A stretch of DNA of 64,000 nt. It comes from Cylindrotheca closterium (lineage: Eukaryota > Bacillariophyta > Bacillariophyceae > Bacillariales > Bacillariaceae). Positions 1 to 64,000 of the stretch are shown piece after piece. A program made the translations under genes and the position numbers. The DNA is taken from positions 62,001 to 126,000 of the forward strand of contig CAKOGP040002136.1 of NCBI GenBank assembly GCA_933822405.4. The letters are read 5' to 3'. Position 1 is the stretch's first letter, and each line of letters starts with the position of its first letter. The notes under the pieces are model-generated. The model was not told the DNA's origin and did not search any database. It worked only from the letters and a program-made list of their open reading frames with translations.

Positions 1-21
1 AGAATCGATTGCCTATCTACA

Positions 22-3000
22 TCAGTTGCTGGGTGTCGAGTGGTCCCTTTCCACCGACTGTTTCATTTTAGATGACTTCGCGAAAGCACCCCATTCTTCG
101 TAGCATCCAATCGCCTTTTGATAGCATTCCATTTGTCCTTCCATACCAAATTCCTTCCGTGCAAATGCTTCCCGATCGAAGGCAATGGCCAAGACACCAA
201 GAAAAGCGTGTTCACGGGCCAGTTCTTGGGACTTCACATACATTGCAACAGCTTGCTGTGGTTTGCGCTGATAGGCTAATATCTCTGCCTCGATTAAGCG
301 GATACTGTGAAGGTAGTTTTCTGGTACTGATACGGCCATCTTCTTGAGATACGCTAAGCAATTGCGAGCTTGAACGAGCAGTCGTTTCTTTTGGATAGGC
401 GAAGAGGTATTTCGTTGCCTCAGTACGGCCATGCAGGTAAATGCATCATACGCAACTTGGTATGAAACTACCATTGAAGTTCCAAGTATCTTTCTTGCAT
501 TTCTGCTTCTTTTGGCCATTTCCAATGCCTTGCCGTATTCTCCAAGGTGGTACAAGACTACCATTTTGTGTGCGGCTGCCTCACAGAGATAGATTTCAAT
601 CTCAAGGTTCGCAGTTTGTAGAATTTCATTGAACCTGTCGGATCCCTTTTCATTTTCAAAAGTCATCAGGCAACCGTTGGTAACAGCAGGGTTGTTCGTC
701 CTATCCATGAGAATCAGTATTGCCTCGTAGCAAGTATGCGTCATTTCGTACCACAATAGTTGATTCTGGGCTTTCATCTGATCCAATGCTGCTTTCATCT
801 TTGGTTCCAATTCAATCAAAGAGTATCCAACGTTCCAAGAGTACTTGCGGCACATGTGTAGACCAATGGTACCCATTTCGACGTCGCCACACTGCATCCC
901 CACCTGATGTGCATGGGCTAACTTCTGCAATACTGGACCTATCCGTTCCTTTGAAAGTGCGACCAAACCATAATGGGCGACGTAGACTCGTGGAATCCAA
1001 TCATTCCGAACTGAATTATACCTGCCAATGAACATAAGAGCGAGCTGACCAAGTCGATATGCTGTGTCATGATCTCCAACATTGGCCATGGCTATACCAA
1101 CACCGGCACAAGCCATCGAAGATACAGCCGAAGCACCATGATTAAGTGTCAGTTTGAAAAGTTTGAATGCGACCAATGGGAATAGCTTTGGCCGTGCAAT
1201 AAAACACGGGGCAATCAGAAGGTTCAACACGCCCATGACCGACAATTTGACAGGATCAGTCATATCAGGCAAGCCAGCAATGGCAGTATCAGGTTTCTTT
1301 TTGAGGATCCGTTTCACCTTTAGTAACTCAATTGCAAACTGCTGAGTTTTAGCATTCCTCGGAATTGGTTCGTCTAGTCTCTCCAACACATCCAGTCCCA
1401 GGTCAATCGAATCGTTCAGTCGCATTCGGGTTCCATAGGTATAGATTTGAAGCATCAGGCAGTGAACTGTATCATGAAACGTTCGAGCATATTCAATGAC
1501 AGTGGCTACAGCTTTGTCAGCTATGTCAATCCGGCCCAAACAACATGTCGCTTGGGCAATTGTGTTGTACAAACTTAACGTAAGTTCGTACTCGTCTCGC
1601 CAGCTTTGTCGTAGATCCAGCAGACTAATACCAAGCTCCAGAAATTTTAAGGTGGTATTGAAGTCGCTTGATGTCATAGCCTTCCTACCGGCTACCAAAC
1701 ACAAGGATGCAAGCCGGCTTCGTTCAAAGTCACTACAAACCCGGTCCATCCCAATACGCATTTGGTCCACCACCACAAAAATGTACTTTTCTAGTTCGTC
1801 TCTGGACAATATTTCACACAGAAACCTCCCGAGAGAAACATGAAGACTTGGAAGCTCGCTTTGGGGAACCAGATTATATGCAGCCTCTTTCAATTGGTCA
1901 TGGCTAAAGCGATAGGTGCATGCATGAGACTCCTTGATGATGACCCCTTCTGCCGCACATCGCTCAATGGCGCGATCCAGGTCCACGTGTGCCACGGACT
2001 CGGCAATATCGTACAAGACGCTCTTTTCTTCCGCACCCACAGTCAACGAGTCCACAAATACTTTGGACAGCAGGTCTTCGTCCAACTCGGTCCCCAAGCA
2101 TGCTGCGTACAGTAACAGTGACTGGCATTCATACGGCAGCCTTTGTATTCTTCGGAGTGTAAGGTGAAGAATGCTGTCCGCTTGCTCAAATTTGGCGGCC
2201 CATAAGTCGTCATCCCACAACCAAGTCCGACTGACCGGATCTTTCTTTAATACGCTATCTTCGAACAATGCCTTGAGAAATTCCACTGTAAACAAAACGT
2301 TCCCTTTCGTCTTGCGGTAAATAATATTGGTCACTCCAAAGCAATCTTGTTCGGGTGATCGCAGAACCGATGCAATCAAGGAATTGGCGGCTCGAATCGA
2401 CAAACCTTTGACATCAATGGTCTGAATGGGAATATGTTTTTCGTCTTCCAGTCGCCGCAGCATGACAGCCAGGTCATGGGTATAGAAGACTTCGTTGGAT
2501 CGGCATATGCCCACTACCACAAGACCGTGATTTTCCTTGTCACAGACAATGGCTTCTAAGAGTTCCAAGGAACCAGAATCCGCCCACTGAAGGTCATCCA
2601 TCACCAACACCAATGGACGTATACAGATAGCCTTGACAAATTTGACAAAAATCTCTTTTAGGCGCACCGCTGCATCCACACTCTTTAAAGTAAAGAGAGA
2701 TCCTTCCGCTGGCCGTCCCACCAAATCTTCCAATGCTGGGACTAGAACTGTCAATACCCCAATATCATTCCCCACTTGTGACACTATTTCTGCTGATATT
2801 TCATCCACAACATCATTACTTTTCTTGAGCACCAGCCGTACAAACTCGGTCATGGCAGCTACCAAGGGTGCAAACGGCTGTGATTGCTTCGGGCGATCAA
2901 ATTTCCCCATGACAAATACCCCATCCTTGTCTTGCACTGGTTGCTTGAGTTTCCGTGCGAGTACCGTCTTACCCGAGCCTGTGATACCTGCAATCAGCAC

Positions 3001-3303
3001 GAATTCTGGCGTCGAATCAGGCCGGAGTCGTCGATGCAAAGCTCCCGTCAAGGCTTCGACCTGATGGTCTCGATCGTAGAGGGTTCCTTCCCTCAGAAAT
3101 TGAAAATTCAGGGCATGGTTACCACGCAACAAGGTTGCTTTGGAGAGTCTGCTACTCGACATGTCGTCAGCATCTTCGCTTCCCCTATTGGGATCTATAC
3201 ATATCGTCATGTCCATCTTGTTGCGCTGCTGATTGACAGCAGCACCTTTGACGTGATCGGTTGTCGTTGCACCGTAGGAGTCACTATTCGTTATGGTATC
3301 CAT
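22..3303 (-). CDS. STAND/AAA-type ATPase with helical-repeat C-terminus
   Basis: Intact 1093-residue single-exon reading frame starting at an ATG and ending in TGA close to the window edge. A Walker A motif GITGSGKT is at about residues 106-113 and a Walker B-like LVLVMDDLQWAD at about 231-242, the arrangement of Orc1/AAA_16-type NTPase modules in large signalling ATPases (MalT, PknK-like and multi-domain kinases). The remaining ~600 residues are mostly helical and Leu/Ala-rich, consistent with TPR-like repeats. No kinase, histidine kinase or cyclase domain is visible, so it resembles the ATPase-plus-TPR core of such proteins without the effector. It probably acts as a cytoplasmic signalling switch; the partner is unknown. 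No signal peptide or membrane segment was seen. The NTPase assignment is firm, the role is inference. Confidence 0.8.
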   Translation of the reverse strand: MDTITNSDSYGATTTDHVKGAAVNQQRNKMDMTICIDPNRGSEDADDMSSSRLSKATLLRGNHALNFQFLREGTLYDRDHQVEALTGALHRRLRPDSTPEFVLIAGITGSGKTVLARKLKQPVQDKDGVFVMGKFDRPKQSQPFAPLVAAMTEFVRLVLKKSNDVVDEISAEIVSQVGNDIGVLTVLVPALEDLVGRPAEGSLFTLKSVDAAVRLKEIFVKFVKAICIRPLVLVMDDLQWADSGSLELLEAIVCDKENHGLVVVGICRSNEVFYTHDLAVMLRRLEDEKHIPIQTIDVKGLSIRAANSLIASVLRSPEQDCFGVTNIIYRKTKGNVLFTVEFLKALFEDSVLKKDPVSRTWLWDDDLWAAKFEQADSILHLTLRRIQRLPYECQSLLLYAACLGTELDEDLLSKVFVDSLTVGAEEKSVLYDIAESVAHVDLDRAIERCAAEGVIIKESHACTYRFSHDQLKEAAYNLVPQSELPSLHVSLGRFLCEILSRDELEKYIFVVVDQMRIGMDRVCSDFERSRLASLCLVAGRKAMTSSDFNTTLKFLELGISLLDLRQSWRDEYELTLSLYNTIAQATCCLGRIDIADKAVATVIEYARTFHDTVHCLMLQIYTYGTRMRLNDSIDLGLDVLERLDEPIPRNAKTQQFAIELLKVKRILKKKPDTAIAGLPDMTDPVKLSVMGVLNLLIAPCFIARPKLFPLVAFKLFKLTLNHGASAVSSMACAGVGIAMANVGDHDTAYRLGQLALMFIGRYNSVRNDWIPRVYVAHYGLVALSKERIGPVLQKLAHAHQVGMQCGDVEMGTIGLHMCRKYSWNVGYSLIELEPKMKAALDQMKAQNQLLWYEMTHTCYEAILILMDRTNNPAVTNGCLMTFENEKGSDRFNEILQTANLEIEIYLCEAAAHKMVVLYHLGEYGKALEMAKRSRNARKILGTSMVVSYQVAYDAFTCMAVLRQRNTSSPIQKKRLLVQARNCLAYLKKMAVSVPENYLHSIRLIEAEILAYQRKPQQAVAMYVKSQELAREHAFLGVLAIAFDREAFARKEFGMEGQMECYQKAIGCYEEWGAFAKSSKMKQSVERDHSTPSN

Positions 3304-4800
3304 AATAGCGATGGTGGATAGATACCAGTATAAAATATATACTGTATTATGCTGTGTTTGGAAGGTGGTTGCGGTGTCTTTCGGAAAAAGTTTCGCAATA
3401 GTCCGACACTTCCGTCACCTGTATTTATGTCCCTCAGGAGTACCGAAATGCCATTGAAGCAGAAGAACATTTCATTTTCAAATAGAAGAACGGTACTCCA
3501 ACGGCAGATGTAACAGCTGATTATAACAAGTCAACATTTTAATACCGCATGTATCGAACACCTCCTGCCGGCACTGGAACCATAACACGTACACATCATG
3601 CGTGTATTCGTGCAGTTGCATTTTTATTCAAAAAATATACGGTAGGTAGTCCTAAGAAGGATCATAATATATATTATTTCAGCTGCATATTCATAGTTCT
3701 TCCGCGGTCACAGTGCCGTGCTGCGCAGTGCGTGCTCCGTCGGAGCTCCGCTCTTCAATCTACCGATGACCGATCAAGATCCTTTTTAATTTTCGACTAG
3801 ATTGACTACATGCGCGACCAATACCAACCGTTCTTGTTTATACTCTTGTTTGGATGATGCGGATTGCTGTGTAAGCCGTCTTTTGATGTAGCTATTACAT
3901 AGGTACTCAAACAAGGAGAAGGATTGATACAGAGTTTTATTATGTTGCAGGCTACCGCTCATGCGGTCGGTCGTTTTATGAATCACTACAAAAGGAGAAT
4001 TTTACTCGTTTGTTCTTCTTTGTTGGATCATGATGAGGCCGATGCGTGGTCATGATCATGCTGTTGTTGTGTGTAAGCCGTCTCTCCATGTACCATTCAC
4101 ATTGCTCCAAGAAAAGATCACTATTATTATCGTACATGCAGAAGATCCATTCCAGCACCTCCACCATGATTGCTGATCTCCAAAACTTGCAAGGCAGAAA
4201 AACTACTTCAATTGATGAATGAATAGTAAATAGAAATGCAGCAGAACTGTACTTGCTCAGTCACCTGGAACCGATTAGGAATTATTGTTTGAATGACATA
4301 TGTTATAAAACATATATATATCTAATCGTATTATAAATCGATCGTAAATCAATCATCCTTTGCTTCTTCCGATCGAATGATACCGGTACCGTACCTCAAG
4401 TACGTATTTTTGTGTATTGATATATATGTGGATTGATTCGTGTTTTGTGTTCACAGCTCCTATTCTCGGCTGCCGATGAGGAGGAGGAAATCGTGAAAGT
4501 GGCTGTCCTTGTTTCCTGTGTAGAGTGAACCGTCATCTTCAGTAACAACAGTTGTAAAGTGTGTAATGAATATATAGTTATATATCTATGGTTGATAAAG
4601 AAGGATGGCTTATGGGGGGGTTTAAATAGTACTGCTTATTTGTTATATAATTACAATAGTATTGGGGGCAACAACTGCCATGAGTAATCTGACAACTGTA
4701 GGGGGTGTGTGGGTAGTAGTTTATAAAAAATGGTATGAATATCATTCATAAAATGTACAACATTCACTCATTGATTCATGACGTTGTTTTGTCCAGGATA
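3304..4800. other. Intergenic, no gene recognised
   Basis: About 1.5 kb between the start of the ATPase gene and the 3' end of the next minus-strand gene. Only short frames without recognisable protein character are present. An AT-rich stretch lies around 4290-4340 and an ACCGGTACCGTACC motif near 4382, one of several GGTACC-containing palindromes in the window. Confidence 0.6.
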
Positions 4801-6051
4801 TCAATGTACAACACTCATCATGAATTGCTGAGCCTCGCTTTCCAGAGATGCCGAGTGTTGCTTGCCAAATTCATGGGCAATTTGCAAAAAGGCCGTAACT
4901 GGGAGGGAATGTTTGCGTTGAAGCACTTGCAGGCACTCGGGATTGGAGAGCTGCAAAAGTCTCAAAGCCTTGATGGCAAGGGCCGCTTCCAATGGCTTCT
5001 CGTGAGGACGTTGAATGTGCTGATAGAGCGCTTGGAGGACTGTATGCCAAAAGACAGAGCCCAAGTCAATCTTGAGGTTGCCACTGTTAGTAGCAGTAGA
5101 CTCGAGAGCTTGAGACACTGCCTTGACAGCGAGCAAGTGCAAACTTGCTTGTTGCTGGTCTTCAACGTAGTTGAGAAGCAACTCTTGCAACTTGGAATCT
5201 TGAAGGACCTTTTCGGAGGCCTTCAGTGAGCACTGAACCTTGGAAGCATCGGTAAGAATGCAAAGAGATTCGAGTCCCATGCGTTGATGATTCATGAAAT
5301 TGCTAGCCAGCATTTCTTGACACAGATCGATGCAAGATCCTTGTTCCTGCTCAACAGCAGCAGGAATGGCAGGAATCATGCGAGCCAGTTGCTGCTTGAG
5401 GGCAGGAGGACATGTCACATCTTGAGTCTTGTTTGGTTGTTCACCGAACAAGATGCAATCCTTGAGTTGTTGACGCAATGATTGCATGTAAATGGCACAT
5501 CCTTGCTTTCGTTGCATTTCCATGACGATAGATCCGGCCTTTTGCCACAACTGGACGCTAAAGAAGAGACAGCACGCCGTGGAACATACGACTCGAGCCA
5601 TGGCATCATCGTAATCACAATGGATGGACTGCTCCTTCATGAAATTTGAGATTCGCTGAGTGATCATGTCCAAGGTGTGCTCGTTTCCAAAGGTAACAGC
5701 TGTGCGTTCCAATGGATGATAGACTGGAACGGTTTGCAAAGCATCGACCTTCCATACAAACTTGGAATTGCTGGAAGTACTGATAGAGTTGTTTTGCATC
5801 GCGGTTCCACTAGAAGCAAATCCCATGGGTTTGGGAGGTGCCATCATTGTCTTCCCTTGCCCATGCTTTGCTCCAAACGAACTAGCGCCCGGCATCATCG
5901 GTGGAGCCTTGGCACCGAAGGATTGAGGCTGCACCATGACTGGAGCTGGCCCAACGTTCATACGAACAGATCGAAAGGGAGGCAAAGGAGGTGGGATTGT
6001 TGAGGTGGCCTTGGGCCTTTCATCGTTGTTATTAATTCGTTGGTTGTTCAT
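4801..6051 (-). CDS. Armadillo-like helical protein of unknown function
   Basis: Intact 416-residue frame with an ATG start. Residues 1-115 are low-complexity, rich in Pro, Met and Gly (PPPLPPFRS near residue 20). From about residue 125 the protein becomes a run of amphipathic helices with Leu-rich repeats and the phrase MGLESLCILTD, resembling an ARM/HEAT-type fold and a group of uncharacterised diatom proteins with the same layout (Pro-rich head, helical body). No catalytic motif, signal peptide or membrane segment was seen. It is probably a cytoplasmic or nuclear scaffold. The gene is real by length and composition; its function cannot be given. Confidence 0.7.
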   Translation of the reverse strand: MNNQRINNNDERPKATSTIPPPLPPFRSVRMNVGPAPVMVQPQSFGAKAPPMMPGASSFGAKHGQGKTMMAPPKPMGFASSGTAMQNNSISTSSNSKFVWKVDALQTVPVYHPLERTAVTFGNEHTLDMITQRISNFMKEQSIHCDYDDAMARVVCSTACCLFFSVQLWQKAGSIVMEMQRKQGCAIYMQSLRQQLKDCILFGEQPNKTQDVTCPPALKQQLARMIPAIPAAVEQEQGSCIDLCQEMLASNFMNHQRMGLESLCILTDASKVQCSLKASEKVLQDSKLQELLLNYVEDQQQASLHLLAVKAVSQALESTATNSGNLKIDLGSVFWHTVLQALYQHIQRPHEKPLEAALAIKALRLLQLSNPECLQVLQRKHSLPVTAFLQIAHEFGKQHSASLESEAQQFMMSVVH

Positions 6052-6628
6052 GGTGAAAGTTGTTTGGGTTTGGGTTGGGGGGTTGAGGTTAAATTGAGTT
6101 GAGGAGGGTAATGGTTTCTTGTTTTGTGTGAAAGACTTGTTTGTCTTTCTTTTACAACGGGGGGTTTGTTTGAATCGTGCTGTGGGTGTGTGGTTTTATG
6201 CTACACATTCTGGCTGGATCTGTCGAGGAAAACGTTGCGAGCTGTGGCGAGACCTCGCGCACTTTCGTTTGTCAGGATATCGTCGAACCAGAACTGTTCG
6301 TAGTACTGAATTCTACGTACACAATACAACAGGACTAAAATGCCTGTTTGGAATCGTCCAGTACATAAGTACGTTGAAACTTCCGTGCGATATTCTTTCT
6401 CAAATCACCTTTGGCGATTCCATCTGTCTGTACTTGGGACGGGATGATTGATTCGTTCGGTTTTGTACCGGTATCTACGTACGGTACCGATACTACAGAA
6501 AAAAAGGGGAAACGTACGTGGTATCACAGCAGGAAACGTGTCTTCGTGCTCGCCATTGGAGCGGAGAAATCAACGTGACGTCGTTGATTTGTCCGTTCCC
6601 TTTCACGAATGAACTTCTGCCAGAAGGA

Positions 6629-6830
6629 CGGACTTGATAAGAACGGATGTACAGATGGACTTCAAGTTATTACCTATGCGATTTGGAGATTTGGACTTGA
6701 TCAGAACGGGTGTACAGAGGGACTTCGAGGACGTACCGGTACCAGGTACCGGTACCTGGTACGGTACCGGAACAGAAATTAAAAAATATAGACCTGATAA
6801 ATAAGAACGGGTGGACAGATGGACTTCAAC
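6629..6830. repeat. Three-copy degenerate ~38-bp direct repeat
   Basis: Units at about 6629-6666, 6692-6730 and 6791-6830 share the order GACTTGATNAGAACGG, then TGTACAGA or TGGACAGA, then GGACTTC. The third copy carries a small insertion (GATAAATAAG). Copies two and three are separated by the GGTACC palindrome cluster. They may be remains of a non-coding repeat or mobile element; no encoded protein was recognised. Confidence 0.75.
6731..6770. repeat. Nested GGTACC/ACCGGT palindrome cluster
   Basis: Forty bases made almost entirely of overlapping self-complementary units (GTACCGGTACC, AGGTACCGGTACCT, GGTACGGTACC). It can fold into a stable hairpin or cruciform. Similar shorter units recur near 4382, 6465, 14512, 14693, 35830 and 35942, all intergenic. 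Confidence 0.8.
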
Positions 6831-6861
6831 CAAAAACGTACCCTGGTTCAGGTACCTTAGC

Positions 6862-7178
6862 CTGATACGAAGGCGAAGGACAAAGGAGAAGCAGAAGGCG
6901 AAAGCAATGAATCAGCAATGTGTCATGGGTCGTAAGAAGTGAATCATCAATGCGTCACTGTCTACTTTACCTAATAGTAGTAGAAGCAGTATTAGAACAA
7001 CTATAGTAAGATACTACTACTAATAGTGATCATTGCAGATGATGATTGCAGCAGATGATGCTACTACGAGTTATTAAAATCGTAGAACTGGACAGATGAT
7101 CGTGAAGCCTGATACGAAGGAGAATAAGAAGCAGCAGAAGGCGAAGACAATGAATCAGCAATGCGTCATTGGCGGGTC
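6862..7178. repeat. Two-copy ~70-bp direct repeat
   Basis: Copies at about 6862-6932 and 7107-7178 share GCCTGATACGAAGG, a purine-rich AGAAGCAGAAGGCGAA-type centre and AATGAATCAGCAATG followed by GTCAT. The second copy has small indels. The block between the copies holds further dispersed similarity (CTACGAGTTATT near 7070 and again near 7425). Confidence 0.7.
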
Positions 7179-7303
7179 GCTACTGGCTGTGGTATAGCTA
7201 GTACATAGCACCAACAACAAAGAGGCCAGGTGGCATGGAGTGTAGTTAGGAGTGTAGTACTACAGTAGATACTGCAGTAATACTGTAGTGATAGCAGTTT
7301 CGT

Positions 7304-7486
7304 AGCAGCAGCAGCAGCATTATTGGTTTGATAAAATACGATTGAAACCAGTACTGTACCTCAACCGGTTCTTCTACAGTAGGGAAGAGGAACAAGTCAG
7401 CTACTACATTGTTACAGCTGCGCTTCTACGAGTTATTTGGTGGAACACGATTGAATGCCACAGCAGCAGTAGCAGCAGCAGCAGCA
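7304..7486. repeat. AGC triplet microsatellites
   Basis: Two interrupted AGC runs, at about 7304-7319 and 7461-7486. The second is interrupted by one AGT triplet. They lie outside any supported gene. Confidence 0.8.
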
Positions 7487-8694
7487 TTAGTAGTACAGTC
7501 ATGGGGTTTTGGTAAAACCTTAGTGGTACTATATTACTGTACTATAGTGAGCGAACGAATGAGTGAATGTTTGGATGCAGCCATGAATGCAATTCATCAT
7601 CATCATTCTTCTATCAATCCGGACAAGCAGCACCACTAGCTAGCCTCTAATAAACAACCCGAAGCGTCAAACACCAAGGAGGAGGACGACCATGCCGACT
7701 GAATTCAGCTTGTTCTTGATCATCAAGGAGTGCTACGAGTATTACTACAAGCGAAGAGGAGAATGAATAGCTAGGTTTCTTATTGTTGTTCCGCCCCACG
7801 GTAAAAGTTGAAGCAAAAAATGATGATTTGGACAAGCCTGTGGTATCTTTTTGTGTGAATTGGATTCGAGCAAAGAATCGCTCATTGTTGACTACTACTA
7901 GCTACTGTAGGTACCCTAACTATGAAATACTGCACCTCTCTTATCATGATGGTCGGTTATCGATCATCATGTATAATATTATTGTATTCGAGTTGAGCTA
8001 CTATATCATACCGGTAGGTCCTACTACTTTTACAAGTTTCCAAGCCACTGTACATTCGTCATTGTTCAAAACCAAAGTGGATTGCAAACGCCTCGCAGCT
8101 GGCTGGGAGAAGGAATGGAATCATCATCATCGTCATTTTCTTCATGAAATCTTGAATCTGGATGTTCTTGTGTTCCTACATGCATGTACGAGTAGTTGCC
8201 TCTTTCAGTAGTTTGAAGTTTCTCCTTCAACCAAAGTGTCAACAATTCGAGCCGGATCAGCAAAATTCTAATCGCGAAACCCTAATTATACCCATCTCGC
8301 AATGAAAGAGAACTATTAGTTTCTGTTTGTTCTGTTCAAGTTTCAACATGATCATATGTACAAAAATCGTAAAAGGTCTCGACGAAGGCTGATGACAGAT
8401 TAGCCCCCATCTCAACCAAACTTCGAAACATTCGTTTCTAATTTTTACATAAGTATAAAACTCATTCAAGTTTTCGTCATGTCCACTCAATTAATGGTGC
8501 CTGACGAACGATTCTGGCTAAAATAATCGCACTGAGGTGTTGCAAATGATGTGGTTCACAAGATACGATGGTTGGATAACACCACGAGAGACGAGAGGGG
8601 AAAACTCTTGTGTCTTGGTTTGTTTCTTGAAAGGGTCCTAAACCTCAACGGCTACAACACTAAAACAACAAAACAAACACACAAATCAACAGCC

Positions 8695-9984
8695 ATGAAA
8701 CCAAGAGTGCCATTGGCGCTTCAACAAGTCTTCACAAAGTCCTCCAGTGGTGAGGATGTCCAACGAATTCAACCTCCGAAAAATGGACTTGGATTCAAAG
8801 TCTTTCAGCGAAAGGGAGAAGGCAAGATTTCGGTAAATATCAAATCACTCATTGGACGAACACCAATGAAGGCAACAAAAGCAATGAAAGCAACAAAAGA
8901 ATCAACAACATCAACATCACGAAATGATGCGCCGACCATCACAAGAAGCAGCTCGATCAAAAGTATTATAACGATCGAGTCAGCATCCGATTCCTATCGC
9001 AAGGCCAATCCGATTACAGAGAAAAAGAAACGAGAACGCAAATCCATTGATACTCCTCAGGGCTTTTTCGAAGCTGCCTTGGAAGAACGAGGTTATTCGA
9101 CTGAAAAGTACGTTACGATTGAAAGTGCGTATTATTGTAGGCCCACTCCATTGCAAAAGGCATCCTACGGTACTCGCATGAACGAGGCCATTTTGAAATC
9201 CGATGCCACCTTATTGCGCCGATTATTAGATTCCGGACTCTCTCCCAATCCTTGCAATGATTTTGGAGAATCCTTGGTCCATCGAATCTGCCGACGCGGA
9301 GATCACAAACTATTACGGGTGCTCTTGGAAAATGGTTGCTGCCTCCAAATTGCCGATGATTATGGTAGAACTCCTCTTCACGATGCCTTGTGGAAGGCCG
9401 AACCATCGGAAGAAATCTTGAATCTGATCTTGCGAGCGGACCGAGATTTGATTCGTTTGATGGACTGCCGCGGGTTTGTGCCACTGGAATATGTGCGCAA
9501 GGCATCTCATACCAAAATGATTGAATACTTGACTCGATCTCTGGACAAGTTCTTTCCGCACCGGGATGGTACGGTAGACAGGCCTCCCATTTTGACGAAG
9601 AGACAACCCCATTCCACTCCGGTTCCAGATCCTGGCATGGCACTGCTCCCCCACACTGCTGCTCTTGTAGCGAATGGTGAGATTGAACCAGAGGATGCTT
9701 TGCATTGGGATGATAGTTCGTTTGATGACAGCTCGTACGAGGATGATTCCGAATTGGATAGTGATGATGATGATAGTTACTACTCGGAGACTCAAGTCAG
9801 TGCAGATTTGGACCTTGAATTTGACGAAGCCGCTATTATGGAACTTTGTATTCGAGTGGGAGGGCCCATTGCCGTTTCCAAGCACTGTCTTGCGAAAAAG
9901 TCTCCAACTACTGCCCGATCGTTTGCCCGCAATGGTCCCATGATCATGAGCAATCCCCCGGATCTTTCCAAAGATGATCCATGA
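8695..9984 (+). CDS. Ankyrin-repeat protein with acidic tail (paralogue 1)
   Basis: The start at 8695 (MKPRVPLALQQVF) was chosen over an in-frame upstream codon because the paralogue at 13234 begins with the matching MPVGHRIPVALQQVF; this gives 429 residues. After a basic, low-complexity N-terminal third comes a block conserved with the paralogue, then about four ankyrin units: DSGLSPNPCNDFGESLVHR, GDHKLLRVLLENGCCLQI, DDYGRTPLHDAL and a last unit ending in DCRGFVPLEYVRKA. A very acidic Asp/Ser stretch follows (around residues 335-370), and the tail contains ELCIRVGGPIAVSKHCL, which is also conserved. Ankyrin repeats mediate protein binding; no enzyme domain, signal peptide or membrane helix was found. 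The partner is unknown. Confidence 0.85.
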   Translation: MKPRVPLALQQVFTKSSSGEDVQRIQPPKNGLGFKVFQRKGEGKISVNIKSLIGRTPMKATKAMKATKESTTSTSRNDAPTITRSSSIKSIITIESASDSYRKANPITEKKKRERKSIDTPQGFFEAALEERGYSTEKYVTIESAYYCRPTPLQKASYGTRMNEAILKSDATLLRRLLDSGLSPNPCNDFGESLVHRICRRGDHKLLRVLLENGCCLQIADDYGRTPLHDALWKAEPSEEILNLILRADRDLIRLMDCRGFVPLEYVRKASHTKMIEYLTRSLDKFFPHRDGTVDRPPILTKRQPHSTPVPDPGMALLPHTAALVANGEIEPEDALHWDDSSFDDSSYEDDSELDSDDDDSYYSETQVSADLDLEFDEAAIMELCIRVGGPIAVSKHCLAKKSPTTARSFARNGPMIMSNPPDLSKDDP

Positions 9985-10083
9985 ACCAAAAAGAGTGGGA
10001 ACAAACCTATCACTCTTCCAAGACCACAAACAATAATGGAAGCCAAATGAATGCGACATGCTCGCGCAAATGGCCAGAGCACA

Positions 10084-10107
10084 GGATGGATGGATGGATG
10101 GATGGAT
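10084..10107. repeat. (GGAT)6 microsatellite
   Basis: Six perfect GGAT units about 100 bp downstream of the ankyrin stop codon. Confidence 0.95.
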
Positions 10108-10764
10108 ACAATCAACACCAGAATCCAGAATCATCATCTGAAGTATCCACAATTGATTCTTCAAAACAAGGCAGACTCCTTTGCTTGCTCTGCAACAAAT
10201 CAAAACAAACAAAACAAAACACAGCTGCCTTTTTTACAATACACAAGACAACAACAACAACAACAATGCTATACCGCAATGAAATGCAACACCATTGCAT
10301 CTCTTGCCACGAGTAGAAGAAAATGGAAGGCTGCATGTGACCTATATATATTAGCATAAAGTATCTATATTAGAACTGATGTACACTAGTCATATTTTTG
10401 TGAGACTATATTCTTTTCCATTTTTTTCCGTTTGCCGTCTCATGACCTTTGTTTTAGTTTTTTTGAGTGATTCATACAGTATGTATAATTTCCAGTGAGA
10501 AAGGATAATGCTGTTGGTATCATCATGAAGTAGCGACCGGGGATATTGCTCCTGATTTCATTCTGGAATCATTTTTATGCCGTTTGCTTGTCCGGTGGAA
10601 AAATTGAAGGTGGACACGGCGGGGACAACAGGAATGACTACCAGCCAGCATAGTCTCGATAAAAGGGCTCAAATGTATGTATATATCATACCCAAATCAT
10701 AGAAAATTGGATGCTGGAACCATCATCGTGGTAACCAATCATCATTTCTCGAAGAAATAAATAG

Positions 10765-10799
<35 letters not shown>

Positions 10800-10824
10800 C
10801 ATTCAGCCATTCAGCCATTCAGCC
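10765..10824. repeat. (ATCA)n followed by (CATTCAGC)3
   Basis: About nine ATCA units (10765-10799) run directly into three CATTCAGC-type units (10800-10824), ending a few bases before the stop codon of the TPP1-like gene. Confidence 0.9.
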
Positions 10825-10830
10825 ATTTCA

Positions 10831-12414
10831 TCAGTATCCAAGTTTATTCAACCACTGGTTCAGTCCATTATTCTTCAAGGATACGCGAGGCTGTTGAATC
10901 CAAGGAATATCAATGACTTTTTGGGTGTTGGAGGAAGGGTCATCATCATTATTACTATTGAGTTGTTTGCACAAGGCAGCAAAGGCTGGCAAGTTGGGCC
11001 AGTCCTCTTTGGTACGAAATTTGATTCGTTTCCCATTCCGTTCATGTAAAATTGTAGTAGTAGTATTGCTGTTTCGTTTGCGAGATGATCTAAGGGTGGC
11101 AGTTTTGGTACCAATTTCGATCACGCTATCCGCATCGTCATCATTTTCCTTTTCCAACTGCTGTTGCACCATAGGTTGCCCTCCTTCTTGGGTGGATAAT
11201 GGTTGGGAATCGATGTCGAGGAGAGCCGAATCCGGCAGAGCTCCCATGTAGTCCGTTTCGTCATCAGCATTATCATTGCTCTTTTTGGCATCTTGTGCTT
11301 TCGCCAGACGATTGGATAAACTTCTTCTGGCCGTTGGCTGTGAAGAAGCTTGTGCACTGTTGGGTCCCTCTCCTTTTTTTGCTGCTGGAGATGCCAACAT
11401 GTCTTGGATGGTCATGAGTGAAACTCCATCGTCGTCGTCTGATTCGTCCCCACGCTGCGGATTTTCATGGACTTGACCCACAGCAGCTATTGGCTTGTCT
11501 TTTCCTCCAGTTTGTCCTGACTTGGCTCCGTTTTTGTTGTTTTGCTCCAATTTCTGTTCGGCCACTTTCAGAATGGCATCAAACAACAGAGGGTTGTCAA
11601 CGACTGTCTTGGCGTTTCCCCACCGACGTCCCGATTGGTTGGTTCGAAACTTGCAGTAGGCTTGATAGGCATGCTTGACTTCCACAAAGTCATTGATATC
11701 TTGAATCTTGTTGGGATCTGACACGACCATGTATTGCATATTCGGCTGATAGCGAAACGAATGGCACAACAGTTCGCACGCTGGTGGGAACGTATCATTC
11801 TTAGAACCACAGTCAATGGGTTTTATACTGAATTTCTCTAGCAATCCACATTGTCGAGCGCTATAATTGTGAAAGGCATACATGGGTGTAGCCATGGATG
11901 CTGTCACTTGCTGCCAGATTTCATCCCGACATTCCTTGGTCAACCAAACCTTAATGCTGTGCAAGCCATCCGAAACCAATAGCCATCCTTCCAAGTCTTG
12001 ATTATCAAAATGCTTGCTGTAATCCCAAAAGGGCCCCCCTCGATTAAGAATCTCAATCATGGGCCCTTCCTTGGGATCGAGATTGCTGATGGAAGACCGG
12101 TTCTTGAGAAAGACGAGAACGTAGTTGGAGATCCATGGATCAATGCGACTGGTACTACTGGTGGGACGATTGCTGTCACTGACGGCCTTGAATCGGTCAT
12201 CAATATTGGCCCTGACTTTGTTTCTCTTAGCAGATTTCGACCTTGTTCGTATTGTCGTTGCTGTTGCCGGGACAAAGGGAACATCATCTTTGTCAGTGCC
12301 GTCAGCATTTGATCCTTGTTCATCACTATCCTCCTGACGATTGCTGTCTCCTGTCTGCCTTGCCATTGGCGATACACTCATCCTTTTCGTTAACATCTTT
12401 ATCAAATATTCCAT
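10831..12414 (-). CDS. Protein with TPP1/ACD-like OB fold, candidate telomere protein
   Basis: Intact 527-residue frame with an ATG start. Residues 1-90 are polar with a basic patch (RSKSAKRNKVR, a possible nuclear signal). Residues ~91-200 read like the OB fold of TPP1/ACD (TEBP-beta family): PWI at 93-95, an MIEIL helix at 119-123, LLVSDGLHSIKVWLTKE at ~145-161, then a second strand block ending LLEKFSIKPI. Human TPP1 has the same order: PWI, a LLEVL helix, LLVSDGTHSVRCLVTRE. The middle of the protein is acidic and low-complexity, and a second basic segment (RKRN, KRIKFR) precedes a conserved-looking C-terminus (DIPWIQQPRVSL). TPP1 recruits telomerase and pairs with POT1; here that role is inferred only from the OB motif. 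It could instead be another nuclear OB-fold protein. Confidence 0.55.
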   Translation of the reverse strand: MEYLIKMLTKRMSVSPMARQTGDSNRQEDSDEQGSNADGTDKDDVPFVPATATTIRTRSKSAKRNKVRANIDDRFKAVSDSNRPTSSTSRIDPWISNYVLVFLKNRSSISNLDPKEGPMIEILNRGGPFWDYSKHFDNQDLEGWLLVSDGLHSIKVWLTKECRDEIWQQVTASMATPMYAFHNYSARQCGLLEKFSIKPIDCGSKNDTFPPACELLCHSFRYQPNMQYMVVSDPNKIQDINDFVEVKHAYQAYCKFRTNQSGRRWGNAKTVVDNPLLFDAILKVAEQKLEQNNKNGAKSGQTGGKDKPIAAVGQVHENPQRGDESDDDDGVSLMTIQDMLASPAAKKGEGPNSAQASSQPTARRSLSNRLAKAQDAKKSNDNADDETDYMGALPDSALLDIDSQPLSTQEGGQPMVQQQLEKENDDDADSVIEIGTKTATLRSSRKRNSNTTTTILHERNGKRIKFRTKEDWPNLPAFAALCKQLNSNNDDDPSSNTQKVIDIPWIQQPRVSLKNNGLNQWLNKLGY

Positions 12415-13233
12415 GTTTGATAGCTAGAGTATTTGATGTGCGATGAAGTACAGTATGATTTGATGAACGCACACTGTATAATGGTAGGTTAAGAATATAA
12501 ATAGGATCGATTGCAGATACCGCGGTACGGAGCATCAGAGTGAGTTTATGTTAGTCGTAGGTGTCAAAGAATGAGTCTTTTGACTAGTTCGACTATTGGA
12601 ACACCACGTTGATCGTGATCTCGCTGGACAAGATTCAAGAAATGGAATCCTTGTACCGGTTCAACGGTCTGGACGAGTCGCGATCGAGCGAAAGTCATTC
12701 TGATTGCCGGTTTCGCAAAAATAGTTCGCATTTCACTTTTTTTCTCGATGTTCGTCACTTTGATGCTGGCGTGGAGGTATTCTAAATTAGCATGACTGAA
12801 TCATAATTTGCTGCTTTGGTCTCGCGTGGTGGCGCTGGTTGGTCTTGAAAACGTGGCAGTGTCCACTGACAATGGGCCCAAGACGATTACGTCAAACTAC
12901 GCTACTTCAAAGTTACACGTTTGAGACGGAAAAGAATTTCGGACATAGTCATGACCAAGTTCGCCCGACTGATATTTTCCAATTATATGAAAAGTCCAAA
13001 ATTGACGTATGAAGTACGGCATTTCCTGTAGAGGCAACGTAATTGGCTCCAACAGGTGCGTGGCGGCATTTTCCGTCCACGTGGTGAAATCCAACAGCTC
13101 CCCAAAGATGTCTTTTGATGTTCAAGTAATTCTCCCATTCTCACAAAACCAATTTCCATCAACACTTGACGGTCACAATACGCTAAAGAACCACCTTCTC
13201 ACACCCAAACACACACCAAATCAAAGTTTTACC
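12415..13233. other. Intergenic, divergent promoter region
   Basis: About 800 bp between the starts of the TPP1-like gene (minus) and the second ankyrin gene (plus); it must hold both promoters. An open frame continues upstream of the ankyrin ATG, but it is unlike the paralogue's upstream frame and is treated as 5' UTR. Confidence 0.55.
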
Positions 13234-14346
13234 ATGCCCGTCGGACACAGAATCCCAGTCGCTCTTCAGCAAGTTTTCTTGGCTTCCCAAGCCGGTGAAG
13301 ATGTCGCCACTATCACAGCTCCCGAATCTGGTGATGCTTTCAAGATGTACCAAAAGGAATACCGAAAGCCCATCAAGCCGCTCAAGAAGCAGGCTACTCC
13401 TTTGAGACGGCAACGCATTGATATGCGTGAGTCAGCTGCCGATGTCTACCGTAAGACTAACCCCATCTCCAAGAAGACAGAAGTCAAGTTGTCAGAAGAA
13501 ACTCCACAAGGTTTCTTGGAAGCTGAATTTGAAAGAAGAGGCTACTCCACCAAGAAATACGTCAGTTTGGAAGGTGGATACTACGCTCGCCCTACTCTTC
13601 TGCAAAAGGCCAGTTTCGGTACCACTATGAACCAAGCCATCATCACTTCCGATGCCAGTCTACTCCGCCGTCTTTTGGACGTTGGTCTCTCTCCCAACCC
13701 TTGCAACGACTATGGCGAATCTCTTGTTCACAGAGTCTGTCGTCGTGGTGACCACAAGCTCCTCAGAATCCTTCTCGAGAAAGGATGCTGCTTGCAAATC
13801 GCCGACGACTACGGCCGCACTCCTCTTCACGATGCCTTCTGGAAGGCTGACCCATCTGCCGAAGTCTTGAACCTCATCTTGAGAGCCGACAAGGATTTGA
13901 TCCGCCTCATGGATTGCCGCGGTTTCACTCCCTTGAACTATGTTCGCAAGGAAGCTCATGGCGATATGATTGACTACCTCAAGTCGGTCATGGATGAATT
14001 CTTCCCCGATCGCACGGGAAAGGGTCCCGAACCAGCTCCTCCGCTTACCAAGAAGAAGCCAAACACCACCCCAGTTCCTGATCCACGCATGGCCTTGACT
14101 CCTCAATCGGCCATGTTGGTCGCCAGTGGAGAGATCGAGCCCGAAGATGCTTTGGACTGGGACGATGACAGTTCCTACGATTCGGAATACGATAGTGACG
14201 ATGATAGTTACTCTGATTCTGATTCTGAATTCGACCAAGAGGAGCTTGCTGAGTTGTGTTTGCGTGCTGGAGGTCCTATTGCTGTTGCACAAAACTGCTT
14301 TGGAGAATCCTGTAGGGTTACTTCCAGATCGCACAAGCTCAACTAA
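13234..14346 (+). CDS. Ankyrin-repeat protein with acidic tail (paralogue 2)
   Basis: 370 residues; the start at 13234 aligns with paralogue 1 (VALQQVF, then GEDV within about 25 residues). The central block (RKTNPI, TPQGFLEAEFERRGYSTKKY) and the ankyrin units (LDVGLSPNPCNDYGESLVH, GDHKLLRILLEKGCCLQI, DDYGRTPLHDAF) are nearly the same protein sequence as paralogue 1, as are the acidic stretch and the ELCLRAGGPIAV tail. The basic N-terminal spacer is about 45 residues shorter. Codon use differs: this copy prefers C-ending and AAG codons (GTC, CTC, TCC, AAG), a pattern usual for strongly expressed genes, whereas paralogue 1 does not. Together with paralogue 1 it brackets the TPP1-like gene. Function unknown beyond protein binding. 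Confidence 0.87.
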   Translation: MPVGHRIPVALQQVFLASQAGEDVATITAPESGDAFKMYQKEYRKPIKPLKKQATPLRRQRIDMRESAADVYRKTNPISKKTEVKLSEETPQGFLEAEFERRGYSTKKYVSLEGGYYARPTLLQKASFGTTMNQAIITSDASLLRRLLDVGLSPNPCNDYGESLVHRVCRRGDHKLLRILLEKGCCLQIADDYGRTPLHDAFWKADPSAEVLNLILRADKDLIRLMDCRGFTPLNYVRKEAHGDMIDYLKSVMDEFFPDRTGKGPEPAPPLTKKKPNTTPVPDPRMALTPQSAMLVASGEIEPEDALDWDDDSSYDSEYDSDDDSYSDSDSEFDQEELAELCLRAGGPIAVAQNCFGESCRVTSRSHKLN

Positions 14347-15276
14347 CCTTGGATGTTACCACAGCCAGCACCCACGGAAACGATTCACGATCAACAACTT
14401 TGCACATAATATTAAAACTGTACATACTAGGACCATTCAAACATTTAAATCTTTTGAACATATAATGATTACCACCACTTTCGGTTGCATTAGCAAAAGT
14501 ACTATACAGGTACCGGTAGAGAGTAGCAGCTCCATTTCACCAGATACTGCGGCGAATCCAACAAGAGCTGTGATGCAGTCAGTCGAGAATCAGCACATTC
14601 GATCTGATCGGGACTCGTCAGTCCACAGTCCAGTCACGTTAACGTTCCACCGAATGAATGTCATGTCTGGGATGGTCCGTCATGAATGATGCCGGTACGC
14701 GGTACCGGTATGGGAATCAGAAGAAGCAAATCGAGAAGGACTTTTGTTTCGTTTGGAAACCTTATTGATAATACGTATGTTCAAAATGATGACTGGTGAA
14801 TTTCCTCCAGAAAAAAAACAGCGAGACGGAGGACACTTGGTGTATTATGAGGAAGATTGCTGCCCACCAGGAGGATCATAGTGATGAGTGACTTGTTGAA
14901 CCATAGGTACTGCGTTTTGAGACCATTTTAGAAATTTAGCACTGCTACTGGTTTATTGACTGGTGACTGGTTTTATCAAACATTGCCCCTCAGTGGAATA
15001 TCATTTATGTGTACAGCATCGTTCTGAACTGTGATTGAAATCCTGCACATGGCCACGTGGGGAGTGTAAATACTCGTGATTGCCGGACTGGGAGCTCAAA
15101 AACGGTTCACGCAGAGTGAAAAAATCACGAACTCTAAATACCCCGATACGTTGGCAAACGTACCTGAGGAGAGAAGCAATGCAATCGCCACTCATTATTC
15201 TTTCTCATGCTACAATTTTTCCAACACATCCATACTTGAACGGAGCCTTATCTTGCTGAAGAAATAGAGTTGCGAA
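14347..15276. other. Intergenic
   Basis: About 930 bp. It contains GGTACC palindromic units near 14512 and 14693 (CCGGTACGCGGTACCGG). No convincing gene. Confidence 0.6.
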
Positions 15277-16782
15277 ATGATGTTAAAGGGGAAGCTTGAT
15301 GATCAATTCTTTGACATCGCGGATAGGGTGCCTGGAAGCTGTGATGATTCAGAAGATGAAACCGCAATGCAAGAATACTACGGCTGTGTCTTTCCACATA
15401 GTACAATGGTGCTCTACAGTCGACGAACGGGAGCACCTCTTGCTGCTCTGACTCTTGCTACTAGTGATTCCAACTGTCAGAGCATGATCACGAGACGACC
15501 AGCTCCACCCGAAGGTTCTGAAGCCTACTTTCAGGGTATGCTGGACAAGGAAGGCGCCTTCTTTGAGTTCACCATCTCAAACTTATCATACAGAGGGAGT
15601 ATAAACTTCAACATCCTTCATACTCCGTATCGAGTGTCCGCAACAAACCAAGGACCATCGTTTGGAATGAATGAAGTCAATGAGCTAAGCCCTAATCAAT
15701 CCTACACCGTTAGGGCGAACCAACAAAACAATCGAAGAATGTGTCTCAGAGGAAAGACAAAAACAATTCAAGACCACCATTCGACAGTTCAATGCCCAAT
15801 GTCAGTCACAGAGGCTGAATCAGATACCTCTCAACAGGGATTATACTTTTGCTTAAGCGTTGCCCCTGAAGCTTCTTGTCCGGCTCTGGTGGTACTCTTC
15901 TCAGAAGGAACCGTATGGAAGGTTGCAGATGGATTTACTCGTGAAGTTCCAATACCCAAGACTCGTCGGTCTTACAGGTCGTGCTTGCCAATAAGCCCTA
16001 AGCGTCCTCTAGAATCTGGATCCTTATCTGACTGGTCAATTAACACTACTCGAGCGTCTGATTCGGCAGCGTTCTCCATTTCTTCGAGGCAACGGAGAAG
16101 TAAGTGTCCCCTGGAGCGGGCCTCTATGAAGAGTATTGGGATTGACAACACTGTCATCCCAATCCCAAGGCCTGAACGCAGGTCCATGACATATGTGGAC
16201 GATCATCTCTTTGACAATCCATCCCGAAGCAGCTTCAGCCGCGCCTCCATGACCAGCATTGATATCGGTGATATGTTTGCTTCTCAACAGTCACCTAGGC
16301 AAAGGCAGCAACGGCGAAACACTACCATGCAGATTCCTATAGACATCGGTCACACTCAAGCTGCCGATCTTGATTATGGGGAAGAAATTCAAATCAGATC
16401 CGAAGGCTCAAGTCTGGTATTCGATTTTGACAAGGCATCTGATCCCACTGTTCTCTGCATGTCTATCTGGAAGGAAATGAGTCAACATCTTCTTGTGAAT
16501 GATGATAGGCATGGATCGCCCCGCAGAGTCAACTCCCGCGAGTCTCCTGGAAATCTTGAGCAATCGAGGAATTGTCCAGCGCTTCAGAGCTTTGAGGACG
16601 AAGCGATCGAGTATCAACTGAACATTTGCATGGCGGACGTTATGTCGCCAGTTGACACCATTCTGATACCATGTGGTCACCAGTGCTTCCATTCCGGAAA
16701 TCTGAATCATCACAACATTACCCACTGTCCGCAATGTCGCACTCAGATCTCCGCCATAATGCCCTTGAGCATGACGTGTTGA
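15277..16782 (+). CDS. Protein with degenerate C-terminal RING-like domain
   Basis: Intact 501-residue frame; two adjacent ATGs mark the start. The N-terminal ~170 residues form a compact domain not recognised (GCVFPHSTMVLYSRRTG, TISNLSYRGSINFNILHTPYRV). The middle (~220-420) is Ser/Arg-rich with repeated RASM-S-I-D/G-I motifs (RASMKSIGID, RASMTSIDIGD), which look like phosphorylation-type linear motifs. The last ~55 residues (ICMADVMSPVDTILIPCGHQ, then CFH and HCPQCR) match the RING family of E3 ubiquitin ligases (ICMD, IPCGHxC, CPxCR). However, the first zinc Cys is Leu, and two other ligand positions are His and Asn. It is therefore either a degenerate or pseudo-RING, or uses other ligands. 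E3 activity is uncertain. Confidence 0.7.
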   Translation: MMLKGKLDDQFFDIADRVPGSCDDSEDETAMQEYYGCVFPHSTMVLYSRRTGAPLAALTLATSDSNCQSMITRRPAPPEGSEAYFQGMLDKEGAFFEFTISNLSYRGSINFNILHTPYRVSATNQGPSFGMNEVNELSPNQSYTVRANQQNNRRMCLRGKTKTIQDHHSTVQCPMSVTEAESDTSQQGLYFCLSVAPEASCPALVVLFSEGTVWKVADGFTREVPIPKTRRSYRSCLPISPKRPLESGSLSDWSINTTRASDSAAFSISSRQRRSKCPLERASMKSIGIDNTVIPIPRPERRSMTYVDDHLFDNPSRSSFSRASMTSIDIGDMFASQQSPRQRQQRRNTTMQIPIDIGHTQAADLDYGEEIQIRSEGSSLVFDFDKASDPTVLCMSIWKEMSQHLLVNDDRHGSPRRVNSRESPGNLEQSRNCPALQSFEDEAIEYQLNICMADVMSPVDTILIPCGHQCFHSGNLNHHNITHCPQCRTQISAIMPLSMTC

Positions 16783-16924
16783 GCTCGGACATTTCATTGT
16801 GCGTAATTTTGGCTTCCTTTCTACTTTAACCAGAGTGCTATACAACCTCAAACATTTTAAATATACTATAATCCCTGCATAAATAACTCTACTACATACT
16901 GCATCATGCTGAATGCCTCTGTGA

Positions 16925-17719
16925 TTACTTCGTTTCGATCATCATGATTAGAGCTTGAGTCAGGAGGGCGGCAACAAAGAGTGAACCAAGGATGATTGGT
17001 CCCCACTTGTCTTCGTAAGGGCCTGGTGATCGACTAAGTAGCATGTGGTTTCGCTTGGCATCTAGAGGGCATCGATTAATTAGATAAATGGCTCAATTCA
17101 GGTACAAACAATTGGTTGATTCATTCAACAACTTACATTGATACATGGCGTACAGGATAAAAGCAATTCCTACAGGGAGAAGCAACAGTCCATAAAAGGC
17201 TGTATTGTCGCCCTCCTCAGAGTAATCCATCATCGCCATTGAGATACCCGCCAAGAGGATGGCCGTGTGCATCCATGCCAGGTAGGTTCGTTCCACGGAA
17301 AAGTAAACCTTGGGATCAATTTTGTGGGAATTCGCATAGATATCACGACCACGAGGTCCTCCTGTTGCCCGTTGCATAAGACGATTCAGGAAGCTGGGTT
17401 TTGATGGCGGGGGTGGGTTTGTGGGCTGTATATTTGCCGGTATAGTGCTGGGATGCTTGCGCTGAGAAACAACGTGCAATAAGACGGAAGAGACGATTGT
17501 TTGTTAGCCAACTGTCCATCAATCAAGCATTTTGTTACAACCATTTAGGCACAAGAAACTTACATGGGTGTTCACTGGCCTTGGTGTAAACTGCTCCGCC
17601 TTAAATCCTTGAGGCATCTCCTCAATCACTTCCGCTCCGCCATCTGGAGGTTTGATTCCCTCGGTGTGAAGGAAATAATAAGAGGATTGACTATCATCAC
17701 GCTTGTGTGCCTTTGGCAT
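16925..17719 (-). CDS. VTC1-like (DUF202) three-helix membrane protein
   Basis: Exon 1 17564-17719 (start MPKAHK; an upstream in-frame ATG at 17869 is possible), exon 2 17137-17461, exon 3 about 16925-17062. Exon 2 carries the DUF202/VTC1 signature DPKVYFSVERTYLAWMHTA plus two membrane helices. The last exon has GPYEDKWGP and a third helix, as in yeast Vtc1 (ERTFLSWL, GPYDDRLGP). VTC proteins belong to the polyphosphate polymerase and transporter complex of acidic vacuoles. The first junction is a clean phase-0 GT-AG. At the second, the obvious GTAAGT donor and CTCTAG acceptor give YQYAKRNHML and then a stop at TAG, one base out of frame with the GPYEDKWGP segment. Either splicing uses a weaker site, or there is a one-base indel or assembly error near 17040. 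Family assignment is good; the exact C-terminal model is uncertain. Confidence 0.72.
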
Positions 17720-18130
17720 ATTTGCTATTGTTGGTGGATGGTCTGGAGTTGACGCAACAGTGATAGAACAAGAGATTGGCGAACAAAGGCTGAAGATGCG
17801 AGGTACGAATCTTTCAGAGGTCGTCTTCTTGCTTTTGTGCTTTTGGCGGCTTGCAAATGCATGTAGCAAAGGGGGGTCGCATGACTGGTTATGCTATGAA
17901 CAGGGGAGTATTGAGAAAATCAACACCAAAATGACCGACTCGACTGATACTACGATGCCAGTGTCAATTAAAGGTTCCAAGGCGTAACCAGTATGCTGAA
18001 GGTTGCCTGCGATCTTAAGATTAAAAGTGCTATGTGTTCTGTCGTCTGAGCAGGCGTGGTCGCTGTAGATTTGTTTGTTACAGCTCATTGTAGTGGTGGC
18101 GGAATAATGTTGTGCTGCTTCTGGTCATTT
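17720..18130. other. Short intergenic region
   Basis: About 410 bp between the chosen start of the VTC1-like gene and the 3' end of the SET-domain gene, both on the minus strand. Part may be coding if the VTC1-like protein starts at 17869. Nothing else was recognised. Confidence 0.5.
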
Positions 18131-19678
18131 TTATGCGTACACGTTGCCTTGGGCTTGGGCTACCATGGGGTCGAGGTTGGCCTTGACCCTCAAGAAGGTT
18201 TCTCTGACGAATTCGTTGTGTTTCAAGATGAGGGGTAGCCGAGGGTGTTCATTGTAGTCCTTTCCAGCAGATTTGGCCTGAAGATCGTCCAATTGTTGCA
18301 AGAAGGTGTCAACGTGCTTCATCAGCGCTGTGGACGTTTCCAAAGAATATTGTTGGTGAATAGCCGCCTTGGTAGCGGCGTCACCTTGCATGTGAGCGTT
18401 GTAGAAGGCTTGTTGAACATCACGGTTCGAGGCAAGTGCTTGATAAAGAAGAACATCCCAGACTTCCTCTGAAACTTCTCCAGAATCCTTGTAAAATAAC
18501 ATTTTATCAAAACCATATCCGATATCCAACAGTTGTTGAGTGGGAGTGATCGTCATGATTTTACAGAAGGTAGCAGGCGACGTCTCGTCCAAGAATCCGT
18601 ACTTTGCAAACAATTGTGATGGGTTGGTGGGGCACCCATACGACATTCGCAATGGGGATCCAGCGGGAACATTTTTGGTAGCATAGGCGTAAAGATTACC
18701 GTCGTCGTCAAAGCTAAAGTCGACTTCAGTTTCAGTTCCGTGGTTGAACTATGGGAAGTAGAAATAGATTGTGTGAGTTGAGTTCATCATCAGAAACAAA
18801 TGATTCATATTCGAATTCCGCATACGGTCAATCAATCCCGTGGCAAACTCACCATATCGGCCATTGGCGCCAAGAACTTTTCCTCCTCCGTGCCTTGGGT
18901 TCGAGTTGTGGCAATGTTGTAAGCCCATCTAGCGACAGCCTTGTTGGCCTTCATTTGGTCGCTGATGCAGTCGGCCTTTTGCAAGGCCTCGAAATAGTTG
19001 TCAAACTTGACTTTTTCCTGACGAGCCAATTGAAATACCAATGGAGGAAGACATTCGTAACAAAAGTCTGAATTGAAGGTAATAATAGTGATAACGACAA
19101 CGAATTGGTGAGTGAATATGCAAAGCCAGTAGCAAGGTTGATTCGAATATTATGCGCGCAAATTATGTCTTACCTGTCATGGCGATGGCATTGAAGAACA
19201 ACCTGGGTAGAGAATTCAACCAAGGGAAGTAAGGTGATTGATCACCTTGTTCGTATTCCGCCATGATTTTTAGAAAGACAAAGAACTTTCCAATTTTGTC
19301 GCCAGATCCAACGCGAGTCAAATAGTCAACAGCTGCTTCTTGTCCTCCCAATTCTGCTCTCACGGAAGAAGTGGATATGATCATATTTCCGGGAATGCAC
19401 AGAATGGGACTGCCTTCCGGAATATCCGCAGTAGTCAGAGCACTGTAGTCATATCCGTCTTCCGTTGTAAGTTGGAATCCTTCTGCTCGTTGAACTTCGC
19501 ACATGGTTGCCCATTCGTCCATAGCACCGACATCTCGTTCGACTTCTTCACCAATATCAATGTAGGCAGAAAGCGGACTGGGAGAAAAAGTACGTGGAGA
19601 AGATCGGAAGGTTTCTTGCACTTGGAAGGCTCTGGTATTTGCCAAGAGGCTTGTAAACAGAAGGAAGCTGATTTTCAT
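18131..19678 (-). CDS. Plastid-targeted SET-domain lysine methyltransferase
   Basis: Three exons, 19174-19678, 18853-19067 and 18131-18748, all with GT-AG borders, giving 445 residues. The start at 19678 was chosen because it begins a signal peptide (MKISFLLFTSLLANTRA) ending A|F, the diatom plastid bipartite-targeting motif. The body matches the Rubisco large-subunit methyltransferase/SETD3-SETD6 type: an N-terminal SET half (GSPILCIPGNMIIS), then at the exon 2/3 junction MADMFNHGTET (the NH motif that binds S-adenosylmethionine) and RMSYG. A helical substrate-binding domain follows (~residues 280-445). Such enzymes trimethylate lysines of non-histone proteins. The substrate here is unknown; Rubisco or aldolase would be the precedent. 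SET and targeting assignments are both well supported. Confidence 0.87.
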
Positions 19679-21231
19679 TGTACAGTAGTTGCTGATCGAG
19701 TACTGTGATAATGGTTGCAGAGACACACTTCTTTTGCAAAATGCAGATGCACAATGAGAAGAACAATCGCCAGATTTGGAGAAAATTGTCGTACATACGT
19801 GGTGTCAGTTTCAAATTTGAGGACTGGCTAGCAGACCGTTGCCGCGGTCTGACGTATGCCGTACGCCCGTCTATTCATTAAGTAAACTTAACTGTTTTCT
19901 TCGGATCGTTAAGTAAAGAAGGCCACGTAGTCCAACCACTTTTGACAAGAATCAAATCCGAACTCCCGGAGGAACTACTACGGTATGAGGTCTCACGTAT
20001 CTCGTATCTTTGATTGCTATTTGTCGTCATCATCTGCAACATCGCGACAACACGTGTAGCCTTCCTTTCGCAACCGCATCTATCAAAGGCAAAGGAAAGT
20101 GAATGCAGGTCCAATCGAATATGCCTTTTAATAAAAAATACCATATCACACGTTATCCGTAAAGCTCGATGTATATTGCTGAATAAGAGAGTTCAACAAG
20201 AACTTGACGACGAGATCTCATTGATAGGTGGTGATGATGTGAATTTTCGGTGGAGCGGAAGTGTCTATCTACTGGACTCAGGATATCGATATCTGTTGAG
20301 ACTTGCGTGCGCATCGTAGCACCCCGATGCTTTTTCTATCTGAAGAAAGAGACGATGCGCCATCGCAACAAAGAAACGCTCGTTCCATTTTGGTTGTCTT
20401 TTTCTGACAGGAGGCAAAGCTTCCGAATACGGTTCACATTGCAGTGTTGTGGTCAAAGTTCATGAAAGAATCACAATCAATGCCCATGCACGACGTTGAC
20501 AGATTGGTGCCACGGATGGCAATGCCGATGATAGAAGAAAGGCAGTTCTTCTTGGTCATCATCCTCAGCGCCTTTGGTTTGAATCATGATGGCGAGGATA
20601 AGCACGTCAAACGTAATCTCTGTACACATCTTGGAATTGGTTTGAATAACTGTGGATAAAACAGTCGTATCAAGCGTATTATCGATCGATGCAAGAGTTG
20701 GTATTGCAGCAGTCACATACTGTATTCTCAAGACCACGATAGGTATGATTTTTGTGGAAGGAGGATATGAATCCATCATGCTACCGTCGCCAGCACCACT
20801 GGAAGGAGAACGCCACTGGAACGAAGGGATGTTACATTGTGAACTTACATCAGAAAAATTTAGATGTCAACAAAAAGTTCTTGGCCGATACGCTCACATT
20901 CCACCATACTTTCCATTTTGTGCTTGTTCTTGATCCCTTCGAAATACGCCTTCGACAGGAATTCACTCTATCGGCATCAGAGAAAGGATTAATACCGCCT
21001 AATAGGGAAAATAAACGCATAAAGTTTCAACAGTCTATGAGATTTCTCTGATAAACTGACCCTGGCACCGCATGCTGATGACATGACACATGGCATGACA
21101 TGACTTGACATAAGTGTCTTCGCTTCGCTTCACCATTCAGACGACTACTTCGATTAACTATACTTCGCGTCAATCATGCATCTCATCATTGCATTTCAAC
21201 ACCGTCGATCCTTTAGGACAACGCTGACCTC
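19679..21231. other. Divergent intergenic region
   Basis: About 1.55 kb between the starts of the SET-domain gene (minus) and the AONS gene (plus). Frames of 70-100 codons on both strands at 20250-21051 have mixed protein-like composition, but none was recognised and none has a matching downstream exon. A decayed gene here cannot be excluded. Confidence 0.5.
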
Positions 21232-22693
21232 ATGGACGCTTCAGCGTTACATCGCAACTCTCCTTCATCTACCTTTGAAGAAGATCATATTCTTCCCGCA
21301 CTAGAAAGACGGCGGAAAGAAGGATCACTTCGAAAATTACAGTTCTCTCATCAAGTCGGTGCCATTGATTTCTCCAGCAACGATTATCGTAAGAATAACT
21401 GCCCCTGTTGGACCGAAATTGTATCCATTTCTTATCCCCTATACATCATCTGACCTATCATTCTAGTTGGGTTGGCGCAATCACGACAGCAGTTCCAATT
21501 GGTGGAAAAAACCTTTCAAAAACAACCACAACATGTTCCTCGGTTGGGATCCACAGGATCTCGCCTCTTGACGGGAGATTCTGATTACACTCGCTCACTG
21601 GAAGACAAGCTAGCCAAATACCACAACAGTCCAGCAGCTCTACTAGCGAATAGTGGATACGATGCCAATCTAGCCGTACTGTCAACCTTAACCATGAACA
21701 ATCTGGTTCTAATGGATGAACTCTGTCACAACAGTCAACAAATGGGAATTCGATTGAGCCGAGACTGCGATGTGAAGCAGTTCCAACACAATAATGTAGA
21801 AGATTTGGAACGACTACTCAAGGAAGCTTCTCCTGGAAGACACTGTATCATTGTCGTTGAAACTGTGTACAGCATGGATGGGGATCGAGCGCCAGTGGTA
21901 GAGCTATTCGACATGGCACTGCGGTATAATGCTTGTGTCATTGTTGATGAGGCACATGCTCTAGGTGTTTTTGGAGGTGGGTGAATCGAAAATATAATTT
22001 TGTCACTATTGGAACTATGGACTAACAACATCTCTTTTTCCTTTATTGTGTGCAGAGAATGGAATGGGTGTCTTGTCCGAGTTTGGTTTGGAGAACCATC
22101 CTTCTCTGTTATGTTCCGTTCACACCTTTGGCAAAGCGGCGGGTTGCCATGGGGCGGTAATCTGTAGCTCCCAAAATGTGAAGGAGTACCTACTGAATTA
22201 TGCTCGCCCCATCATATACTCGACCGCCGTTGGACTTCATGCATTGGTGACCATCGAATGCTCCTATGAAACGATGCGGAACCACATTGGGAAACGACTT
22301 CGAAGACAGGTATACCGTGCGGTGCAACTCTTCCGAAGACTGTTGCTGGAGCAGAGTGCAAAATCAGGTAGGCAGATTCAATTGATATCGTCGATATCTC
22401 CCATTCAAGCCCTGGTGGTTCCTGGGAATCAAAATTGTTTGGATTTCTGTCAGCGTGTGGCTTATAAGACCGAAGGGAATATCAAACTTTTTCCAATACG
22501 GAGTCCCACCGTTCCAAAAGGACAGGAACGAGTTCGTGTGATTATACATGCTCACAATACCGACCAGGAGATCCAGCAACTGGTGGAACTAATGGTGTCG
22601 ACGCTGATGGGAATGACACCAGCTGATGGTCTCCTTACGTCTGGCAAATCTAATTTTTCTGCTAGACATGATGTCATGAGATCAAAGCTATAG
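21232..22693 (+). CDS. bioF: 8-amino-7-oxononanoate synthase (KAPA synthase), peroxisomal
   Basis: Exons 21232-21388, 21467-21976 and 22056-22693 splice with GT-AG borders into 434 residues. It is a PLP enzyme of the alpha-oxoamine synthase family, which condenses pimeloyl-CoA (or its ACP form) with L-alanine in the first committed biotin step. Seen motifs: DFSSNDYLGLA at the exon 1/2 junction, GSTGSRLLTG, a DEAHALG motif with Asp213 and His216 that hold the cofactor ring, and HTFGKAAGCHG with Lys249 as the Schiff-base lysine. The C-terminus is SKL, a canonical PTS1; plant and fungal KAPA synthases are also peroxisomal, so this fits biotin synthesis starting in peroxisomes. Alternatives within the family (KBL, ALAS, serine palmitoyltransferase) are less likely given the length and the SKL tail. 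Confidence 0.87.
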
Positions 22694-22811
22694 ATTGTAA
22701 AATATTTGTAACAAGACTTCTTTTCAGAGTTGCCTTCTTAGCGTGTTATGATAATGTCACAGGAGGCGTATGCTGAAGTATAGCGGTACTAGCCCTGACA
22801 TCACTATTTTA

Positions 22812-23861
22812 TTATTTCCAAAGCTGCCACCACCGTCGACGACTACTATTCTCGAACTCGTCGATGGTGACACCACCGTCTTGCTTCTTTTTGTTTTCAT
22901 ATTGACTTGAACTTAATTGTTCTTCGTTTGAAAGATTGGCAGCATCATCATCCTCCTCATCACCAGTTATTGACGCAGTAGCGTTATCAGTATTAGCATT
23001 GGATGCGTCCTCCTTGTCCTTCCCTTGTGTATCTGGTGATGGAAATAAAACTGTATTTGCAGTCTCTTGTATCATCCCCAAAGATTCGGTCATCGTCTGT
23101 AGTATCCATCCAGCCATTGACGGACTAGACTTGTCAGCGGAATTGTCGGACGGCGGTTCTTCTTTAGGTTTGTGGACATTGTTCCTTTGATGACGCCGCT
23201 GACGCACGCCGGGCCGTGGTGATGTGCTGATATCAGCAGCATTCATTCGGTCTTCTAGATCTTTGATTTGATCCTTCAATGCTTGTAGCTGTTGCAAGTC
23301 GTCCCTTTGCATGGAATCACCCGAGATCGTGTTGTTGGTAGGAGTTTCAGATTGAATTTGGTTATTATTGGTTGGTTCCATTCCATAGAGGTAATGCATC
23401 AGACCATCGTATAGATCCTCAAGGAACGAGCTAGAATTTGGTTGGGGTAGCCCACTTGAGCCTTCTACTTTTCTCTGTTCCAACATGGTAGGCTTGGCCA
23501 CAAATTCGCAATAGGCGGCAATCAACATGCCGGGAGTCAAGGCCAGCAGCAGGTTCCACTTCCACCAGTTCCCATCCATGCTTATTTCGTACCGATCTGG
23601 TCTTGAGGCAGCATTGGGATCCTTCCACAAACTTTCAATATTGGATCGTACCCAATCCAATCGGGTTTGCAGGCGCTCCGTCACCAACTCGGAATCAATC
23701 CTGTTCTCTTTTTGGATTCTATTGCCAGGAGGAGCCACACGACGAAGTCTGTCTTTGGTAGTGGATGGCAACTTTGGCTTTTTCCGCCGTCTTTTTGCGG
23801 TTGTTGAGAATAGCAATCGTTGCTGATGTTGATACTTGAGAAGCTGTTGTCTTAGCATCAT
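22812..23861 (-). CDS. Candidate mitochondrial single-span membrane protein, unknown function
   Basis: Intact 349-residue frame starting at tandem ATGs. The first ~30 residues are basic and rich in Gln, Leu and Ser without acidic residues (MMLRQQLLKYQHQQRLLFST), typical of a mitochondrial presequence. A hydrophobic segment, NLLLALTPGMLIAAYCEFVA at about residues 104-123, is the only membrane helix. After it come polar, acidic low-complexity regions with a short predicted coiled coil (around 190-210, LQQLQALKDQIKDLEDRM) and a Trp-rich end (RRWWQLWK). No domain was recognised. Its 3' end faces that of the AONS gene 118 bp away. The gene is likely real; location is inferred from the presequence. 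Confidence 0.68.
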   Translation of the reverse strand: MMLRQQLLKYQHQQRLLFSTTAKRRRKKPKLPSTTKDRLRRVAPPGNRIQKENRIDSELVTERLQTRLDWVRSNIESLWKDPNAASRPDRYEISMDGNWWKWNLLLALTPGMLIAAYCEFVAKPTMLEQRKVEGSSGLPQPNSSSFLEDLYDGLMHYLYGMEPTNNNQIQSETPTNNTISGDSMQRDDLQQLQALKDQIKDLEDRMNAADISTSPRPGVRQRRHQRNNVHKPKEEPPSDNSADKSSPSMAGWILQTMTESLGMIQETANTVLFPSPDTQGKDKEDASNANTDNATASITGDEEDDDAANLSNEEQLSSSQYENKKKQDGGVTIDEFENSSRRRWWQLWK

Positions 23862-24209
23862 CCCGTTCTATTGTTTATCTTATACGACGTATCTTTAACC
23901 AGTAGTAGACTCGTATCAACATCATTGTCATTTTCAAATTCTGCGGTTTCAGCATTTGGAGATCGTGTGACGGATGGACATGCAGGCCAGAGATGTCACT
24001 GAGACATGCATGAGGAGTCGCAATCGTATAATCAAAAGTCGCGGGCAGTCGGTTTTTGGCGATTGATGAACTTTTACGCGAGGATCCACACGATATCGAG
24101 AATATCTGAAATCAATGATTCATTCATTCCAAAAACTTCCACAGTGTGAGAAACACCAGAAGCAGATAAAAATTAGCAAAAGCAAAAGCAAAAGCAACAA
24201 TAGTACAAG
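23862..24209. other. Divergent promoter region
   Basis: About 350 bp between the starts of the mitochondrial-type gene and the coiled-coil gene. An AGCAAA run (about 24174-24197) directly precedes the plus-strand ATG. No other element recognised. Confidence 0.5.
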
Positions 24210-25304
24210 ATGAATTACGGGATACAACAAGGTGTCGTGATGGAGAACAGAGGATCTTCCATCTTCAAGAGACGAAGCAACAAGAAGCAGACGAAGGATA
24301 TTACTAGCGCTAGTACTATTAGCAGTGGTACTACCAACCACCACCACCACCACCACCAGCACACGGCATCCATCTTTCGCAAGCCACAAGAAACAAAAAA
24401 GAAGGGCTTGAAGAGACTCTTATTCTTCAGTTTCAAGTCAAAGTCGTCAAACAAGAATCATCACTCTTTGCCATCTCTTACCTGCGTCAACGAAATGACT
24501 TGGTCCATCTCCTCGGACGACTCGGAGTCGTCGTCTTGTGGGAGGAGGAAAAGTTTCTCCATCAGCTCGTGGGGTCATTTGAGCTGTAACTCGATTGTGG
24601 CGTCACCGCTCAGTGTCAAATCAGGGAACAAACGAAATGGCAGTGTGTCACCAACGTCTAGTACTAGTAGTAGCAGAAGTGGTGGAGAGGGACTTGAAAC
24701 CAACAAGAACAACAACAACAACCTGAAGGAGGAACTCGTTTCCCTACGAGCCACCCTCAACGAGTTCCAAAAGAATGAGTGTGAATATCGCAACATTTGC
24801 GATGAATATGAAGCTTTTGTTCAAGAGCAAGACGCAGAGATGGAACAAAAGAAATTGAAAATCATGCACTTGAAGCAAGTGGTAGAAATGATGGATTCCA
24901 AGAATGCCGAGGAAGCGAAAAAATGCCAGGATCTCGAACAGGACTTGTCGGATTGCCAGACTCGTTGTGCTGACCAGGAGCGCACCATCCGAGCCAAAGA
25001 TATCAAGGTAACCAAACGAGAACGAGAGCTGCAACAACAAAAACGAGTGTACACGACACTCGTCTTGCAAAGCCAAGCGGCTACTCAAAAGCTTCAAGAG
25101 ACGATCACCGCACATGAATCCCACATACGAAACCTTAAGGCTCAATTGGAGGCAGCTTCCAGACGCGAAGGGCTCCAAATACTTCAAATTGAGACATTCA
25201 ATCAAGAGCTGGAAACGGTCAGTGAACGCTATCGACTCGATTCGGCCAAGGCGGAAGAGAAATCACAAGAAAACCAACGTCGATGGACCATGTGGGAAGA
25301 GTGA
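24210..25304 (+). CDS. Coiled-coil protein of unknown function
   Basis: Intact 364-residue frame with an ATG start. The N-terminal half is Ser/Lys/Asn-rich and low-complexity, with a run of six His near residue 45 (CAC repeats at about 24340) and an Asn run just before the coil. From about residue 172 to the end it is a near-continuous heptad coiled coil (EELVSLRATLNEFQ, LEQDLSDCQTRCADQERTI, LKAQLEAASRREGLQILQI). No enzyme motif, signal peptide or membrane helix. It is likely a structural or cytoskeletal adaptor. The neighbouring HSP70 gene is convergent with it. Confidence 0.7.
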   Translation: MNYGIQQGVVMENRGSSIFKRRSNKKQTKDITSASTISSGTTNHHHHHHQHTASIFRKPQETKKKGLKRLLFFSFKSKSSNKNHHSLPSLTCVNEMTWSISSDDSESSSCGRRKSFSISSWGHLSCNSIVASPLSVKSGNKRNGSVSPTSSTSSSRSGGEGLETNKNNNNNLKEELVSLRATLNEFQKNECEYRNICDEYEAFVQEQDAEMEQKKLKIMHLKQVVEMMDSKNAEEAKKCQDLEQDLSDCQTRCADQERTIRAKDIKVTKRERELQQQKRVYTTLVLQSQAATQKLQETITAHESHIRNLKAQLEAASRREGLQILQIETFNQELETVSERYRLDSAKAEEKSQENQRRWTMWEE

Positions 25305-25499
25305 ATGATCGATTGACCGAATGATCCAATGATCACTTGATCCATTTATTCCATCCACAAGACAAAACATCGACACAAGGCGTTATCTTGAGATCCGAAT
25401 ACCTACTAGCTACCACACACAATGTATACTAGAAATCCATATATTTCACTACTGTCTACGTTTTATCAACTATATGTTAATAGTACTACCACCTAGTAT

Positions 25500-27654
25500 C
25501 TAGAGATCACTTTCAACATACTCATCATCATCATTTCCTTGTGCACCACCGGAATAGGCTTGACGCATCAAGGGGATGGCGATTTGTTCCACTTCTTTGC
25601 GTTGATCATCAAGATCGTCCTTGGATGCATCTGGATTGTCTTCCATCCAATCCAACTTTTCGTCCACAAGATCCAAGAGTTCCTTCTTGTCATCCATGGA
25701 CAAGCTCACAGTCGAATCTTCTCCATCAAGGTTGGTCTTCAAGCCGTACAAATAAGACTCCAAACCATTTCGACTTTCAATACGTTCCTTGAACAAGCGA
25801 TCTTCTTCTGCATACTCTTCGGCTTCCTCGATCATGCGTTGGATGTCTTGTTCCGACAAGCGTCCCTTGTCGGCCGTAATGGTAATCTTCTCACTCTTGC
25901 CCGTGCCCTTGTCGACCGCCGAAACTTGAAGGATCCCATTGGCGTCGACTTCAAAGGTAACTTCAATCTGCGGAACTCCACGAGGGGCAGGAGGAAGTCC
26001 AGAAAGTTCAAACTTGCCAAGTGGATGATTATCCTTGGTCATGGGACGTTCGCCTTCGTACACGTCAATGAGGACGGTGGATTGGTTGTCCGAATGAGTC
26101 GAAAAGGTTTGGGACTTTTTGGCTGGAAGGGTGGTATCTCTGGGCACAATCGTGGTGAAGACTCCTCCGACAGTTTCAATACCCTTGGACAAGGAGATTT
26201 TGTCGAGAAGCAAGAGATTCTTGACCTCATCATCGCCATTCAAAATAGCACCTTGGACAGCGGCACCATAGGCAACTGCTTCGTCGGGATTGATGGACTT
26301 GGACAACTCCTTTCCACCAAAATAGTCAGAGAGCAGCTGTTGGATCTTTGGAATACGGGTCGATCCACCGACCAACACAATTTGGTCGACATCTTCTTTG
26401 GTCAAATTCGAGCGATCTAGAACCTCCTTGACAGGACCCATGGTACGCTTGAAGAGATCGCTATTCAGTTCTTCAAATCGAGCTCGAGTCAAAGTTTCTT
26501 GGAGGTCATGTCCAGAAATGATATCGTCAACCTCCAATCGAGCCTGTGGCTGAGAGGACAAGGCACGCTTGACCCTTTCTACTTCTTTGCGAAGCTTTTG
26601 CAGAGCTCGTGTGTCTTTGGAAATGTCGACTCCTTGGGACTTTTGCATCTTCTTGATAAAGTATTGCATGACCCGTTGGTCAAAGTCCTCTCCTCCCAAA
26701 TGTGTATCTCCGTGGGAAGCCAAGACTTCAAACGAGCCATCGTCAATGTTCAATAGTGTGACATCTGCGAAGATGGAAATCGGATGTGTGAGTAAAGAAA
26801 GAAAACGCACAGAAGAAAGAAACAATTGACCGATCATCGCAGACGAGACTGAACGATGACGTACCGAATGTTCCACCACCCAAGTCAAACACGAGCACGT
26901 TTTTATCATCCATATTTTTGTTCATGCCATAGGCAATAGCTGCAGCGGTAGGTTCGTTGATAATTCGCTCAACTGTGAGACCAGCAATCCGACCAGCATC
27001 CTTGGTGGCTTGGCGCTGATCATCATTAAAGTAGGCAGGAACCGTCACGACGGCACGAGTAACGCTTTGTCCAAGATAGGCTTCCGCAGTGGCTTTCATT
27101 TTGCCAAGTACCATGGCAGAGATTTCTTCGGGAGCATACAATGATTCCTTGCCATCATTGTGATCGATTTGAATGCGAGGTTTGCCTTCCTTGTTGGGAA
27201 CAATCTTGAACGGGACCAACTTCTTGTCGGCTTGGACGCTCTTGTCGTTGTACTCACGTCCAATCAAACGCTTGACATCAAATATGGTACTTTCCGGATT
27301 GATAGTCGCCTGGTTCTTTGCTGCATCTCCAACAAATCGTTCGGTCTCTGTAAAGGCAACGTACGATGGCGTGATTCGATTTCCCTGATCATTGGCAATG
27401 ATCTCTACGTTTCCATCCGATTTGAAGACGCCCACACAAGAATAGGTCGTTCCGAGATCAATTCCAATAATGGGTCCAGAAGGATTAGCTGCATCAGATG
27501 ATTCTTCGTTGGCATGTGCCACTGGAGCGGCAAAGCAACAGATTCCAAAAAGGGCGATGAAGACGATTGATGTCCAGTGGGGATAGGTCGATTTCTTGGT
27601 GGAGCCTTTAGCTCGACGGCGACGTTTGCAGTAGGTAGCTGCACGGATACTCAT
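25500..27654 (-). CDS. BIP: ER-type HSP70 (BiP) with ESDL tail
   Basis: Exons 26865-27654 and 25500-26764, with a phase-1 GT-AG intron inside GGGTF|DVTLL, give 684 residues. The N-terminus has a basic stretch and a hydrophobic signal segment ([20 protein letters not shown]), then the nucleotide-binding domain starting [18 protein letters not shown], with [19 protein letters not shown] and [14 protein letters not shown]. The substrate-binding domain has TFSTHSDNQ and [14 protein letters not shown], and an alpha-helical lid follows. This is BiP, the ER lumenal ATP-driven chaperone for protein import and folding. The C-terminus reads EYVESDL, so the retention signal is ESDL rather than HDEL/KDEL. 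The tail is short and acidic, without the Met/Gly-rich tail of cytosolic HSP70s. Confidence 0.95.
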
Positions 27655-28107
27655 ATTTTGAAAATGCTTGTTCTTTTATAATTGCTTTGTTGGCTTGATA
27701 TGGGGTTTGGAAAAGAAGTAATCTTATTTCAAATTGTGAGCCAAAGTGGAAATGGATCGAAAGGGTCTGGTTGGCACACGACTGGATCACTCCCGTTTGA
27801 ACCAATGTACCGTCCGCACGTACCCGATACGTGAACAATTGCAACGTGGAAGAATCCAAACAATGTGTTTCAAAAAGTGCAACGTAACTACACTTTGATG
27901 CTGGTAGCCAAACATCTTGTCGTCCTCTTCACATTGCCATGTTTGAAACAATTCACTGATGGTTCAACGTATCGTCTGTGGTCGTGGCTATAGGCAGGGT
28001 CCACCATTCAAACCAACAATAGGCTAGCAGAAACTACATAATGGCTGCACCACTCGCATCATTCACACGTCTTGGGCGACACTTTCATGGTACGACATTC
28101 CTTAAAT
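27655..28107. other. Intergenic, nothing recognised
   Basis: About 450 bp upstream of the BiP gene and downstream of the methyltransferase gene. It must contain the BiP promoter; no canonical unfolded-protein-response element could be assigned by eye. Confidence 0.5.
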
Positions 28108-28998
28108 TCAGCATTCCGGCCACTGAAAGAATATGATGTTGTATCCAGGCAAATGTGTATCCCGACCATACAGTTCCTTCCAGTCCTTGTTTTGGACCAG
28201 TCGTTCGAGTTCCCAGCCCACAGATGTCGCTTGTGCAATGACATCTTGGCAAGGAACCAAATCATCATTCCATGGCAAGTCCACGCCGTGCTGTAAAAAT
28301 AAATCTTTGCATTCGTCTTCGAACAATGACACTGCAAGTCTGGACTGAGGACGATGTCCTGCCAGTTCAAAAATGGACTGATGGCCATTGGAATCCAAGT
28401 ACGCAAAGAGACCTTCTGCCAACCAATCTGTTGGCTTGTTTTCCTCCAAACCATTCTCGTATAGAGTTGACAATGCTGTCTTGGAGTCTTTTAACAGATC
28501 TAGTTCCACCGAGATCAGATCAGTGGTTGGTTGACAACCAGCTTCCGCCAAGACTTGATGTTTGATGTCGAGTAGTGACCCATCCAATTCCACTTCCAAA
28601 ACCCGACTTAAAATACCATTGCAATTTAATCGATACGGACGACCGCACATGCCAGCTCCAAGGTTCACCAGCTGACGACGATGACCAGATTCGGAAGGAC
28701 GCTTGGTATTATTACCATCTTCTTCGGAAAGATTATTGTCAGCAAAAGGACCTTGTTGCAAAAGCCAATCATCAATCACTCTAGTTCGTAATGCCAACAT
28801 GTCCCAACCAATTTGTCGCAATGGACTCGTTTCAAATTCTTGCCTAGCCTCCTGAGGCAAAAGATTATCCAATAGGATTTGCGCGGTAGGATCTTGAATG
28901 AGAGGCTTACTGCTGGGCGCATGCAGAGTTTCCAAACTTCTCCAGTAGGCAACCAAAAGCGAAGTGGATTGCACCGAATTTGACCTTAGCAATCTCAT
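28108..28998 (-). CDS. SAM-dependent methyltransferase, LCMT/COG3315 type
   Basis: Intact 296-residue single-exon frame with an ATG start. It matches the putative leucine-carboxyl-methyltransferase-like family (COG3315/TIGR00027): an N-terminal helix of the STSLLVAYWRSLE type, RTRVIDDWLL, the SAM-binding loop QLVNLGAGMCGRPYRL, ELDGSLLDIK at the acidic end of strand 2, a DWLAEGLFAYL motif after strand 4, and the C-terminal YNIIFFQW strand. The fold and SAM use are clear; the substrate (protein carboxyl group or small molecule) is not. No targeting peptide is obvious. It is divergent from the next gene, with about 230 bp between starts. Confidence 0.83.
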   Translation of the reverse strand: MRLLRSNSVQSTSLLVAYWRSLETLHAPSSKPLIQDPTAQILLDNLLPQEARQEFETSPLRQIGWDMLALRTRVIDDWLLQQGPFADNNLSEEDGNNTKRPSESGHRRQLVNLGAGMCGRPYRLNCNGILSRVLEVELDGSLLDIKHQVLAEAGCQPTTDLISVELDLLKDSKTALSTLYENGLEENKPTDWLAEGLFAYLDSNGHQSIFELAGHRPQSRLAVSLFEDECKDLFLQHGVDLPWNDDLVPCQDVIAQATSVGWELERLVQNKDWKELYGRDTHLPGYNIIFFQWPEC

Positions 28999-29232
28999 GG
29001 CTTTTTTGTTTCAGCTCCAGTGGGTAAAATTGCTTTCTTAGTGCGATGATGGTGCTATGGCGGCGATCGACCGCATACAGTATACCTGCTTCGTTCGTTG
29101 CGTCGTGTTGTGAGTCAGACAGTCGACCCATCCGACTGAAAACATCACCATCACCGTTTTACATCTTCTCCGAAGTAGGTATTCATCCATCCCTCTATCA
29201 TCCCGACTGCGCAATAGGCATTCATTGTGGCC

Positions 29233-30348
29233 ATGAAGAATCATCAGAATGGATATCGGATACATTCAGCGCTTTTCCTCGTGCTGATCTTTGGAGGAAG
29301 CGGATCTACTGCTGGGTTCCTAATGACAATAAGAGAAGAACCTCAAAGCCGCCGTCATCATGATCGAGGGTCATCATCAGCCCGCAGTCCCATTGCTACG
29401 CCTATTATACTTACTGATCACATTAGACAAAGATCCCTTGTATCTCTACAAATGGAGAATCCACTTGCGACGGAAGCAGCACTATCGGAGCAATCTAATG
29501 CCATGAAGAAACAACAACAAGATTCCCCGTTCCTTGGAGTTCTTCAGCTGATTCTCATCTCGCTTGTTTCGGCAATTCTACTGATATCCTGGGAAGAAGT
29601 GAGCATGTACCATCCTATAAGAAAATTACCTCAACAACATATCCAACAACAACAAGCAGTCTATCATTGGGGTGATTCGACGGTGAGGGGCTTGGCCTTT
29701 GGCAAAGCACAAAGAATACGACTCGACGACGATGCTGAACCACAGGATTCCCAGTATTATATTCCATCCTACAACGAAATCATGCTGGAACATCGAACGG
29801 AGCGTATTCCATCCTGGAATGATGGTACCATGACCGAAGACAAGGTGCGACAGTCGGTCGCCACCATCCAAACAACAGTGGAGTACCTTCAAGACTGCAA
29901 ACGACTGGCCAATGAGTATGACTGGGACGGCCTGACATTGGCCATCCGACAGCCCATTCTGCATCAGCAACTAGAGCAGGCATGTAACAATCTGAAACAC
30001 GCAGATGGATTCTTGTCACCCGACGCGCGAGATGAGATTGGCTTTGAATGGGCCAGCTGTGCTTGGAGGCACTGCGGAGCATTGGCTGATGCACAAGAGG
30101 CGATTGACGAACTCGACCATTTGATTGGAATATTGGAACCATTCGAATGTTTGTTCTGTATCGATATTGTGGAACGAAGTCTCTATGACATTCTGGCAGT
30201 GACGCAGAAATACCAAGATCCGTCGATTCCCGTTCCTGAGTACCAACAACTGCATCGAAAGAGTGACGTTGGGCCGGAAGGTGTAGATCAATTTGACACT
30301 GAGTATCTTGAGGCATTGCAATTCCTGAAGAAGTTTGAAAATGAATAA
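29233..30348 (+). CDS. Candidate plastid membrane protein, unknown function
   Basis: The start at the ATG at 29233 gives 371 residues (the codon at 29227 is GTG). The N-terminus has a signal peptide-like core (ALFLVLIFGGSGSTAG) followed by Phe, similar to the Ala/Gly|Phe cleavage site of diatom plastid preproteins, then a Ser/Arg-rich stretch like a transit peptide. A second hydrophobic segment, GVLQLILISLVSAILLISW (about residues 98-116), would be a thylakoid or envelope anchor. The rest is a soluble helical domain of about 230 residues with PSYNEIMLEHRTERIP and a Cys-containing stretch (FECLFCIDIVERSLYDIL). No family was recognised. Plastid location is inference. Confidence 0.65.
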   Translation: MKNHQNGYRIHSALFLVLIFGGSGSTAGFLMTIREEPQSRRHHDRGSSSARSPIATPIILTDHIRQRSLVSLQMENPLATEAALSEQSNAMKKQQQDSPFLGVLQLILISLVSAILLISWEEVSMYHPIRKLPQQHIQQQQAVYHWGDSTVRGLAFGKAQRIRLDDDAEPQDSQYYIPSYNEIMLEHRTERIPSWNDGTMTEDKVRQSVATIQTTVEYLQDCKRLANEYDWDGLTLAIRQPILHQQLEQACNNLKHADGFLSPDARDEIGFEWASCAWRHCGALADAQEAIDELDHLIGILEPFECLFCIDIVERSLYDILAVTQKYQDPSIPVPEYQQLHRKSDVGPEGVDQFDTEYLEALQFLKKFENE

Positions 30349-30656
30349 ATTATAGATCTAAAATTAGGAAATACAATAATAATATACCGTACAACATTAT
30401 CAGAATCAATGAAGTGTGCCTCGGGCTTCAGATCTTCCATCATGGTTCAAAACTATTATTTTCAAGACTAGGATTATCCAGCGAAATGGACAAAAGGTGC
30501 ATGCATATTATTGCGTGTGTTGCGTTGATTTAAGGTATAATTTACCATGGAAATCACAGCATGTCAGTTGTTCTAGCAGTCCTACAAAAGATGATTGTCT
30601 TTTTGCGTGACATTACCCTTGCATCATGTATCAGTCATCGGCACAATCTAATACAC
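30349..30656. other. Short convergent intergenic region
   Basis: About 310 bp between two converging 3' ends. AT-rich immediately after the plus-strand stop (several AATAA-like strings); nothing else. Confidence 0.5.
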
Positions 30657-33059
30657 TCATAGACTAAGCCATAGCATCCTGTCATGTTTAAATGCCTCTG
30701 TTGCATTCCACACTGGACTGTTTGACGCTGTAACTTCGATCTTCAAGGGCGGTTGGGCTGTCCCTTGAGCCACTTGCAGTCGATTGAAATTGGAGAACCC
30801 CATGTAGTTCTTTTGAGATTGATAGAAGTGATAATCACCATTCAAGTACAGGATCGGAACCTTATCGTTAAGGTTGACTCTCATGTACTGTCGCAGAGGT
30901 CCAAAGAATGGATCGTGATGTGGGACAGGAAATGCGTGCCCGAAAATGACCACATTCACGGCATCGCCAGCAACCACATGCTGGTCAATCATTGACTTCA
31001 CAAACTCGAACTTATCTCGCAAGTCATTGTTAAAGGATCCACGATCTCGGATTCTTCCGCCCAACAGGCGGAGCCCGAAATACAAGGTTCGTTTGTGGAC
31101 AAAGAAAAAGTTTTCTGGCTCCACGGGATGTCGTTGGACTTGGAATGAGTGATCCCAGTTCTTGTCAAACTCATTGAAACTTGCTGTCCAGAAGCGCTTT
31201 GCTTCTACGTGATTAGGGCAGTCGTTCCACTCATTGTCTATATATATGAGAAGATGCAGATTAGATTGGGCTATTCTCTTTGATCACCGAGAGCGTATGG
31301 CGATGGGCATTAGTGACTTACCTCCTGGAATGATGAATACTGGAACCTTAGACAGCCTAAGGGTATTGTGAACCTCTTGGTAGTCTTGGATAAGGCAAGG
31401 TTGCCTTTGATTCGTACCAGAAGTACGGATGTCACCCAGATGAATCAAGAACTCGGCGTCTGTTGGTAACTCTTTCATACGATCCTTAAGTTGAACCCTT
31501 TCATTATGTCGGTATGGAACGTCACCAATAGCATAAAAAGTAGTTTCGAGTTCTTCATAAGTAGGATTCTGGGAAGGAGTTGAAGAAGGATTCTTAGATG
31601 GAGCAACAGAGGGTACCAGAGAGGTAGTCGGAAGACTTGACGGAGTGAGTGATGGCATGTCTGATGGGATGCTGGATGGGATGCTCGATGGGTCATTCGA
31701 TGGGGCGCTCGATGGTTGGAGAGTAGGTGCAATGGATAGATCCTGCACCTGCATCGAGATTAGACTCATATCGATTTTTTCGGACGAGACTGATATCAAG
31801 GTGGCAAAGATTATCACACCGAAAAGCAAGAGTGCACAGAACAACACCTTCCACGATCTCCAACACGGACTTTCGTCGACTTCTTCAATGATCTTGTCAT
31901 GACCGATTGGCGAATTTTTGTCAAATGAGTTGTCACTCGTAGTGTCCACCGTCGTATCTAATATTTTTGTGGATGACTTGACCAAAAGAGGCTTCAAGTT
32001 TTGCGGCGCCACATTGGATCCTTTGTTTCGTTTGAGAAAGAAGGAAAGCTGTTCCGATAGGAACCCGCCTTCTAGTCGTTGCTCCAATCTTGATTGATGT
32101 GTTTCGCAATAAGCTGACCCTGCATCGGAAGAGGAACCGGAGGTAGGGGCTCGTTGAGACGAAGAGGCGTTATGTTCATGGGATTGGGAACTGACAGATC
32201 CCGGAGGATCAGGTCGCTGGTGTGTCTGTAGGAAGAAAATATCCAGATTATCAAGAACTTGAAGCGCTCGATCGGTGTCGTCGTTGAAGGCTATGCTGCT
32301 GGGAGCATCCAAGAGGGACTTAACTTTTCCAATTGGACCGTTTGCATCTTTTCTCTTGGGAGATGCCACAGATTTAGAAGTTGATCCGGATCCAAAACCA
32401 AAACCAAAAGCACTCACAAAGGACGCAACAGACCCATTGGAAACCGAAGCATCATCTTCATTTAGCACAGACTCTTCGGGATCAATACCCGGGCGCTTTA
32501 TTGGAGACAATGATTGCGGCATAATCGGCAGCGAACAATCTGAGTCATCAGCACATAAAATAAGGTTCTTTTGACTTTGTGATTCCTTCGCACGAGGTTT
32601 GCTTGAATGCGTCTCCGCTGATGAAAACCATGTAACAACTGATGACAGAGTCCACTGATCACCAGTTTCATCATCACTAAAATCACTATCCTCTTGTTGC
32701 TTTGTTTCTTCCACAAGGAAATCTTCTCCTTGTACTGACAGATTAGAAGCTGTCATGTCCAACTGGATCGATTTTGTTTTGGACCCTTCTTCTACCGCAG
32801 ACGTTGACGATTTCGCGTCGTCAAGGTCACAATTATGCTCAGTTGCATGCAGGGCACTAGACTTATAGTCCTCGCATTTATTGTTTTCCATTTCACTTTC
32901 GCTCATGCTGTTGGTTTTCGTGCATGTATTATCGTTCGATATGGACAAAGATGGCCACAATTTTCCAAATCGCGGTTCCAACCCGAATCCGGCATTTCGG
33001 ATTCGATTCGTTAAACGAATAAAATTGATGGACGGTGGGCGGCTGTCGTAGCGACTCAT
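30657..33059 (-). CDS. Membrane-anchored calcineurin-like phosphoesterase (MPP1)
   Basis: Exons 31322-33059 and 30657-31237; the phase-1 GT-AG intron splits the codon in PG|DNEW. 772 residues. Residues 1-400 are Ser/Asp/Glu-rich and presumably cytoplasmic. A transmembrane helix lies at about 403-424 (LFCALLLFGVIIFATLISV). A PSxxPS-type linker follows (about 440-505, SSIPSSIPSDMPSLTPSSLP), and the phosphoesterase domain runs from about 507 to the end. Metallophosphoesterase motifs: AIGDVPY, HLGDIR, PGDNEWNDC, VVIFGHAFP, YLNGDYHFYQ; the tail carries HDRML. The His of motif I is Pro and motif V is GDxH instead of GHxH. With no signal peptide and a single helix, it should be a type II protein with an external catalytic domain. 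First of six related genes; substrate unknown. Confidence 0.85.
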
Positions 33060-33244
33060 TGTTGCATAGAACGACCCTCAAAAGTTTGACGTGCTTTCGG
33101 CTTCGAAGAATTTCATATCCGTTGCTTCGAACAGACGGAAAATTCTACCTCCTGTAATAAGGTCCGATGAATCTGCCGGTAGCAACAAACTACTGAATCT
33201 CTTATCAAACGTCAGTCTACTGTACATTATCAGTTTCCTATGAT

Positions 33245-35226
33245 CGACCAACATTCGGTCGTGCCAAAACCCATCCGTGGCATTCCAATCAGGACGACTA
33301 GAAGTTGAAACAGCAACTTTGAATGGTGCATTGACAGTTCCAAAATCCACCTGAAGTCTCTAAAAGTTCGTCAGTCCCAAACACTTCTAACTAAAGTCAA
33401 ATTGGTGAAAGTCTCCATTCAAATACATGATCGAATGTACTTTCTCAGAGGAACGGACATGTTCAAACAATACCACAGGTTTACATAATCATTAACAATA
33501 TGATGGTGCATCATGGACTTGACAAACTCGGCATGATCCTCCAATTGCAAAGAATAGGCTGCAGGATCCGGGATTCGTCCACCCACCGAGCCCAAATTAC
33601 AAGGTTAGCTTGTGAACAAAATGAAAGTTTTCAGGCTGAAGCTGATGACGGCGTTGTACTTGAAACAGACTGTATTATTCATTCCAGTTCTTTGTCACAC
33701 TCGTAAAAGGTTTGTCGCCAAAAGGACTGTCACTCCATTCGTTGTCTATCAATATTAAAAAACGACAATGATGAGGCGAGTGAAGTGTTAATTGATTTGT
33801 CTTTCAGCACAGCCAACTGGATCGACGAAGAATCTTCCACGTATTTCCCCGAAGAATGAATACTGGAATCTCAGATTGCAAACGAGTGTCACCCACATGA
33901 AGAATCAGAAAATCCCCGTCTTTGGGTTGCTGTATCATGCGTCCTCGTTGCTGAATCGCTGTAAGGGGCATCGGCGATGACATGGAACGTGACTTCAAAC
34001 TCTCCAAACGTGGGACTGGATGAAGCAGGGGAAGAGCGGATTGGCGAAATGCGTCGCAAAGTTTATGGGGTCAGTTGATGGTTATAGCTTGGGCTATGCG
34101 ATGCAGCAATGGTTGTTGGGGAATCTGAGGGACTGTTGCTTGGAGTCAAAGAGGCGGACTCTTCTGTAGCTACAATGGCCATACTGCTTGAAGAACTTGT
34201 TGCACCAATGACAGAGTATGCAATCAGAGTGCTCATAACAATAATGACAATTGCCAAGAGGACATTGCCAATAATGTAGCACTTGAATTTTCTTGCCTTT
34301 TTTTCTGATGCAATGATTTCCTCCATGCTACTTTCATCCCAATCGCTTACGCTCTCATCCAAGAAAGTCGTGGACAAAAAGGATGTTTCGACAAAAATTT
34401 CCATGGGTTTCTTGGTCTGTGTGGCGACGATAACACCTTCTTCATTTTGTGCATCATTTGATTTTTGGGGTTGCTCTAGTATCCGTTTGTGGGAAGAATC
34501 AGTGATCTCGGAAACAGCCTCAGGAGCGGGACGACCTTCATTTGTGGTAGCAGTATACACAGGCGTCTCGCTAGCTTGAGCAAGTTGTTGGTGAGGGTGC
34601 CTTAAACGAAGATTGGACTGATCAGAAGTGCAAGTTGGGCACTCGAGAGCTTGCTGCATTTGTTCGACCCCTCGAAGCGCATCGCGAATATCATCTGAAT
34701 CATCTGTTTCATCTTTGTTTACAATATTATTCTGTACAGCAACGATTTGTTGTACATTGGCATCCTTGTTCTCAGACGATTCGCTGGTAGATGGATTTTC
34801 TAGTAACCCCAACTGGTCTGACGCAGATTCTCCAGATTCAACATCTGGACGTTTTATCAAAGGAGAAGATGTCTCCGGCAAAGGCATTGTGCTTTCGTAC
34901 CCGCCAAGGGCATCCGAAGACGACACCAGATGTGAGTTCAAACTAGAGCAGCCGCCTTCAGTAATGGTAGAATCATCATCCTCACATGGATCACAAACTT
35001 GTAACCAACGGTGTTGTACTGCCAAGCATGAATCCATTCCTCGGACTTCCTCGATATCACCTTCGTCTTGGCTAAAAAGTTCACTGTCGTCGTCTCTTTT
35101 CAATTCTTCCACTAGTTCAACATCTTTCTTTTCAGCTTGTTTGTCTTCTGAATTGTACAGAGGGCTGATAAAGTCACCATACTCTAAGTCGATGGATCGG
35201 TCGATTTCAGTTTCAGTTTTTGCCAT
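33245..35226 (-). pseudogene. Decayed membrane phosphoesterase (MPP2)
   Basis: The 5' part is still open from about 35226 (MAKTETEIDRSIDLEYGDF) through a Ser-rich cytoplasmic region and a transmembrane helix (NVLLAIVIIVMSTLIAYSVIG) into the start of the linker, stopping at 34063. Downstream, matches to MPP1 appear in broken frames: VTFHVIADAPYSD and DGDFLILHVGDTRLQ near 33800-34000; DNEWSDSPFGDKPF just after a retained acceptor near 33748; then in-frame stops near 33675 and 33610; and finally FGTVNAPFKVAVS with HDRML near 33240-33350. The intron donor (ILRGN in place of IPGG) has lost its GT. The conserved Cys after DNEW is Ser. It is the sister of MPP1, immediately upstream of it on the same strand. 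Confidence 0.85.
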
Positions 35227-36310
35227 TATAAATGGTATAATACTGTACAGTAGGACACACGATGCGGTGTTTGATATTTGGTGAAAGCTTTGTGTTGTCC
35301 GACTGTCTGTTTGAACTTCGGTTTTTGATTTTGAATTTATTGATGTCATTCTGCGATTCGCGCATGACGATTGGCAAATCTTATTTTGAATCTTCGTCTT
35401 GGCGCCCAAATTTTTTTCGAACTAGTCATTTGGATTAGTCGGAGTGCGGCAGGAGCTACAGTACAGTACATGTACTGTAGCAGGCAATTCATCCTCAATT
35501 CATACCTGTGGTACCTAGTAATGCACCGGTATTCCAAGACGATGCACCAATTGTATCGCTAAAAAGTAGAACCATACCGTACTGCATTTTTCCCGTAAAT
35601 TCCTAATGATTGTTTGGGAGACAATCTGAATAGGCACTGTAGATCAGAGAGATATGATGGTGCGTATCAATAGTACCATGTGAATGAATGAATCAGTTCG
35701 AATTACGGTATTTTCCGAAAAATCCATAATGTAAGTAACGGTAGGTATTTACAAGTATCGTCTATCTGCACCAGGTGTTTTGACTTCTTTCTATCGCTGT
35801 ACCTTTGTTGCAGTACAGCACAGTAGTACCTGGTACCTGGTACCTTGTGGTACAAAGATATTTTCGAATTTGCATTACCATTTTGTCATATCAAGTGATC
35901 AAGTAGTCGAAGGTTGAAGACGTTCGAAATAACATTCGTACCAGGTACCGGTACCATGTACCGACTGTAGCCGGTCGAAAGACGGATAAAATACTGTACG
36001 GATGTGGACCCGATTTGAATTGGGCCTAATGACTGATGACAGTCATCTGATCGACTTCACAAGACATGGATTTATACAATCCGTGCGGTTCAGTGGTGAG
36101 AGATAATTGAATAACGCGGGTACACATATATATCTTGTTCTGATCAGAATGTCAGAATGACATATATGTCAGTTGTAGCCGTAGAGATCGGTTACCAAGA
36201 AAGCAGACAAGGCGAACAGTCATAAATAGTTGAAATCTCACCGAATGGAAAATCCTACGTTTTCCGAAACCGCATAGAGTTTTCTGCAACACATCGCTCA
36301 TACCCACCAC
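35227..36310. other. Intergenic region between the phosphoesterase and receptor arrays
   Basis: About 1.1 kb between divergent units. It contains an 18-bp perfect palindrome at 35462-35479 (TACAGTACATGTACTGTA) and GGTACC clusters near 35830 and 35942. No gene was recognised. The last few hundred bases must carry the promoter of the first receptor cyclase. Confidence 0.6.
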
Positions 36311-39300
36311 ATGATAGGAATGATGGAATCAAGTAGTATCCTCCTTGCTGTCGGTCTGTTCCTGCTGCTTGCACAAGCAGTTTCTGGGACACGCCAGTTG
36401 CAACAACAGCAGCAATGTGATTCATGCGCGCCTCCTATTCCGTTTGATCCATCTGTTCACAAGCCAGTTTACAAGATTGCGTTGCAGCCATCTGTGAATC
36501 TACCACTAATGAGAAGCTTGAACGTCACTTTCGAGGATTACCTCACAGCTACCGCCGGCAAACGTTTTGACCCACCTATCCAGTTTGAAGTCATGATCAT
36601 CACCAATAGTCTTGCCTATGACCTGATGAAAAGCCAGGAGATTGACTTCATTTTTATCAATCCTTTTCAAAGCACATGTTTGGAGGAGGAATTCGGAGCC
36701 CAAGCGATTGCATCGTCCGTCAGAACTACTTCTTTTGGTGGCCAGAAGCTGGCCTTGGCCCATTTTGCTGGGATGGTCATTACACACGTTGACAACAACG
36801 ACATCAATACATTGGCTGACCTGAAGGATAAGGTTGTCGCGGCCGTATCTCCAGCAGCACTGGGCGGACCATTAGTGCAATGGCATGAGATGCAAAAGAA
36901 TGGAATGTCGTACCTCAACGACCCAGCGGCCATCGTCTTCACCAGGTCGATGGTGAGAAGCATTAACGGAGTGATCGACAAGACATATGACGTGGGGTTC
37001 ATCAGAACGAACTTTATGGAATCATTGAAAGAACGGAATCCAGGTCTCAATACCTCAGCAGTCAAGGTCGTCGGGATCCGCAAGGACGAAGGCACCGTTG
37101 ATGAAGCATTTCCGCTAGAGCACTCCACTTCCATCATACCAGAGTGGCGGCTTTCTGCGGCCCCATCTACGCCCGCTAGTATCTCCAAGGAAGTCCAAGC
37201 AGCGTTGTTGGCGCTCAAGGAGCACGGCAGGACCGGTTTGGCAAGGTCAGCTTGCCTGGATGCCAACGGGAACAACACTGCGCAATGTGACGATCTCTCG
37301 GATATTGACTCACAAGTCTTATGTGAGGCCAATATTGAATCTGTCTCAGCTGCTGAAAGCGTGGTGTCAGCGAAAGAGCACAATACCTTCAGAACACCTC
37401 TGTCCTTTCACAGAATTCGAAAGATGGCGCTCGATCTTGGGTCCATTCTGGAGGATCCAACTTCAGATTCGCTCAAGTGCTTCAGACCTTCTGAGTTTTA
37501 CGACCAAATCGTCTGCCAAAATGGTCTCTTCAAGCTTTCACCTGATGCCTTGGCTGCCTCATGTAACACAACAGGGTACTCTTGTCCAGATGGTAGGGAG
37601 TGTATCTGCAAGCCCTGCTTCAAGGCTTTGGCGATAGAGGTGGCTCCAACAGACCAATACGCTGCTGGATCTGGCTGTACCAAGATGAGTATATGCTCCA
37701 CGATTGTCCAAAACGAAGTCATTCAATACACCGTGGTTGATAACCAACAGCTGGAGGGTGGTCGAAATCTGCGGGCAAAGACCCTTGAAGACGGTACTGA
37801 CACAGAAATTGCAATCGAACAAGGGCCCATTCCACACACGTATTCGTTTTCTCTGAGTACTCCAAGAGTTGGCATTTTTATCCTGGAGATTTATGACGGC
37901 GATGAACAGATTGATGCATCTCCGTTGCGTGTTCGGGTAGACTATCGTACTTGCTCCGGTGACAAAGAAGCGAGCGAGGATGGAGTTTGCGAATGCAAAG
38001 CCTCATCAATTGACATAGGTGGAACTTGTGTGCCAATATGGCTTGCAGTGCTTGGTAAGTGACAGCAAAGAGCGTGTGGTAGCATTCGTTGCTGTATCAT
38101 TGATTCAAGCTGATCGATTTTTGTTTGTTTCTTGTTTGTTCTAGTCGCTCTATCACCGATAGCCATTGTTGTTGCGATTGCGGTTTACTTTTTCGTGAAG
38201 AGAAAGGAACGAGAGGCCAACAGTCTGTGGATTGTGAAACGGTCAGACCTAAAGTTCAGCGATCCTCCTGCCGTGCTTGGGCACGGATCTTTTGGATTTG
38301 TCTTACAGGCTGAATATCGCGGATCAAAGGTAGCAGTCAAGCGAGCTCTTCTTCCGTCGTCAAAAGGGGACTCCAGTAGTACAGACAATGTCCAATTCGG
38401 GACACCGTTGAAGCGTATTGGGTCTCAGGATTATGACGAAGACTCAGCAGACTCATCCCGTAGAAGGAGCACCGAGTCGACACGAAGCGTTGATTTGGAG
38501 GTTGGAGCAACAAAAAATCGGGCAGAGCCACAGCCCGCATTGTCAACACGTAATATCACGGCTTCGTCGAAGTCCATGATGATGACCAAAGGAGCCGCAA
38601 ACTCGAGAAAAACAAAACAATTGTTCATGGACGAAATGCGTGTCTTGTCCACGCTTCGGCATCCGAATATCACAACAATGATGGGTATGTCTTATCAATA
38701 TTTGTAATATCATTCAATTGAAGATGGCTTATGCTAACACGTTGCCTCTGGCTCTCATTTCCGCAGGCGCGGTCATTGACGGGAGCGAACCAATGCTCGT
38801 TATGGAATTCATGGAGCATGGGTCTCTATATGAAGTGTTACAGAATCCTACGATTGCATTGGAGTCGGATCTCATCTTGCATATCATACAGGACATTGCA
38901 CAAGGAACTCGATTTTTGCACTCGTCCAACCCCCCTGTCATTCATGGTGACTTGAAGTCAGGCAATATCCTGATTGATTCGAAGTTTCGAGCGAAGCTGT
39001 CTGATTTTGGAATGGCCAAAAAAGGTAAAAGGATAGCTACTGGCACACCTCCATGGATGGCGCCTGAGGTCCTGTCTGGCAAGTCGTCCAATACAACCAA
39101 ATCAGACATGTACTCCATTGGTGTGATCATGAACGAGATAGTCTCAAGGAAGGAACCTTACCACGCCACCACGGATCCTTTGCATGTCATTGTTAATGGA
39201 GTCACAGATCCAAAGGTGAACCGTCGACCAGAGATCCCCTCATTTTGTCCTGTGAAGGTCAAGAAGCTGATCATGTTCTTGTGGCATGCGGATCCCAAAC

Positions 39301-40058
39301 TACGCCCTACAGCCACTGAGCTAAACAACCGATTAGATGATTTGAATGAGCAAGTGTTTGCCGCTTGCGCTCCGACAAAGGCACTGCATCGCCCTCGGGA
39401 AGTTCCCACCGGAGGCAGAGACAATTTCTTGTATCAGGCGTTCCCCCGACATATCGCAGATATCCTGAGCTCAGGGGGCAAGGTCGAGCCAGAGCCACAC
39501 AACGACGTATCCATCTGTTTTTCGGATATTGTAGGCTTTACTACGATTGCTTCGAAGCTTGACCCATTGAAGGTGTCGAGTTTATTGGATCGTCTGTACT
39601 TGAAGTTTGATGAGGTGACTAGGAAGTATGACCTGTTCAAGGTTGAAACGGTCGGTGATGCGTACATGTGTGCTGGCAATCTAGCGAATGATCAGCACGA
39701 AGACCATGTGCGTCGGATTGCTTTGTTTGCTACTGGTATTTGCAAGGCTGCGTCAGAGACGTTGATTGACGAGGATGATCCTTCTGTTGGTTATTTGAAA
39801 ATTCGAGTTGGGTTCCACTGTGGTCCTGTTGTGAGCAATGTTGTGGGATCATTGAATCCTCGCTATGGGCTGTTCGGAGATACGGTGAATGTTGCGGCAA
39901 GGATGGAAAGTTCAGGGGCGGTGGGTAGAGTCCACTGTACTGAAGAATGCGCGAAAAGGTTGATCAACGATGCGCCAGATCTCTTGGTGAAGGCTCGTGG
40001 TGCAACACTGATCAAGGGTCGTGGCCGGATGTTGACATATTGGATATCTGAAGTGTAA
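36311..40058 (+). CDS. Receptor kinase-cyclase with PhnD-like ectodomain (RGC1)
   Basis: Exons 36311-38054, 38145-38684 and 38767-40058 (phase-1 GT-AG introns) give 1191 residues. Signal peptide (SSILLAVGLFLLLAQAVSG), then a phosphonate-binding/PhnD-like type II periplasmic binding fold to about residue 310 (FEDYLTATAGKRF, EIDFIFINPFQST, LADLKDKVVAAVSPAALGG, INGVIDKTYDVGFIRTNF). A Cys-rich stalk (SCPDGRECICKPC) and a beta-sandwich-like segment follow. The transmembrane helix is at about 577-600. Kinase: G-loop GHGSFGFV (627-634), Lys647, HGDLKSGN (~822-829), SDFG (~841). Cyclase: ICFSDIVGFT (metal Asp ~1015), FKVETVGDAYM (Glu ~1055, Asp ~1059), FGDTVNVAARME. Predicted to bind an extracellular ligand and make a cyclic nucleotide inside. 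The Glu suggests GTP as substrate, but the usual Cys partner is Gly. Domains are firm; the ligand is unknown. Confidence 0.9.
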
Positions 40059-41651
40059 AGAACATTTCATTGTTAGGCAGTTTGCACCATCACTAAATAT
40101 GATTATATCTACTCTTTTCGCTTCTGCTTTTTTTTCTTCAAACCATCTTCCGATGAAAGCAATAGACAGAAGTTGGAGATCCACGAAGTAACCCTGTTGT
40201 TTTCGATTACCTACTGTAACAATTGGGCATGATAATCTACATTTCGTATCATTCTATCCCAGCGTTTTACCAATATCAAGACGCCAACCTTCATGTTCGG
40301 GAATTCAGCTGCGGGATGGATATTTTGTGAGACTGAGTTCAACAGCCACCTGTGCCGAACATCTCACTTCTACCGCGACACTCAAACCATTGCATGCGCA
40401 CAAACTTACATGCGTTTTGATACCCAAATTGGCTTGTGAAGATAGATTTAGGATGCAGTCGCAAACTGTGTCCTAATACTGGTATATTGTTGAGTTTTTC
40501 TATCACCATTGCGTCCAAGACACATCACGTGATATGAGATCGGAACATCCAATAAAATAATCGAACCCTTCCAGTAGTAGATTTCAAAGAAAAACCAATA
40601 GAATCCTAGATAACAACCGGTACCAGCTATAGTGTCAGTATAAGTTACCAATTGGCAGAAGCAATCCATATTCCAAGCAAACTATAGAAATCAAATGTAT
40701 CGCTTGAAAATCGTACTTGGAGGGCTGACAGTGGCCCAGGCCACAACTTGCGCAGTACTGGGATGACACAGAAGGCATGTCCAATAAGGATCGATTGGTG
40801 AATTATTTCTGGTTGGAGGGTACCAGTCGGCAGAATATAGAATAGCGAGCTAGCAACCATGCATATCGGCTGTCCTGGTGACAATCTGTTCGACTTTATC
40901 CTTCAGATCCATAAGAATCTCAGTTGTCAAGGCACGGATTGTTCCACGAAGGATATGGCGTTTGCCGGAATCACATTGAAAGCGCTACCAGCATCGCGCC
41001 ACTCCAGTGGACTCAAGCTTCTTCAGACCAATGGCTGCAAGTGCAATACAACCGAGCAGGTAGACGATGATCATTGGGTCTACCGTCAAATGAGGCATTG
41101 CAGCATGACCTCCTACACCTGTTGTCGTATCCAAAATTCTTTGAATTTGAAATCATCAATGTAGACGTCTCTTCTACAATGGGAAGAGCATACCGGTGTC
41201 GCAATTATCGTACCGGTATTGGGCTAATGATAGCAAGACGAAAATATGTCACACAAAACGTCAGTAGGCCCAGTTAGATATCACATCAATATTTTTCATT
41301 AAAAAACTTATGACATTCATATAAGTGCATATGCAAAGGGACGGTATCTTAAAATCGGAATCAGAAATGTCGCGGGCCTCGCGTTTATTATTCACCATTG
41401 AAGGGCGGTTCTCTATTCGGTTCTCCATTCGCGACCTTTCGGAAGTAACCGGTATAAATTTCACCGTCTAAATGTTTGTGCACGTTGAACCCGATTGTTG
41501 ACCTGATCGTTTTGGGCGTAATGACTTTCTATTCATCTTTTACAAGCTATTCCATCTTTTCGAAACGGCGTTTCCACTACCATGATGAACAAAATCTCAC
41601 ACCGAATCATACAAATTACAAAACCCGTGTTCAATACGATAGGTAGTAATA
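40059..41651. other. Intergenic region holding a decayed peptidase fragment
   Basis: About 1.6 kb between receptors 1 and 2. Apart from a minus-strand M20 peptidase relic (listed separately), no gene is visible. The unit spacing is larger than between the other receptors, so this may be an insertion or an old gene trapped when the receptor duplicated. Confidence 0.55.
40800..41130 (-). pseudogene. Relic of an M20-type amidohydrolase/peptidase
   Basis: Read on the minus strand and across frames, the stretch gives, in the right order, GVGGHAAMPHLTVDP (about 41091-41125), then LESTGV, then RGTIRALTTEILMDLKDKVE with an IVTRTADMHGC continuation, then ILYSADWYPPTRNN (about 40800-40850). These are landmarks of the M20D family (IAA-amino-acid hydrolases, carboxypeptidase/aminoacylase type): GGHAAMP, GTIRxLT, and the C-xx-Y/F-xx-xYPPT segment. 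Frames change and stops intervene, and the catalytic N-terminal half was not found, so it is a fragment. Identification rests on memory of the family motifs. Confidence 0.6.
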
Positions 41652-44600
41652 ATGGAATCAAGTATCCTTGTTGTCGGTCTGTTCCTTGTGCTTGCACAAG
41701 CAGTTTCTGGGACACGCCAGTTGCAACAACCGCAGCAATGTGATTCATGCGCGCCTCCTATTTCGTTTGATCCATCTGTTCACAAGCTAGTTTACAAGAT
41801 TGCGCTGCAGCCGTCTGTGAATCTACCACTAATGAGAAGCTTGAACGTCACTTTCGAGGACTACCTCACAGCTACCGCCGGCAAACGTTTTGACCCACCT
41901 ATCCAGTTTGAAGTCGTGACCATCACCAATAGTCTTGCCTATGACCTGATGAAAAGCCAGGAGATTGACTTCGTTTTTATCAATCCTTTTCAAAGCACAT
42001 GTTTGGAGGAGGAATTCGGAGCCCAAGCGATTGCATCGTCCGTCAGAACTACTTCTTTTGGTGGCCAGAAGCTGGCCTTGGCCCATTTTGCTGGGATGGT
42101 CATTACACACGTTGACAACAACGACATCAATACATTGGCTGACCTGAAGGATAAGGTTGTCGCGGCCGTATCTCCAGCAGCACTGGGCGGACCATTAGTG
42201 CAATGGCATGAGATGCAAAAGAATGGAATGTCGTACCTCAACGACCCAGCGGCCATCGTCTTCACCAGGTCGATGGTGAGAAGCATTAACGGAGTGATCG
42301 ACAAGACATATGACGTGGGGTTCATCAGAACGAACTTTATGGAATCATTGAAAGAACGGAATCCAGGTCTCAATACCTCAGCAGTCAAGGTCGTCGGGAT
42401 CCGCAAGGACGAAGGCACCGTTGATGAAGCATTTCCGCTAGAGCACTCCACTTCCATCATACCAGAGTGGCGGCTTTCTGCGGCCCCATCTACGCCCGCT
42501 AGTATCTCCAAGGAAGTCCAAGCAGCGTTGTTGGCGCTCAAGGAGCACGGCAGGACCGGTTTGGCAAGGTCAGCTTGCCTGGATGCCAACGGGAACAACA
42601 CTGCGCAATGTGACGATCTCTCGGATATTGACTCACAAGTCTTATGTGAGGCCAATATTGAATCTGTCTCAGCTGCTGAAAGCGTGGTGTCAGCGAAAGA
42701 GCACAATACCTTCAGAACACCTCTGTCCTTTCACAGAATTCGAAAGATGGCGCTCGATCTTGGGTCCATTCTGGAGGATCCAACTTCAGATTCGCTCAAG
42801 TGCTTCAGACCTTCTGAGTTTTACGACCAAATCGTCTGCCAAAATGGTCTCTTCAAGCTTTCACCTGATGCCTTGGCTGCCTCATGTAACACAACAGGGT
42901 ACTCTTGTCCAGATGGTAGGGAGTGTATCTGCAAGCCCTGCTTCAAGGCTTTGGCGATAGAGGTGGCTCCAACAGACCAATACGCTGCTGGATCTGGCTG
43001 TACCAAGATGAGTATATGCTCCACGATTGTCCAAAACGAAGTCATTCAATACACCGTGGTTGATAACCAACAGCTGGAGGGTGGTCGAAATCTGCGGGCA
43101 AAGACCCTTGAAGACGGTACTGACACAGAAATTGCAATCGAACAAGGGCCCATTCCACACACGTATTCGTTTTCTCTGAGTACTCCAAGAGTTGGCATTT
43201 TTATCCTGGAGATTTATGACGGCGATGAACAGATTGATGCATCTCCGTTGCGTGTTCGGGTAGACTATCGTACTTGCTCCGGTGACAAAGAAGCGAGCGA
43301 GGATGGAGTTTGCGAATGCAAAGCCTCATCAATTGACATAGGTGGAACTTGTGTGCCAATATGGCTTGCAGTGCTTGGTAAGTGACAGCAAAGAGCGTGT
43401 GGTAGCATTCGTTGCTGTATCATTGATTCAAGCTGATCGATTTTTGTTTGTTTCTTGTTTGTTCTAGTCGCTCTATCACCGATAGCCATTGTTGTTGCGA
43501 TTGCGGTTTACTTTTTCGTGAAGAGAAAGGAACGAGAGGCCAACAGTCTGTGGATTGTGAAACGGTCAGACCTAAAGTTCAGCGATCCTCCTGCCGTGCT
43601 TGGGCACGGATCTTTTGGATTTGTCTTACAGGCTGAATATCGCGGATCAAAGGTAGCAGTCAAGCGAGCTCTTCTTCCGTCGTCAAAAGGGGACTCCAGT
43701 AGTACAGACAATGTCCAATTCGGGACACCGTTGAAGCGTATTGGGTCACGGGACTCGTCGCTACCATTGGCAAGCACTGACGAGGATGACAGCACCGACT
43801 CTTCCCATAGAAAGACTTCTCGGTTGACAAATAGCATTGATTTGGAGACTGGAGGAAAAAAGATGCCCCCACAATCCCAACCGTCAGCACATGGTAAAGC
43901 TACAACTTCGAAGTCCATAATGATGACAAAAGGAGTTGCAAACTCGAGAAAAACGAAACAGCTGTTCCTTGACGAAATGCGAGTCTTGTCCACACTTCGT
44001 CATCCAAATATCACTACAATGATGGGTATGCCATATCAATATTTGTACTCTATGCAATGACGAAAGACAGCTTGTTCTAACACAGGTTGTTGCCTCGGAC
44101 TCTCATTTCCACAGGCGCCGTCATCGACGGGAGCGAACCGATGCTCGTCATGGAACTCATGGAGCATGGGTCTCTCTATGAAGTTTTGCAGAATCCTACC
44201 ACTGCATTGGAGTCTGATCTCATTTTGCATATCATCCAAGACATCGCTCAAGGAATTCGTTTTTTACATTCGTCCAACCCACCTCTCATTCATGGTGACT
44301 TGAAGTCAGGCAATATTCTGATTGATTCGAAGTTTCGAGCCAAGCTGGCTGACTTTGGAATGGTCAAGCAAAGTTCAAAGGCAGCCACTGGCACACCCCC
44401 ATGGATGGCACCAGAAATCCTCTCCGGCAAGTCGTCCAATACAACCAAGTCAGATATGTACTCGATTGGTGTGATCATCAATGAGATAGTCTCGAGGAAG
44501 GAACCTTACCATGCCGCAACGGATGACTTATCTGTGATTTTGAATGGAGTCACAGATCCAAAGGTGAACCGTCGACCAGAGATCCCCTCATTTTGTCCTG

Positions 44601-45406
44601 TGAAGGTCAAGAAGCTAATCATGTTCTTGTGGCATGCTGACCCCAAGCTACGCCCTACAGCCACCGAGTTGAATAATCGGTTGGATGATTTGAATGAGCA
44701 AGTTTTTGCGGCTTGTGGGCCTAAAAAGACATCGCGTCTTACACGAGTGGTTCCAACGGGAGACCAAGATGATTTCTTGTATCAAGCATTCCCCCGGCAT
44801 ATAGCAGATGTGTTGAGATCTGGCGGCAAGGTCGAGCCAGAACCACACAACGACGTATCCATCTGCTTTTCGGATATTGTAGGCTTTACTACGATTGCTT
44901 CGAAGCTTGACCCATTGAAGGTGTCCAGTTTGTTGGACCGTCTGTACTTGAAGTTTGATGAGGTGACTAGGAAGTACGACCTGTTCAAGGTTGAAACGGT
45001 CGGTGATGCATACATGTGTGCTGGCAATCTAGCCAATGATCAGCATGAAGACCATGTGCGTCGGATTGCTTTGTTTGCTACCGGTATTTGCAAGGCTGCG
45101 TCAGAGACATTGATTGACGAGGATGATCCTTCTGTTGGTTATACGAAAATTCGAGTTGGGTTCCATTGTGGTCCTGTTGTGAGCAATGTTGTGGGATCAC
45201 TGAATCCTCGTTATGGGGTGTTTGGAGATACTGTGAATGTCGCAGCAAGAATGGAAACCACATCTGCGGCTGGGCGAGTCCATTGCAGTGAATTAAGCGC
45301 GAAGAGGTTGATGGATGACGCACCAGATCTCTTGGTGAAGGCTCGTGGTGCAACACTGATCAAGGGTCGTGGCCGAATGATGACATATTGGGTATCTGAA
45401 ATTTGA
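41652..45406 (+). CDS. Receptor kinase-cyclase with PhnD-like ectodomain (RGC2)
   Basis: Exons 41652-43377, 43468-44025 and 44115-45406, 1191 residues, same architecture and intron positions as RGC1. From about 41978 to 43747, including the whole first intron, it looks identical to RGC1 by eye; it then diverges in the Ser/Asp-rich insert between the kinase beta3 strand and helix C. Kinase residues are present (GHGSFGFV, VAVKRA, HGDLKSGN, ADFGMVKQ). The cyclase is almost identical to those of RGC3 and RGC4, with FSDIVGFT, VETVGDAY and GDTVNVAARME, and ends YWVSEI. Full coding capacity suggests it is functional. The different insert and activation segment (MVKQSSKAATGTPPW) could give it different regulation from RGC1. 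Confidence 0.9.
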
Positions 45407-46227
45407 GAAGCAATTTATTTTAGGTAGCTTGCACTATTGTTATATACACGATTACATCTACTTGTTTCGTTTCTGCTATTGTTTTCTACAACATATGTTA
45501 CCAAATACATTTTGGAATGCGAGGCAGATGTTGGAGATTTGGAGCCTAACACTTCGGCGCCACCTTCTTGATTTCAATCAGCTTCAAGTTGTAACAAGCA
45601 TTTTATTTTTCGAGAACTGAGATCGTAGCTGAAAGTGGCTTATGATTACTTGGGATTAACTACACCCTAGAAACTTGCTTCCTTATTGCTTCACTGGTTA
45701 AAAGGAACACATACTGCTACGGGTCGCCAACAGCAGTTATCAGTTCTATTTTTAGTATTTTTTCTGATTTGAAATGCCGCCCTATTTATTGGCTCGAAAC
45801 TACCACTTTCACTTGTCCAATTGGTTTGTTTGAAAATATCTGGGATCCAGTAGAATGGACAACTCGGCCTCTGCTGCGGCTAATGGATGTTCATAGATAG
45901 CACAGTACTGCCATAATTGGTACAAGAACTGAGTTCGGTGAGAATACAGTTGTACCGGTAGATCGAGGTTAGTGGAGATTTTCCCTCCCCTTATAATCGA
46001 ATGAAATGTCAAATAAAAAAAGTTCTCTTATTTGAGGCCTATTATTTTAAAAAGCGCGAACAAAATGTGTTGAAGCCTGAAATTAAAAAAGCTTGGGCTT
46101 GATGTCCAATAACGAGAATATTGAAGTGCCGGAAATCAATGGGAAACTTTTGAGTTCTCCGTTTCCGCAAATATAAGTACTGATACGATAATATTCTATC
46201 CATATATCAACTCATCGCACAGACTAC
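45407..46227. other. Intergenic, nothing recognised
   Basis: About 820 bp between RGC2 and the RGC3 pseudogene, AT-rich, with only short unrelated frames. Confidence 0.55.
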
Positions 46228-48942
46228 ATGACAGGAACGATGCAATCAAGTCTTCCTGCTATTGCAAGTAGTCACAGGGACACGCCAGTTGCAACAGCAG
46301 CAACAATGTGATTCGTGTGCGCCTCCAATTCCGTTTGATCCATCTGTTCACAAGCAAGTATACAGGATTGGCTTACAGCAAAATGCGAATCAACCATTCA
46401 TGCGAACACTGAATGCGACATTCAATGACTATCTCACAGCTACCGCTGGAAAACGCTTTGACCCGCCAATCCAGTTCGAAATCGAGTTCTACAGCGACAG
46501 AAATCTTGCCTATGTCTGATGGAAAGGAAGGAGGTTGACTTCGTTTTTGTCAGCCCTTTCGTGAGCACATGTTTGGAGGAGGATTACGGCGCCCAATCGC
46601 TTGTATATCTGCTGTCAGAACAACGCCATTTGCTGGCCAAACAATTTCCTTGGCACATTTCGCTGGGGTGCATGGTTATCACGCACGTTGACAACGAAGA
46701 CATTAATACATTGGAGGATATTAAAGGCAAGGTATATATAGTCGCAGTCGGAAATCCTGCAAGTCTGGGCGGGTCATTAATACAATGGCATGAAATGCAA
46801 AAGAAAGGAATGTCCTACCTGAATGACCCAACTGCGCTTGTCTTCACCGGGACGATGCGTGCAAACGTCAATGGGATCATTGATAAGTCATATGACGTGG
46901 GGTTCATCAGAACCAACTTTCTCGAATCCTTGACAGCCCGAAACCCAAATATAAATGCTTCAGCTATCAAAGTCGTCGCATTCCGAAAGGATGAAGATAC
47001 CGTTGATGAAGCATTTCCCCTGGATCGATCTTCTGCTGATGTGCCAGAGTGGCGTTTCTCTGCCGCTCCATCTACGCCCGCCAGTATCTCCAAGGAGGTC
47101 CAAGCGGTGTTGTTGGCACTCAAGGAACACGGCAGAGTTGGGCTAATTAGGTCGGCGTGTATGAACCTCCTACCGTGCACGGGCATGGATCTTTTGGTTT
47201 CGTCTTGCAGGCTGAATATCGTGGATCAAGGGTTGCAGTCAAGCGAGCTCTTCCGCCATCAAAAGGGGGCTCTGGTAGTGCCGAGAGTGCCCAGTTTGGG
47301 TCACCGTTGAAACATATGGGGTCTCGTGATTCATCATTGCCATTGCTTGACGAGGAGGCACCAGTAGACACGGCTTGCATGAAAAGAAGTAATTTGACGG
47401 AGAGCCTTGCTTTCAAAATTGAAGACACACCTAACAGCATTACTTCGTCGAAGTCAATGATGAAAACAAAAGGATTCTCCAACTCGAGAAAAGCAAAGCA
47501 GCTGTTTATGGACGAAATGCGTGTCTTGTCTATACTCTTCGTCACCCGAACATTACAACAATGATGGGTATGTTACATGTTTCAGTTCTGGCATCCACTG
47601 AAGGAGCGGATTAAGCTAACACGTTGCCTGTGACTCTTTCTCCCACAGGAGCAGTTATTGACGGGAGCGAACCAATGCTCGTTATGGAATTCATGGAGCA
47701 TGGATCTCTTTATGAAGTTTTGCAGAATCCTACTATTGCATTGGAGTCTGATCTCATCTTGCATATCATACAGGACATTGCACAAGGAACTCGATTCTTG
47801 CACTCGTCCAACCCCCCTGTCATTCATGGTGACTTGAAGTCAGGCAATATCCTGATCGATTCGAAGTTTCGAGCAAAGTTGGCTGACTTTGCGGAATGGC
47901 CAAAAAAGGTAAAAGGATAGTTACTGGCACACCTCCATGGATGGCACCAGAAATCCTCTCCGGCAAGTCGTCCAATACAACCAAGTCCGACATGTACTCG
48001 ATTGGTGTGATCATCAATGAGATAGTCTCGAGGAAGGAACCTTACCATGCCGCAACGGATGACTTATCTGTGATTTTGAATGGAGTCACAGATCCAAAGG
48101 TGAACCGTCGACCAGAGATCCCCTCATTTTGTCCTGTGAAGGTCAAGAAGCTAATCATGTTCTTGTGGCATGCTGACCCCAAGCTACGCCCTACAGCCAC
48201 CGAGTTGAATAATCGGTTGGATGATTTGAATGAGCAAGTTTTTGCGGCTTGTGGGCCTAAAAAGACATCGCGTCTTACACGAGTGGTTCCAACGGGAGAC
48301 CAAGATGATTTCTTGTATCAAGCATTCCCCCGGCATATAGCAGATGTGTTGAGATCTGGCGGCAAGGTCGAGCCAGAACCACACAACGACGTATCCATCT
48401 GCTTTTCGGATATTGTAGGCTTTACTACGATTGCTTCGAAGCTTGACCCATTGAAGGTGTCCAGTTTGTTGGACCGTCTGTACTTGAAGTTTGATGAGGT
48501 GACTAGGAAGTACGACCTGTTCAAGGTTGAAACGGTCGGTGATGCATACATGTGTGCTGGCAATCTAGCCAATGATCAGCATGAAGACCATGTGCGTCGG
48601 ATTGCTTTGTTTGCTACCGGTATTTGCAAGGCTGCGTCAGAGACATTGATTGACGAGGATGATCCTTCTGTTGGTTATACGAAAATTCGAGTTGGGTTCC
48701 ATTGTGGTCCTGTTGTGAGCAATGTTGTGGGATCACTGAATCCTCGTTATGGGGTGTTTGGAGATACTGTGAATGTCGCAGCAAGAATGGAAACTACATC
48801 TGCGGCTGGGCGAGTCCATTGCAGTGAATTAAGCGCGAAGAGGTTGATGGATGACGCACCAGATCTCTTGGTGAAGGCTCGTGGTGCAACACTGATGAAG
48901 GATCGGGGCCAGATGATGACATATTGGGTATCTGAAGTTTGA
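46228..48942 (+). pseudogene. Receptor kinase-cyclase pseudogene (RGC3)
   Basis: Recognisable from the ATGs at 46228/46240 to the same C-terminus as its neighbours (YWVSEV). Lesions: a shortened, frame-shifted signal peptide near 46245; a one-base loss near 46507 (NLAYV then stop, continuing in another frame as KEVDFVFVSPF); a compensated frameshift in the ectodomain near 46600-46660; a deletion joining the ectodomain after IRSAC directly to the kinase G-loop (junction about 47160), removing the Cys-rich stalk, first intron and transmembrane helix; a two-base gain before helix C (near 47530); and a two-base gain inside the DFG motif (near 47892). In contrast, the cyclase part (47941-48894) is open and nearly identical to RGC2, as expected of gene conversion. 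Confidence 0.93.
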
Positions 48943-49969
48943 AGACAAAAGGTTAGAAATGCGTAAAGTGACACTAGTTGTAATATGTAATTGACAATTT
49001 ATTAATTCGTCAGCAGATCACAACGTTTCTCAACGGAACAACCTTTGATCAGCCATTTTGCAACTGTCTCCTCGGTCTCTTTATTCGGCGACTTTTACTC
49101 CTTAATCATCATTCGTGCAACAGTGACCTTGTCGAACGATTATTCTTGTTGATTCTGAACGAATCGAACTGACTTCAAATCATAGATTGATTGATTTATT
49201 CAGTCTTCCACGGTAGCCTCCAAAACTTGTGATGTTAATTTTCCTATTTTGGTCTCGTCGTCGAATTGAGCCACCGTTCTACACTTTTCTTTACAATTCC
49301 TCTGAAGAGCTTTCAGTAGTCGGACAATGGCAAGATCGGATGAAGTTTGCCGAAAGAACTCACCTTCATCTGATGCTTCTGTTGCTTGTAAGAATACGGT
49401 TCATTGGATTGGTGTATTGACCGATAGCCGCACCATATCATTCTGCCCGTTGTGATTGGTTGTTGCATCAAAGTCTCGAGATGGTCATGTTGATAGTTTC
49501 ACCTGTAATGACTGGTACTCGCATTCTCCAAGCGTAGCGAGTAGATTCCGCAAATAATATATTAAGTTCCGATTGATATTCATTCACAAGTGACTTTTTA
49601 GCTCGTCCAGTGGGTCCTTCTCCGATGGTGGGGGAAAGGCGAACCATTTTTGAAGGCCCTTTTACTCCAAACACTTATATCAGACTTAAAGAAGATTTTC
49701 GCAATTTGCATTTTTGATGTTTTTTTTAAGTTTCATTTTATAACAAAAGCAAGATGACGGTCATTTCTGATTGCTTCTCTTCAATGTAGGTGAATAACGG
49801 AGGTTATAAGTCCACAAAGAATCAAACACGTTCTCCATCCCATTTACAATATTTACATGCAGTTCCCATTTTGCGATGGATCTCGTGGGTTCGTTGTCAC
49901 ATTGGGCCTGACGATGACGCTCTGAGAAGGCATCTGATATAAAGCAGTGAGCCCCCACATCGCAAAAGA
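48943..49969. other. Intergenic, no gene assigned
   Basis: About 1 kb upstream of RGC4. A minus-strand frame of about 60 codons (49468-49674) has protein-like composition, but it matches no family known to me and has no partner exon. It may be chance or a relic. Confidence 0.5.
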
Positions 49970-52900
49970 ATGATAGAATCCAATATGCTTATCGGTCTGT
50001 TCCTGCTATTGCAAGTAGTCAGAGGGACACGTCAGTTGCAACAGCAGCAACAATGCGATTCATGTGCACCTCCAATTCCCTTCGATCCATCTGTTCACAA
50101 ACAGGTATACAAGATTGGGTGCCAGCAACTTGCCAATGAAGCATTCATGAAAACTTTGAATGTGACATTCGATGACTACCTCACGGCTACCGTCGGCCAA
50201 CGTTTCGACCCACCGATCCAATTTGAAATCAATTTCTTTAGCGATAGAAATCTTGCCTATGATCTGATGGAAAGTCAAGAGATTGACTTCGTTTTTGTCA
50301 GTCCCTTTGTAAGTACTTGTTTGGAGGAGGAATACGGCGTTCAATCGCTAGTATCTTCGATCAGAACAACTTCCTTTGGTGGTCAGAAGGTGGCTTTGGC
50401 CCATTTTGCTGGAATGTTCGTGACGCACGTTGATAACGGTGACATTAACGCATTGGAGGATATCAAAGACAGGGTAGTGGCAATCGCAAACCCAGCAAGT
50501 CTGGGCGGGGCATTAATACAATGGCATGAAATGCAAAAGAATGGAATGTCCTATCTCAATGACCCAGCTGCCATTGTCTTCACCGGGACGATGGGTGCGG
50601 TCGTCAACGGAATTATCGGCAAGACCTTTGATGTGGGGTTTGCCAGAACCAACTTTATTGAAGGATTGCAAGCACGAAACCCAATTCTAAATGCCTCAGC
50701 AATTAAGGTCATCGGGGTGCGAAAGGATGAAGGCACCGTGGACGAAGGATTTCCGCTCGATCGCTCTACTTCCATCATGCCAGAGTGGCGTTTTTCTGCC
50801 GCTCCTTATACGCCCGCTTCTGTGTCCCGAGAAGTTCAAGCAGCTTTGTTGGCGCTTGAGGAGCACGGCAGGACTGGTTTAGCAAGGTCGGCTTGTCTGA
50901 ATGTCAATATAAACAACACTGCGCAATGCGACGATCTATCGAATGTTGACTCACAAGTCTTATGCGAGGCGAATATCGAATCTGTCACAGCCGCTGAAAG
51001 CGTGATTTCAACGAATGACTACATGACCTATAGACCACCTCTATCGGTCAATCGAATTCGAAAAATGGCACTCGATCTTGGGTCCGTTCAGCAGGATTCA
51101 ACCTCAGATTCGCTCAAGTGCTTCAGACCTTCTGAGTTTTACGACCAAATCGTTTGTCCAAAGGGTCTCTTCAAGCTTTCACCTGAGGCCCTGCTTGCCT
51201 CATGTAATGCAACAGACTACTCATGTCCAGATGGGGGTGAATGTATTTGTAAGCCTTGTTTCGAGTCTTTGCCAATTGAGGTGGCACCGACGGAGCAGTA
51301 CGCTGCTGGGGCTGGCTGCACGAAAATGAGCATCTGCTCTTCGAGTGCCCAGAACGAAGTCATCCAATATACTGTGGTCGATAATCAAAAGCTAGAGGGT
51401 GGCCGTAATCTGCGGGCTAAGACCCTTGAAGACGGCATCGACACAGATATTGCGATTGAGCAAGGACCCATTCCACACACGTATTCGTTTTCTTTCAGTA
51501 CACCGAGAGTTGGCATCTTCATTCTGGAGATCTATGATGGTGATGAACAAATCGATGCATCTCCATTGCGTGTTCGGGTTGACTACCGTGCTTGTCCTGC
51601 TGACAAAGAAGCTAGCGACGATGGAGTTTGCGAATGCAAAGCCTCATCTATCGATATATCTGGAGCTTGTATTGCTATATGGCTGGCAGTGCTTGGTAAG
51701 TGACAGCAAAGCGTTTATGGTACTATTGATTACCTTATTAATCAATACTCATCGATCCTTGTTTCGCTCTTTGATTTCAGTTGCACTATCCCCAATTGCC
51801 ATCATTGCTGCGGTTGCGGTGTGCTTTTTCGTGAAGCGAAAGGAACGAGAGGCCAACAGCCTGTGGATTGTGAAACGGTCAGACCTGAAGTTCAGTGATC
51901 CTCCTGCTGTACTAGGGCATGGATCATTTGGATTTGTTTTGCAGGCTGAATATCGCGGATCAAAGGTAGCAATTAAGCGGGCTCTCCTTCTGCCTTCAAA
52001 GGGGGGCTCTAGCAGTGCCGACAATGTCCAATTTGGAGAACCGTTGAAGCGTAATGAGTCACGGGATTCATCTTTGGCAAAGATTGGCATCGACGAAGAC
52101 ATAGCTGACTCTGACCGTAAGAGGAGCACTGATTCGATCAAAAGTCTTGATCTGGAGATTGGAGCAACTCATGGTAAACCCAGGACGTCCAAGACAATGA
52201 TGAAGACACAAGGATTTACACACTCGAGAAAAGCAAAGCAGCTGTTCATGGACGAAATGCGTGTCTTGTCTACTCTTCGTCATCCGAATATCACAACAAT
52301 GATGGGTATGTTTCATCGGTATTTGAAATAGTGTGAACCACAGAAGAAGGCAGCTTATGCTAACATGTTGCCTATGGCTCTCATTCCCACAGGCGCGGTT
52401 ATTGACGGGAGCGAACCAATGCTCGTTATGGAGTTCATGGAGCATGGTTCTCTATATGAAGTGTTGCAAAATCCTACAATTGCATTGGAGTCGGATCTCA
52501 CCTTGCACATCATCCAGGACATTGCACAAGGAACTCGATTCTTGCATTCATCCAATCCACCTGTCATTCATGGTGACTTGAAGTCAGGCAATATCCTGAT
52601 TGATTCGAAGTTTCGAGCAAAGCTGGCTGACTTTGGAATGGCAAAGCGCTGTAGAAGCATGTCATCTGGTACCCCTCCATGGATGGCACCAGAGGTCTTA
52701 TCTGGCAAGTCGTCCAATACAACCAAGTCAGATATGTACTCCATTGGTGTTATCATCAATGAAGTAGTCTCAGGCAAGGAACCTTACCACGCCACCACGG
52801 ATCCGTTGCATGTCATCGTGAATGGAGTCACAGATCCAAAGGTGAACCGTCGACCAGAGATTCCCTCATTTTGTCCTGTGAAGGTCAAGAAGCTGATCAT

Positions 52901-53684
52901 GTTCTTGTGGCATGCTGACCCCAAACTACGCCCAACAGTCACAGAGCTAAACAACCGATTGAATGATTTGGGTGACCAAGCGTTCGCCGCGTGCGCTCCC
53001 AAAGCGGCACTGCATCGCCCTCGTGAAGTTCCCACTGGAGGCAGAGACGATTTCTTGTATCAGGCGTTCCCCCGGCATATAGCCGATGTGTTGAGATCTG
53101 GCGGCAAGGTCGAGCCAGAACCACACAACGACGTATCCATCTGCTTTTCGGATATTGTAGGCTTTACTACGATTGCTTCGAAGCTTGACCCATTGAAGGT
53201 GTCCAGTTTGTTGGACCGTCTGTACTTGAAGTTTGATGAGGTGACTAGGAAGTACGACCTGTTCAAGGTTGAAACGGTCGGTGATGCATACATGTGTGCT
53301 GGCAATCTAGCCAATGATCAGCATGAAGACCATGTGCGTCGGATTGCTTTGTTTGCTACCGGTATTTGCAAGGCTGCGTCAGAGACATTGATTGACGAGG
53401 ATGATCCTTCTGTTGGTTATACGAAAATTCGAGTTGGGTTCCATTGTGGTCCTGTTGTGAGCAATGTTGTGGGATCACTGAATCCTCGTTATGGGGTGTT
53501 TGGAGATACTGTGAATGTCGCAGCAAGAATGGAAACTACATCTACGGCTGGGCGAGTTCATTGCAGTGGCGAATGCGCGAAAAGGTTGATTGATGACGCA
53601 CCAGATCTGTTGGTGAAGTCTCGCGGCGCAACAGAGGTCAAGGGTCGTGGTCGAATGATGACATACTGGGTATCTCAAGTCTGA
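49970..53684 (+). CDS. Receptor kinase-cyclase with PhnD-like ectodomain (RGC4)
   Basis: Exons 49970-51695, 51781-52305 and 52393-53684, 1180 residues, same layout and phase-1 introns as RGC1/2. Signal peptide (MLIGLFLLLQVVRG), then the conserved QQCDSCAPPIPFDPSVHK. The ectodomain is clearly diverged from RGC1/2 (CQQLANEAFMKTL, EINFFSDRNLAYDL, DINALEDIKDRVVAIANPAS), so it may bind a different ligand. The stalk, transmembrane helix (LSPIAIIAAVAVCFF), kinase (GHGSFGFV, VAIKRA, HGDLKSGN, ADFGMAKR) and cyclase are all intact. From about 53091 to 53560 the cyclase is nearly identical to RGC2. Its 3' end converges on phosphoesterase MPP3, 175 bp away. Confidence 0.9.
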
Positions 53685-53859
53685 AGAGGGACTTTTTTGC
53701 AATGTTTGCAGAAACCTGTTTTATGATCGATATAGAAGTGGACAGCATAAAGTAGTAGATGCATTAATGAGTAAGACGCTGTGTCTATATAAAAAAGATT
53801 CCATTTCTATTGCGAAATCAGTCTATCAATCAATCAAATAATCCTTCATCATCTATCTA

Positions 53860-56485
53860 TCATAGCATCCTATCATGCGAGAACGTCCTGTTCCAGCTTG
53901 GGTCACCGGATACAGAGACAGCAACCTTCAATGGTGGATTAATGGTCCCAAAGTCAACTTGGAGTCGCTGCATGTTTTCAAGTCCTCTGTAGTGTTCCTC
54001 AAATTCATAAAAGTGATAGTCCCCATTCAAGTACATTACTGGGATATCATTCTTCAAATCCTGGCGAATGTATCTCCTCAAGGGGGCAAAGAAAGCTTCA
54101 TGTACCATTCTAGGAAATGCGTGCCCAAAGATTACCACGGATAGCGCATCATTGTTCACTACGTGCTGGTCCAGAATTTCCTTCACCCACCCAAACTGTT
54201 CCCGTAGCTGAATCGAATGCGAGGATCGGTCGACAATGTCCCCTCCCACCAGATTCACACCAAAAAAGAGAGTCCTCTTGTGGAAAAAGTGAAAGTTCTC
54301 AGGTCGGGTGGGATTTCGTTCAACCCTGAAGGAATGCTCCCAATTTTGTTCCAAGTCTCCAAACGCTTCGAGCCAGAACCCCTGAGCTTCGTCGCGATTG
54401 GGACAATCGGACCACTCGTTGTCTATGATGATGCATACAACAAAACAGAAGGAAGCCGATTAGACAACAAGCCCAAAGGAAATATTATTCATTCAACAGC
54501 ACCAAGAAAAAGAGCTTACCTCCCGGAATGATAAAGACTGGAATATGGGATCGAAGTAGAACATCCCTGATTTCCATGTATTCTTCTCGCCTGCATGGTT
54601 GGTCGGGAAATTGTCCGGCTCGAATGTCACCGACATGAATGAGGAATTCCCCATCCGCTGGGACACGATCGGTCATGGTTGTTTTCAATTGATTCTTTTC
54701 CACATTGTTGTAGGGAACGTCCCCTATCGCATAAAATATGGTCTCGAGCTCTTGATAAGTTGGCATGGTCGATGGTAAACTAGAGGGTGCAATCGTGGGA
54801 AGCGTGCTGGGCAATCTGGATGGCATACTAGAAGGAACTCGGGAAGGCAAATCACTGGGAACAAAGGAGGGTGGCACCGAAATGGATGGTAGCATGGTGG
54901 GCCGATTGGAAGGCATGAAGGATGGCGTGGTCGCTGCAATTACGGCGGCACTGGATCTTGCATCATCACTGTCACCAGTATCAAAATATCCGTTGCTGAG
55001 AACCACCATGAGGGACACAAAGATACCTAGCAGAATGCAATAGCAAGCAATATGTTTGGACCACTTGTGGCAGAGTTGACCAATTGTCTTTTTCTTTTCA
55101 AAGCTGCTGTTGCTGCCTTTTGTGGCAGAGTCATCATCCTCGTTGGTTGTAAATGCCGTGTCATCGGAGGTGTCCAACTGCAGCAACTTTTTGGACGTGG
55201 GTTTCGTGGGTGATATTTCTGTGGAATCGTCATCCTCCTTATGCTTGGTGGTGCTGGTCTTTGAATTTGGCATCGCGGACTCAATGTCATTGACGTTCGA
55301 GCCGTCACCAGGTTGTGGCATGGCCGATTCAATGTCATGGTCGTTTGAATCATCACCACCAGGTCCCCAATCGTCTTCACCGACAGAGCCGTTTTCAGAG
55401 ACAATCGAGGGCTGCCGAGATAGAGAATTGGACGACGAAGAAGCAATGATGGGCACATTCTTCAATAGGTCATTGGAATCATCATGATCCGGTACTGTTG
55501 GAGATTTTAGATCGGGTGAATTGGACGACGAAGAAGCAATGATGGGCACATTCTTCAATAGGTCATTGGAATCATCATGATCCGGTACTGTTGGAGATTT
55601 TAGATCGGGTGCCTGTAGAAGGGAGGACCTTGGGTCATCCTCTACTATTTTGGAATCATCACCATCCATAGGTGCAAGGATATTGCCAGTAGTAGCTGTT
55701 GATGATTTCGAATCATTGTGATTCGATTGTTCATCAGCAGCAATGCATTGATTTTGATTGCCCTGACTAGTGGCATCCTGTGCAACGGAAGGTGATATGG
55801 AGTTGTTGTCATCACCATCGCCGACAAATAACAATTCGACACTCCCTGTGCTAATGTCGTCCAATAGTAGGTTGCTGGGAAGTTTTAACAAATGCGACTC
55901 TGGTCGTGAGGATGAATGCCGTGACGAGGAAAGGGAGCCAAGGCTTTTTCTTGAAAGTGAGGATGCCTTACTACCTGCAGACACGTATCCGATGGAACTC
56001 AAGATGGATGCCAGTGATCCATTGCCGAGAGAAACATCGTCGTCGTTATCATCCTTATTGTCGTTATCCCTATCACCATTGTCACCATTGGCATTGTTTT
56101 CGTTCACGCAATCATCATCCGATGGCTGCAAAATAGAGACAGGAATGTCAATGGCCTGTGTTGCTTCTTGAACAGAAGACGAGAGCCAAGAGGCAACAGA
56201 GGATAGTGCCCATTGGTCTTCTTCTTCTGCTGCTACTTCAACCTGCTGTTCTTTATCGTTTGCTACTTCTCCTTCATCAGTGACAGATGCAGCAATCTCC
56301 CAATCTGCAACCTCTCGTTCATCATTGTCATCGTCGACTTCTGTGACGAACGACTCGTCTGTGATGAAGGATACAGCGTTCACGGCTGCAGCATCGTCAG
56401 CTTTTCTATTCTCGGTTACCAATCCACACATATCAACAGATAATCGGGATGTATTGGCGGGAGAATGAACATTATGATCTTCCAT
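53860..56485 (-). CDS. Membrane-anchored calcineurin-like phosphoesterase (MPP3)
   Basis: Exons 54520-56485 (the ATG chosen at 56485; the in-frame codon at 56521 is TTG) and 53860-54422, phase-1 intron in PG|DNEW, 842 residues. It has the longest cytoplasmic part of the group: about 475 Asp/Ser-rich residues including a perfect 31-residue tandem duplication. The transmembrane helix is at about 478-500 (CYCILLGIFVSLMVVLS). A PS linker follows (VPSDLPSRVPSSMPSRLPS), then the catalytic domain from about 582: AIGDVPYNN, HVGDIRAG, PGDNEWSDC, VVIFGHAFP, YLNGDYHFYE and a SHDRML end. Type II topology places the enzyme outside the cytoplasm. Closest by motif pattern to MPP1. Confidence 0.85.
55425..55610. 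repeat. Perfect 93-bp tandem duplication inside MPP3
   Basis: Two copies (55425-55517 and 55518-55610) appear identical by eye and encode a duplicated 31-residue acidic/Ser segment (SPDLKSPTVPDHDDSND followed by LLKNVPIIASSSSN). The identity suggests a recent in-frame duplication in the cytoplasmic region. Confidence 0.93.
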
Positions 56486-56899
56486 GTTGCTGAAAATTAT
56501 TCTTTCACCACTTGCGTACAACAGCTATTCATGTTCGTAGCCCTGGGGTTTTGAATTTGGTGTTTCAATTTTCCCACCAAAACCTGAGTTGGATTTGGTT
56601 GGATTTCGCGTTACCGTTGGCACCTCCGGCTCATCTTTCCCGCGCCTTTTCCTTGGTTAGTTAGGAACGAGCGCCAGGCCAGAAAGACCATCGGAAGGCC
56701 AACTCCACACAAATACCATTCAAAACAATCGTACGTACTGGTGCGAAATGACCTGAAGAAGATTTCATTATATTGAAGCAGAAGAATGTACGGTAGTAAT
56801 GTTTAGCTGGCATTGATGTCATCATACACGTAAAATAAATGATGAGCCAAATATATATAATCAAAATACCACAGCTAATGTAGTATATTCTTTTAATCT
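56486..56899. other. Intergenic, nothing recognised
   Basis: About 410 bp between the start of MPP3 and the end of MPP4. AT-rich toward the MPP4 stop. It holds the MPP3 promoter by position. Confidence 0.5.
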
Positions 56900-58465
56900 T
56901 CATGCCCCAAGCATTCGGTCATGAGAAAAAGTATCATTGAGGATATTCTTGGAGCCCGCCATCGTCATCATTGGAGGTGATAACATCACTTTCAGTGGTG
57001 GATTGGTCGTACCCCAATCGACTTGCAACCTTTGCACACTTTTCAAACCCCTGTAGTTGGGTTCAAACTCATAGTAATGATTGTCGCCATTCAAGTACAA
57101 TATCGGAACTTGGTCCAAAAGTGTCTCCCTGACATATTGCTGGAGTGGATCAAAAAAGGCATCGTGCGTGCTCACCGGAAAGGCGTGCCCAAATATGACA
57201 ATCCTACTATTGGCGCTGGTGCTGCTGGTGCTCACATCAACAATGTGCTGGTCAATTTTCGACTTCACCCACTCAAATTGCATTCTCAATTGGGTCGAAT
57301 ACTCTGTCTTGTTGCTGTCGGAAATGTGAATGGCCCCACCCACCAAGTTTAGTCCAAAATACAAACAAGACTTGTGGGAAAAGAAAAAGTTCTCGGGCCA
57401 AATGGAATGACGTTCCACTTGCAACGAATGCTTCCAATTTCTCTCAAAACTACTAAAGGCTTCCACCCAGTACGACATGCCTTGAATTGGATTGGGACAA
57501 TCGTTCCATTCATTGTCTACATAGTACCATAGGTTGATAGAAAGAAGCAAGAAGAACAAGTAAGTCCTTCATTCTCGACACAATACCAAGGGTGCCGCAA
57601 TATCATAGCCAACATATCATCGCTTACCTCCCGGAACAATGAAGACTGGAATTTTGGATTCCAAGAGAATCCTTCGAACGTCCAAGTAATCCTTGAAACT
57701 ACATCGAATGGTTGGATCGGCGGCCGAACGAAAGTCGCCCACATGAATCAAAAAGTCGCCATCTTGTGGCAATTCCCTCATTCGTTGCGCCAATTCCACC
57801 TTTTCGACACTGCGATAGGGGACATCGCCAATGGCATAAAAGATGGTGGTGGTATTGTCAAAGGTGGGACTGGATGTTGGGCTGAAGCTGCTCGTCAATG
57901 TTGGAGACTGGGTGGCAATGGTTGGGTTATTGGAAGCAAGGTTAGTTGGTCGAGCTGTTGGCCTTGTGGATGGAAGATCACTGGGTCTATCACTTGGACT
58001 GATAGGTAAAGACGGATTGGCGCTTGGCGTGATGGTCGGATACAAGGAAGGAGCTGTTGTTGTTGTTGTTGCTGTTGTTGTTGATACTCCTTCACCAGCG
58101 CCATTGTTGATTGACAGAGCCGGCTTGGTATTTGCATCAGGTTTCAAGTAAGGCATTGCTAATATGTAACCAACTGCAACAATCGAAAGAAGGATGAGCA
58201 CCAAGATAGAAAATTTTACGTATGCCTTCCAGCCCATTCGAGCATCGTCAGTTTCTTTGAAATTTGACAATGTCACATGTGCGGTGGCCTCGGACGGTGT
58301 GACCTTTGTAGAGTCCCCAGGACTGTCAGCATTATTGTGCGGTTGGACCGGAGAAGACGGGCCCGTTGGTGATAGATTGCCTTCTCCACTGGCTCTTAGT
58401 TCTTCTCCGAAAATTGGATTCTTCGTTATTGATTTATCTTCTGTTGAATCCTTATTTTGCATCAT
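56900..58465 (-). CDS. Membrane-anchored calcineurin-like phosphoesterase (MPP4)
   Basis: Exons 57628-58465 and 56900-57516, phase-1 intron in PG|DNEW, 484 residues, the shortest intact member: the cytoplasmic part is only about 80 residues. Transmembrane helix at about 83-104 (FSILVLILLSIVAVGYILA). The linker includes a Thr-rich run and PSxxPS units (NPSLPISPSDRPSDLPSTRP). The catalytic domain from about 208 has AIGDVPYRS, HVGDFRSA, PGDNEWNDC, IVIFGHAFP, YLNGDNHYYE and a SHDRMLGA tail. The group's motif deviations (Pro for His in motif I, GDxH in motif V) are shared. Predicted to be a surface or endomembrane phosphoesterase of unknown substrate. Confidence 0.87.
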
Positions 58466-58905
58466 GGTGCAATGGGATGATGTATTATCCTCTCTGGAGT
58501 GAGCCGAATTAAATGGGAATTATCTTTCAGCATAAAGCGCTTTCGGAATAGGACGATGACAGATTGATTGATTCATTCGTTCGTTCGTTCCTTCCAAGGC
58601 TTCCGGGATCTCGAAAACTTGATACCTATTTTGGATGTCACACACGATCGGTATGCGATGCACATACACGTACTTCACGTGTATGTGGGTAACTACATAC
58701 CGCACCAACGCTACCTACGCGTAACGGTTATGCTTGGCAGGCGGGTTGATTGGTACAGTATGGATTCATTCGACCCGTCTTTTAATGTTTTGCAAACTGA
58801 ATGTTTGACGATGACTATATGCAGTATTGTTGGAGCTGCTTTCAATGTACCGGTGTTAAAAAAATTATGGATTCTATGTACTTTTGTGATATACCTATGT
58901 CTAGC
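58466..58905. other. Intergenic, nothing recognised
   Basis: About 440 bp between MPP4 and MPP5, promoter of MPP4 by position. Confidence 0.5.
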
Positions 58906-60959
58906 CTAAAGCTGCCGGTCGAATGTGCAGACATCGCCAACTTGCAGCACCCCATGATCCGCACTCTTGGGAACAGCGAGTTTCATCTGAAGAGGTGGTT
59001 CCCTCGATCCACCTTCGACCATTATACGGTGGAAGGATTCCTGTCCATACCATTCTTCATCAAACTGAAAATAATGTCTGTCACCATTGACGTATATGAT
59101 TGGAACCTCGTTATTTAGATCGTTCGCAATGTAGTACTCGAGTGGACTAAAGAAACCTGCATGAAGGCTCTGACGAGGGTCACCATGCGCAAAGATTACT
59201 ACAGATGACGCGTCATTTGTAGATGAAACCACATGAGTGTCAATCAGATTCTTCGTCCAGGTAAACTGATAGCTCAGGCGACCCTCCCACTCGGAATAAC
59301 TATGGGGCTCACCTCCAACGATATTCAGTCCAATGTAGAGAACTCGTTTGTGAATGAAGAAGAAGTTTTCGGGTCTCTCTGGATCTCTGGTAGGCTGGAT
59401 TGCTGATGAGCTCCAGTTGTTTTCAAATGCACCAAATACTCCCTTCCAATCTCCCCAACTCTCGCTCAAGTTGGGGCAGTCATTGTATTCGTTATCTGCA
59501 AAACAAAATGATCAAAAGATGTCAGCGTACCGCACGCAATAGTATATATCCAAACAAAAAACACGCTATGCTTGGTCTTACCACCTGGGACAATGAATAC
59601 TGGAACTTTGGAATTCTTTAAGATGTCTCCCACATCATCAAACTCGGAAAGGAGGCAATCAGTTTTACTTTCAGCATCCCGAATATCACCCACATGTACC
59701 AAGAACTCGGCATCGTCGGGAAGATTGTTCACGTGTTCGATCAGGCGTGTCCTTTCCCTGTCATTGTAGGGGAGGTCTCCAATAACGTAGAAGGTCGCTG
59801 TTAGTGTATCTTCCTCGACGACTAGTTGGGTGGAAGGAGACTCTGTCTGGGACTCTACTGGGTTTGTGGATGGAGAGGACGTTGGAGATTGAACTTGTTG
59901 GATAGAAGGAGAGTATGTTTGGGACTCGACTGGATTTGTGGATGGAAAGGCCGTGGCAGATTGAACTGGTTGGATAGAAGGAAAGCCTGTTGGGGAATTT
60001 GTTGCTGCTTGGACTGGTCTTCCAGAAGGAGAATCAGTCAAGGACTCTGTTGGAGACCTACTTGGAACCTGTGTCTCTCTATCTGAATCATCATCTCCAA
60101 TCGGCTCGATGTGTGGACTCGTGCCATCAAACCCTGACGGTTGCTTGGACGGGACACCACTCTCAAGTTGACCGTCTCGATCCTCGGATCTACCGATTCC
60201 CCAATTCGAAAGCAATGTGTTCTCGTCCATCTCTGGTTTCTTCACTTCAATGGCTACAAAGACCGACGTAATCACAATAATCACACAAAGTACGGAAAGA
60301 AAAATCATGACAACCTTCTTGATGTGACGCCGATAACTTCTTTTCTCGAAGTCCGAGTAGAGATCTTGGATACACTTTTCATCACTCATGTCGCTTCGAT
60401 AAGAGTTCATTGTAGCGTCAGAAGAAGGGTCTGTCTGGCTTGAACTCTTGCCTTCTGATCTCGACTTGGAGGTAGTAGAGACAACTGTTCCTGTCATTTG
60501 AACATGTGTTGATTTTAGTTGTTCTTGTTTCGGTATTCTGCTCTGTTTCAAGAAAGTTCGTTTGATGCGCTTAGTTGAGTCGTATTTTCCACCGACGTGA
60601 TCAGCGACGATGGTTTCCTCTACTTCATCCTCGCTGTCGTATTCCATGAGTTCGACTACATTTCGGGTAGATTTTCGAATTGAGATCTTTCTCGTATGGT
60701 CAGATGCAGCATTTCCATATTCTAGTTCTTCCAAGCTTGAGACCATGGATCCGCATTCCAAAGTTTCCTCATTTCGAGCAGTTGAGGCATGAATCGAGGA
60801 GGGAAGCCCATCTTCTTGTCCTTTCCGGTCGCTGTCACTAACCTCTAGCTCTTCCTCTGTATTCCCATCATGCTTGTTGGTATTTTCATTGGCTGCTGGT
60901 CCAGACAAGTACGATAATGTCTGTGATACAGAGGGTAGTAACGAGTTGATGTAGTTCAT
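58906..60959 (-). CDS. Membrane-anchored calcineurin-like phosphoesterase (MPP5)
   Basis: Exons 59582-60959 and 58906-59495, phase-1 intron in PG|DNEY, 655 residues. Cytoplasmic part about 210 residues, transmembrane helix at about 213-240 (VVMIFLSVLCVIIVITSVFVAI), then a linker of PS/PT-type units (SPTGFPSIQPVQSATAFPST). The catalytic domain from about 386 has VIGDLPYND, HVGDIRDAE, PGDNEYNDC, VVIFAHGDPR, YVNGDRHYFQ and a TFDRQL end. With MPP6 it forms a subgroup (DNEY instead of DNEW; H-x-DPR instead of HAFP; a shared SWGDW after the Cys). This suggests a substrate or activity different from MPP1-4. Confidence 0.86.
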
Positions 60960-61560
60960 GGTTGATAGGATAGAATATGACTCGTACAGGCCGTGGAATT
61001 CGATGTGACCTGTCGGCAGTATGTTCTTCTAAATTTGTCCATCACAGCGTGAACAGAAAGGAATCTTGCAATTTTTGTCGAAGAAATCCCAAATATCGGT
61101 TCGTGGTTACGCGGGCCGATAACAATTTCAACAAAACATAGACCACACAAACCATGAGACCGATTTCATCTCGAGCGTGCAAGCCGAAAGGGTCTAAGGA
61201 AAACAGGAGATTCATTCCTAAAGCCGTTACTCTATTGGATTAATAGCCGATGACTGTCTCAGATCAGTTTCAATCGTACCAAACCAGGTACGCCAGCATT
61301 CTGATCTTGATAGATGACCTAGATACTTATACGGTAGGTACTTTGACATAGCACCCAAGATCAATCATAGCAACCGATCTTGGTTCATAAACATTCGAAC
61401 AGAGTTATACTCTCTTCTGAGTAATTTTTAGGACTCTCTCGTTTCGAAGTATTTCTGCTCGTGATTAAAAACCAAACAATAGAACGTTGCCTACTATTAT
61501 TTCTTCTGTTAACCAAACAATAGAACGTTGCCTACTATTATTTCTTCTGTTACAATACCA
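60960..61560. other. Intergenic with a 41-bp tandem repeat
   Basis: About 600 bp between MPP5 and MPP6. Only the tandem repeat at 61470-61551 stands out. Confidence 0.55.
61470..61551. repeat. Perfect 41-bp tandem duplication
   Basis: Two adjacent copies of a unit starting AACCAAACAATAGAACG and ending TTCTTCTGTT, at 61470-61510 and 61511-61551, ten bases downstream of the MPP6 stop codon. Confidence 0.92.
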
Positions 61561-64000
61561 TTACAGACGACGATCATAAGAATACACATCGTTGATATCG
61601 AGAGCGCCTTGATATTGATCATCAGGGATTGTCATTGTCATCTTCAAAGCTGGCTCTTTCGATCCACCTTCAACCATTATCCGGTGAAAACTAGGTTCCC
61701 CATAGAAATTCTCATCGAACTGCCAGTAATGCTGGTCTCCATTTATGTAGATTATTGGAACCTCGTTCTTCAGTTCGTTTCGGATGTAGCCTTTCAATGG
61801 CTCGAAGAATGGTGCATGAGCTGATGGTCTGGGGTCGGCATGTCCAATGATGACAACGCTAGAAGCTTCGGATGGTACAGATCGAACATTGGTTTCAATC
61901 AAACTTCTCGCCCACTCCCATTCGATGTCTAGCCTTCTTTCCCATTCAGCATAATCATGTCTCCAACCCCCAACCACGTTCAATCCAATGTACAGAACTC
62001 GTTTGTGAACAAAGAAGAAGTTCTCTGGGTGAGTGGGATCACGAGTTACTCTCAGCTGAGCATCCCAATGGCGTTCAAAGTTGCCAAACTCGGCTACCCA
62101 ATCTCCCCAGCTCTTGTCTAGGTTGGGGCAATCATTATATTCATTGTCTGAAGCAAACAAAAGGGGTCGATTAGTTGCACTGGACAAAAAAGAGAGATCC
62201 AAACGAAAATGGCACGATCACATACCACCAGGAACAACGAACACTGGGACTCGAGACTTCTTCAGAATGTTTGCGACATCTGCAAACTCCTCCCTTGTGC
62301 AGTCCGATCTGTCTTCTCCATCCCGAATATCTCCAACATGAAAAAGAAATTCTGCATCCGATGGGAGATTATTCACGTGATAAATCAAACGGTCCCTTTC
62401 CTTGTCGTTGTACGGGAGGTCACCGACAACATAAAAGGTGCTGATCAAATTCTCTATAACTTTCGGAGCCTGAGTTGGATTCTGTGTTGGCCTCTTCGTT
62501 GGATTCTGTGTTGGTCTTTTCGTGGGAGGCGAAGATGGCTTGCCTGTTGGCCGCTGTGTTGGATGCTTTGTTGGAGGCGAAGAAGGTTTGCCTGTTGGGC
62601 GTTGGGTTGGTGGCTTCGTTGGAGGAGGCGTAGGATTTTCTGTCGGCAAAACAGTCGGTCTTACGGTTGGCAGCGGTGTCGGTCTTTCGGTTGGTGGAAG
62701 TGTGATCTGAACCAATGGTGATGTAGATGGAGTTTCAGAAACACGTGGGGACGGAGCTGTAGTAGGCTGTTCTGTCGGCTGTTTTGATGGTCGGCTCGTT
62801 ACCATTATTCCGGTAGGGGTTTCGGTAGGGGTTTCGGTAGGTTGCTTTGATGGTCGGGTCGTTGGCAATATAGTTGGGAATGCAGAAGGTGACTCGATTG
62901 GAGCTGCTGTGGGTGTTTCAGGAGCCACTGGTCTCGATGTAGCTGTAAGATTCGGTGAAGAAGGAAGCGCAAACATCTGACTTGGCTGTTGACTTGGTGC
63001 TTCAGAGAACATAAAAGACTGTGTATCTGCAGCCTGAGTAACTTTACTCTCGTCCGCAACGAGTGGGAAAAGAGTTAACACTGCAGCTGTAACCATGACA
63101 GCAGTCAAGATGCATAAGCTCGCCCAAATCATGATCTTGATGAAACGGCGTTTCCGACGTAGTCTATATTTCTGTAGCGGATCCGATCGTGATGACTTCA
63201 GCTCATAGACTACATCACTTGACATCCCGTCTGATAGTCCTGAAGTGGTGGAATAGTCCATCTGGTCAACTTTACTGTAGCTGTCTTCACTTGACTTTGC
63301 CGGAAGTGATGGTTTTTTCCCCAATCCCTTCGATTCTTTCAATTCGATTGGCTCTTCTGGGGTTGGAAGCAGCGTCGATGAAGATAAGACAATGCTACTT
63401 TTCTTGCTGGCTAGGCCTGTAACGATTTTGTCATTCCAGGCTGATAGCGTTTTGCTCTTCTTTGGGCTTTTCGTTTGTGTTGATGGCCCTAAAATCACAT
63501 CCAGGTCTTCCTCATCGCTTTCATATCCAAATACATTCAGCAAAGATCCCTCGCGGCCTCTTCCAGATTTCAACGTTTCTTGAAAATTCAAAAGCTTCAA
63601 GCTAAACAGCGAGGATTCTTCGGAGGACCTGGCGGTGACCTTCTGGATTTCAGCTGGATCTCTGTGGGCCTTGAACGGTGTCTTCTTGCTTCCACTAGCT
63701 TTGAGTGTACGACTCGAAGAAACCTGCTTCAAGGCTATTGGTAATAGATGCGCATGATTATCGAAAAATGCTGATAAGGAACCAGCTGATATAGTTGACT
63801 TGTCTGTCCCACTTTCTCCTTCCGACCAGCCCTTGGAAGACGCACTGCTTGACGATTCGACAAGACTTGGGCTTGTCGAATCATCGCTGTCGAGTTCGTG
63901 AACCCAAAGCTGCTGACTGGAAACCCCAGTATCACGTCCAACTAGCTTCTTTTCGCTCAGTAACCTTGGACTCGAAGAAGGAAGAGCATTCTTCCCGTCC
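61561..64000 (-). CDS. Membrane-anchored calcineurin-like phosphoesterase (MPP6), 5' end outside window
   Basis: Exons 62226->64000 and 61561-62147, phase-1 intron in PG|DNEY. The reading frame stays open without a stop to the right edge of the window, so the N-terminus is missing. Visible: a Ser-rich cytoplasmic region, a transmembrane helix (IWASLCILTAVMVTAAVLTLF), and a long PT-repeat linker of about 150 residues (PTQRPTGKPSSPPTK units, two nearly identical in tandem). The catalytic domain has VVGDLPYND, HVGDIRDGE, PGDNEYNDC, VVIIGHADPR, YINGDQHYWQ and a SYDRRL end. Pro-Thr repeats of this kind occur in many diatom wall-associated proteins. Closest to MPP5. Confidence 0.85.

Follow-up and report, generated by a model that had tools for sequence, protein, structure and literature searches.

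A tandem array of predicted receptor guanylate cyclases with PhnD-like ectodomains in the diatom Cylindrotheca closterium

Gene models at the tandem locus

The window, the whole stretch of 64,000 nucleotides of Cylindrotheca closterium DNA that was analysed, carries a tandem array of four receptor copies on the forward strand (Table 1), of which three are intact (copies 1, 2 and 4) and copy 3 is broken. The intact copies were modelled with three exons and GT-AG introns. After splicing, the ectodomain and the kinase-cyclase half lie in a single reading frame, and the public annotation has the same joined protein. The public C. closterium protein P0002 is identical to copy 1 over its entire length, and P0004 (1180 aa) corresponds to copy 4. 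The 5′ half of copy 2 shares 99% identity with copy 1 across 2110 bases. Between copies 1 and 4, dN/dS is 0.24 for the ectodomain, 0.11 for the kinase and 0.13 for the cyclase; at the level of sequence comparison, these ratios show the window copies to be under purifying selection.

An earlier note on this DNA had described four copies, each with the order signal peptide, phosphonate-binding-like domain, Cys-rich stalk, membrane helix, TKL-type kinase and class III cyclase. Copies 1, 2 and 4 bear this out, with a reservation on the signal peptide: the N-terminal hydrophobic segment lies above the hydropathy threshold in copies 1 and 2 and below it in copy 4. Copy 3 departs from the order. Its protein-to-DNA matches change frame in the sequence 2-1-3-2-1 and include no counterpart of residues 313–614 (stalk and membrane helix), so that the kinase N-lobe directly follows the binding domain at a junction near 47163. 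The membrane helix is predicted from hydropathy alone. The Cys-rich stalk was described correctly as far as its Cys-rich segment goes, and also holds a filamin-type repeat (residues 440–545); in the Seminavis robusta relative P0013, PF00630 scores 21 bits, under the cut-off of 26.9. The kinase region of copy 1 contains a low-complexity insert as well as intron 2 (38685–38766).

Table 1. Features of the receptor array, in positions of the window
Feature	Positions	Strand	Exons, residues and basis
Receptor copy 1	36311..40058	+	3 exons 36311-38054, 38145-38684, 38767-40058; 1191 aa
Copy 1 PhnD-like (type II periplasmic-binding) ectodomain	36452..37255	+	residues ~48-315; Pfam, AlphaFold model, PDB matches
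Copy 1 stalk	37256..37948	+	Cys-rich segment ~316-439, then filamin-like repeat ~440-546
Copy 1 predicted membrane helix	38039..38203	+	residues ~577-601, split by intron 1 (38055-38144); hydropathy and splice model
Copy 1 TKL-like kinase	38270..39335	+	residues ~624-951; PF07714 E 8.1e-46
Copy 1 class III cyclase	39486..40049	+	residues 1002-1189; PF00211 E 4.8e-49; active-site residues
Receptor copy 2	41652..45406	+	3 exons 41652-43377, 43468-44025, 44115-45406; 1191 aa
Copy 3, broken	46250..48942	+	at least 3 frame breaks; stalk and membrane helix lost; protein-to-DNA matches
Receptor copy 4	49970..53684	+	3 exons 49970-51695, 51781-52305, 52393-53684; 1180 aa

Family and fold of the ectodomain

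The ectodomain had been read as a member of the type II PhnD family, and this assignment was confirmed. PF12974 (Phosphonate-bd) reaches 95.2 bits in copy 1, 99.7 in copy 2 and 88.2 in copy 4, against a gathering cut-off of 27; in copy 1 it spans residues 100–310 (E 5.3e-27), and the same Pfam search gave no match to PF01094 (ANF_receptor). The AlphaFold model of copy 1 (pLDDT 78.3, pTM 0.60), a check of the kind proposed in the earlier note, has the two-lobed type II binding fold, and its top solved structures are ArrX, XAC2383, HtxB and PtxB, which are near-tied, with PhnD also among the leaders. The model thus assigns the ectodomain to the type II binding proteins, in the PF12974 family. 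The fold claim rests on the structural model because the PDB searches by sequence and profile were weak: a single-sequence search with the extracellular exon of copy 4 returned nothing useful (best E 0.061), and a profile search placed PtxB (E 0.011) second, after a short match to a glutamine-binding protein.

A genome-wide family with probably exchanged heads

Across the genome, a class III cyclase follows 30 of 31 PF12974 loci at a distance of 1.9–4.5 kb downstream, where 0.25 would be expected; the remaining locus encodes a PhnD-kinase-hybrid histidine kinase. In one diatom paralog, C457, the tail runs HisKA, then HATPase and receiver. The family, as modelled, is shown to comprise 29 such receptor loci, together with a single broken copy and a sibling that ends as a hybrid histidine kinase. 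The splice aligner penalises stops, so introns may fall over lesions, and 8 of 30 models have gaps near residues 210–236; a stop-free model is therefore no proof of an intact gene. Two further loci encode ANF_receptor (type I)-membrane helix-kinase-cyclase genes with the same kind of kinase-cyclase. At another, L036, a PAN open reading frame stops 262 bases before the modelled kinase, with PAN matches just under the cut-offs, and is likely part of one gene with it.

Phylogenetic analysis against bacterial relatives, which the earlier note had called for, placed the ectodomains in a single clade (40 rows, 33 of them from named diatoms) separate from 85 bacterial ectodomains, in a quick tree with SH-aLRT support only. 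No relatives turned up when the ectodomain profile was run against bacterial genomes; a scan that started from bacterial relatives yielded 558, and the best 80 of these were kept. Among the named PF12974 matches of a word-based search, a minority of all matches, one list of which held 120 of 158, there was no centric-diatom or Phaeodactylum protein.

The earlier note had further suggested that the plan may have arisen independently of animal receptor cyclases, from a bacterial-type sensor. In this reading a bacterial sensor would have been fused directly to a kinase-cyclase, with no ANF-type receptor as forerunner. The single, bacterial-type ectodomain clade would fit such an origin, as would the kinase scores (134 bits against plant CTR1, 63 bits against the kinase part of GC-C). 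The kinase tree, in which the 20 comparison kinases were chosen as PF07714 matches with TKL membership unchecked, speaks against it: the ANF-, PAN- and PhnD-type receptors of this genome form one clade (100/99), within which the ANF and PAN types group with the PhnD types L027 and L028 (100/94; PAN with them 100/98). For kinase and cyclase alike, none of 200 bootstrap trees had a branch that separated the PhnD chassis from all others. Placement of the ANF and PAN types among the PhnD receptors is strong in the kinase tree and weaker in the cyclase tree, which carries a long-branch warning. With ANF loci lying among PhnD receptors, ectodomain exchange is indicated in place of a second invention of the plan, and an origin of the PhnD-cyclase plan independent of any ANF-type receptor appears unlikely. 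Since a closely related kinase-cyclase half is joined to an animal-type sensor at other loci of this genome, sensor heads have likely been exchanged on one kinase-cyclase chassis.

Binding pocket and candidate ligands

PtxB, PhnD, ArrX and AioX are free periplasmic proteins. The STS-H ligand motif of PtxB and PhnD has not been retained in the ectodomains studied here. With the columns positioned through the profile alignment to PtxB (E 0.011), STS was found in 0 of 46 aligned sequences and the His in 5, with 4 of the 46 gapped there. STS-H is the oxyanion ligand motif of PtxB/PhnD binders in the available text of PMC5700983. As this phosphonate/phosphite motif is missing, the organophosphorus ligand proposed earlier should not be assumed, and an anionic ligand becomes a guess from the fold family. 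NCBIfam points the same way: the best, though partial, match of copy 1 is to TtrS (NF040750; 34.4 bits, short of the equivalog cut-off of 750), ahead of the PhnD transporter protein TIGR03431 (18 bits, short of 261.1), and by this measure of sequence TtrS, a tetrathionate sensor, is a closer relation of the ectodomain than PhnD is.

A role in signalling nutrient state, as a sensor of phosphorus in the form of phosphate, phosphite or phosphonate, would agree with the ligands of the Pfam family and of the nearest solved folds, which include arsenate, phosphite and phosphonates. We regard it as improbable given the missing motif, pocket positions that differ between paralogs, which would be odd for one nutrient, and 29 loci, which are many for a single ligand.

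Kinase and cyclase domains

The TKL-type assignment of the kinase is supported by its Pfam family, PF07714, and by CTR1 as the top kinase of known structure. VAVK, HGD and DFG are all present in copy 1; among the 30 models from this genome, every one retains the Lys and the HxD Asp, and 29 retain DFG. The kinase homology domain of animal receptor guanylate cyclases, by contrast, lacks the catalytic Asp, and the site aligned with HGD reads HGN in NPR1 and HGR in GC-C.

The class III cyclase was likewise identified as described, through PF00211. Class III guanylate cyclases are recognised by two metal Asp, a GTP-type Glu and NxxxR, all of which occur in copies 1, 2 and 4. Metal and GTP-type residues are present in 29 of 29 cyclase models from this genome, and the catalytic Arg is missing in 2 of the 29. 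The second purine-selecting residue, Cys in animal guanylate cyclases, is Gly in copies 1, 2 and 4 and Gly or Ala across the family, with Cys in only 2 of 29; cGMP is thus the likely, though not certain, predicted product. In PDB searches, kinase and cyclase jointly match GC-C and NPR1 best; taken singly, the cyclase matches a soluble guanylyl cyclase equally well, and the kinase has CTR1 as its better match.

That the receptors act chiefly as protein kinases, with cyclase output secondary or vestigial, would suit the intact kinase motifs and the S. robusta relative P0015, which lacks the cyclase metal residues, yet the retained metal and GTP-type residues of the cyclases and the low cyclase dN/dS make this a poor prospect. 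P0015 has a PDE tail; in C. closterium, the 113 PF00233 matches, sought as PDE tails, all lie more than ~13 kb away from the 31 PF12974 loci.

Discussion

The genes probably encode single-chain receptors in which a PhnD-type ectodomain, a stalk, a predicted membrane helix, a TKL-type kinase and a class III cyclase predicted to make cGMP follow one another, and ligand-gated guanylate cyclase receptors are the best reading of their predicted function. A small, perhaps anionic, ligand would likely close the two-lobed ectodomain and turn on the cyclase, with the stalk and helix transmitting lobe closure to a dimer. The kinase may be active, phosphorylating in auto or in trans, and the product would be cGMP and not cAMP. 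In evolutionary terms, a bacterial signalling sensor domain may have been acquired once and heads swapped on a receptor kinase-cyclase chassis, after which the family would have grown in pennate diatoms, with tandem duplication and gene conversion diversifying what is sensed.

Animal receptor guanylate cyclases (NPR1, GC-C) share the succession of extracellular binding domain, one membrane helix (here by hydropathy), kinase, linker and class III cyclase, and alignment to NPR1 is continuous from the αC region to the end of the cyclase. Their ectodomain is of type I (ANF), whereas that of the diatom proteins is PhnD-like, of type II, and is followed by a filamin stalk. Bacterial PhnD-type sensors (TtrS-like histidine kinases; MCP, PAS and HD fusions) resemble the diatom receptors in that the same sensor family heads a single-chain signalling protein, but they carry bacterial outputs in place of a eukaryotic TKL kinase, cyclase and filamin stalk.

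The earlier note had recognised no described family of this composition, and our search of the open-access literature, as far as its text was available, also found no description. A 2010 kinome paper, in its accessible part, calls receptor guanylate cyclase kinases 'believed to be metazoan-specific' (PMC3019232). Here, some 30 diatom receptor cyclases have a bacterial-type head and an apparently active kinase, with animal-type heads on a related chassis. These features open to testing how receptor cyclases, and the pseudokinase within them, originated.

Large membrane-cyclase families are also known in raphid diatoms from the GC/PDE and receptor-type guanylate cyclases of S. robusta. Such families respond to bacterial cues and to sex pheromone; the available portions of the reports name no ligand-binding ectodomain for them (PMC8027222, PMC6688387, PMC7296067). 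The present analysis gives diatom receptor cyclases a named ligand-binding domain, for which pheromone or bacterial cues are plausible ligands. More tentatively, and with the odds somewhat against the whole, the observations could be joined into a pennate-diatom platform: one kinase-cyclase chassis would take interchangeable PhnD-like, ANF and PAN heads, with even a tail swap to a hybrid histidine kinase; the expanded PhnD-headed set would make up the chemosensory repertoire, directed at bacterial metabolites and at pheromones that are sulfated or phosphorylated; and the active kinase would represent a state lost in animal receptor cyclases. According to the accessible text of PMC12843257, the pheromone SIP+ of S. 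robusta is a heptapeptide that carries sulfation, which makes a fold of anion-binding type a reasonable candidate for assay.

Distribution and domain composition of the receptor family

Receptor cyclases with a PhnD-like (PF12974) head form a genuine family of receptors, large and unusual, in Cylindrotheca closterium, a Bacillariaceae diatom. The 47.6-Mb genome contains at least 35 PF12974 matches, grouped into at least 31 loci. In 30 of 31 loci a class III cyclase (PF00211) lies 1,893–4,510 bases downstream on the same strand (distance between listed low coordinates), against 0.25 of 31 expected from an even spread of the 170 cyclase matches. The sole exception, on contig C457, carries PF12974, stalk, transmembrane helix, kinase and HisKA in one ORF; HATPase and receiver domains come next, beyond a likely intron, which makes the whole a hybrid histidine kinase. 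Its kinase lacks DFG, and the protein is nearest to P0016. A Seminavis robusta relative (P0015) ends in a PDE. Together, the cyclase loci, the HisKA tail and the PDE tail therefore describe one ectodomain–stalk–kinase unit with three tails.

Nine PhnD-receptor loci lie on the single contig C414, where some ectodomain pairs (L009/L010, L012/L013) are identical or near-identical, reflecting either recent duplication or uncollapsed alleles. At nine loci (L020–L026, L030, L031) two matches were obtained to the stalk–filamin part of the query (P0013 from S. robusta, or P0014), as if the filamin repeat had been duplicated.

Public records already give Pfam domains and a cyclase name for these proteins, which are thus not unknown. 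Nevertheless, the earlier note's failure to recognise the composition was borne out: no description of the composition, scale or head exchange of these receptors was found in the open-access literature searched.

Locations of features discussed
Feature	Location	Description
Window	C534:62001-126000
Copy 1	window 36311-40058	Three exons, 1191 aa
Copy 3	window 46250-48942	Broken
678-aa ORF	window 54485-56521 (- strand)	No Pfam match
Tandem duplication	window 55425-55610	Perfect, 93-base unit, within the 678-aa ORF
L035	C457 (L035:1542-6002)	Hybrid histidine kinase
C414 loci	C414:62000-258500	Nine PhnD-receptor loci
ANF type, L037/L148	C535, about 91.9-95.1 kb	PF01094 ANF_receptor, hydrophobic segment and kinase N-lobe in one ORF; kinase and class III cyclase follow
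ANF type, L038/L149	C246, about 355.2-358.6 kb	Same order as on C535
PAN type, L036	C101, about 212-216 kb	Probable receptor cyclase with a PAN domain, sister to L027/L028 in kinase and cyclase trees; likely a single gene

Gene models and catalytic residues

The copy 1 model is identical over its full length to a public C. closterium protein, named guanylate cyclase in UniRef. Copies 2 (1191 aa) and 4 (1180 aa) have matching introns; our copy 2 model was preferred over the public one (P0003, 1147 aa) because the 44 residues missing from the latter occur in copies 1 and 4. Copy 3 does not fit the four intact copies read previously: its tblastn matches are spread over frames 2, 1, 3, 2 and 1, and copy 4 residues 313–614 have no counterpart.

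A further 27 loci were modelled with a splice aligner, which reproduced both introns of copy 1. The resulting set comprises 30 models (copies 1, 2 and 4 and L009–L035), 29 of them with a cyclase. As eight of the 30 are gapped near residues 210–236 and the aligner can step over lesions, the models do not prove intact genes. The VAVK/VAIK Lys and HxD Asp are present in 30/30 and DFG in 29/30; both metal-binding Asp and the GTP-type Glu occur in 29/29 cyclases, and the catalytic Arg in 27/29. Given the roles of these residues, and since Lys, HxD Asp and DFG are kept in nearly all models, the kinase is predicted to be active, in contrast to the kinase homology domain of animal receptor cyclases. 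The latter is a dead kinase, and the place aligned to HxD reads HGN in NPR1 and HGR in GC-C.

The diatom receptors share the layout of animal receptor guanylate cyclases and by analogy would work alike, whereas they fall outside that group by their ectodomain and by the criterion of a dead kinase. GC-C and NPR1 were the best matches of the kinase–linker–cyclase half among solved proteins; as both domains occur together in few solved proteins, this match is no proof that the fusion is shared.

Origin of the head and its probable exchange

Bacterial relatives of the ectodomain are free binding proteins and heads of signalling proteins. At 20 of the best 80 bacterial loci the domain sits in an ORF of >400 aa, and all 18 of these scanned against Pfam carry signalling partners: MCP domains (three, each from Cyanobacteria), histidine kinase parts, PAS, or HD (HD_5) with or without GGDEF. 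In L098, L100 and L109 the PhnD-type head belongs to a cyanobacterial chemotaxis receptor (MCP).

The earlier note had proposed a phylogeny against bacterial PhnD and other stramenopile proteins. The receptor ectodomains do form one clade, with one branch (support 99) splitting 40 of them (30 C. closterium models, three from other named diatoms and seven database proteins assumed to be diatom) from 85 bacterial rows (80 from named genomes, five from the protein database); classical PhnD was not among the rows. This fits a single transfer of a bacterial-type head into diatoms.

Animal receptor cyclases have the ANF_receptor domain, a type I fold, as their ectodomain, and the C535 and C246 loci thus present the animal layout in a diatom. 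Kinase and cyclase trees included 23 PhnD-cyclase receptors (19 C. closterium, one Nitzschia, two S. robusta, one further), the kinase tree also two PhnD–histidine kinases. All 28 receptor kinases formed one clade (100/99) that excluded 20 other C. closterium kinases, a split that says little alone, the 20 being picked from 152 PF07714 matches for single-exon coverage and not for TKL membership. Within the clade, the ANF and PAN types grouped with PhnD types L027/L028 (100/94), PAN with L027/L028 at 100/98, and a branch setting the PhnD-cyclase kinases apart from all others occurred in 0/200 bootstrap trees. The cyclase tree likewise joined PAN with L027/L028 (97/90) and gave 0/200 for PhnD cyclases; ANF joined them at 80/48 only, in a tree with a long-branch warning. 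Heads were likely exchanged among PhnD, ANF and PAN types, in one direction or the other.

Candidate ligands and cues

In phosphite and phosphonate binders an STS-H motif holds the ligand oxygens (PMC5700983). At the PtxB motif columns (set by profile alignment to PtxB, E 0.011), STS occurs in 0/46 sequences and His in 5/46, with four gapped; by eye, close bacterial relatives keep the His and have SFG at the STS place. On these alignments the pocket is rewritten and differs among paralogs, so a phosphonate or phosphate ligand should not be assumed, and the organophosphorus sensor suggested earlier is not supported.

The literature offers candidate cues by analogy: pheromones, quorum-sensing compounds and bacterial exudate. 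In S. robusta, 17 cyclase-domain genes are pheromone-responsive in both mating types, eight of them GC/PDE (PMC8027222); quorum-sensing compounds alter 45 receptor-type guanylate cyclases (PMC7296067); and Maribacter exudate alters seven cyclases (PMC6688387). The S. robusta pheromone SIP+ is a heptapeptide that is sulfated (PMC12843257), and C. closterium has pheromones of its own (PMC8217010). No link between cue-responsive diatom cyclase genes and a PhnD-like ectodomain was found in the portions of the literature searched, and the word 'phosphonate' is absent from the main texts of PMC8027222, PMC7335047, PMC6688387 and PMC7296067.

Selection and mosaic structure

Between copies 1 and 4, the ectodomain has a dN/dS of 0.24, the kinase 0.11 and the cyclase 0.13. 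Copies 1 and 2 share 99% identity over the 2110 bases that run from ectodomain to N-lobe and 87% over the next 1590; dS is 0 between Cys-rich segment and N-lobe, against 0.56 for the kinase. This mosaic fits the pattern left by gene conversion or unequal exchange between the ectodomain and the catalytic half.
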